A stretch of DNA of 39,509 bases from an uncultured Lachnoclostridium sp. (GTDB lineage Bacteria; Bacillota; Clostridia; Lachnospirales; Lachnospiraceae), in the NCBI GenBank assembly GCA_947178155.1, contig CAMWXG010000006.1, positions 1 through 39,509 on the forward strand, in the 5' to 3' direction. This document shows positions 1 to 39,509 of the stretch, piece by piece (the stretch's first letter is position 1; each line of letters begins with the position of its first letter). Under the pieces are notes generated by a model. It did no database searches. It was not told the origin of the DNA and saw nothing but the letters and a program-made list of their open reading frames with translations. Position numbers and translations under genes: made by a program.

Positions 1-30
1 AATACTTTCTACTCCCACCCTATTATACGT

Positions 31-77
31 TGGATAATGAAAGTTATCCAGTAAAAAGAGCCGAAAGGCTCTTTTTA
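31..77 (+). terminator. Tandem hairpins ending in an intrinsic terminator of the upstream (off-window) gene
   Basis: TGGATAA-tgaaag-TTATCCA (31-50), then AAAAAGAGCC-GAAA-GGCTCTTTTT (53-76), a perfect stem with GAAA tetraloop and T-run. Confidence 0.85.
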
Positions 78-96
78 CATTTTAGTGCTTTTCTTT

Positions 97-105
97 TGCT
101 ATAAT
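97..105 (+). promoter_or_regulatory. Extended -10 promoter element upstream of the EAL gene
   Basis: TGCTATAAT; no convincing -35. Confidence 0.5.
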
Positions 106-176
106 ATTTGCTAAAATAGATATTGAAGCCAATACAAAACACAGCAGATATTATAATTCAAGAAGGCGGTAGAAAT

Positions 177-2099
177 ATGACTTTAAATATACAATTTCAA
201 ATATGTGGGCTTATATTGTCAATTATGGTTGTAAGCATGTTTTTAAGGCGTAAATCATTAAATCTTTTTTCAGAAAAAATATTTATACATCTTTTATCTG
301 CTGTAGTATTTAGTTTGATATTTGATATTGTAAGTATTATAACAATACGTTGTTTTAGTGACTTATATAATATAATAAATATTATTATATGTAAGGTATA
401 TCTTTTTACTATTCCATTTACCTGTTATATGTTTATGTCATATGTATTTACAGATATATATAAAAGCAGGGATGTATTCCGCCGTAAAGTCTTAATTATG
501 GGTATACCAATAATTATTATTGCAGTAGGAATCTGCTTTCTTCCTATTTATTATAAAGTGGAAATAACATATGTTTATACATATGGGCCATCTGTAGTTC
601 TTGTTTTTGGTACAGCTATTACATATCTTTTTATTTCATTTATATTTATGATTGTTTACAGGAAAAATATATCAAAGGCACGTAAAGGTTCCATATTATT
701 TTTATGCATCACTACAATGATTGCAGGTACAATTGAGTTATTTGAAACAAAATATCTGCTTGTTGGATTTGCTATGGGGCTGTCAATGGTATATATATTT
801 ATGCGTCTTGAAAATCCATATGACCATATTGATAAAGTGTCAGGCTGTTTTAATTCAACGGCGTTTTCTTATTATATTAATGAATTAGGTCACGCAGCAG
901 ATGATAAGTGTGCTATTACCGTTTTTCTGGAAGATTTTAAATTTGTGCGTGAAACCTTTGGCACACAAAATGCAGATAAGCTTTTAGGGCAGATAGCGCA
1001 GTTTTTGGATTCATTTAAAGAAAGTTTGGTATTTCGCGTAGATGACCTTGAATTTACTTTGATATTTAGTGATACAGTCAACATGCAGCAAGCACTGGAT
1101 AACATAGAGAAACGTTTTAAAAATCCTTTTAACCTTATTGGAGCAGATATTAATTTATCAGTTTGCATTTGCTGCCTTAGAGATTTTAACATACTTGATG
1201 ATATAAACTTTATGAAAGAAGATATGCGCTACTTTTCAGAAGAAGCAAGGGAAAGTGCGAGTGGTATGATATTTGAAATTGATGAGGAGACATATTCTCA
1301 AAAGAAGGAAAAAAATCATGCAGAAAATACACTTAGGTGGGCGCTTGATGAAAATAAAGTTCAAGTATTTTTTCAACCGATTTTTTCAACCAAAAAGCAT
1401 AAATATACATCAGCGGAAGCCCTTGTACGTGTTTTCGACAAAGATGGAAAGTTTTTGTCACCAGAAATCTTTATTCCTATTGCTGAAAAGAATGGGATGA
1501 TACTTGAGATAGGCAGTGTAGTATTTGAAAAAGTGTGTCATTTTATGAGTATAGAAAAACCGGAGCGTTTTGGTATAGAGTATATAGAGGTTAATCTTTC
1601 AGTAGTGCAGTGTATGCAGGAAAGTCTTTCAAAGGAGCTTTTGAGAATTATGTCAAAGCATAATATTATGCCACAAAGGATTAATCTTGAGATTACAGAG
1701 ACAGCAGTTGTTAATTCTAAAAATACACTTAAACAGAATATGGAGGAATTAATTGAAAGTAATGTTACATTTTCACTTGATGACTATGGTTCCGGATATT
1801 CTAATCTGAGTTATGTAGTTGGGCTTCCGCTTACAATAGTCAAGCTTGATAAATCTTTGGTGTGGTCAGCATTTGCAAAGGATAAGGCAAAAGTAGCTAT
1901 GGAATTTACAATATCAATGATACGCAGCATGGATATGAAGGTACTTGCAGAGGGAGTTGAAACAGAGGAGCAGTATAAAGAACTTGAGCGTCTTGGCATT
2001 GACTATATACAAGGATATTACTTTTCAAGACCTCTTCCGCCGGAAAGGTTTATACAGGCTTTGCAGAATGAAATTCCTGTGCTTGCGGGAAATATGTAG
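177..2099 (+). CDS. Membrane-bound degenerate GGDEF / EAL-domain c-di-GMP phosphodiesterase
   Basis: Multi-TM N-terminus; GGDEF site degenerate (FRVDDLEF); EAL motifs EALVR, NLS, EITET, DDYGSGYSNL, KLDKSLV, EGVET, QGYYFSRPLP. ATG at 177 (RBS aaggcgg) preferred over TTG 123. Confidence 0.9.
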   Translation: MTLNIQFQICGLILSIMVVSMFLRRKSLNLFSEKIFIHLLSAVVFSLIFDIVSIITIRCFSDLYNIINIIICKVYLFTIPFTCYMFMSYVFTDIYKSRDVFRRKVLIMGIPIIIIAVGICFLPIYYKVEITYVYTYGPSVVLVFGTAITYLFISFIFMIVYRKNISKARKGSILFLCITTMIAGTIELFETKYLLVGFAMGLSMVYIFMRLENPYDHIDKVSGCFNSTAFSYYINELGHAADDKCAITVFLEDFKFVRETFGTQNADKLLGQIAQFLDSFKESLVFRVDDLEFTLIFSDTVNMQQALDNIEKRFKNPFNLIGADINLSVCICCLRDFNILDDINFMKEDMRYFSEEARESASGMIFEIDEETYSQKKEKNHAENTLRWALDENKVQVFFQPIFSTKKHKYTSAEALVRVFDKDGKFLSPEIFIPIAEKNGMILEIGSVVFEKVCHFMSIEKPERFGIEYIEVNLSVVQCMQESLSKELLRIMSKHNIMPQRINLEITETAVVNSKNTLKQNMEELIESNVTFSLDDYGSGYSNLSYVVGLPLTIVKLDKSLVWSAFAKDKAKVAMEFTISMIRSMDMKVLAEGVETEEQYKELERLGIDYIQGYYFSRPLPPERFIQALQNEIPVLAGNM

Positions 2100-2207
2100 A
2101 TGTATGTAATTGGGTTTTAGTGCTGATTGCATATATTTTCACAAACTGTATTCTATAAAAAATATATATTGGTCATAATTTTATAACAATTTTTACTTAT
2201 AATATAA

Positions 2208-2241
2208 TTTATGAGCAATTGCAAAAGCAATTTCTCATAAA
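2208..2241. repeat. Intergenic inverted repeat
   Basis: TTTATGAG-c-AATTGC-aaaa-GCAATT-t-CTCATAAA: 14 paired positions, one mismatch; no T-run. Confidence 0.6.
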
Positions 2242-2369
2242 AGGGCCTGTTTTTGGCTTATATATTGATTATAGGAAGCGTTTTTGCTTGCTATAATATG
2301 ATAAAGTATATGATTAGCAGAGGTTTTTCTTGATAAATAGTAAGACTATCTGCAGAAATGAGGTAAGAT

Positions 2370-3458
2370 ATGGAATTTATAAAAGAGAACAAAAAGATAA
2401 TAATGATAATAGTATTATGTATTGCTTTATTTGCCGGAGGCATAGGTATAGGAATGTTTTTGGCTGGTGGAAAAGAAGAGGTACAGAAAAAACTGGGAGG
2501 AAATTATAAAGCTGTTGATTGTATAGAGTTTGAAGAAGATTATAATAAACTTGAAGTTTCGCTTGCTGTATCACAGGAAGATATAGATGCCGAGATAGAC
2601 AGTATTAAAGAGCAGCATACTACATATGAGCAAAAGATGGGTAATGTGGCAGACGGTGACATGATATATGCTAACATTGTAGGATATGTTAATGGGAAAA
2701 GAGCTGATGATGCATGTACTGAGGATTTTGTAATAATTGGTTCAGGGGACTGGATTGAGGGTTTTGAGGATGCATTAATTGGTATTAAGACAGGTACTAC
2801 GGCAGAGTTTACTATATCTGTTCCAAATGGTTCGTTTGGCAATAAAGATATTGATGGTCATGATATTTTATATAATGTAAAAGTGGAATATATATGTGGA
2901 GATTCTATAGTTCCTGAATATAATAATGAGTTTGTTCAGTCTATTTCTGATTATGAGACAACAGAGGAGTATACCAATTATATAAAGGAGAAGCTTTTGG
3001 AGGAAAATCAGACTGACAGGGCTGATTATGCATGGACTGATGTAATGGATATTTGCAAGGTTAAGACATATCCGGAGGATATGCTTGAAAAGGCAAGGGA
3101 TACTGTTTTACAGGGGTATTATGATATGGCAGAGCTTTATGGCTGTACTGAGGAGGAAGTGTTTATTGAGTTTGGTTATAAATCTAAGGAAGACTTTGTA
3201 AATGGTGACCTTGAAGAGCTTGCCAAAGATACGGTAAAAGAGCAGCTTCTTGCAAGAGCACTTGCCAGCAGAGAGAACATATCATATACACAGGAGGAAT
3301 ATGATGAGGTAGTAGATGATGAGTATTACTATTATGAGGATGAATATTCTTCTAAAGAGGAATATGAAAAAGAGAATAAGGAGGAGTTAGAGGATTTAGT
3401 ACTTATGAATGTTGTCAAGAAATGGATGGCAGATAATCTTAAATATGTTACAGAGTAA
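2370..3458 (+). CDS. Membrane-anchored trigger-factor-like FKBP-type peptidyl-prolyl isomerase
   Basis: N-terminal TM; GDMIYANIVGYVNGKR...IEGFEDALIGIKTGTTAEFTISVP resembles the trigger factor PPIase domain; helical acidic C-terminus; RBS gagg. Confidence 0.75.
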   Translation: MEFIKENKKIIMIIVLCIALFAGGIGIGMFLAGGKEEVQKKLGGNYKAVDCIEFEEDYNKLEVSLAVSQEDIDAEIDSIKEQHTTYEQKMGNVADGDMIYANIVGYVNGKRADDACTEDFVIIGSGDWIEGFEDALIGIKTGTTAEFTISVPNGSFGNKDIDGHDILYNVKVEYICGDSIVPEYNNEFVQSISDYETTEEYTNYIKEKLLEENQTDRADYAWTDVMDICKVKTYPEDMLEKARDTVLQGYYDMAELYGCTEEEVFIEFGYKSKEDFVNGDLEELAKDTVKEQLLARALASRENISYTQEEYDEVVDDEYYYYEDEYSSKEEYEKENKEELEDLVLMNVVKKWMADNLKYVTE

Positions 3459-3493
3459 AATGTGTATATGTATATACAGAAATGAGGATTATT

Positions 3494-4114
3494 ATGGATA
3501 ATCAGAATGAAAAATATGTTGTGGATGAGTTCTCTTTTTCTAATAAGGAGGATTATAACAGGGCAGCAAAGGAAAAGGAAACTATATCATATATCATTGC
3601 AAATACAGATATGAATGACTTGAAAGCAGTTTATAAGATATATAACCGTAGTATTGAAAAAAAGTCTTTTCAGACGGTTATCGGGCTTGAATTTGTAAAA
3701 AATATGAGAAAGAAGCTTATAGCATCAGGAATTGTGACTCCAGATACTATAAGCATAATACCTGTGCCAAGACAATCAGCAGTTTCAAATAGCAAGGCTT
3801 CAAAAAAGTCTGATAAGGGAGTTGTTAATGAAGAAGCTAAAGAAGAAATTGAAAAGTATAAGCTTGCATATGAGAATGTAGCAGCCGGAAGGACTATACG
3901 AAATATGTTGATTGTTTTTCTGTTTCTTATAATAATTGCTATGATGGTTATTACATATAACAGTAAATATTCAGTATTTACGTTTTTTACTAATTATAAG
4001 GCTGATATGGAAAATGAGTTAATTGATAAGTATGAAGGCTGGGAAAATGAACTCAATAAGCGTGAAGAGGAACTTAAACAGAGAGAGCAGGCTGTAGGGG
4101 ACAATACGCAGTAA
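3494..4114 (+). CDS. Hypothetical protein with a single TM and C-terminal coiled coil
   Basis: TM segment MLIVFLFLIIIAMMVITY, then ELNKREEELKQREQ; ATG 3494 preceded by gagg, so preferred over ATG 3482. Confidence 0.7.
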   Translation: MDNQNEKYVVDEFSFSNKEDYNRAAKEKETISYIIANTDMNDLKAVYKIYNRSIEKKSFQTVIGLEFVKNMRKKLIASGIVTPDTISIIPVPRQSAVSNSKASKKSDKGVVNEEAKEEIEKYKLAYENVAAGRTIRNMLIVFLFLIIIAMMVITYNSKYSVFTFFTNYKADMENELIDKYEGWENELNKREEELKQREQAVGDNTQ

Positions 4115-4132
4115 GTTTGGAGGAAAACTGTT

Positions 4133-4804
4133 ATGGATAAGCTTAAGATTTTAGTTGTTGATGACGAGTCCAGAATGAGAAAACTCGTAAAAGATTTTCT
4201 TGTTAAGAGTAATCTTGATGTAATTGAAGCTGGTGATGGTGAGCAGGCGCTTGATATTTTTTATGAAAACAAAGATATTGCGCTTGTGATACTTGATGTT
4301 ATGATGCCTAAAAGAGATGGCTGGGAAGTATGCAGGGAAATAAGGAGATATTCACAGGTTCCTATGATAATGCTGACTGCAAGAGGAGATGAGAAGGATG
4401 AGCTTTTAGGTTTTGAGCTGGGGGTTGATGAGTATATCTCAAAACCATTCAGTCCTAAAATACTTGTAGCAAGGGTTGAAGCTATTCTTAGGAGGACGAA
4501 CAGCATTGAAGATGGAGAATTGGAGATTGGAGGTCTTTCAATTAACCAGTCTGCACATGAAGTTAAAATAGATGGGAAGATTATAGAACTTAGCTTCAAG
4601 GAGTTTGAACTTCTTACGTATTTTGTCACTAATCAGGGGGTAGCACTTTCAAGGGAGCGTATTTTAAATAATGTATGGAATTATGATTATTTTGGAGATG
4701 CACGTACTATTGACACTCATGTAAAAAAGCTTCGTAATAAGCTTGGAGATAAAGGTGCATATATTAAAACAATATGGGGAATGGGTTATAAATTTGAGGT
4801 ATAA
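4133..4804 (+). CDS. OmpR/PhoB-family DNA-binding response regulator
   Basis: Receiver DDE...D(LDVMMP)...K(SKPF) and winged-helix C-terminus (RTIDTHVKKLRNKLG...IKTIWGMGYKFEV); RBS ggagg. Confidence 0.95.
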   Translation: MDKLKILVVDDESRMRKLVKDFLVKSNLDVIEAGDGEQALDIFYENKDIALVILDVMMPKRDGWEVCREIRRYSQVPMIMLTARGDEKDELLGFELGVDEYISKPFSPKILVARVEAILRRTNSIEDGELEIGGLSINQSAHEVKIDGKIIELSFKEFELLTYFVTNQGVALSRERILNNVWNYDYFGDARTIDTHVKKLRNKLGDKGAYIKTIWGMGYKFEV

Positions 4805-4852
4805 AGAGATTTTCAATATTAATAAAATTTTGTTAAAATTCTCCTCAAAATG

Positions 4853-4861
4853 TGCTATAAT
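4853..4861 (+). promoter_or_regulatory. Extended -10 element upstream of the MCP gene
   Basis: TGCTATAAT (TGC as read at about 4853-4855, TATAAT 4856-4861). Confidence 0.5.
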
Positions 4862-4927
4862 TAATTTGCATTTAAAGAAGGTATTTGGAATATGTCTGAT
4901 AAAGACATTATATGAAGGAGGAGACAT

Positions 4928-6655
4928 ATGAGAAAAAGCATAGGCGCAAAGGTGTTGGGGGTACTTTCAATATTGTGTGCAATTTTTGTATTTGCAATAA
5001 TATCAAATATAATAGCACTTGGTATAATCAATGATTATAATGATATGGCTCTTAATGTCTATATGCAGGCTGCCAAGACTATGATAGGTCTTGAGAAGTC
5101 ATGCGAGCAGGTACAGCTGTATTCAGAACTTTGTTATTATAACCAAACTAAAGATAATACTGAGAATATTGAAAATCTTGATGCTGCATTGACTAAACTT
5201 TTAAATGATACAAAGACATTGTCAGAAATTTGTAGTAAAACAGGTAATGATGAAGTTATAGCAGCATATGATTCATATGTTGTTCAGCTTAATGGTTATA
5301 TTTCGACAGGTATGTCAATTAAAAATGCTATTTCAGAGGGAGATTATGAAACACTGGGTTTGAAAATGGGCTCATTCAGACATGGCATTTATTCATTAAG
5401 AGATGCTGGAGATGAGTATGATAAAGTTATAAGTGATCAGATAGTTGTACTGGAAAAGCATAGTTCAAATAGGATACAAGGTACAAATTTATTCAATTAT
5501 ACTCTTATCATAGTATATATTATAATAATATTGACTGCGCTTATTGTAGTGAGAAAGACAATCACCGGACCGGCAAAAGCTTCAGGCAGGCTGTTAAGAG
5601 ATATCGTTGATAAAATTGACAGAGAAGAGGGCGATCTTACAGAGCGTATTCCTGTTAAGTCAAAAGATGAGATAGGTCAGATGGCAGGGGGAATTAACAG
5701 CTTTATGGAAAGACTACAGGCAGTTATGAGAAAGCTTAAAGATGAGTCTGAGAAGATGATGATTTCAGCAGATGCAGTTACAAGAGAAGTTAATGAGTCA
5801 AATGAGCATGCTGGAAGTGTGTCGGCTGCTATGGAGGAAATGTCAGCCAGTATGGAGGAGATTTCAGCAACACTGGGGCAAATTGCAGAGGGAAGCAATA
5901 ATGTTATGGGTGAAGTGGAAGCTGCTAATACTCGTGTGCGTGATGGAGTAGGAATAGTAAAAGAAATTAAATCTCAAGCAGAACAGATATATAAAGAAAC
6001 TATTGAGGGTAAGGAAGATACTAGCCGTATAGTAGTTGGGATAAGAGATGAGTTGAGGAAAGCGCTGCAGGAAAGCCGAAGTGTAGATAAAATCAATGAA
6101 CTTATTGACGAGATATTAAATATTACAAGTCAGACGAATCTTTTGTCATTAAATGCCTCTATTGAAGCCGCCAGAGCAGGTGAGGCGGGCAAGGGATTTG
6201 CTGTAGTTGCTGATGAGATACGTGTGCTTGCAGACAGCAGTGCACAGACAGCAGGCAATATTCAAAATATCAGCAATCTTGTTATAGCTGCTGTAGATAA
6301 ACTGTCTAAAAATGCAGAGGATATGCTTAGGTTTATAGATGAAAAGGTTATGAGTGATTATGATGGTTTTGTAAAAGTAGTTGAGCAGTATGAGAAAAGT
6401 GCAGATAATGTCAACAGTATTTTTACAGAAGTTGCAGATAGTACAGATGATATTAATAATACTATAAAATTGATGAATACAAGTATTAATGATATTGCCA
6501 TAGCAGTAGATGACAGTGCAAGTGCAGTTACAAGTGTAGCAGAAAATGCAGTTGGTCTTGTAGATGCTATTGCACAGATACGTCAGGAAACGGAGAATAA
6601 TCAGGAAATTTCAACAGAACTTAGCAATGAAGTAAGTCGTTTCAAAAATGTCTAG
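4928..6655 (+). CDS. Methyl-accepting chemotaxis protein
   Basis: Two TMs, HAMP-like region, signalling tip [43 protein letters not shown] aaggagg. Confidence 0.95.
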
Positions 6656-6816
6656 TACAGCGTTGCATTAATCTCGAAGTAATAGGGGCCTGAATTTTGT
6701 GTCAGGACAAGGCGGAGGAATGAGGCAATGCGGTGGCATTGTTGACTGACGACAACACGGTACTGGAGCAAAAGACAGGCACATATTACTCGATTATTAA
6801 TGCAACACTGTACTAG
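6652..6816 (+). repeat. Structured dispersed element, copy 1: long terminal inverted repeats, conserved internal loop, central hairpin
   Basis: CTAGTACAGcGTTGCATTAAT...ATTAATGCAACACTGTACTAG arms; core CAAGGCGGAGGAATGAG-(hairpin)-TGACTGACGACAACAC shared with 21473-21628 (reverse complement). Confidence 0.85.
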
Positions 6817-6825
6817 GAGGTAGTT

Positions 6826-8403
6826 ATGACCAGATTTCATATTAGGGTAAAATCAATAAGGACGAAATTGATTCTTATCATGATTGCTATGCTTGGCATG
6901 ACAATTTTTATAATATGGATGATGAATATAATTTTGCTTCCAAGATATTATCAATATAAGAAAGTATCTATGCTCGAAGAGTGTTATGATAAAGCTAATA
7001 CAATAGTAAATAAGGATGATAATTATAAACAGGGTATTAGTGGTCTTTCAGATGAAAGCAAACTTTCATTTGAAATATTATCTGCAAACAATGCTTCTAA
7101 TATATATGTATTTAGTTTGACAGAGGTTTTTGGCAATATATTTTATACATATGATTATCCAATATCTGATTCTATTACAGATTTTCAGAAGCTGCGCATA
7201 CGGGAAAAAGCTAAAGAATATTTGTATATTTTACAATTAGAGTCTATTGGTGAAGAACGGGAAGGGAAAAAACAGGAATATATAGCAGATAATGATAATT
7301 ATATGGTCAGTAAGGTTATGGATGACCATATTGGTTCTTATTATATTGAGCTTTTTGGAAAGTTGGATTCAGGCTCTTTTGTATATGCGAATACAAATTA
7401 CCAGGGTATGACAGAAAATATAAATACATTTAACAGTTTTATATTTTATGTGGGACTTTGTGTAATAATTTTGGTTGCGGGCCTTATGGTGTTTATAAGC
7501 AACAGTTTTACCAAACCTTTACTTCAGCTTACAGATATAGCAAAGCGCATGTCAGAGCTTGATTTTGATGTAAGATATCCTGTAACTACACATGATGAAA
7601 TAGGGGTTCTTGGCAGCAGTATTAATACTCTTTTAGAAACACTTGAAAAGACTATATCAGAGTTAAAAACTGCTAATAATGAGTTGCAGAAGGATATTGA
7701 AAATAAAATACAAATAGATGAGATGAGAAAGGAATTTCTCTCCAATGTGTCACATGAATTAAAGACGCCGATTGCGCTTATACAGGGATATGCAGAGGGA
7801 CTTTATGACAATATTAATGATGACAGCGAGGACAGGGAATTTTATTGCGAAGTTATTATAGATGAAGCTAACAAGATGAATAAAATGGTTAAAAAACTTC
7901 TTGCGCTTAATCAAATTGAATTTGGCAAAAATCAGGTAACATTTGAAAGGTTTGATATAATTCAGGTTATAAAGTCGGTTATACAGTCAGCAGTACTCCT
8001 TGCTGAACAGAAGGGTGCAAATATATATATGGCTGATTATGATGCTATATATGTATGGGCAGATGAGTACATGGTTGAAGAAGTGGTGACTAATTATATA
8101 AGCAATGCCATTAATCATGTTGCAGGAGAAAAACGGATTGAGGTAAGTATAGAAAATAGACAGGAAGTTGTTCATATCAGTGTGTTTAATACCGGAAATC
8201 CTATACCAGAGAGTGAGCTTGACAAAATCTGGATAAAGTTTTATAAAGTGGATAAAGCAAGGACAAGGGAATATGGAGGGAACGGCATTGGGCTTTCCAT
8301 AGTAAAGGCTGTAATGGATTCAATGAATAGGAAATGTGGTGTTATTAACCATAATAACGGGGTTGAGTTTTGGTTTGAGTTAGACAGACAATGTTCTCAT
8401 TGA
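6826..8403 (+). CDS. HAMP-domain sensor histidine kinase
   Basis: Two TMs, HAMP, H-box FLSNVSHELKTPIALIQGYAEG, N box, GGNGIGLSIVKAVMD; RBS aggagg. Confidence 0.95.
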   Translation: MTRFHIRVKSIRTKLILIMIAMLGMTIFIIWMMNIILLPRYYQYKKVSMLEECYDKANTIVNKDDNYKQGISGLSDESKLSFEILSANNASNIYVFSLTEVFGNIFYTYDYPISDSITDFQKLRIREKAKEYLYILQLESIGEEREGKKQEYIADNDNYMVSKVMDDHIGSYYIELFGKLDSGSFVYANTNYQGMTENINTFNSFIFYVGLCVIILVAGLMVFISNSFTKPLLQLTDIAKRMSELDFDVRYPVTTHDEIGVLGSSINTLLETLEKTISELKTANNELQKDIENKIQIDEMRKEFLSNVSHELKTPIALIQGYAEGLYDNINDDSEDREFYCEVIIDEANKMNKMVKKLLALNQIEFGKNQVTFERFDIIQVIKSVIQSAVLLAEQKGANIYMADYDAIYVWADEYMVEEVVTNYISNAINHVAGEKRIEVSIENRQEVVHISVFNTGNPIPESELDKIWIKFYKVDKARTREYGGNGIGLSIVKAVMDSMNRKCGVINHNNGVEFWFELDRQCSH

Positions 8404-8575
8404 CGTTTATAATGATATTATGGTATTATAAAGATATATAAATTTTATGGTGCCATTTTGTGCTTATTCTAAACAAAATGTGTACATTTTAGTGATATAT
8501 TGTTAATTTGTTGCCGGAACACTAAATAGTGTAGAAGGTAATGTTGATATTTAAATCCTTACGGAGGTACATGGT

Positions 8576-9325
8576 ATGAAGAAAAGGATATGTTGTGTTG
8601 CAGCACTGGCTGTAACTGCTTCTGTAGCTTTAACAGGCTGTACAGACGTTCCGAATTTGTCAGATAATGATATTGAGATGATAAGCCAATATATGGCAGG
8701 TGCAGTTTTAAACAGCACAGATAACTATAAATATTCGTTTAAATATGATGAGTCAATACTTGTGCCAACACCTGAACCAACACCAACACGTATGCCCGTG
8801 CCAACTGCTACACCAGAAGTTACTGGAAATGTGGGAGGAAGTGGTTCATCAGGAGGTTCTTCAGGTTCGTCAGGAACTTTATCAGCGAATGGTACAGGAA
8901 ATGACTCTGATAGTGCTATAAAAGTAAATCTTAGTGAAATATATAGTATAAGTGGGATTAATGTAAAGCAGACATCATATGATGTTACTAAGAGTCTTGT
9001 TACACAGTATTCATCAATAACAGCAGATAAGGGGAAAAAGCTGGTGGCTGTATCTTTTAAGGTTAAGAATACTTCTTCAAAGAGCAGAAATGTTAATCTT
9101 GCTGGTAAAGAAGTGACATATTCTATATCACTTGGAGGAGAAAGCTATGGTGCTCCGTTACTTACTATTGCAGAGGGAGATATGCAGTATTTCAATAGTA
9201 AGATTGCGGCAGGCAAAAGCAAGACAGGTGTTCTTGTATTTCAGGTTGATTCAAGTGTTAAGGTAAAAGATATTGTTGTGAAAGCTGTAAAAGGTAATAA
9301 AGAAGCAGATGTTTATGTGAAATAG
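8576..9325 (+). CDS. Lipoprotein with Pro/Thr and Gly/Ser-rich linker and DUF4352-like C-terminal domain
   Basis: Signal peptide with lipobox LTGC; PTPEPTPTRMPVPTATPE; GGSGSSGGSSGSSG; C-terminal KKLVAVSFKVKNTS... Confidence 0.75.
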   Translation: MKKRICCVAALAVTASVALTGCTDVPNLSDNDIEMISQYMAGAVLNSTDNYKYSFKYDESILVPTPEPTPTRMPVPTATPEVTGNVGGSGSSGGSSGSSGTLSANGTGNDSDSAIKVNLSEIYSISGINVKQTSYDVTKSLVTQYSSITADKGKKLVAVSFKVKNTSSKSRNVNLAGKEVTYSISLGGESYGAPLLTIAEGDMQYFNSKIAAGKSKTGVLVFQVDSSVKVKDIVVKAVKGNKEADVYVK

Positions 9326-9395
9326 GATATTTGATACTTATCAGATATAATTATTGACACTAAATATAAAGTTATTAAATATTGGAGGTACGGAT

Positions 9396-10307
9396 ATGGA
9401 GACAGGAATTTTATTGGAAAGTGGAACTAATGAGTTAGAAATATTGGAATTTAGGGTAGGTAACAATTATTATGGTATTAATGTTGCAAAGATACGTGAG
9501 ATTATATCATATCATACACCTACACCTATTCCTAACTCTGATCCACGCATCGAGGGAATATTTATGCCTAGAGATGAAATTATATCTATAATTGACTTAG
9601 CAGAGGTTATGCATCTGGAAAAAACTGATGTACGCACAAATGATATGTATATAGTTACTAATTTCAATCAGTTAAATACTGCATTTCATGTAAATGGTGT
9701 ACTTGGAATCCATAGGGTATCATGGTCTGATATAGTAAAGCCTGATTCAACAATTAATACTGCTGGAGAGGGTATGGCTACGGGTATTATACGTATAGAT
9801 GACAAACTTATTATAATTCTTGACTTTGAGAAGATAGTTTCAGAGATTAACCCTGAAACAGGTCTTAAAGTATCAGATGTAGAACATATGAAAAATAGAA
9901 GCCGTAATGAAACTCCTATACTTATTGCAGAAGATTCAAGTCTTCTTAGTAAGATGATTGTAAATTGTCTTGAACAGGCAGGTTATACTAATATTACTAC
10001 TACAGATAACGGTCAGGAGTGCTGGAATAAGCTGCAACAGTATCAGAAAGAGGGAACTATAAATGAAAGCGTTTCATGTATCATAACTGATATAGAGATG
10101 CCTCAGATGGATGGACATAGACTTACTAAGCTTGTAAAAGAAAGTGATTATTTTAAACATATTCCTTTAATTATCTTCTCATCACTTGTAAATGAGGAAA
10201 TGAGAAGAAAAGGTGAACAGCTTGGAGCAGATGCCCAATTATCAAAGCCTGAGATAGGTGAGCTTGTAGGTGCAATAGATCGGCTTATAGGTAATGTAAA
10301 TGCTTAG
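9396..10307 (+). CDS. cheV: CheV-type chemotaxis coupling protein (CheW + receiver domains)
   Basis: CheW-like domain then receiver (AEDSSLLSKMIV, ITDIEMPQMDG, SKPEIGEL); ATG 9396 with ggagg RBS preferred over 9354. Confidence 0.9.
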   Translation: METGILLESGTNELEILEFRVGNNYYGINVAKIREIISYHTPTPIPNSDPRIEGIFMPRDEIISIIDLAEVMHLEKTDVRTNDMYIVTNFNQLNTAFHVNGVLGIHRVSWSDIVKPDSTINTAGEGMATGIIRIDDKLIIILDFEKIVSEINPETGLKVSDVEHMKNRSRNETPILIAEDSSLLSKMIVNCLEQAGYTNITTTDNGQECWNKLQQYQKEGTINESVSCIITDIEMPQMDGHRLTKLVKESDYFKHIPLIIFSSLVNEEMRRKGEQLGADAQLSKPEIGELVGAIDRLIGNVNA

Positions 10308-10353
10308 ATAAATGCAGGGCATATGTAAATATTTATAAGGGAGATTGAACGGA

Positions 10354-12102
10354 TTGAGTGAAGAAAAAGAATTAAATGAAATTGAAGGCGAAGAAATTAG
10401 CAGCAATGAATTTGAGGATTTAGACAACTTTGTAGAATTTGAAGATTTGGAAAATATGGAAGGTCTTGGAGATCTTAGTGGTCTTGGTGATTTGTCAGAT
10501 TTAGGAGATTTATCTGATTTGCCTGATACAGATTTATTTGCAGGTGATAATTCTGACAAAGATGCAGCAGTTGATATTAAAGAAGCTTCGGACATATCAG
10601 CAGACGGTACTGAAGAAGCTACTGCTATATCAGATGCTGAGCCTGAAATATCTCTGCCGGAGGACGTTTCTCTTGAATATATGGATATACCTCTTCCTGA
10701 TGAAGATATGCAGGAAGATATGTCTGTGCCTGATATTGAGATACCTGATATTGATATAGATATTGATGACAGCATAGAAGAAGATGCTACAGAGGAAAAT
10801 GTTGTTTTGGAAGATACTATTTCAGGAGATGATTTTGAAGTGCCTGAAATAGATATGTCAACAGAAGATATGTCTGTTTCTGATATATCTGCACCTGAAA
10901 TAGATAATATTATGGAGGAAAACGTATCAGCAGGAGAAGAGCTGGAAGCTGTTGCAGATATGCCGGAAGTATCATTAGATATGACAGAAGAGTTGGCAGA
11001 TGATAGTGGAGAGGCTACGATAGCTTTAGAAGCTTCTTCATCAGATGATTCGGTTGATTCTATGTTAGATGGCATTTTAGATAGTCTTGATATAGATGGT
11101 TCATTAGATGAGGAAACAGAGTTTATGACAGAGGAAGAAATAGTATCAGAACCGATTGGAAGTGCTGATACTCTTTTGGATACAGATCAGTCTGCAAAAA
11201 AAGAGGCGGCAGCAAGTGTTGTATCGGCTGTATCAGGTGGTGCTGCCAGAGGGACAGATGAGATGCCTGAGAGTGAGTATTTTATGCCAAAAGAAGAAAA
11301 GAAACCAGGATTTTTCAAACGCTTATTTGGCAATGTTATTACAGATGAGATAGCAGAAGCTGAACGTCAGGCTAAAATTGATGAAGAAGAAGAGGCTGTC
11401 AAAAAGGCTGAAGAAGCTAAAGTAGCCAAAGAGGAAAAGGAAGCTAAAAAAGCGGCGGCAGCAGAAGCTAAGGCAGCTAAGAAAGCTGAAAAAGATGCTA
11501 AGAAAGCTGAGGCGGCAGAAGCTAAGGCAGCAAAAAAGGCTGAAAAGGCAGCTAAGAAGGCTGAGGAAGAGGAAGAGGCAGCTAATGAAGTTGTAGGAAA
11601 GTTAAATAAAGCAGGAGTTATTGTAGTAGTAGTTTTTGCTGCTATTTTTCTTGCAGGTGTTATAACGGGTACAAATATATTTGGATATAGCTCGGCTAAG
11701 TCAGATGCAGAAAGATATTTTGTACTTAAAAAATATAATTCAGCATATGAAAAAGCAATGGGAAGCAAGATGCAGGAGAAAGATCCGGAGACATATGAAA
11801 AGATTATTACAGTGATGAAGGTACAGCAGTCTTTAAATTCATACAGCAGTTATGCCGGTATGAAACATTATCCTGATGCGCTTAATGCACTGCTTACAGG
11901 GCTTCAAAAGTATGATGATAATTATGCTGCTGCAATGGAATTAGAAATAGAAGATGATTTGAAGTCATGTAAAGATAAGATAGTAAGCATACTTAGAGAT
12001 GAATATGGATTATCTGAAAAAGAAGCTTATAGTATACTAAAGCTTAATGGCGAAGCCTACAAAAATAAAGTTGTAAGTATTGCAATGAAAAAAGTAGGTT
12101 AG
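10354..12102 (+). CDS. Acidic repeat-rich protein with Lys/Ala-rich coil, one TM and a C-terminal helical domain
   Basis: Asp/Glu-rich N-terminal half, KAEEAKAAKKAEK segment, TM VIVVVVFAAIFLAGVI; TTG 10354 preferred because AAGGGAG is well spaced from it. Confidence 0.7.
   Translation: MSEEKELNEIEGEEISSNEFEDLDNFVEFEDLENMEGLGDLSGLGDLSDLGDLSDLPDTDLFAGDNSDKDAAVDIKEASDISADGTEEATAISDAEPEISLPEDVSLEYMDIPLPDEDMQEDMSVPDIEIPDIDIDIDDSIEEDATEENVVLEDTISGDDFEVPEIDMSTEDMSVSDISAPEIDNIMEENVSAGEELEAVADMPEVSLDMTEELADDSGEATIALEASSSDDSVDSMLDGILDSLDIDGSLDEETEFMTEEEIVSEPIGSADTLLDTDQSAKKEAAASVVSAVSGGAARGTDEMPESEYFMPKEEKKPGFFKRLFGNVITDEIAEAERQAKIDEEEEAVKKAEEAKVAKEEKEAKKAAAAEAKAAKKAEKDAKKAEAAEAKAAKKAEKAAKKAEEEEEAANEVVGKLNKAGVIVVVVFAAIFLAGVITGTNIFGYSSAKSDAERYFVLKKYNSAYEKAMGSKMQEKDPETYEKIITVMKVQQSLNSYSSYAGMKHYPDALNALLTGLQKYDDNYAAAMELEIEDDLKSCKDKIVSILRDEYGLSEKEAYSILKLNGEAYKNKVVSIAMKKVG
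10462..10515 (+). repeat. 3 x 18-bp in-frame repeat encoding GLGDLS/DLGDLS
   Basis: GLGDLS-GLGDLS-DLGDLS. Confidence 0.7.
11458..11565 (+). repeat. 2 x 54-bp in-frame repeat encoding AAEAKAAKKAEK(D/A)AKKAE
   Basis: Two adjacent 18-aa copies, nearly identical at DNA level. Confidence 0.75.
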
Positions 12103-12122
12103 AATGTCGATATTGAATTTGG

Positions 12123-12146
12123 CCCATCGGTGTACAAGCCGATGGG
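12123..12146 (+). terminator. Hairpin between the acidic-protein gene and hisH (weak intrinsic terminator)
   Basis: CCCATCGG-tgtacaag-CCGATGGG, perfect 8-bp stem followed by only TTTAG. Confidence 0.55.
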
Positions 12147-12171
12147 TTTAGTTCTAAAATGGAGGTTTTGT

Positions 12172-12777
12172 ATGATTGCAATTATTGATTATGATGCAGG
12201 CAATTTGAAAAGTGTAGAAAAAGCGCTTCTTTATTTAGACGAGGAATGTAAGATTACAAGAGAACCAAATGAAATATTTAATGCTGACAAGGTTATACTG
12301 CCTGGTGTTGGTGCATTTGGTGATGCAATGCAGAAATTGCATAATTACGGCTTGGATAGTGTTATTGAAAAAGTAGTATCTGAGAATAAACCGTTTCTTG
12401 GAATATGCCTGGGACTGCAGCTTTTGTTTGAAGGAAGTGATGAGGCAGAAGGAATAGATGGGCTTAAGATACTCAAAGGCAGAATAAAAGCGATACCACA
12501 TAAAGAAGGATACAAAATACCACATATGGGCTGGAATTCCATATCTATTAAAGAGGACAGCAGGCTTTTTAAGGGGATAAAGGATCAGTCTTATGTATAT
12601 TTTGTGCATTCATACTATCTTGAAGCAGAGAATAAGGAAGATGTAGCGGCAGAAACAGAATATGTTGTAAATATCCACGCTTCTGTAGAACATAATAATA
12701 TATTTGCGTGTCAGTTTCACCCAGAGAAAAGTGGTGATATAGGACTTGCAATACTTAAAAATTTCTGTGAACTATAA
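12172..12777 (+). CDS. hisH: Imidazole glycerol phosphate synthase, glutamine amidotransferase subunit
   Basis: MIAIIDYDAGNLKSVEKAL; VILPGVGAFGDAM; GICLGLQLLFEGSDE; CQFHPEKS; ATG 12172 with ggagg. Confidence 0.97.
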   Translation: MIAIIDYDAGNLKSVEKALLYLDEECKITREPNEIFNADKVILPGVGAFGDAMQKLHNYGLDSVIEKVVSENKPFLGICLGLQLLFEGSDEAEGIDGLKILKGRIKAIPHKEGYKIPHMGWNSISIKEDSRLFKGIKDQSYVYFVHSYYLEAENKEDVAAETEYVVNIHASVEHNNIFACQFHPEKSGDIGLAILKNFCEL

Positions 12778-12792
12778 TTTTAGGAGAAATAA

Positions 12793-13554
12793 ATGTATAC
12801 AAAAAGAATTATACCATGCCTTGATATAAATAATGGGCGTGTTGTTAAATGTGTTAATTTTATAAATTTAAGAGATGCGGGAGATCCTGTATCTGTAGGT
12901 GAGGCATATGGAAAGGCAGGAGCAGATGAACTTGTATTTCTTGATATTAATGCCTCAGCTGATAACAGGGCTATCAAAATAGATATGGTCAGACGTGTAG
13001 CAGAAACTGTCTTTATACCATTTACGGTAGGAGGCGGTATACGTTCAGTTGATGATTTTAAGCTTGTTCTTAGGGAAGGAGCTGACAAGGTAGCTGTAAA
13101 CAGTGCTGCTATACTTAACCCAAATCTTGTGTCTGAGGCTGCTATGAAGTTTGGAAGCCAGTGTGTTGTTGTTGCGATAGATGCAAAAAGGCGTGAGGAC
13201 GGCAGCGGTTGGAACATATATAAAAATGGTGGGCGTGTAGACATGGGAATAGACGCTGTAGAATGGGCGATCAAAGCAGATGAGCTTGGTGCTGGCGAAA
13301 TACTTCTTACAAGTATGGATGGGGATGGCACAAAAGATGGATATGACATTGAACTTACAAGGGCAGTATCTGAAAATGTTAAAATACCTGTAATAGCATC
13401 CGGAGGAGCAGGTAAACTTGAACACTTTAAAGAGGCATTTGTAGAGGGAAAGGCAGATGCAGTGCTTGCTGCCTCACTTTTTCACTATAAGGAGCTTGAG
13501 ATAGCACAGGTAAAGAAATATCTTAGTGATGAGGGCATTAGTGTCCGGATTTAA
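12793..13554 (+). CDS. hisF: Imidazole glycerol phosphate synthase, cyclase subunit
   Basis: [20 protein letters not shown]...[24 protein letters not shown]. Confidence 0.98.
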
Positions 13555-13577
13555 AATACAGATTGGAGGAATATAAA

Positions 13578-14255
13578 ATGTCTTTAATACAAAATGATTG
13601 GCTTGATGCAATAAAACCGGAATTTTCTAAGCCATATTACAAGGAATTATTTGAGTTTGTTAAAGAAGAGTACAGTAATGTGGTAATATATCCACCGGCA
13701 GATGATATTTTTAATGCATTTCATTTCACACCACTTTCGTCTGTGAAAGCGCTTATTCTTGGACAGGATCCATATCATAATGTGAATCAGGCACATGGGC
13801 TTTGTTTTTCTGTACTTCCAGAACAAAAGGATATACCACCATCGCTTAAAAATATTTATAAAGAGCTAAATACGGATTTGGGCTGTTACATACCTAATAA
13901 TGGATATTTAAAGAAATGGGCAGATCAGGGAGTGCTTATGTTAAATACAGTGCTTACAGTTAGGGCGCATCAGGCTAATTCACATAAGGGAAAAGGCTGG
14001 GAGAAATTTACAGATGCAGTTATACAGGCAGTAAATGCACAGGATAGACCTATAGTTTACCTGCTTTGGGGCAAGCCTGCACAAAGTAAGATACCTATGC
14101 TGACTAATCCGAAGCATCTTGTGCTTAAAGCAGCTCACCCAAGCCCATTGTCAGCATCAAAGGGTTTCTTTGGCTGCAAGCATTTTAGTATGGCTAATGA
14201 ATTTTTAGAGAAAAATGGAGTTGCGCCTATTGACTGGCAGATTGAAAATATATAA
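13578..14255 (+). CDS. ung: Uracil-DNA glycosylase
   Basis: LILGQDPYHNVNQAHGLCFSV; VLMLNTVLTVRA; AAHPSPLSASKGFFGCKHF; ATG 13578 with ggagg. Confidence 0.97.
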   Translation: MSLIQNDWLDAIKPEFSKPYYKELFEFVKEEYSNVVIYPPADDIFNAFHFTPLSSVKALILGQDPYHNVNQAHGLCFSVLPEQKDIPPSLKNIYKELNTDLGCYIPNNGYLKKWADQGVLMLNTVLTVRAHQANSHKGKGWEKFTDAVIQAVNAQDRPIVYLLWGKPAQSKIPMLTNPKHLVLKAAHPSPLSASKGFFGCKHFSMANEFLEKNGVAPIDWQIENI

Positions 14256-14344
14256 GGTTTATGGTAGTATATTGTTCACATAAAAATAGTTTATGCGAAG
14301 GCAAAGTGAGGATTTGTGTGCAGGAATGGAGATAGAAAAGGAAG

Positions 14345-16726
14345 ATGTTGTTTAATTCTATGGATTTAATGGATGGTGCTATGGCTGAAGGTTCCAGACA
14401 GCTTAGTGACAATATTAAAATCAATATGGAGGGAGTACCGGAAGAGCTTGTTTTTGGTCTTGATATAGGCACCAGAAATATAGTAGGTACAGTAGGATAT
14501 AAAAACAATACCAATGGATTTATAGTTGTTGCTCAGGCTGCTATGGGGCATCAGACAAGAGCTATGCTTGATGGACAGATACATGATATAGGAATGGTTG
14601 CAGAAACAATCAAAAGAGTACATAAGAGGCTTGAGGCTATGACAGGCAGGGAATTTAAAGATGTATGTATAGCAGCAGCAGGACGTGTATTAAAGACTGT
14701 TGAATCAGAGGCGCGGATTGATTTTCCCTCAGAAACAGTAGTAACAAGTGAGCATATTTATACACTTGATATGCTTGGTGTTGAAAATGCGTATGAAACA
14801 CTTAGAGCTGAAAAGCAAAGTGATGATATTAGATTTTACTGCGTTGGATATTCTGTAAAGCATTATTATCAGAATGATTATACAATATCTAATCTTGAAG
14901 GGCATAAGTCAAACAGCATAAAAGCAGAGCTTATAGCAACATTTCTTCCAGATGAGGTTGTAGATGGACTTTATGCGGCGGTTGAGCGTGCAGGACTATT
15001 TGTTGCAAACCTTACTCTTGAGCCTATTGCAGCAATTAATGTGGCGATACCGGAGAAGTTTAGACTATTAAATATTGCTCTTGTTGATGTGGGAGCAGGT
15101 ACCTCTGATATTTCTATCACAAAGGATGGAAGTATTATTGCATATGGGATGATACCATCAGCAGGAGACGAGGTTACAGAGTGTCTTGCAAGACATTATC
15201 TTACTGATTTTAATGAGGCAGACAGGCTTAAATGTGCAAGTACAAAGGGTGAAGAGGTTGAATTTTATGATATTATGGGACTTTCTCAAAAGGTAACCTC
15301 GGAAGAGATTGCAGGTGTGATAGAAGATACAGTTAGAACGATTACAGAAAGCATAGCAGATAAGATTATTTCACTTAATGGCGGCAAGTCAGTAAGTGCA
15401 GTATTTGTTGTTGGAGGAGGAGGTAAGGTTAGAGGATTTGTTGAAAGCCTTGCCGAGGGTTTAGGTCTTCAAAAAGAGAGAGTTGCGCTAAGAGGCTCAG
15501 AGGTTCTTGGAAATGTAAGATTTATGCAGGATAACATTAATGTGGACTCTCTTTTAGTTACACCTATAGGAATATGCCTGAATTATTATGAGCAACGCAA
15601 TAACTTTATATTTGTTACGATAAATGGTGAGCGTATTAAACTATATGACAACAGTAAACTTACGATAACAGATGCTGCCATTCAGCTTGGATTTCCAAAC
15701 GAGGATTTATTTCCAAAGCGTGGTAAGACACTTATTTATTATGTAAATGGTGAAAAACGTATGCTTCGCGGCAAAGAAGGTGAGACTGCCATAATAAAGT
15801 TAAATGGCAGAGAGGCAAGCATAAATGCTCCAGTAGAACAAAATTCAAAAATTGATATTAAACCTTCAACGCAGGGAGCTGATGCTGTACTTGAGATTGG
15901 AAGTTTAACAGAATATAATTCAAATATGACCATTATATTTAATGGAAAGGAAATTAAATGTCCAAGATTTGTTACAGTAAATGGCAGTCTTGTATCTGAA
16001 TTTTATTCTGTAAAAGATGGGGACAACATAGAGATACTTGGTTATTATACATTAGAACAGGTGCTTGAATTTATGGATATTATTTACAGAGGAAGGGTAT
16101 ATGTAAATAATGTCATAGCGCCTATGGATACAAAGGTATATGATAATTTTTCAATTGCATGTGAGATTATGAAAGATGAGCCAAATTATGCAGAACTTAT
16201 AGCAGAATATGGAGATGGTCAGTTTCCGGTAGCATTTGTACAGGAACAGACACAGGAGCATGAAAATGAAGCTCATGAAGAAGATAGCATAATTACAGAA
16301 GAGTATGCTTATGAAGACGCTGACGAATATACTGATGAGGAGTTGTTAGATGATGAGGTATCATATAATGAATCACTAAGCGAAGAAGAAACATCTACAG
16401 AAGTAAATGATAAAGAAACATCAGATGTAGTAGTGGCAAATGAAAAAGCAAGCAGTATAAAAACAGAAGAAGCAGGTGATAAAGGTATAGCAGAAACAGA
16501 TAAAGAAACATCAGATGTAACTGTAAATATTACTGTAAATAGCGAGCCTGTTATACTCAAAGGTAAGAGTAGTTATATACTTGTAGATGTGCTTGATTTT
16601 TATCCTGTTGATACATCTGTTGCACATGGTGACCATCTTGAAACTTCTGTCAATGGAATAATATGTGATTTTGTACACCCTGTAAAGAGCGGTGATGTTA
16701 TAAGAATTGAGTGGGTAAGTGTGTAA
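14345..16726 (+). CDS. FtsA-like actin-fold protein with long C-terminal extension
   Basis: GLDIGTRNIVGTVGY; LVDVGAGTSDISITKDG; FVVGGGGKVRGFVESLAEGLG; C-terminal beta-rich repeats and acidic linker. Confidence 0.85.
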   Translation: MLFNSMDLMDGAMAEGSRQLSDNIKINMEGVPEELVFGLDIGTRNIVGTVGYKNNTNGFIVVAQAAMGHQTRAMLDGQIHDIGMVAETIKRVHKRLEAMTGREFKDVCIAAAGRVLKTVESEARIDFPSETVVTSEHIYTLDMLGVENAYETLRAEKQSDDIRFYCVGYSVKHYYQNDYTISNLEGHKSNSIKAELIATFLPDEVVDGLYAAVERAGLFVANLTLEPIAAINVAIPEKFRLLNIALVDVGAGTSDISITKDGSIIAYGMIPSAGDEVTECLARHYLTDFNEADRLKCASTKGEEVEFYDIMGLSQKVTSEEIAGVIEDTVRTITESIADKIISLNGGKSVSAVFVVGGGGKVRGFVESLAEGLGLQKERVALRGSEVLGNVRFMQDNINVDSLLVTPIGICLNYYEQRNNFIFVTINGERIKLYDNSKLTITDAAIQLGFPNEDLFPKRGKTLIYYVNGEKRMLRGKEGETAIIKLNGREASINAPVEQNSKIDIKPSTQGADAVLEIGSLTEYNSNMTIIFNGKEIKCPRFVTVNGSLVSEFYSVKDGDNIEILGYYTLEQVLEFMDIIYRGRVYVNNVIAPMDTKVYDNFSIACEIMKDEPNYAELIAEYGDGQFPVAFVQEQTQEHENEAHEEDSIITEEYAYEDADEYTDEELLDDEVSYNESLSEEETSTEVNDKETSDVVVANEKASSIKTEEAGDKGIAETDKETSDVTVNITVNSEPVILKGKSSYILVDVLDFYPVDTSVAHGDHLETSVNGIICDFVHPVKSGDVIRIEWVSV

Positions 16727-16745
16727 AGTGTGAGGTATAACTATT

Positions 16746-17540
16746 ATGAGGGTTTGCAGTATTGCCAGTGGCAGCAGTGGAAATTGCATTTATGTAGGTT
16801 ATAAAAATACAAATATTTTAATTGATTCAGGAATAAGCCGAAAAAGAATTGTAGAAGGGCTTGATAAAATAGGTGTGAGGCCAAATGAGCTTGATGGTAT
16901 ATTAGTAACACATGAACATATAGACCATATACAGGGTATTTATATGATGGTAAAAATGTTTGATGTGCCGGTATATGCCACATGTGGCACACTTGATGCA
17001 ATTCGCAGCAAGGATAAGCAGGGGGTAATATCTATGAACCATTTGTATGAAGTTCATGCAGATGAGTATATTACACTTGGACAGATGGGAATTATACCTT
17101 TTAAAATTTCTCATGATGCAGCAGATCCGGTATGTTATACAGTTCTTGCGGGAGGTCACAAAGCTGGTATTGTAACTGACCTTGGTATGTATTCAGATTA
17201 TACAATAGAACATCTTAAAGACAGTGAGATTCTTATGCTGGAGGCTAATCATGATATAAGTATGCTTGAAGCAGGCAGTTATCCATATAATTTAAAGAGA
17301 AGAATATTAAGCAGATACGGTCATTTGTCAAATGAGGACTCAGGCAGGCTTTTATGCAGTCTTATAAGTCCAAGGCTTAAGCATGTGTCACTTGCACATT
17401 TGTCAAAAGAAAATAATTATCCACAGCTTGCATATCAGGCGGTTAAATGCCAGATATGGGAGGAAACAGGTATAAATGAGCTGCCGTTCCATATGGAAGT
17501 TGCACAACGGGATAAGCCATCAGAGCTTATAAAAATATAG
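16746..17540 (+). CDS. walJ: MBL-fold metallohydrolase, YycJ/WalJ-like
   Basis: SIASGSSGNCIYVGYKNTNILIDSGIS; VTHEHIDHIQG; GIVTDLGMYSDYTIEHLKDSEILMLEANHD. Confidence 0.9.
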   Translation: MRVCSIASGSSGNCIYVGYKNTNILIDSGISRKRIVEGLDKIGVRPNELDGILVTHEHIDHIQGIYMMVKMFDVPVYATCGTLDAIRSKDKQGVISMNHLYEVHADEYITLGQMGIIPFKISHDAADPVCYTVLAGGHKAGIVTDLGMYSDYTIEHLKDSEILMLEANHDISMLEAGSYPYNLKRRILSRYGHLSNEDSGRLLCSLISPRLKHVSLAHLSKENNYPQLAYQAVKCQIWEETGINELPFHMEVAQRDKPSELIKI

Positions 17541-17567
17541 AATTAATGAAACAGTCAGGAGGACATA

Positions 17568-17840
17568 ATGAAGAAGACAGTTGTAACAGTAGTAGGAAAG
17601 GATAGTGTAGGTATTATTGCCAAGGTATGTACATATTTGGCAGGAAATAGTGTAAATATACTTGATATATCACAGACAATTGTAGATGGATTTTTTAATA
17701 TGATGATGATAGTAGATGTAGCAAATTGTTCTAAGGATTTTGATACATTTAGCATGGAGCTTGAGCAGATAGGAGAGGAAATGAGCTGCATTATAAAAGC
17801 CCAGAGAGAAGATATATTTAATAAAATGCATAGGATATAG
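17568..17840 (+). CDS. ACT-domain protein (UPF0237-like)
   Basis: TVVTVVGKDSVGIIAKVCTYLAGNSVNILDISQTIVDGFFNMMMIVD; RBS aggagg. Confidence 0.9.
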   Translation: MKKTVVTVVGKDSVGIIAKVCTYLAGNSVNILDISQTIVDGFFNMMMIVDVANCSKDFDTFSMELEQIGEEMSCIIKAQREDIFNKMHRI

Positions 17841-17880
17841 ATAATGGCATTATATCATAGTTAGTTGAGGTAAAATATTT

Positions 17881-19245
17881 ATGATTAATATACATGAAGT
17901 TCTTGAAACAAATGAAATGATAGAGAAGGAAAATTTAGATGTCAGAACTATTACTCTTGGCATAAGTCTTCTTAATTGTATTGACAGCGATTTAGAAAAG
18001 CTTAATGAAAAGATTTATAATCGTATTACAAGTGTTGCGAAAGACCTTGTATCCACAGGCAAGGCAATTGAAAGGGAATTTGGGATACCTATTGTAAATA
18101 AGCGCATTTCAGTTACCCCTATCGCACTTGTAGGAGGCTCTGCATGTAAGACACCAGATGACTATGTAACTTTAGCAAAGACACTTGACAGGGCAGCAAA
18201 GGCAGTAGGTGTTAATTTTATAGGCGGTTACAGTGCACTTGTATCAAAGGGTATGACAAATAGTGATGAGATGCTTATTCGTTCTATTCCGAAAGCACTT
18301 GCACATACTGATTTTGTATGTAGCTCTGTTAATCTTGGTTCAACTAAGACAGGACTTAATATGGATGCAGTTAAACTTATGGGTGAAGTTGTACTTGATA
18401 CAGCAAAGGAAACTGCTGAAAATGATAGTATAGGTTGTGCAAAGCTTGTAGTATTTTGTAATGCTCCTGATGATAACCCATTTATGGCAGGTGCATTTCA
18501 TGGAGTGACAGAGGCAGATGAGATTATAAATGTAGGCGTAAGTGGGCCGGGTGTTATGAGGAAGGCTCTTGAATCAGTACGCAAAGCGGATTTTGGTACT
18601 TTGTGTGAAACTGTTAAGAAGACAGCATTTAAAATTACAAGAGTAGGTCAGCTTGTTGCAAGGGAAGCATCAAAGCGGCTTGATATACCATTTGGCATTA
18701 TAGATTTGTCATTAGCACCGACGCCTGCTATTGGAGATAGTATTGCAGATATATTTGAGGAGATGGGGCTTGAGCGTGCAGGTGCTCCCGGTACAACAGC
18801 AGCGCTTGCGCTTTTAAATGATCAGGTTAAAAAGGGTGGTGTAATGGCTTCATCTTATGTTGGCGGCTTAAGTGGTGCGTTTATTCCGGTCAGTGAAGAT
18901 CAGGGCATGATAAATGCAGTAGAGGCAGGGGCGCTTACGCTTGAGAAGCTTGAAGCTATGACTTGTGTATGCTCAGTAGGCCTTGATATGGTAGCTGTAC
19001 CTGGGGATACAAAGCCTACTACAATTTCTGGCATCATTGCAGATGAGATGGCTATAGGAATGATTAATCAGAAAACCACGGCAGTAAGAATTATTCCTGT
19101 AATCGGCAAAGGAGTAGGTGAAACAGTAGAATTTGGTGGACTTTTAGGGTATGCTCCTATTATGCCGGTTAATCAGTTTGATTGTGCTGATTTTATAAAC
19201 AGAGGCGGGAGAATACCAGCTCCAATACACAGTTTTAAAAATTAA
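17881..19245 (+). CDS. PFL-family protein, UPF0210/DUF711
   Basis: [21 protein letters not shown]; family-typical layout directly after an ACT-domain gene. Confidence 0.9.
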
Positions 19246-19317
19246 GGAAGATTATTTGTTACGTGGGTGGCAGCATGACAGAAAGTGCTTGAAAAAGTAA
19301 AGGAATGAGGTTAAGTT

Positions 19318-20709
19318 ATGATAGATATTAAAAAGCCGAAAATAATGTGTGATGCGGTAACTAATAAGGGACACAATGTATTTATTGAAATATGTATAGC
19401 TCTGTTGCTGTTTTTTATCTCCTCTATGGCAATGGGGATTATTCAGGTGCCTGTATTAATGGCATATATGCTTAGCAGCAGGGAATATATTTCAATGCTT
19501 AAAAGTGGAGAGCTTGATTATAGTGTGCTTATGAACATTGTAATTAATCGTCCTGAATGGATTATGATTGTCATATTAATATCTGAAATCTTTCTTATTC
19601 TTATTATGATGTTATATTGCCGCTTCATTGAAAAAAGAAAGATAGGTACAATGGGATTTGTCAAAAAGGATATGGTTTTACAGTATTTAGTGGGAATTTT
19701 GCTTGGGTTTGTAACATTTTCCGTTGCATATCTTTTATGCGTCATCACAGGAAGCGTAAAATGGCAGGGAATATCAGAAAATATTGTGCCAATATATATA
19801 ATAGGTTATTTTTTGGGATATCTTATACAAGGTATGGCAGAGGAAGTTTTATGCAGAGGGTATCTTTTGGTTTCTGTTTCAAAGAGATATAACATCATAT
19901 ATGCTATTGTAGTAAGTTCACTTTTTTTTGCTATACTTCATGGAGCGAATCAGGGGTTGTCTTTATTGGCATTTATTAATCTCTTTTTGTTTGGGGTATT
20001 TGCGGCACTTCTTTTTATTGACTGTGAAAATATATGGATTGTTGGAGCTTTTCATAGTATATGGAATTTTGTTCAGGGTAATATGTATGGTATACAAGTA
20101 AGCGGAACAGGGCTTCAAAATTCTATTTTTGCTACATCTGTCACTGAAGGGCATGAAATTATAAATGGAGGGAGTTTTGGACTGGAAGGCGGTATTAGTG
20201 TAACTATTGTATATGTTGTAGGAATAGGGATGATTCTAATGCATCTTAAGAAAAAAGGATGTATATTAAATTCGGGTGAGCAGGCATTGCAGACAGAGAA
20301 GAACCCTGTAAGCAGTCAAACATCAGGCAGTGTAATTAATAATAATGGCACTGATGATAGTATTGCAGGTAATAACAGCATTAATAATAGTGTATTTAGC
20401 AGTGGAATTGATAATGGCGTTAACAATAGTGCATTTGGTCATGAAATGAATAGCGGCGTTAACAATAGTGCGTTTAACGATGGAATTGATAATGGCATTA
20501 ACAATGATACAAGAAATAGCAATATTCATATTACTGATAAGAGCAATATGAATGTTAATAAAGATAATAGCAGTATGAATACTAACAGCCAGAATAATAA
20601 TATAAAGGTTGAAAATATGTATTCAAGTGAGCCTGTAATTCCAGATGTGAAGCAGAATCAAAATACATCAGGTGGAGAGGTGTTTAATGCTGATTATTTT
20701 AAGGATTAG
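19318..20709 (+). CDS. CPBP-family intramembrane protease with Asn/Ser-rich C-terminal tail
   Basis: Multi-TM; EEVLCRGYLL, FAILHGANQG, FHSIWNFVQGN; then low-complexity tail. Confidence 0.9.
   Translation: MIDIKKPKIMCDAVTNKGHNVFIEICIALLLFFISSMAMGIIQVPVLMAYMLSSREYISMLKSGELDYSVLMNIVINRPEWIMIVILISEIFLILIMMLYCRFIEKRKIGTMGFVKKDMVLQYLVGILLGFVTFSVAYLLCVITGSVKWQGISENIVPIYIIGYFLGYLIQGMAEEVLCRGYLLVSVSKRYNIIYAIVVSSLFFAILHGANQGLSLLAFINLFLFGVFAALLFIDCENIWIVGAFHSIWNFVQGNMYGIQVSGTGLQNSIFATSVTEGHEIINGGSFGLEGGISVTIVYVVGIGMILMHLKKKGCILNSGEQALQTEKNPVSSQTSGSVINNNGTDDSIAGNNSINNSVFSSGIDNGVNNSAFGHEMNSGVNNSAFNDGIDNGINNDTRNSNIHITDKSNMNVNKDNSSMNTNSQNNNIKVENMYSSEPVIPDVKQNQNTSGGEVFNADYFKD
20380..20496 (+). repeat. 3 x 39-bp in-frame tandem repeat in the CPBP protease tail
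   Basis: INNSVFSSGIDNG / VNNSAFGHEMNSG / VNNSAFNDGIDNG, partial fourth unit. Confidence 0.85.
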
Positions 20710-20822
20710 TATAAATGATTTTATGTCGTAATTAGGTTACTTGTCATAGAGTGAAAGGCAATCTAATTAGTAATAGAAAATTAATAACAGCATAAAAAAT
20801 TTTAATAAATGGTTTGAAGCTG

Positions 20823-20851
20823 TTGAATAAATGATTGCAATTTGTTATTAT
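20823..20851 (+). promoter_or_regulatory. Putative sigma-A promoter
   Basis: TTGAAT-17 bp-TATTAT. Confidence 0.45.
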
Positions 20852-20857
20852 ATATAA

Positions 20858-20949
20858 AAGGAAACAACCATCCAAAAAGTGGTTTGACCTGTATATGAGT
20901 AGAAAAACCATCCTGATACCTGCCAAAGTTTCAAGGGTGGTTTTTTCTA
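20858..20949 (+). ncRNA. Candidate small RNA / attenuator-like leader ending in an intrinsic terminator
   Basis: Downstream of 20823 promoter; complementary segments AACCATCC (20866), GTGGTTT (20879), AAAAACCATCCT (20903), AGGGTGGTTTTTT (20934); no ORF. Confidence 0.45.
20901..20948 (+). terminator. Intrinsic terminator
   Basis: AAAAACCATCCT...AGGGTGGTTTTTTCT, 12-bp stem (one G.U) followed by T-run. Confidence 0.75.
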
Positions 20950-21016
20950 TGTGGCACTAATGACTAATTTTGTGAAAAAAATTCATTACGGAACTTATTC
21001 TTTTTGAAATTTCTTC

Positions 21017-21045
21017 TTGCATTTATATACTTTTTTTGGTAGAAT
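21017..21045 (+). promoter_or_regulatory. Putative rpmB promoter
   Basis: TTGCAT-17 bp-TAGAAT. Confidence 0.5.
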
Positions 21046-21114
21046 AGCTTTGTTGTGCAAATATATCTAATAAGATATTAGAAATAATGGATTAAAGGTA
21101 AGGAGGTGCTTACA

Positions 21115-21300
21115 ATGGCAAAATGTGCAGTTTGTGGAAAGAGCGTTCATTTCGGGAATAGAGTGAGCCATTCACATAGAAGAAGTAACAGAATGTGGAA
21201 ACCAAATATTAAATCTGTAAGAGTTAAGGTGAACGGTGGTACAAAGAAAATGTCAGTATGTACAGGCTGTTTGCGTTCAGGAGCTGTAGAGCGCGCATAA
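21115..21300 (+). CDS. rpmB: 50S ribosomal protein L28
   Basis: MAKCAVCGKSVHFGNRVSHSHRRSNRMWKPNIKSVRV; RBS aaggaggtg; ATG 21115. Confidence 0.97.
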   Translation: MAKCAVCGKSVHFGNRVSHSHRRSNRMWKPNIKSVRVKVNGGTKKMSVCTGCLRSGAVERA

Positions 21301-21403
21301 GAGCGGAAGTATTTTCACTAACACATGAAAATATCATGTTTGGAAGTGTGATTATTATTACTTAAGAGCGGCTGTGAATATAGCTATTAATAGTAACTAT
21401 AGG

Positions 21404-21445
21404 GAGGCTGTTGCACTATAATATCAGTGCAGCAGCCTCTTAATT
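21404..21445 (+). terminator. rpmB intrinsic terminator
   Basis: GAGGCTGTTGCACT-ataatatc-AGTGCAGCAGCCTC then TTAATTT. Confidence 0.8.
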
Positions 21446-21472
21446 TAATAGGAAATTGCTCAAAATGTAGTA

Positions 21473-21628
21473 AGGAATTGTTGAGAAATAAATCTTCACA
21501 TTTTGTTTGCCCAAATTTCCATCTGCTGTGTTGTTGTCAGTCGTCGTAGCCCACTACGACTCCTTCCTCTGCCTTGCAGATGAAAATTTATTCTGTGCAA
21601 AATGCAAAGTTATTTCTTAACAGTTCCT
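21473..21628 (-). repeat. Structured dispersed element, copy 2 (core on - strand)
   Basis: Arms AGGAAyTGTTrAGAAATAA...TTATTTCTTAACAGTTCCT; core (rc) CAAGGCAGAGGAAGGAG-TCGTAG-TGGG-CTACGA-CGACTGACAACAACAC matches 6708-6758. Confidence 0.85.
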
Positions 21629-21633
21629 AAAAA

Positions 21634-21771
21634 TCAGCAACAGAACAGATTATACCCAAGTATTAGGCATAAAAGTATTATTATCACAGCTATTATACCA
21701 TTATCTAAAAAAAGCATTATTGTCATGCCTATAGCAATCCAAAATAGAATAAATCCTATCATTCTACGCAT
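21634..21771 (-). CDS. 45-aa hydrophobic small membrane protein
   Basis: MRRMIGFILFWIAIGMTIMLFLDNGIIAVIIILLCLILGYNLFCC; GGAGG RBS 7 nt before ATG; absent from supplied ORF track because it is short. Confidence 0.75.
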   Translation of the reverse strand: MRRMIGFILFWIAIGMTIMLFLDNGIIAVIIILLCLILGYNLFCC

Positions 21772-21877
21772 AGATAAACCTCCGAATTAATTAGCTTGCT
21801 TTGGAGGAAGCAATAAGTTATACTATAATAATATGATGCAGAGTTTGGATTCTGAACAGTTAAATGGAGGGGATATT

Positions 21878-22240
21878 ATGAAAGGTAAAGTGAGTACAAG
21901 TATGGGAAATATAGTTATAGACCGTGATGTACTGGCAAAATATGCAGGAACGGCAACTATGGAATGTATAGGAATAGTTGGTATGTCGTCAGTAAATATG
22001 AAAGATGGTGTAGCCAAACTTCTAAAAAGAGAAAATGCAGGCAGAGGTGTAAATATATATATTGCTGGTAACAGGCTTAGAGTAGAACTTCATGTGATTG
22101 TTGCATATGGCGTAAGCATACGTGCAGTTGCTCAGAATGTACTTGAGCATGTCAGATATAAGCTTGAAGAATTTGCTTGTATGGAAGTTGATTCTGTCAA
22201 TGTTGTTGTTGAAGGTGTTCGTATCTTAGATGAAGATTAG
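21878..22240 (+). CDS. Asp23/Gls24-family envelope stress protein
   Basis: GNIVIDRDVLAKYAGTATMECIGIVGMSS; ATG 21878 with ggagg; upstream of DAK2/YloV gene as in many Firmicutes. Confidence 0.93.
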   Translation: MKGKVSTSMGNIVIDRDVLAKYAGTATMECIGIVGMSSVNMKDGVAKLLKRENAGRGVNIYIAGNRLRVELHVIVAYGVSIRAVAQNVLEHVRYKLEEFACMEVDSVNVVVEGVRILDED

Positions 22241-22293
22241 TTTATTAAGCTTATTTTTACGTATAACAATTTAAGAATGAGGAGGAACAAAAA

Positions 22294-24027
22294 GTGAGTT
22301 TAAAATCGATAGATGCGGCGATGCTGCAAAAGATGTTTCTGTCTGGCGCCAAGGCATTAGAGGCAAAGAAAGATTATATAAATGAGTTAAATGTATTTCC
22401 AGTGCCAGATGGCGATACAGGAACAAATATGACAATGACTGTTATGGCAGCAGCAAGAGAGGTTAAAAGCCTTGAAAATCCTACTATAGAGCAATTTGGA
22501 AAGTCAGTTTCGAGCGGTTCCCTAAGAGGTGCAAGGGGCAATTCCGGTGTAATTATGTCACAGATATTCCGTGGATTTGTAAAATCCATAAAAGGACTTG
22601 AGGAGCTGGATGTAAATGCTTTGTCAAATGCTATACAACATGCTTCTGATACAGCATATAAAGCGGTTATGAAACCTAAAGAGGGGACTATTCTTACAGT
22701 GGCTCGTGCTGGTGCTGACAGGGCTATAGATATTATAATAAATGATGATATGCAGGATATTATAGAATTTTGTGATGCTGTAGCACAAAGTATGGAGGAT
22801 GCGCTTTTAAAGACTCCTGAGATGCTTCCGGTGTTAAAGCAGGCTGGAGTTGTGGATTCAGGCGGCGAAGGTCTTATGACATTCTTGCGCGGAGCGATAG
22901 ATGCCCTTAAAGGGAAGGTGTCTGATTATACTATAAAATCTGGAAAAGATGTTTCAAAAGCATTAAGTGAAGTTCCAAAGGTTACAATGGCAAGTAATGC
23001 AGATGAAGCTGATATAAAGTTTGGATATTGTACAGAATTTATTATAATGCTTGAACGTGATGAAAATATAGTTGAACAGCAGTTAAAGGAATATCTTCAA
23101 AAAATTGGTGACTGTGTAGTTGTTGTAGCAGATGAAGGAATTGTAAAGGTACATGTACACACTAATGATCCTGGTCTTGCTATTCAAAAAGCACTTTCAT
23201 ATGGTTCACTTACAAGTATGAAGATTGATAATATGCGCGAGGAGCATAATGAAAAAGTTATACGTGACGCTGAAAAATTAGCATTAGGTAATACTGATGA
23301 ACAGAAAGAAAAAGAAGACAATAATAGTGAACAGGAAGAAAAAGAAGATAATAACAATAAGTCGCATAAGCGTGATGGTTTTATAGCCGTAGCTGCAGGC
23401 AAAGGGCTTACCGAAATATTCCATGATCTAAAAGCGGATTATGTAATAGAAGGCGGGCAGACTATGAATCCAAGCACAGATGACATATTAAATGCCATTA
23501 AATCTGTTGACGCTGATAATATTTTCATATTCCCAAATAATGGAAATATAATCCTTGCTGCTAAACAGGCAAAAGAGCTCACAGAGGATAAAAATGTTAT
23601 AGTTATACCATCTAAGAATATACCACAGGGAATAGCAGCTTTAATTAACTATTCAAGTGATAGTTCTGTAGAGGATAATGAGAAAAATATGTCTGCAGAG
23701 ATGCTTAATATAAAGACCGGACAGATAACATATGCAGTACGTGATACAAATATAGATGGCAAGAAGATAAATAAAGGTGATTTTATAGGCCTTACAGATA
23801 AGACAGTGGTTTCTGTTGACAATACTGCCGAGGGAGCAGCTAAGGCACTTGTTGGAGAGCTTATAGATGATGATTCAGAACTTGTAGGTTTATATTATGG
23901 TGCAGATATGACAGAAGCAGACGCAGAGAAGCTTGCTGATGAGATAGTGAATGAATATAAAGGTGTAGAGGTTGAAATACAGTATGGCGGACAGCCTGTA
24001 TATTCATATTTTATATCAGTAGAGTAG
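22294..24027 (+). CDS. DAK2-domain fatty-acid kinase-like protein (FakA/YloV)
   Basis: KDYINELNVFPVPDGDTGTNMTMTV; GSLRGARGNSGVIMSQIFRG; C-terminal DegV-like region; GTG start after aggagg. Confidence 0.93.
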   Translation: MSLKSIDAAMLQKMFLSGAKALEAKKDYINELNVFPVPDGDTGTNMTMTVMAAAREVKSLENPTIEQFGKSVSSGSLRGARGNSGVIMSQIFRGFVKSIKGLEELDVNALSNAIQHASDTAYKAVMKPKEGTILTVARAGADRAIDIIINDDMQDIIEFCDAVAQSMEDALLKTPEMLPVLKQAGVVDSGGEGLMTFLRGAIDALKGKVSDYTIKSGKDVSKALSEVPKVTMASNADEADIKFGYCTEFIIMLERDENIVEQQLKEYLQKIGDCVVVVADEGIVKVHVHTNDPGLAIQKALSYGSLTSMKIDNMREEHNEKVIRDAEKLALGNTDEQKEKEDNNSEQEEKEDNNNKSHKRDGFIAVAAGKGLTEIFHDLKADYVIEGGQTMNPSTDDILNAIKSVDADNIFIFPNNGNIILAAKQAKELTEDKNVIVIPSKNIPQGIAALINYSSDSSVEDNEKNMSAEMLNIKTGQITYAVRDTNIDGKKINKGDFIGLTDKTVVSVDNTAEGAAKALVGELIDDDSELVGLYYGADMTEADAEKLADEIVNEYKGVEVEIQYGGQPVYSYFISVE

Positions 24028-24055
24028 GAGAGATATAGATTGGATTTAGGTTTAT

Positions 24056-26092
24056 ATGAAATTTGGCGATAGTATTAGAGAAATAAAGGGAATTGGCGAG
24101 AAAAGTGAGAAGCTCTTTAATAAACTGGGGATTAGTACAGTAGAGGAGCTTCTCTGCTTTTATCCAAGAGAGTATGATATATTTGGAAGAATTGAACCTG
24201 TACTAAATGCTAAAGAGGGCAGTACAATTATTGTAGAGGTCAGTCCTGCAGAACGCCCAAAGGCAATTAGGCGCGGTGGTTTAAAAATAGTGCAATGCCG
24301 TATGAAAGATGCAGGCGGAACCATTACTGCTGTATGGTTTAACATGACATTTATGATGAAGCTGCTTCATATGGGGACACATTATATACTTCGGGGAAGG
24401 GTTATAAATAGAAATGGCATATTGCAAATGCAGCAGCCAAAGGTTTTATCACAACAGGAATACATTTCTTCAATAGATAGCCTTAGACCAGTATATAGTC
24501 TTACAGCAGGACTTACTAATAATGCGGTGTCAAAGGCGGTCAAAGCTGCTGTTCATGAGGCGGATTTTGAAAGTGACTTTCTTCCTTTAGATATACGTAA
24601 GGAGTATAATCTTATTGGCTTAAAGAAAGCTGTTAAAGCTATTCATTTTCCAAAGGATAAGGAAGAGTGTATGGAAGCTAGAAAACGTCTTGTATTTGAT
24701 GAGTTTTTTCTATTTGCACTTGCAATTAACTATATGAAGAAAAATAAGAATAAGAAGACATCAAACTTTATAATGAAAGAACATAAAGCTGCAGAAAAAC
24801 TTATTGAAGGACTTCCTTATAAACTTACAGAAGGGCAGTTAAATGCATGGCATGATATAGAGAGTGATTTGGCATCAGGAAGTATAATGAACCGTCTTAT
24901 TCAGGGAGATGTAGGTTCAGGTAAGACTATTATTGCAGTGCTCGCACTCTACGTATGTGCAGTAAACGGACATCAGGGTGCTATTATGGTACCTACAGAA
25001 GTGCTTGCAGTACAGCATTATAATTCTTTCAATGATATTTTAAATGGATTTGGAATAAAGACAGGGCTGCTTATTGGCTCAATGACAGCAGCGGAAAAAA
25101 GAAAGGTATACAGCAGAATAGAGAGCGGTGAGCTTGATATAGTGATTGGCACACATGCGCTTATTCAAGAGAAAGTAATTTTTGCAGACCTTGCACTCGT
25201 AGTAACAGATGAGCAGCACAGGTTTGGAGTTCGCCAGAGAGAAGCTGTTTCGGCTAAAGGAAATGAGCCGCATATGCTTGTTATGAGTGCAACTCCAATT
25301 CCGCGGACGCTTGCAATTATATTATATGGAGACCTTGATATTTCAATTATAGATGTTCTTCCAACAGGCAGGCTCCCAATAAAGAATTGTGTTGTCGGGA
25401 CAAATTATCGTTCTCAGGCATATAAATTTATGGAAAAGGAAGTAAAGGCGGGGCATCAGGTATATGTAATATGCCCGATGGTTGAAGAAAGTGAAAATAT
25501 GGAAGCTGAAAATGTTATGGACTATTCAGGGCAGCTTCGCGAAAAATTATCTCCTGATATACATATTGAGTGTCTGCATGGAAAGATGCGTCCTTCTGAT
25601 AAAAATGATATTATGGAACGGTTTGCAAAACATGAAACAGATATACTTGTGTCTACAACTGTAATTGAGGTGGGCATAAATGTGCCAAATGCAACTGTTA
25701 TGATGATTGAAAATGCAGAGCGTTTTGGACTTGCGCAGCTTCATCAGTTAAGAGGAAGAGTAGGAAGAGGAGGCGAGCAGTCATATTGCATATTTATGGC
25801 AGGAAATTCATCAAAAGATATTATGGAGAGACTGAATATACTTGGTGAATCAAACGATGGCTTCTATGTAGCAGAGCAGGATTTAAAGCTTAGAGGGCCA
25901 GGAGATTTTTTTGGTATACGTCAGAGTGGTGAGCTTGACTTTAAACTTGCTGACATATATCAGGATGCAGATATACTAAAAGCTGCAGGAGACGCAGCAA
26001 AACGTTTTACTGATGATGTATTGATTTTATGCAAAAAATATGATAGTTTAAGAAAACATATTTCTTCATATACTGATGAAATTTTTTTATAG
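24056..26092 (+). CDS. recG: ATP-dependent DNA helicase RecG
   Basis: IQGDVGSGKTIIAVLALY; VVTDEQHRFGVRQRE; MSATPIPRTLA; QLRGRVGRGG. Confidence 0.97.
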   Translation: MKFGDSIREIKGIGEKSEKLFNKLGISTVEELLCFYPREYDIFGRIEPVLNAKEGSTIIVEVSPAERPKAIRRGGLKIVQCRMKDAGGTITAVWFNMTFMMKLLHMGTHYILRGRVINRNGILQMQQPKVLSQQEYISSIDSLRPVYSLTAGLTNNAVSKAVKAAVHEADFESDFLPLDIRKEYNLIGLKKAVKAIHFPKDKEECMEARKRLVFDEFFLFALAINYMKKNKNKKTSNFIMKEHKAAEKLIEGLPYKLTEGQLNAWHDIESDLASGSIMNRLIQGDVGSGKTIIAVLALYVCAVNGHQGAIMVPTEVLAVQHYNSFNDILNGFGIKTGLLIGSMTAAEKRKVYSRIESGELDIVIGTHALIQEKVIFADLALVVTDEQHRFGVRQREAVSAKGNEPHMLVMSATPIPRTLAIILYGDLDISIIDVLPTGRLPIKNCVVGTNYRSQAYKFMEKEVKAGHQVYVICPMVEESENMEAENVMDYSGQLREKLSPDIHIECLHGKMRPSDKNDIMERFAKHETDILVSTTVIEVGINVPNATVMMIENAERFGLAQLHQLRGRVGRGGEQSYCIFMAGNSSKDIMERLNILGESNDGFYVAEQDLKLRGPGDFFGIRQSGELDFKLADIYQDADILKAAGDAAKRFTDDVLILCKKYDSLRKHISSYTDEIFL

Positions 26093-26166
26093 TTCTGTTG
26101 ATTTTTTGACATAATAATAGTAAAATGATTGAATGCAGTAGTTTGCTTGTTTTGAAGGGAGTATTT

Positions 26167-28032
26167 ATGGCTGATACATTATATTCAGAGGAGGAGTTAT
26201 TTGAGCTTGGCAGGAAGAATTATGGCAAGCTTGTTTTATATTGTACACGACTTGAGGAAAATGGTTTTTGGGAGCAGGCAGAGAATGTAATGAAGAAGTC
26301 AAGTACAGAAGTACTTGATTTGTATGTACAATCTGTGCTTATGAATCTAGCTGTGCATTGTGGTGAGATTTTAGACAGTCAGCGTGAATTTATGCGTGTA
26401 ATTACTTTAAGCAATCCGCTTGGCATACCTACAGAGGGCAGGATACAAAGAGTAGTATATAATGACAGCAGAAGACTCTATGAGCTTCCGCCAATACTTT
26501 TACAGCTCTGTGGTCTTTATGATAAGCAGAGCAAGGCAGATATGACAGAATATTTTCTTGATGCATTTCTAAATATACTTCTATGTATGGCGTATTTAGA
26601 TACAGGTAAAGATGAGAAAGTAAGTGGATTTATACAAAAATATTATGAAAAAATCAGCAATTTTATTATTGATAGAGATGCAAAGACACTTGCTGAATAT
26701 ATTACAAGAAAGCTTTCTTCAAAAGATATAAAGTGTGATGCAGAATATATTATAAAAGGTAATGTGAAAGTAACAATAACTGCACCAGCACATAAAGTTG
26801 AAACGGATGAAAATAAGGCTAAAAAAATTGAACCAGATGAAATAAAAAATAATAAAACTGCCAAGAAGGGCAGAAGAAAAAACACAAATAAGAATATAAA
26901 TAAAGATACAGCTAAGAAGCAGACAGCAGAGTTTAATAAGGCAGCAGGATTTGCAGAAAAGCAGCAGAAGAAAGCAAAGTCTGAACAGGCCATGGCAGCA
27001 GAAAAAATTAGGAGGCAAGAGCAGGAGAAAAAAGAAGCAGAACAAAGAGAGAAAGAGGAATTAGAAAAGAAAGAAGCAGCAAGGAAAGAGGCAGAGAGAA
27101 AAGAAAAACAGCGAGCAGAGTTTTTTAAAAGGGTTCAGGAAAATGAGGAGCGTATTGCAAGGGAACAATTTCTTGTTGTAAAGGAGCGCATAAAAGAGCG
27201 TGAAAGAGTAGCAAAGGAAGAACATGAAAGACGCATTAAAGCAATTATGGACGAGCTTAATTCTCTTGTAGGATTGTCAGATGTAAAGAAAGAGATACAA
27301 TCTCTTACAAATCTTATAAAGATAAGAAAGCTAAGGGAAAGTATGAATATGCCAGTAATGGACATGTCGTATCATATGGTATTTACAGGAAGTCCGGGAA
27401 CTGGAAAGACTACAGTTGCACGACTTGTAGGTAAGGTATATAAAGAGCTTGGAATACTTACAGATGGTAAGATGATAGAAACTGACCGTTCAGGACTGGT
27501 GGCAGGATATGTTGGACAGACTGCCATAAAAGTACATGATGTAATTGAACAGGCAATAGGTGGTGTGCTTTTTATTGATGAAGCATATTCGCTTGTAAAT
27601 CCTGATGTTCCTAATGATTTTGGCATGGAGGCAGTTGATGCTCTTGTAAAGCTTATGGAAGACCACAGAGATAATCTCGTTATTATAGTTGCAGGATATA
27701 CAGAGGAGATGAAAACATTTCTAAAGAGCAATACAGGACTTATTTCAAGATTTAATAAGTTTATAAGTTTTCCGGATTATACCAACAATGAACTGCTTGA
27801 AATTATGGATGTAATGGCACAAAATGCAGGTCTTACAATAGAGGATGCTGCAAAGGACAAGATTTTAGCGCAGCTTGAAGGTATGAAGGAAGAAGAATGG
27901 GAAGACTTTGGCAATGCCAGAGGAATAAGGAATATGTTTGAAAAAATTATTATGAAACAGGCAGACAGGCTTGTAATGATTGAGGAGCCAGAAAAAGAGC
28001 AGCTTATGACAATTATTGCAGACGATATTTGA
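26167..28032 (+). CDS. CbbX/SpoVK-type AAA ATPase with long charged coiled-coil N-terminal region
   Basis: LVGLSDVKKEIQSLTNLI; TGSPGTGKTTVARLVGKVYKELGIL; GGVLFIDEAYSL; ATG 26167 with aaggga. Confidence 0.9.
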   Translation: MADTLYSEEELFELGRKNYGKLVLYCTRLEENGFWEQAENVMKKSSTEVLDLYVQSVLMNLAVHCGEILDSQREFMRVITLSNPLGIPTEGRIQRVVYNDSRRLYELPPILLQLCGLYDKQSKADMTEYFLDAFLNILLCMAYLDTGKDEKVSGFIQKYYEKISNFIIDRDAKTLAEYITRKLSSKDIKCDAEYIIKGNVKVTITAPAHKVETDENKAKKIEPDEIKNNKTAKKGRRKNTNKNINKDTAKKQTAEFNKAAGFAEKQQKKAKSEQAMAAEKIRRQEQEKKEAEQREKEELEKKEAARKEAERKEKQRAEFFKRVQENEERIAREQFLVVKERIKERERVAKEEHERRIKAIMDELNSLVGLSDVKKEIQSLTNLIKIRKLRESMNMPVMDMSYHMVFTGSPGTGKTTVARLVGKVYKELGILTDGKMIETDRSGLVAGYVGQTAIKVHDVIEQAIGGVLFIDEAYSLVNPDVPNDFGMEAVDALVKLMEDHRDNLVIIVAGYTEEMKTFLKSNTGLISRFNKFISFPDYTNNELLEIMDVMAQNAGLTIEDAAKDKILAQLEGMKEEEWEDFGNARGIRNMFEKIIMKQADRLVMIEEPEKEQLMTIIADDI

Positions 28033-28089
28033 CCGTTGTGAGATAATATGGTAGAATGAAAAGAATAGAAGTATTTAATGAGGTGTATA

Positions 28090-28644
28090 ATGAGAGTTAT
28101 AGCAGGCAAAGCTAAAGGAAGGAAACTTATTACGCCACAGGGAGAGCATACAAGACCTACTTCTGACAGAATTAAAGAAACACTGTTTAATATTATACAA
28201 TCAGATGTATATGACAGCAGATTTCTTGATTTATTCAGTGGAAGCGGAGGCATTGCAATAGAGGCATTGAGCAGGGGGGCAAAAGAGGCTGTACTTGTTG
28301 ACAATAATAGAGAAGCAGCAGCATGTATAAGGGAAAATATTAAGAAGACAAATTTCTCTGATATTGCTAAGTTTATACAGTCAGATGTAAAAATGGCAAT
28401 AAAAAGACTGAGCGTTTCTGGCAGTGGTACATTTGATATAATATTTATGGACCCGCCATATAATAAGGAAATTGAGCGGGAAATAATAGAGATTTTAATA
28501 GATTCTTTGCTTGTAAAGGAAGGAACTCTTATTATTGCAGAAACTTCTATTGATACTGATATATCTTATATATATAATTTATCATGTAAAGAAACAAGGG
28601 TAAAAGAGTATAAGACAAATAGGCATGTATTTTTAAAAATATAG
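28090..28644 (+). CDS. rsmD: 16S rRNA (guanine(966)-N(2))-methyltransferase RsmD
   Basis: MRVIAGKAKGRKL; TRPTSDRIKETLFNII; FLDLFSGSGGIAIEALSRGA; IIFMDPPY. Confidence 0.95.
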   Translation: MRVIAGKAKGRKLITPQGEHTRPTSDRIKETLFNIIQSDVYDSRFLDLFSGSGGIAIEALSRGAKEAVLVDNNREAAACIRENIKKTNFSDIAKFIQSDVKMAIKRLSVSGSGTFDIIFMDPPYNKEIEREIIEILIDSLLVKEGTLIIAETSIDTDISYIYNLSCKETRVKEYKTNRHVFLKI

Positions 28645-28665
28645 GGTACTTTTAGGTGTGATATT

Positions 28666-29145
28666 ATGAAAACAGCAGTTTTTCCCGGAAGTTTTGATCC
28701 TGTTACAATAGGTCATATGGATTTGATAAAAAGGGCAGCAGTAATTGCTGACAGGCTTATAATAGGTGTTCTTGTAAACAGCAGCAAGACACCACTGTGT
28801 TCTGTAGATGAAAGAGTTGATATGCTTAAAAAGCTTACTGATAATATAAATAATGTTGAGGTTATGTCATTTGATGGTTTGTTAGTTGATTTTGTAGATA
28901 AGACAGGAGCGCAGATGGTTATAAGAGGCATCAGGAGTTCAGCAGATTTTGAATATGAACTGCCTCTTGCGCAGGCAAATTATAAACTTAATTGTAGTGC
29001 AGATACGGTTTTTTTAGCAACACTGCCAGAGTATTCATATATAAGCTCAAGTGCAGTTAAGGAATTGATACGTTATAAAGGGGATATAAAAGACATAGTG
29101 CCAGATGTTGTCTATCAGTTCTTAAATGCAAGATTTTATTTATAA
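28666..29145 (+). CDS. coaD: Phosphopantetheine adenylyltransferase
   Basis: AVFPGSFDPVTIGHMDLIKRA; VIRGIRSSADFEYELPLAQANYKL; YSYISSSAVKEL. Confidence 0.97.
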   Translation: MKTAVFPGSFDPVTIGHMDLIKRAAVIADRLIIGVLVNSSKTPLCSVDERVDMLKKLTDNINNVEVMSFDGLLVDFVDKTGAQMVIRGIRSSADFEYELPLAQANYKLNCSADTVFLATLPEYSYISSSAVKELIRYKGDIKDIVPDVVYQFLNARFYL

Positions 29146-29167
29146 CAATAGAGGATAATATATTTGT

Positions 29168-29821
29168 ATGACAGATAGGAGAGTACATATGCAGGATAGT
29201 GGTATGCAGGTTAGTAGAATTGAGCAGAAAATTGAAGATATTTATGCATTTGTAGAGAGCTGTAAGATGCAGCCTTTGTCAACGACTAAAGTAGTAGTTC
29301 CTAAGAATGAATTATATGATTTGCTGGATGATTTGCGCAGAGACATGCCTGAGGAAATCAGGCGTTATCAAAAAATACTAAGTCAAAGGGATGCAATACT
29401 TGAAGATGCAGAAAATAAGGCCAATACAATTCTTCTTGACGCAAGAGAACAATACAAAGGTATGGTTGAAGAGCACAGTATAATGCAGCAGGCATCACAG
29501 CAGGCCGCGCTTATGGTGCAGCAGGCTAAGGAGCAGGCAGAAGAGATTATTGCATCAGCACAAAGACAGGCATTGGAGATAGGAAACAGCGCTATTGAAT
29601 ATACTAATGAAATGCTTACTATGGCTGAAAAGGTTATTACAGATGCAGGAGAAAGTGTAATTAACAATTCTAATGCTTTAGCAACAGCTCTTAGCGGGCA
29701 TCTTGATATAATAAGAAAAAATAAGGCAGAACTCATTCCAACAGGAGCCACAGATGTGACAGCGCAGGAATATGAACCACAGGATAATCCTGAGGTAGAA
29801 GTGCCTAAAGATATTCAATAG
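29168..29821 (+). CDS. Coiled-coil protein, DivIVA-like / V-ATPase subunit H-like
   Basis: Central heptad-rich AENKANTILLDAREQYK...QQAKEQAEEIIASAQRQALEIG; ATG 29189 (RBS aggaga) is a credible alternative start. Confidence 0.65.
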   Translation: MTDRRVHMQDSGMQVSRIEQKIEDIYAFVESCKMQPLSTTKVVVPKNELYDLLDDLRRDMPEEIRRYQKILSQRDAILEDAENKANTILLDAREQYKGMVEEHSIMQQASQQAALMVQQAKEQAEEIIASAQRQALEIGNSAIEYTNEMLTMAEKVITDAGESVINNSNALATALSGHLDIIRKNKAELIPTGATDVTAQEYEPQDNPEVEVPKDIQ

Positions 29822-29832
29822 GAGGCCGGATT

Positions 29833-30252
29833 ATGAATACGAAAAACGATGTTGAAGTTATTATAAATGGAAAGCAGTATACATTAAGCGGATATGAAAG
29901 CAATGAATATATGCAGAAAATAGCTTCACATATCAATGATAAATTTGTCCGGTTTAGGGAACAGGAAGGCTATAATAAACTTGATGCGGATATGAAAGGT
30001 ATACTTCTTGCTATAAACTTGTGTGATGATTACTATAAAGCAAGGAAGACTGCAGATGATCTGCGTGCTGAAAATGAAGACATGGAAAAAGAAATATTTA
30101 ATATGAAGCATGATATTATATCAATGAAAGCTGAGATTGAGGCACTTGAGTCTAAGCTTGCAACACTGGCAAAGCAGAAAGAAGAGGCAGACCATAAGAT
30201 TATACGTCTTGAAACAGAGCTTGGTAAAAGCAATGAAGAGTATTTTGTATAA
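29833..30252 (+). CDS. zapA: Cell division protein ZapA
   Basis: NDVEVIINGKQYTLSGYESNEYMQKIASHINDKF then coiled coil; RBS ggagg. Confidence 0.85.
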   Translation: MNTKNDVEVIINGKQYTLSGYESNEYMQKIASHINDKFVRFREQEGYNKLDADMKGILLAINLCDDYYKARKTADDLRAENEDMEKEIFNMKHDIISMKAEIEALESKLATLAKQKEEADHKIIRLETELGKSNEEYFV

Positions 30253-30305
30253 GTAAAGTATGGAAGCTGAATTGTAACTTAAGTATTAATAAAAGGCATT
30301 ATAAG

Positions 30306-30332
30306 GCGTAGCGTGGTGGCGTTACGCTTTTT
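30306..30332 (+). terminator. Intrinsic terminator between zapA and the U32 peptidase gene
   Basis: GCGTAGCG-tggtgg-CGTTACGC-TTTTT, 8-bp stem with one G.U. Confidence 0.75.
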
Positions 30333-30357
30333 ACGCATTTTGCGGGAGGTATATGTT

Positions 30358-32817
30358 TTGAACAAAATTTTTAAGGGGTATCCGGAGGTGCTTTCACCTG
30401 CTGGTTCAGTGGAAAGTCTTCATGCAGCGGTAAATGCCGGATGTGACGCCGTTTATATAGGAGGCGGCAGGTTTGGAGCGAGAGCATATGCTGACAATCC
30501 TGAGTATGATAAGCTTATTGAGGCAATTAATTTTTGTCATATGCATGGTGTAAGAGTTTACATGACTGTCAATACTCTGCTTAAGGATAATGAAATAGAG
30601 CAGGAATTATATAATTATATTAGTCCATATTATGAAGCTGGCATTGATGCTGTGATTGTTCAAGATACAGGTGTAATGAAGAAAATGCATGAATGGTTTC
30701 CAGACCTAAATCTTCATGCCAGTACGCAAATGACATTGACTATGGGCAAAAGTACACAGGTTCTTGAAAAATATGGTATTACAAGGATTGTACCTGCAAG
30801 AGAGCTTACACTTGAAGAACTTAAGCAGATGAGAATGGATACCAATGCAGAGATTGAGGTATTTGTGCATGGAGCATTGTGTTACTGCTATTCAGGACAG
30901 TGTCTTTTTAGCAGTATGTCAGGAAATAGAAGCGGCAATAGGGGAAGATGTGCTCAGCCATGTCGTCTGCCATATATGTATAAACAGCAGGGGAATTTAA
31001 ATGAAAGTTATATTTTAAGTCTTAAAGAGCTGTGCAATCTATTTTATATTGGGGAGCTTGCTGACGCGGGAATCTCATCCTTTAAGATAGAGGGGCGTAT
31101 GAAAAGACCTGAATATACAGCATTTGTAACTTCTATTTATAGAAAATATACAGATTTATATATAAAATATGGCAAGGAAGGATATTATTCATATATTGCA
31201 GATAATAGAAGTGAATTTGAGGCAGATATAGAAGCTATGGCAGAGCTTTATAATAGAGAAGGCTTTACGTCTGGTTATCTTAAAAACGATTTGGATAACA
31301 TGCTTTCCTCAATACGTCCAAAGCATGGTGGGATATTAGTTGGAAAGGTTTTATCAGTTGGAAATGGTTCATTAAAATATAAACTTTTGAAAGATGTAAG
31401 TGCACAAGATGTCGTAGAATTTCGGGATATATACATGAAGCCGGAATATGAATATACACTTGGTATTGATATAAAAAAGGGTGAAACAGTTAATGCTAAG
31501 TATAAGAAGGGAAGTATAATTCATAAAGGTGATGAGGTATATCGAACCAAAAATGCTGCACTTATAGAGGAAATAAGAAAAAAATATATTGCAGAGGATA
31601 AGAAAATCCTTATAGAGGGTGAATTTAGCGCGGTATGTGGTGAAAAAGCAACGCTTAGTGTCTGGTATAGTGCAGACAATATCAGATTAAATTTTGATAG
31701 TAAATTAAAAGTAACAGCATATGGTGATATATGTGAAAGAGCAGATAAACGTCCTGTTGATGAAAAGTCTGTTTTAAAAAGCATTTCACAGACAGGCGGC
31801 ACTGATTTTGTATTTAAAAATCTTGATATTAATATAGAAGGCAATATTTTTCTTCCTGTAAGTATGCTTAAAAATATGCGTCGTACTGCGCTTGATATGC
31901 TTAGAGAAAAAATACTTAATATATATAGAAGAAAACAAGTCGGTGCTAAAAGCAGTATAAACATTGACAGATTATCAGCTTTAGATGACCATAGAATAAG
32001 TACAGATGTAGTATATAAAGCGGGTATTATGACTATGCAGCAGTTAAGTGCAGTGGTTAAATGTGACAGGATTAGCGAAATATATATAAAAACTGAACTT
32101 ATGGATGATGATGAAATTAAGCTGGCATATCGGCTTGTTAAAGATAGTGGCAGGAAATGCTGTATTGTACTGCCTCATATATTTAGAAAGAAACAATGGG
32201 ACAATTATGAAGCAATGGCATCTGATAATGAAAGTATGCTTAATTTGAAATGGGACAGATATATTATAAGGAATTTTGAAGAATATGCGTTTTTATGTAA
32301 TGTCTTAAAAAAATCAAAGGATAATATAGTTACTGATTCAGGAATGTATATTATGAATAGAAGCGCTTATGATTTTTGGAAAGATGAGCAGGTTAAAAGG
32401 CATACAATACCATTTGAACTTACGGCTTCAGAGATTAAGTGTTTGGCGGCATATGAGGGAATGGAGGCTGTGTTATACAGTTTAGTCCCGCTTATGGTAT
32501 CTGCACAGTGTATAAAGCGGCATTTTTCAGACTGTAACAGTAATGATTGTAAAATTAGTACAAAAAGTAAGACTTTATTTTCAGATAATAAGGATAATAA
32601 GTTTATTGCAGTCAATTATTGTAAATACTGTTATAATACAATTTATCATAGTGAGCCATTATATTTGGCAGAGTTTGAAAATGAAATGTATGATATGGGG
32701 ATAAGGGAATTTCGTTATGATTTTACTGTAGAAGATAAAGAAGATACAACAGATGTCCTTTTTGGCAGGTGCAGCAAAAAGACGAGGAAAGGACACTATT
32801 TACATGAAATATTGTAA
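30358..32817 (+). CDS. U32-family peptidase
   Basis: PEVLSPAGSVESLHAAVNAGCDAVYIGGGRFGARA; VFVHGALCYCYSGQCLFSSMSGNRSGNRGRCAQPCR; KIEGRMKRPEY; TTG 30358 after cgggagg. Confidence 0.95.
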   Translation: MNKIFKGYPEVLSPAGSVESLHAAVNAGCDAVYIGGGRFGARAYADNPEYDKLIEAINFCHMHGVRVYMTVNTLLKDNEIEQELYNYISPYYEAGIDAVIVQDTGVMKKMHEWFPDLNLHASTQMTLTMGKSTQVLEKYGITRIVPARELTLEELKQMRMDTNAEIEVFVHGALCYCYSGQCLFSSMSGNRSGNRGRCAQPCRLPYMYKQQGNLNESYILSLKELCNLFYIGELADAGISSFKIEGRMKRPEYTAFVTSIYRKYTDLYIKYGKEGYYSYIADNRSEFEADIEAMAELYNREGFTSGYLKNDLDNMLSSIRPKHGGILVGKVLSVGNGSLKYKLLKDVSAQDVVEFRDIYMKPEYEYTLGIDIKKGETVNAKYKKGSIIHKGDEVYRTKNAALIEEIRKKYIAEDKKILIEGEFSAVCGEKATLSVWYSADNIRLNFDSKLKVTAYGDICERADKRPVDEKSVLKSISQTGGTDFVFKNLDINIEGNIFLPVSMLKNMRRTALDMLREKILNIYRRKQVGAKSSINIDRLSALDDHRISTDVVYKAGIMTMQQLSAVVKCDRISEIYIKTELMDDDEIKLAYRLVKDSGRKCCIVLPHIFRKKQWDNYEAMASDNESMLNLKWDRYIIRNFEEYAFLCNVLKKSKDNIVTDSGMYIMNRSAYDFWKDEQVKRHTIPFELTASEIKCLAAYEGMEAVLYSLVPLMVSAQCIKRHFSDCNSNDCKISTKSKTLFSDNKDNKFIAVNYCKYCYNTIYHSEPLYLAEFENEMYDMGIREFRYDFTVEDKEDTTDVLFGRCSKKTRKGHYLHEIL

Positions 32818-32828
32818 TGGAGGTTTAA

Positions 32829-34304
32829 ATGGACAAGCAGAAAGCAGCAGAAAAATTAATAAGTATATTTGGAGATATGAATATAATAGGAGTAGTTCAT
32901 TCTATTGCTGTAGAAATATCTAAATATATAATTATAATACTGTTTGCTGTCTATACATGGCATTGTTTTTCTGTATTTCTTAACAGCATCGAAAGTAAGG
33001 AAAAGATATACAGACGGCAGAAGAGTATTATGTATAGTATACATTTTATATGTTCACTTACATTATACTTAAACAGCCTTGATGTAAAAATAATTGTGTA
33101 TTATGTGATACAGCTTGCATTTCTTATTTTTGCAGGAAGAGCATATCCTTTTGTATATAAGGGAATGTCAAAAATGATACTTAATAATATGCTTATGCTT
33201 TTAACTATTGGTTTTATTATGATAGAAAGGCTTAATCAAAGTTATGTAATAAAGCAAATGATATTTGCTGGGGCAATATGCTTTGTTGGGCTGTTTATAC
33301 CTATTATTATAGAGAAATTTGCATATTTTGACAGGCTTGGTTTTTTATATGCCATTGTTGGCATACTAATGCTTGCATTAGTATTTGTAATAGGTCGGGA
33401 AAAATATGGTGCTAAAAACTGGATAATAATAGGTGGATTTGCAATGCAGCCCTCAGAGTTTGTAAAAATTGTATTTGTATTTTTTTCAGCAGCCCTTTTT
33501 GCAAAATCAACAAGATTTTTAAATGTGGTAAAAGTGACAATATTTGCGGCTGCTCATGTACTCATACTTGTAGCTGAGAAAGATTTGGGCGCTGCACTTA
33601 TATTTTATATAACATATTTATTTATACTATATGCAGCAAGTGGAAATTCTTTATATCTTGGAGCCGGTATTGGTGCAGGGGTAATAGCATCTGTTGCTGC
33701 TTACCAGATATTTACACATGTGCAGACAAGGGTAATTGCATGGCGGGATCCATGGAGTCATATAGATACGGCAGGATATCAGGTGGCGCACTCACTTTTT
33801 GCAATAGGTACAGGCGGCTGGTTTGGAATGGGGCTTGGAGAAGGAACACCTAAAGTAATCCCGGTTTCTGAGAGTGATTTTATATTTTCTGCAATATGTG
33901 AAGAGCTTGGAGCATTTTTTGGAATATGTTTGATTTTAGTTGAAATAAGCTGCTTTATTATGTTTATAAATATATCACTTAAGATGCAGCGCAGATTTTA
34001 TAAACTTACGGCATTTGGACTTAGTATAGAGTATATTTTTCAGGTGTTTTTAACTATAGGTGGGGTGACAAAATTCATACCATCTACAGGTGTTACACTT
34101 CCGCTTGTAAGCTATGGTGGAAGTTCCATAATAAGTACAGTGATTTTATTTAGTATTATTCAGGGCATGTATGTTATCAATGGTAATAAAGATATTTCGA
34201 GGAGTATTTCAAAAAATATGGTAAGTCCCAGAGAGGAGCAGTATGCAAAGGCTACAGACAGGAAGAGAAAAAATAATGAAGTTAAGCGCAGGCGAAGGGC
34301 ATGA
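32829..34304 (+). CDS. FtsW/RodA/SpoVE-family cell-cycle (SEDS) protein
   Basis: GAKNWIIIGGFAMQPSEFVKI; LVAEKDLGAALIFY; VTLPLVSYGGSSIIS; RBS ggagg. Confidence 0.93.
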   Translation: MDKQKAAEKLISIFGDMNIIGVVHSIAVEISKYIIIILFAVYTWHCFSVFLNSIESKEKIYRRQKSIMYSIHFICSLTLYLNSLDVKIIVYYVIQLAFLIFAGRAYPFVYKGMSKMILNNMLMLLTIGFIMIERLNQSYVIKQMIFAGAICFVGLFIPIIIEKFAYFDRLGFLYAIVGILMLALVFVIGREKYGAKNWIIIGGFAMQPSEFVKIVFVFFSAALFAKSTRFLNVVKVTIFAAAHVLILVAEKDLGAALIFYITYLFILYAASGNSLYLGAGIGAGVIASVAAYQIFTHVQTRVIAWRDPWSHIDTAGYQVAHSLFAIGTGGWFGMGLGEGTPKVIPVSESDFIFSAICEELGAFFGICLILVEISCFIMFINISLKMQRRFYKLTAFGLSIEYIFQVFLTIGGVTKFIPSTGVTLPLVSYGGSSIISTVILFSIIQGMYVINGNKDISRSISKNMVSPREEQYAKATDRKRKNNEVKRRRRA

Positions 34305-35769
34305 GACAGGTAAAGGGAGGCAGTCTGCAGTTCGCAGCAGGTTTAAGGCATCAGATGATTCTATACAAGGTAATAAACAGATACTTAAAGTTACGTATGC
34401 TGTTGTAATTATATTTCTCTGCATGGTAGGATACCTTGTCAATTTTATGGTAAGTGACAGTGAAGAGATTATTAATAATCCATATAATAAAAGAAGAGAT
34501 ATTCTTGCAGAAAAGGTGGTACGAGGAAATATTTATTCTGCGGATGGAAAGGTGCTTGCCAAGACAATTACAGGAGATGATGGTGAGGATAAGAGGGTGT
34601 ATCCTTATGATAATACTTTCTGTCATGTTATCGGACGTATTACTAATAGTATGACAGGGGTTGAAAGAGAGCAGTGTTATCCGCTTCTTACATCACATTC
34701 AAATCCGCTTAAGAAATTAGCTAATACATTTAAGGGAGATAAGAGTCAGGGAGATAACGTATATACAACGCTTGATGCAAATTTGCAGCAGATTGCTTAC
34801 AAGGCACTTGGAAACTATAAAGGGGCAGTAGTGGCACTAGAACCGGATACCGGAAAGATACTTGCAATGGTGTCAAAACCTGATTATAACCCCAATACTG
34901 TTGATAATGACTGGGACAGGCTTGTGGAGGATGAAGAAGATAACTCTGCCCTTTTAAACAGAGCAACACAGGGACTTTATCCACCGGGTTCTACATTTAA
35001 GGTTATGACTGCAATAGAATATATTCTGGAAAATCCTTCATCTTATAATAGTTATTCGTATAAGTGCAAAGGTTCTGATTCTTTTGAAGGAAATGTTATT
35101 AATTGTTATGGAAAAGAAAAGCATGGAGAGTTAAATTTAAGCAAATCACTGGCAAAATCATGTAATGCTTCATTTGCAGAAATAGGTATGGAGCTTAATG
35201 TAAATTCTTTTAAGAAGCTTTGTGAAAAGTTTATGTTTAATAAACAGCTTCCAGTTAAATTTGAATATAAGAAAAGCCGATTTGAACTTGATAAAAAGTC
35301 AGACGCAGGCGAGCTTGTCCAGACAGTTATAGGTCAGGGAAAGACAATGATAACTCCAATGCAGAATGCAATGATAGCTGCAACTATAGCAAATGGCGGA
35401 GAAATGATGATACCATATGTTGTAGACCACACTGAAAATTACGCAGGACAGACTGTAAAAAGCTATGATCCTGTGTCAAATGGTAAAATCATAGAAGAAG
35501 ATGTAGCTGCTGTTATAGAAAAATTTATGAAAGAGGTTATAAATGATGGAACAGGTGCATCACTTTCAACATTATCTTATAAGGTAGCAGGAAAGACAGG
35601 TTCGGCAGAATTTGATTCAGAGGGAACATCACATGCATGGTTTATAGGGTATGCGCCAGCTAAAAATCCAAAGATTGCAGTAAGTATAGTAGTAGAGGGT
35701 GCAGGAACAGGAAGCCAGTATGCAGTTCCTATAGCAAAAGAGATGTTTAGACAATATTTGGGAGAATAG
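34276..35769 (+). CDS. Penicillin-binding protein, transpeptidase (PbpA/FtsI-like)
   Basis: Single TM; PPGSTFKVMTAIEYI (SxxK), SCNAS (SxN), KTGSAE (KTG); overlaps 3' end of the SEDS gene. Confidence 0.93.
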   Translation: MKLSAGEGHETGKGRQSAVRSRFKASDDSIQGNKQILKVTYAVVIIFLCMVGYLVNFMVSDSEEIINNPYNKRRDILAEKVVRGNIYSADGKVLAKTITGDDGEDKRVYPYDNTFCHVIGRITNSMTGVEREQCYPLLTSHSNPLKKLANTFKGDKSQGDNVYTTLDANLQQIAYKALGNYKGAVVALEPDTGKILAMVSKPDYNPNTVDNDWDRLVEDEEDNSALLNRATQGLYPPGSTFKVMTAIEYILENPSSYNSYSYKCKGSDSFEGNVINCYGKEKHGELNLSKSLAKSCNASFAEIGMELNVNSFKKLCEKFMFNKQLPVKFEYKKSRFELDKKSDAGELVQTVIGQGKTMITPMQNAMIAATIANGGEMMIPYVVDHTENYAGQTVKSYDPVSNGKIIEEDVAAVIEKFMKEVINDGTGASLSTLSYKVAGKTGSAEFDSEGTSHAWFIGYAPAKNPKIAVSIVVEGAGTGSQYAVPIAKEMFRQYLGE

Positions 35770-35771
35770 TG

Positions 35772-35858
35772 ATGCAATTGCTATTATTCACAGCTCAGCC
35801 TGAAAAATACAATTTCTTATATTGCAAGCTTGCCTGCATATATGAGGTAATTGAATAA
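35772..35858 (+). CDS. Possible 28-aa small ORF
   Basis: MQLLLFTAQPEKYNFLYCKLACIYEVIE, GGGAGA 6 nt upstream, immediately after PBP stop; short enough to be chance. Confidence 0.2.
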   Translation: MQLLLFTAQPEKYNFLYCKLACIYEVIE

Positions 35859-35879
35859 TTTTTTATGTGAAACAATTAA

Positions 35880-35908
35880 TTGCATTTAATTCAAAAAAGA
35901 GGTATACT
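35880..35908 (+). promoter_or_regulatory. Putative promoter of the NUDIX gene
   Basis: TTGCAT-17 bp-TATACT. Confidence 0.55.
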
Positions 35909-35945
35909 ATTAACAATGTGTACACACTGTGCAGGAGGATTTGCA

Positions 35946-36398
35946 ATGATTGAGGCAATTAGTTGTGGCGGTGTGGTGATTTTCAGGGGAAAGATTTTAC
36001 TGCTGTATAAGAATTATAGAAACCGCTATGAAGGCTGGGTTTTACCTAAGGGGACGGTCGAGGAGGGTGAAGAGTATAATGAGACTGCACTTCGGGAAGT
36101 AAAGGAAGAAACCGGTGTATCGGCTAATATAATTAAGTATGTGGGTAAGAGCCAATATAGCTTTAGTACACCAAAAGACACAGTAATAAAAGATGTTCAC
36201 TGGTATCTTATGATGGCGGACAGTTATTATAGTAAACCACAGCGCGAGGAATTTTTTGAAGATTCAGGATATTACAAGTATCATGAAGCTTATCATTTAC
36301 TAAAATTTTCAAATGAAAAACAAATGCTTGAGAAAGCATATGGTGAATATATTGATTTAAAAAAAGGAAATTTATGGGGTAACCGTAAGTATTTTTAG
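35946..36398 (+). CDS. NUDIX hydrolase
   Basis: GWVLPKGTVEEGEEYNETALREVKEETGV Nudix box; ATG 35946 with aggagg. Confidence 0.95.
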   Translation: MIEAISCGGVVIFRGKILLLYKNYRNRYEGWVLPKGTVEEGEEYNETALREVKEETGVSANIIKYVGKSQYSFSTPKDTVIKDVHWYLMMADSYYSKPQREEFFEDSGYYKYHEAYHLLKFSNEKQMLEKAYGEYIDLKKGNLWGNRKYF

Positions 36399-36487
36399 AA
36401 TAAATGTGTGGCGAAAGCGTTTTGTTACTGATAACAAAGTGAGCAATAACAATGAAACAAAAACATTTTGATAAGTTTTCAATTTAC

Positions 36488-36516
36488 TTGACACAAATGA
36501 TTAAAAGATATATAAT
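36488..36516 (+). promoter_or_regulatory. Consensus sigma-A promoter upstream of cheY
   Basis: TTGACA-17 bp-TATAAT, exact consensus hexamers. Confidence 0.85.
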
Positions 36517-36556
36517 TATCTATAAGAGTTGTAGCCGTTACAGGCTGACCAAAGAA

Positions 36557-36596
36557 GAACCGTAGTTTTTCTGTAGGTTCAGATATATTGTGAACC
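36557..36596 (+). promoter_or_regulatory. cheY leader with two mutually exclusive hairpins
   Basis: GAACC (36557-36561), GGTTC (36576-36580), GAACC (36592-36596). Confidence 0.45.
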
Positions 36597-36626
36597 ATAT
36601 ACTAATTTATGCAAGGGAGAATGACC

Positions 36627-36989
36627 ATGGGAAATAATATTTTAATTGTAGATGATGCTGCGTTTATGAGAATGATGGTTAAGGACATTCTTACAAAAGG
36701 TGGTTATAACGTAGTAGGTGAAGCTGAAAATGGAGTGGTTGCAGTTCAGAAATATGGTGAATTAAAGCCTGATCTTGTTACACTCGATATTACTATGCCA
36801 GAGATGGATGGTATTCAAGCACTTAAGAAGATTAAGGAAGTCGATGCCGGAGCAAATGTTATCATGTGTTCTGCTATGGGACAGCAGGCTATGGTTATTG
36901 AAGCTATACAGAATGGGGCAAAGGACTTTATAGTAAAACCTTTCCAGGCTGACCGAGTATTGGAAGCTGTTAAGAAGGTTATAGGCTAA
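36627..36989 (+). CDS. cheY: Single-domain CheY-like response regulator
   Basis: NILIVDDAAFMRMMVKDIL; PDLVTLDITMPEMDG; MCSAMGQQ; FIVKPFQ; ATG 36627 with aaggga. Confidence 0.93.
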   Translation: MGNNILIVDDAAFMRMMVKDILTKGGYNVVGEAENGVVAVQKYGELKPDLVTLDITMPEMDGIQALKKIKEVDAGANVIMCSAMGQQAMVIEAIQNGAKDFIVKPFQADRVLEAVKKVIG

Positions 36990-37025
36990 CTTATTTATTA
37001 CATATTATAATAGGATAATTGTAGC

Positions 37026-37089
37026 AGCTATGACAAGAGGATATAGGACATATATATATGTCCTATATCCTCTTGTTGTAGCTTATTTT
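37026..37089 (+). terminator. Long palindromic terminator downstream of cheY
   Basis: AGCTAtgACAAGAGGATATAGGACATATA / TATATGTCCTATATCCTCTTGTtgTAGCT then TATTTTT. Confidence 0.8.
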
Positions 37090-37142
37090 TACAAATATAA
37101 AAAAGCACAAAACCAAATGATATTTTGATTTTGCGCCTTAAA

Positions 37143-37225
37143 TGCAGGTGGCGGGACTTGAACCCGCACGCTGTCACCAGCAAAAGATTTTGAGTCTTCC
37201 TCGTCTGCCATTCCGACACACCTGC
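37143..37225 (-). tRNA. tRNA-Leu(CAA)
   Basis: rc GCAGGTGTGTCGGAATGGCAGACGAGGAAGACTCAAAATCTTTTGCTGGTGACAGCGTGCGGGTTCAAGTCCCGCCACCTGCA: 7-bp acceptor stem, CTCAAAA loop, variable arm, GGTTCAA T-loop; CCA not encoded. Confidence 0.97.
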
Positions 37226-37264
37226 GTCTACGTATATTGTACTGTAGCTATCACAACAATGACA

Positions 37265-37293
37265 ATCATATCATTTTTAAAGAGTGTTGTCAA
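37265..37293 (-). promoter_or_regulatory. tRNA-Leu promoter
   Basis: rc TTGACA-17 bp-TATGAT. Confidence 0.85.
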
Positions 37294-37311
37294 GAGTCGG
37301 AGAAGAATTTC

Positions 37312-37340
37312 TTGTAATAGTTTAGCAGGAGTGCTATAAT
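37312..37340 (+). promoter_or_regulatory. Promoter of the Rpn-tail/xpaC/telA operon
   Basis: TTGTAA-17 bp-TATAAT with extended -10 (TGC). Confidence 0.75.
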
Positions 37341-37397
37341 TAAAGGATAAAAGAAGGCATACGTATTAGTTTTATGAAGGAAAGGGGTGAAGAGTTA

Positions 37398-37604
37398 ATG
37401 AGTCTTATGTTAGAAGAATGGAATATTGAAGATGTTATAAAGTACAATAGGGAAGATGCAAGAGAAGAGGGTAGAAATGAAGGTATAAAAGATGGCATGG
37501 TTTATGCATATTATGAAATGAACATGCACACTAATGAGATTGCAAAAAAAGTACAACTGACAGAGGAAGAGGTGCTTGAAATCATTAGAAATAAAAATAA
37601 ATGA
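37398..37604 (+). CDS. Small protein resembling the C-terminal tail of Rpn/PD-(D/E)XK transposase-family nucleases
   Basis: EDAREEGRNEGIKDGMVYAYYEMNMHTNEIAKKVQLTEEEVLEIIRNK; no nuclease domain; upstream ATG 37374 also possible. Confidence 0.65.
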   Translation: MSLMLEEWNIEDVIKYNREDAREEGRNEGIKDGMVYAYYEMNMHTNEIAKKVQLTEEEVLEIIRNKNK

Positions 37605-37630
37605 ATTGATAGAAATAAGGATTAGGTAAA

Positions 37631-39007
37631 ATGAACGATAATCAGTCAAGAAATAATTTTGGGGAAGAAATCAGATATGCAGTTGAAGATGCGTTGAGAA
37701 CAGGGGATTTCAGCCATTTAAATGATGTGATATCTGGTACAGTATGGGGTACGTTAAATAATGTAAAAGAAAGAATTACGGATAAGGGCAGAGAATGGGA
37801 AAATACTGCTTATGATTGGCAGAAGAATGCAAGAAATAGGGAAAATGCCAATTATGACTGGGCAAACACATCAGGCAGGTCAAATACTAACTATGATTGG
37901 ACGAATACATCAGGACAGACAAATACTGCTTCTGATTGGACGAATATGTCAGGGGAGAATACAGACTCTGATTGGGTAAAGCCGAAATCGCATCAGCAAA
38001 AATCAGAAGTTATGAACGTAATTAAAGCACCATTTAAAAGGATTGGCAGGGTATCAGGCACATTATATCAGGTTTTTGGAGGAATAGGGACAGGTATTAT
38101 GGCAATCTTGTCGATTATTTTCATGGGACTTGCTATTGGGATTGGTGGAGGTTTTAGTGTAGCGTTTGGTATACTGTTTTTTTCATTGATAGTATTTATT
38201 GCTATGATTAATGTAGGATGCAGACAGAAAGGAAGGCTTAAAAGGGCAGAAAAATACAGGGAGCTTTCAGGGGACAAGCACTATATCAACTTGAAGGATT
38301 TGGCACTTCACACTAATAAGCCCATGAAATATATAGCTAAAGATGTTAAAAAAATGCTGGAGCGCGGATTTTTTCCGGAGGGACATCTGGATATACAAGA
38401 AAGCTGTCTGATGTTGGATGATAAGGTTTACAGAGAATATCTTACTGTTGAAAAGCAGCGTCAGATTAAACTTAAGGAACAGCAGGCAGAGCAGGATAGC
38501 GATACATGGAAAAAAGAGCAGGAGGAAAAAGAAGGGCAGGAAACAGATTCCGGCAGTTCAGAGCTTGACACCATGATTGCCGAAGGGCAGGAATACATTC
38601 GCAGGCTTAAGGAAATGAATAACAATATTCCGGGAGAAGTAATTTCAAGAAAGTTATTTAGACTGCAGCATTTGCTTAAAGAAATATTTGATAGTTTGAA
38701 AGAGCATCCGGAGCAGGTACCACAGATGAAGAAGTTTATGAATTATTATCTTCCAACTACCATAAAATTGGTGGATGCTTATGAGGAATTTGATTCTTTA
38801 AGTGTGCAGGGAGAGGACATAAAGGAAGCTAAAACAGAGATAGAGAAAACTTTAGATACAATAAACGATGCTTTTGGAGAATTACTGAACAAAATTTTTC
38901 GTGAAGCAGCTTATGATGTGACTGCAGATGCGCAGGTACTTCAGGCAATGCTGGCGAAAGAGGGACTTTCAGGAGAAATAGAGAAGAATAGGAGGAAATA
39001 TGAGTGA
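37631..39007 (+). CDS. XpaC-family (5-bromo-4-chloroindolyl phosphate hydrolysis) protein with N-terminal YDW repeats
   Basis: Two TMs then YINLKDLALHTNKPMKYIAKDVKKMLERGFFPEGHLD; followed by telA. Confidence 0.85.
   Translation: MNDNQSRNNFGEEIRYAVEDALRTGDFSHLNDVISGTVWGTLNNVKERITDKGREWENTAYDWQKNARNRENANYDWANTSGRSNTNYDWTNTSGQTNTASDWTNMSGENTDSDWVKPKSHQQKSEVMNVIKAPFKRIGRVSGTLYQVFGGIGTGIMAILSIIFMGLAIGIGGGFSVAFGILFFSLIVFIAMINVGCRQKGRLKRAEKYRELSGDKHYINLKDLALHTNKPMKYIAKDVKKMLERGFFPEGHLDIQESCLMLDDKVYREYLTVEKQRQIKLKEQQAEQDSDTWKKEQEEKEGQETDSGSSELDTMIAEGQEYIRRLKEMNNNIPGEVISRKLFRLQHLLKEIFDSLKEHPEQVPQMKKFMNYYLPTTIKLVDAYEEFDSLSVQGEDIKEAKTEIEKTLDTINDAFGELLNKIFREAAYDVTADAQVLQAMLAKEGLSGEIEKNRRKYE
37844..37960 (+). 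repeat. 3 x 39-bp in-frame repeat in the XpaC-like gene
   Basis: NANYDWANTSGRS / NTNYDWTNTSGQT / NTASDWTNMSGEN with degenerate flanking copies. Confidence 0.85.
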
Positions 39008-39509
39008 TTTAGATGAAATGTTGAAAGAGGCACCAGTCCTTACTTTTGACGCTTTTCCGGAAGAAAAGCAGATGCCGGAGGAAATACCATCAGAAGAAAT
39101 AGAACAAAAGAGTTTTGGAGAGGATATGCAGGTAGAACTTTCTCCAGAAGAGCAGAAGATGGTAGATGATTTTGCTGCAAGCATTGATTTGTCAAACACT
39201 CAGCAGGTTATGCAGTATGGTGCAGGCTGCCAGAAGAAGATTGCAGATTTTTCGGATATGGCTCTTGGTAATGTACGTACTAAAGACATGGGTGAGGTAG
39301 GTGAAATGCTTACTCAGGTAGTTGCAGAGCTTAGGGAGTTTGATGAGGAAGAGGAGACAAAGGGCTTTTTAGGATTTTTTAAGAAAAATGCAAATAAACT
39401 TTCCAATTTAAAAGTAAAATATGATAAAGCAGAGGTTAATATAAACCGAATCAGTGAGGCTTTAGAGCAGCATCAGATTGTACTTTTAAAAGATGTTGCC
39501 ATGCTGGAT
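39000..39509 (+). CDS. telA: Toxic anion resistance protein TelA family (3'-truncated by window end)
   Basis: Starts ATGAGTGATTTAGATGAA after aggagg, overlapping xpaC stop by 8 nt; open to window end; LSPEEQKMVDDFAASIDLSNTQQVMQYGAGCQKKIADFSD. Confidence 0.85.
   Translation, partial: MSDLDEMLKEAPVLTFDAFPEEKQMPEEIPSEEIEQKSFGEDMQVELSPEEQKMVDDFAASIDLSNTQQVMQYGAGCQKKIADFSDMALGNVRTKDMGEVGEMLTQVVAELREFDEEEETKGFLGFFKKNANKLSNLKVKYDKAEVNINRISEALEQHQIVLLKDVAMLD

Follow-up and report, generated by a model that had tools for sequence, protein, structure and literature searches.

Small palindromic mobile elements with unrelated ends hold a common, strand-constrained inner module, probably acting at the RNA level, in Clostridia and Streptomyces

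MITEs are usually viewed as transposon debris whose inside is irrelevant. Elements of about the size considered here, with stable hairpins, are common among them (review PMC10969869), and for bcr1, BOX and SPRITE action as RNA has been proposed (PMC2267715, PMC6542083, PMC10969869). Elements of the IS630 family, which are of the DDE type, are transposed as double-stranded DNA by a cut-and-paste route (PMC2170065), and the title of a 1991 paper by Tenzen and Ohtsubo, in the reference list of that article, gives their target preference as TA within CTAG.

We analysed a stretch of 39,509 nucleotides (the window) of contig CAMWXG010000006.1 from an uncultured Lachnoclostridium sp. (assembly GCA_947178155.1). 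A sequence-only reading had noted here two oppositely oriented copies of one mobile, multi-copy element with a constant core and with arms that pair within each copy, seemingly unrelated between the copies. The sequence of copy 2 is as it was described there, and the exact core pattern matches twice in the window vs not once in 100 shuffles. What the two copies have in common, however, is an inner module; their ends are of different types, CTAG and IS630-like in copy 1 and TWA followed by GGAACTG in copy 2, rather than drifting arms of one element. The parts are as follows.

6652..6816, plus strand: copy 1, module inside a CTAG-bounded IS630-type MITE, flanked by genes for a chemoreceptor and a histidine kinase
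6708..6760, plus strand: module core of copy 1, CAAGGC ... AACACGG (pattern match, comparison)
21471..21473, no strand: TAA, left target duplication of copy 2 (sequence; TWA duplications also at several other copies of this end type)
21474..21506, minus strand: copy 2 outer arm, 3', terminal inverted repeat (RNA folding)
21507..21525, minus strand: copy 2 inner stem and outer loop, 3' strand, CAGATGGAAATTT-GGGCAA (folding, comparison of cores)
21526..21532, minus strand: copy 2 conserved loop strand AACACAG, consensus AACRYNG (core comparison)
21533..21543, minus strand: copy 2 tandem G·A helix, 3' strand CGACTGACAAC (core comparison, pair covariation)
21544..21559, minus strand: copy 2 apical hairpin TCGTAG-TGGG-CTACGA (covarying)
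21560..21570, minus strand: copy 2 tandem G·A helix, 5' strand AGAGGAAGGAG (core comparison, pair covariation)
21571..21576, minus strand: copy 2 conserved loop strand CAAGGC (columns near-invariant in 39 clustered representatives)
21577..21596, minus strand: copy 2 outer loop and inner stem, 5' strand, ACAG-AATAAATTTTCATCTG (folding, comparison of cores)
21597..21627, minus strand: copy 2 outer arm, 5', terminal inverted repeat GGAACTGTTAAGAAATAAC... (pairs with 21474-21506)
21628..21630, no strand: TAA, right target duplication of copy 2 (sequence)

Copy 2 is a near-perfect palindrome of 154 bp (window 21474-21627, minus strand, boundaries read from the sequence) with a 3-bp target duplication, TAA, on both sides, and its end motif occurs 18 times in the genome when up to 3 mismatches are allowed. 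RNA folding of 21473-21628 (minus strand) gives -58.3 kcal/mol (z = -9.4). Its duplication of three bases and its other ends place copy 2 outside IS630, for which a TA duplication and IS630-like ends are expected. The element is located some 200 bp upstream of an Asp23/FakA-type gene pair, and about 30 bp away from it (window 21405-21440) the inverted repeat GAGGCTG...CAGCCTC, with a T-rich stretch behind it, resembles a terminator.

Copy 1, about 160 bp long, is bounded by CTAG at 6652-6655 and at 6813-6816, and its RNA folding yields -71.9 kcal/mol (z = -8.2). The autonomous IS630 elements of two relatives (G030, G007) end in CTAGTRYA..., like the copy 1 type, and by this end motif and the CTAG target copy 1 is classed as an IS630-type MITE. 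It sits exactly at a CTAG that provides the chemoreceptor gene with its stop codon and the histidine kinase gene with the first bases of its Shine-Dalgarno sequence (window 6650-6656 and 6813-6826); removal of the element and one CTAG gives 'gtcTAGGAGGTAGTTATG', where the upstream gene's stop codon overlaps the downstream ribosome-binding site, this being a reconstruction rather than an observed empty site. Neighbouring copies of the CTAG type use one CTAG in common; two such tandem elements lie on the same contig piece as an FMN riboswitch (L007:535-660, minus strand). Among the autonomous IS630 elements found, none carried the module.

The two copies are not isolated. Genome-wide, the strict core pattern has no hits apart from the two copies in the window, whereas a covariance model trained on nine copies detects 13 in this draft genome, among which there are four or more sets of arms, so that the earlier expectation of many copies holds for the structure and not for the strict pattern. 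With the same model, 31 of the 145 genomes in a search of relatives have matches at E <= 0.001, with a maximum of 31 copies in one genome, and at E <= 1e-5 there are matches in 20 of 392 genomes sampled from the class and in 19 of 399 sampled from the phylum (about 5%), the own genome being counted in all three samples. In G007, most of the 14 copies inspected are near-identical and full-length, at different sites, with a mean identity of 95%, and one is truncated. Beyond the phylum, BLAST with the core alone matches 18 Streptomyces plasmid records, and seven plasmid loci score 53-67 bits with the covariance model. At these loci (L348:1442-1607 and L349-L354), the ends are several and different and the insides similar. 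One of them, L348, is located upstream of an IS110 gene, at a distance of about 500 bp; we rejected an association with IS110 because the other six Streptomyces loci, one of them with an unannotated record, show no such gene next to the module. A search of phages for the module gave no match.

Mobility is supported by the target duplications or CTAG sites, by near-identical copies at many sites and by nesting. The elements are short and palindromic, have terminal inverted repeats and target duplications (TAA/TAA in copy 2, CTAG/CTAG in copy 1) and exist in many near-identical copies at different sites, and there is no ORF of 80 aa in either copy; ends common with an autonomous element were seen for the CTAG type, in the IS630 elements of relatives, and none were found for the copy 2 type. 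We are confident that these are MITEs, transposase-less DNA transposons moved in trans, with a shared module. The search for a transposase with ends of the copy 2 type, which took in IS5-type (PF01609) candidates as their origin, found none, and the ORFs adjoining single TWA ends include no obvious transposase as judged by eye.

Several unrelated end types hold one and the same inner module. We find the module in at least five of them, read by eye since the automatic boundary script overshoots at many copies: CTAGTRYA...; the copy 2 type, TWA followed by GGAACTGTTAAGAAATAA, with many shorter derivatives that lack the module; TATTACTCCGGCGGTTAAAT; TTAGGATTCGTCAAAC; and further types in distant genomes. 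In Streptomyces alone, at least four end types, for example CTAGGGTCTTTC, CTAGGGGGTGTCGTTTGGATC and CCTAGGGCCTGTCCGGCGGATC, enclose similar insides. In nearly all of the other copies inspected the arms pair with each other, and the outer arms of the two window copies are indeed unrelated, but the separation is not complete: AATAAATTTTCATCTG/CAGATGGAAATTT, which forms the inner arm in copy 2, is also present in elements of relatives that end in CTAG and thus are intermediates.

Several variants of these elements were observed. The shorter TWA-ended derivatives include palindromes of about 52-60 bp with copy 2 ends and no module (L121, L255, L257, L259, L262, L269), some of which retain inner scraps, as after palindrome deletion; because of this resemblance, they are no proof that the module is dispensable. 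Elements of 156 bp with copy 2 ends and a similar hairpin (L250:1501-1657, L252:1501-1657, L272:1501-1657) have a plain Watson-Crick helix in place of the loop and the G·A helix. Composite elements of about 300 bp in G055 and G030, with the ends TAGCGTCAGTGTAC, contain two opposite modules as two branches in one outer palindrome (L191:1893-2089, L192:1980-2176, L176:2013-2209, also L177 and L178), so that a transcript of either strand would include one module in the sense orientation. Finally, a divergent class (L164:2968-3052; L167:1257-1341 and L152:821-905, both on the minus strand) has a long A/T-rich helix, AAATTTTT/AAAAAATTT, and retains CAAGGC and AACGT/AACAC.

The module, of about 75-105 nt, has two covarying parts, a stem and a hairpin; between them lie the internal loop YAAGGY/AACRYNG and then the tandem G·A helix. 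The sequence-only reading had taken the core to be open; it turns out to be mostly helix with tandem G·A steps, plus the small conserved internal loop. In the comparison of 111 distinct cores, clustered at a threshold of 85% to 39 representatives, the order is inner stem, YAAGGY, a strand of an 11-position helix, hairpin, the other helix strand and AACRYNG. Helix positions 5-6 and 9-10 are G·A or A·G in 33, 35, 32 and 28 of the 39 representatives, and positions 2-3 in 26 and 24, with mostly Watson-Crick pairs in the remainder; the exact counts depend on the 85% clustering and on an anchoring that slightly rewards G·A at those positions. Positions 1, 4, 7 and 8 covary. The loop contains a possible two-pair GC/GC mini-helix (88.9% paired), and about 12-16 bp further out there is a second loop, ACGCAG/GGCAAG, which resembles the first in reversed orientation, this being a resemblance only. 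A kink-turn was considered and rejected on inspection, the order of bulge and G·A step being unsuitable.

In the alignment of 36 representatives, two-sided changes occur in 26 of the 27 tested pairs, 86.5% of the cells are paired (64.2% when shuffled, 31-51% in slid controls), and the covariation score is 0.640 vs 0.252 for shuffled and at most 0.153 for slid controls; the hairpin (helix 4) has 91.5% of its cells paired and two-sided changes in eight of eight pairs. These values bear on the view that the elements are ordinary MITEs, with an inner part that is a relic of an ancestral element and a structure that is a by-product of palindromy. That such elements commonly have stable hairpins, and that the copies within one genome are near-identical, would fit this view. 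Covariation far above the slid controls and the strand asymmetry described below already disfavour it, the unpaired bases are near-invariant, and the core is kept across phyla while the ends differ, so that we consider it very improbable.

If a palindrome were conserved as double-stranded DNA, G·T and A·C mismatches should be about equally frequent since each is the complement of the other. Among the clustered representatives, G·T exceeds A·C by 41 to 4 in the inner stem, by 25 to 6 in the hairpin and by 68 to 36 in the outer arms, which marks the module strand as the one under structural constraint. Thus, the module is under strand-specific constraint on its secondary structure, with stems that covary, internal-loop bases that are conserved and two tandem G·A steps that are nearly invariant. 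RNA fits this asymmetry best and single-stranded DNA second; compensatory changes along with G·U tolerance on one strand are what is seen in the module, as in structured RNA. In the gene contexts of the copies (33 sense, 41 antisense, 20 convergent, 14 divergent, with genes approximated by ORFs), there is no orientation bias. A cis-acting mRNA leader or riboswitch with a fixed gene orientation was rejected on these counts, such a device being expected to show bias.

The most serious competitor of the RNA reading is that the module works as single-stranded DNA, folded in a cruciform or on the lagging strand, to which transposases or a host protein of replication or repair would bind while the element moves. 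The lack of orientation bias relative to genes agrees with it, as does the invariably central position of the module in an extrudable palindrome; furthermore, strand asymmetry alone cannot separate RNA from single-stranded DNA, which also favours G·T over A·C to some degree, and this counts against a reading at the RNA level. However, a G·T preference as strong as the one seen here is more typical of RNA, the IS630-family elements move as double-stranded DNA (PMC2170065), and the occurrence of the same module with different end types means that no single transposase accounts for it. On these grounds, single-stranded DNA appears rather unlikely, and the module probably functions at the RNA level; the joint proposition, a MITE with a shared RNA-level module, is on the whole also probable, if a shade less firmly held.

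Given an RNA, a small self-cleaving ribozyme that trims transcripts through the element comes to mind. Known small ribozymes are of similar size, enclose conserved loop strands between variable stems and occur in mobile elements, and the module, with its two conserved loop strands, resembles them in each of these respects. Yet there is no match to the ribozymes of Rfam, the cutting of polycistronic mRNA should result in an orientation bias of the kind that was not found, and no cleavage site is indicated; we hold this reading, too, to be quite improbable. More generally, Rfam 15 has no match in the window at the gathering score and nothing relevant on four other loci at E <= 5 or on a Streptomyces locus at E <= 1. 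A search confined to the open-access literature yielded comparable mobile structured repeats (bcr1, BOX, SPRITE) and no account of this module.

Probably, the module acts as RNA within transcripts that run through the element. The combination of unrelated ends with the same inside, across the phylum and beyond, implies that the inside probably does not serve one particular transposase, and its presence with different ends in both Clostridia and Streptomyces suggests, as the most likely partner, some component of the host that is broadly conserved, perhaps RNA polymerase or its elongation and termination factors, the ribosome or an RNase, or else an activity intrinsic to the RNA. The benefit would most likely go to the transposon: intergenic insertions might be tolerated because the effect of the long hairpin on transcription or mRNA processing is softened. 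This role is a doubtful proposal, and its last step is a guess. As a tentative formulation, to which we would give a little less than even weight, the module might represent an undescribed, cross-phylum class of structured RNA that travels as cargo on unrelated transposase-less transposons via exchange of terminal repeats and that engages a host machine of wide conservation or possesses its own activity. Contrary to the usual view of MITEs, here the inside is conserved and the ends are exchangeable. If the module is a functional RNA, it would be a non-coding element, absent from Rfam, that travels by transposon and is present in many genomes; the survival of small elements between genes would become directly testable, and the covariance model can be used to find more copies and the partner.

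Among the known systems, bcr1 of the Bacillus cereus group and BOX and SPRITE of Streptococcus pneumoniae are likewise small repeats that are mobile, lie between genes and have a conserved secondary structure. BOX is modular and streptococcal. The bcr1 repeat differs in being confined to one group and linked to a TTTAT motif (PMC6542083). With MITEs that generate 3-bp TWA duplications, IS5-like by analogy, copy 2 shares the 3-bp TAA duplication and ends that start with GG, although, no transposase with its ends having been found, its kinship is one of analogy only. The IS1031 group of IS5 makes TNA duplications. Finally, the MITEs of the IS630/Tc1-mariner type are like the copy 1 type in the CTAG target with its central TA and in the IS630 end motif, but they differ from the elements described here, whose inside, a conserved structured module, is found also with other ends, including those of copy 2.
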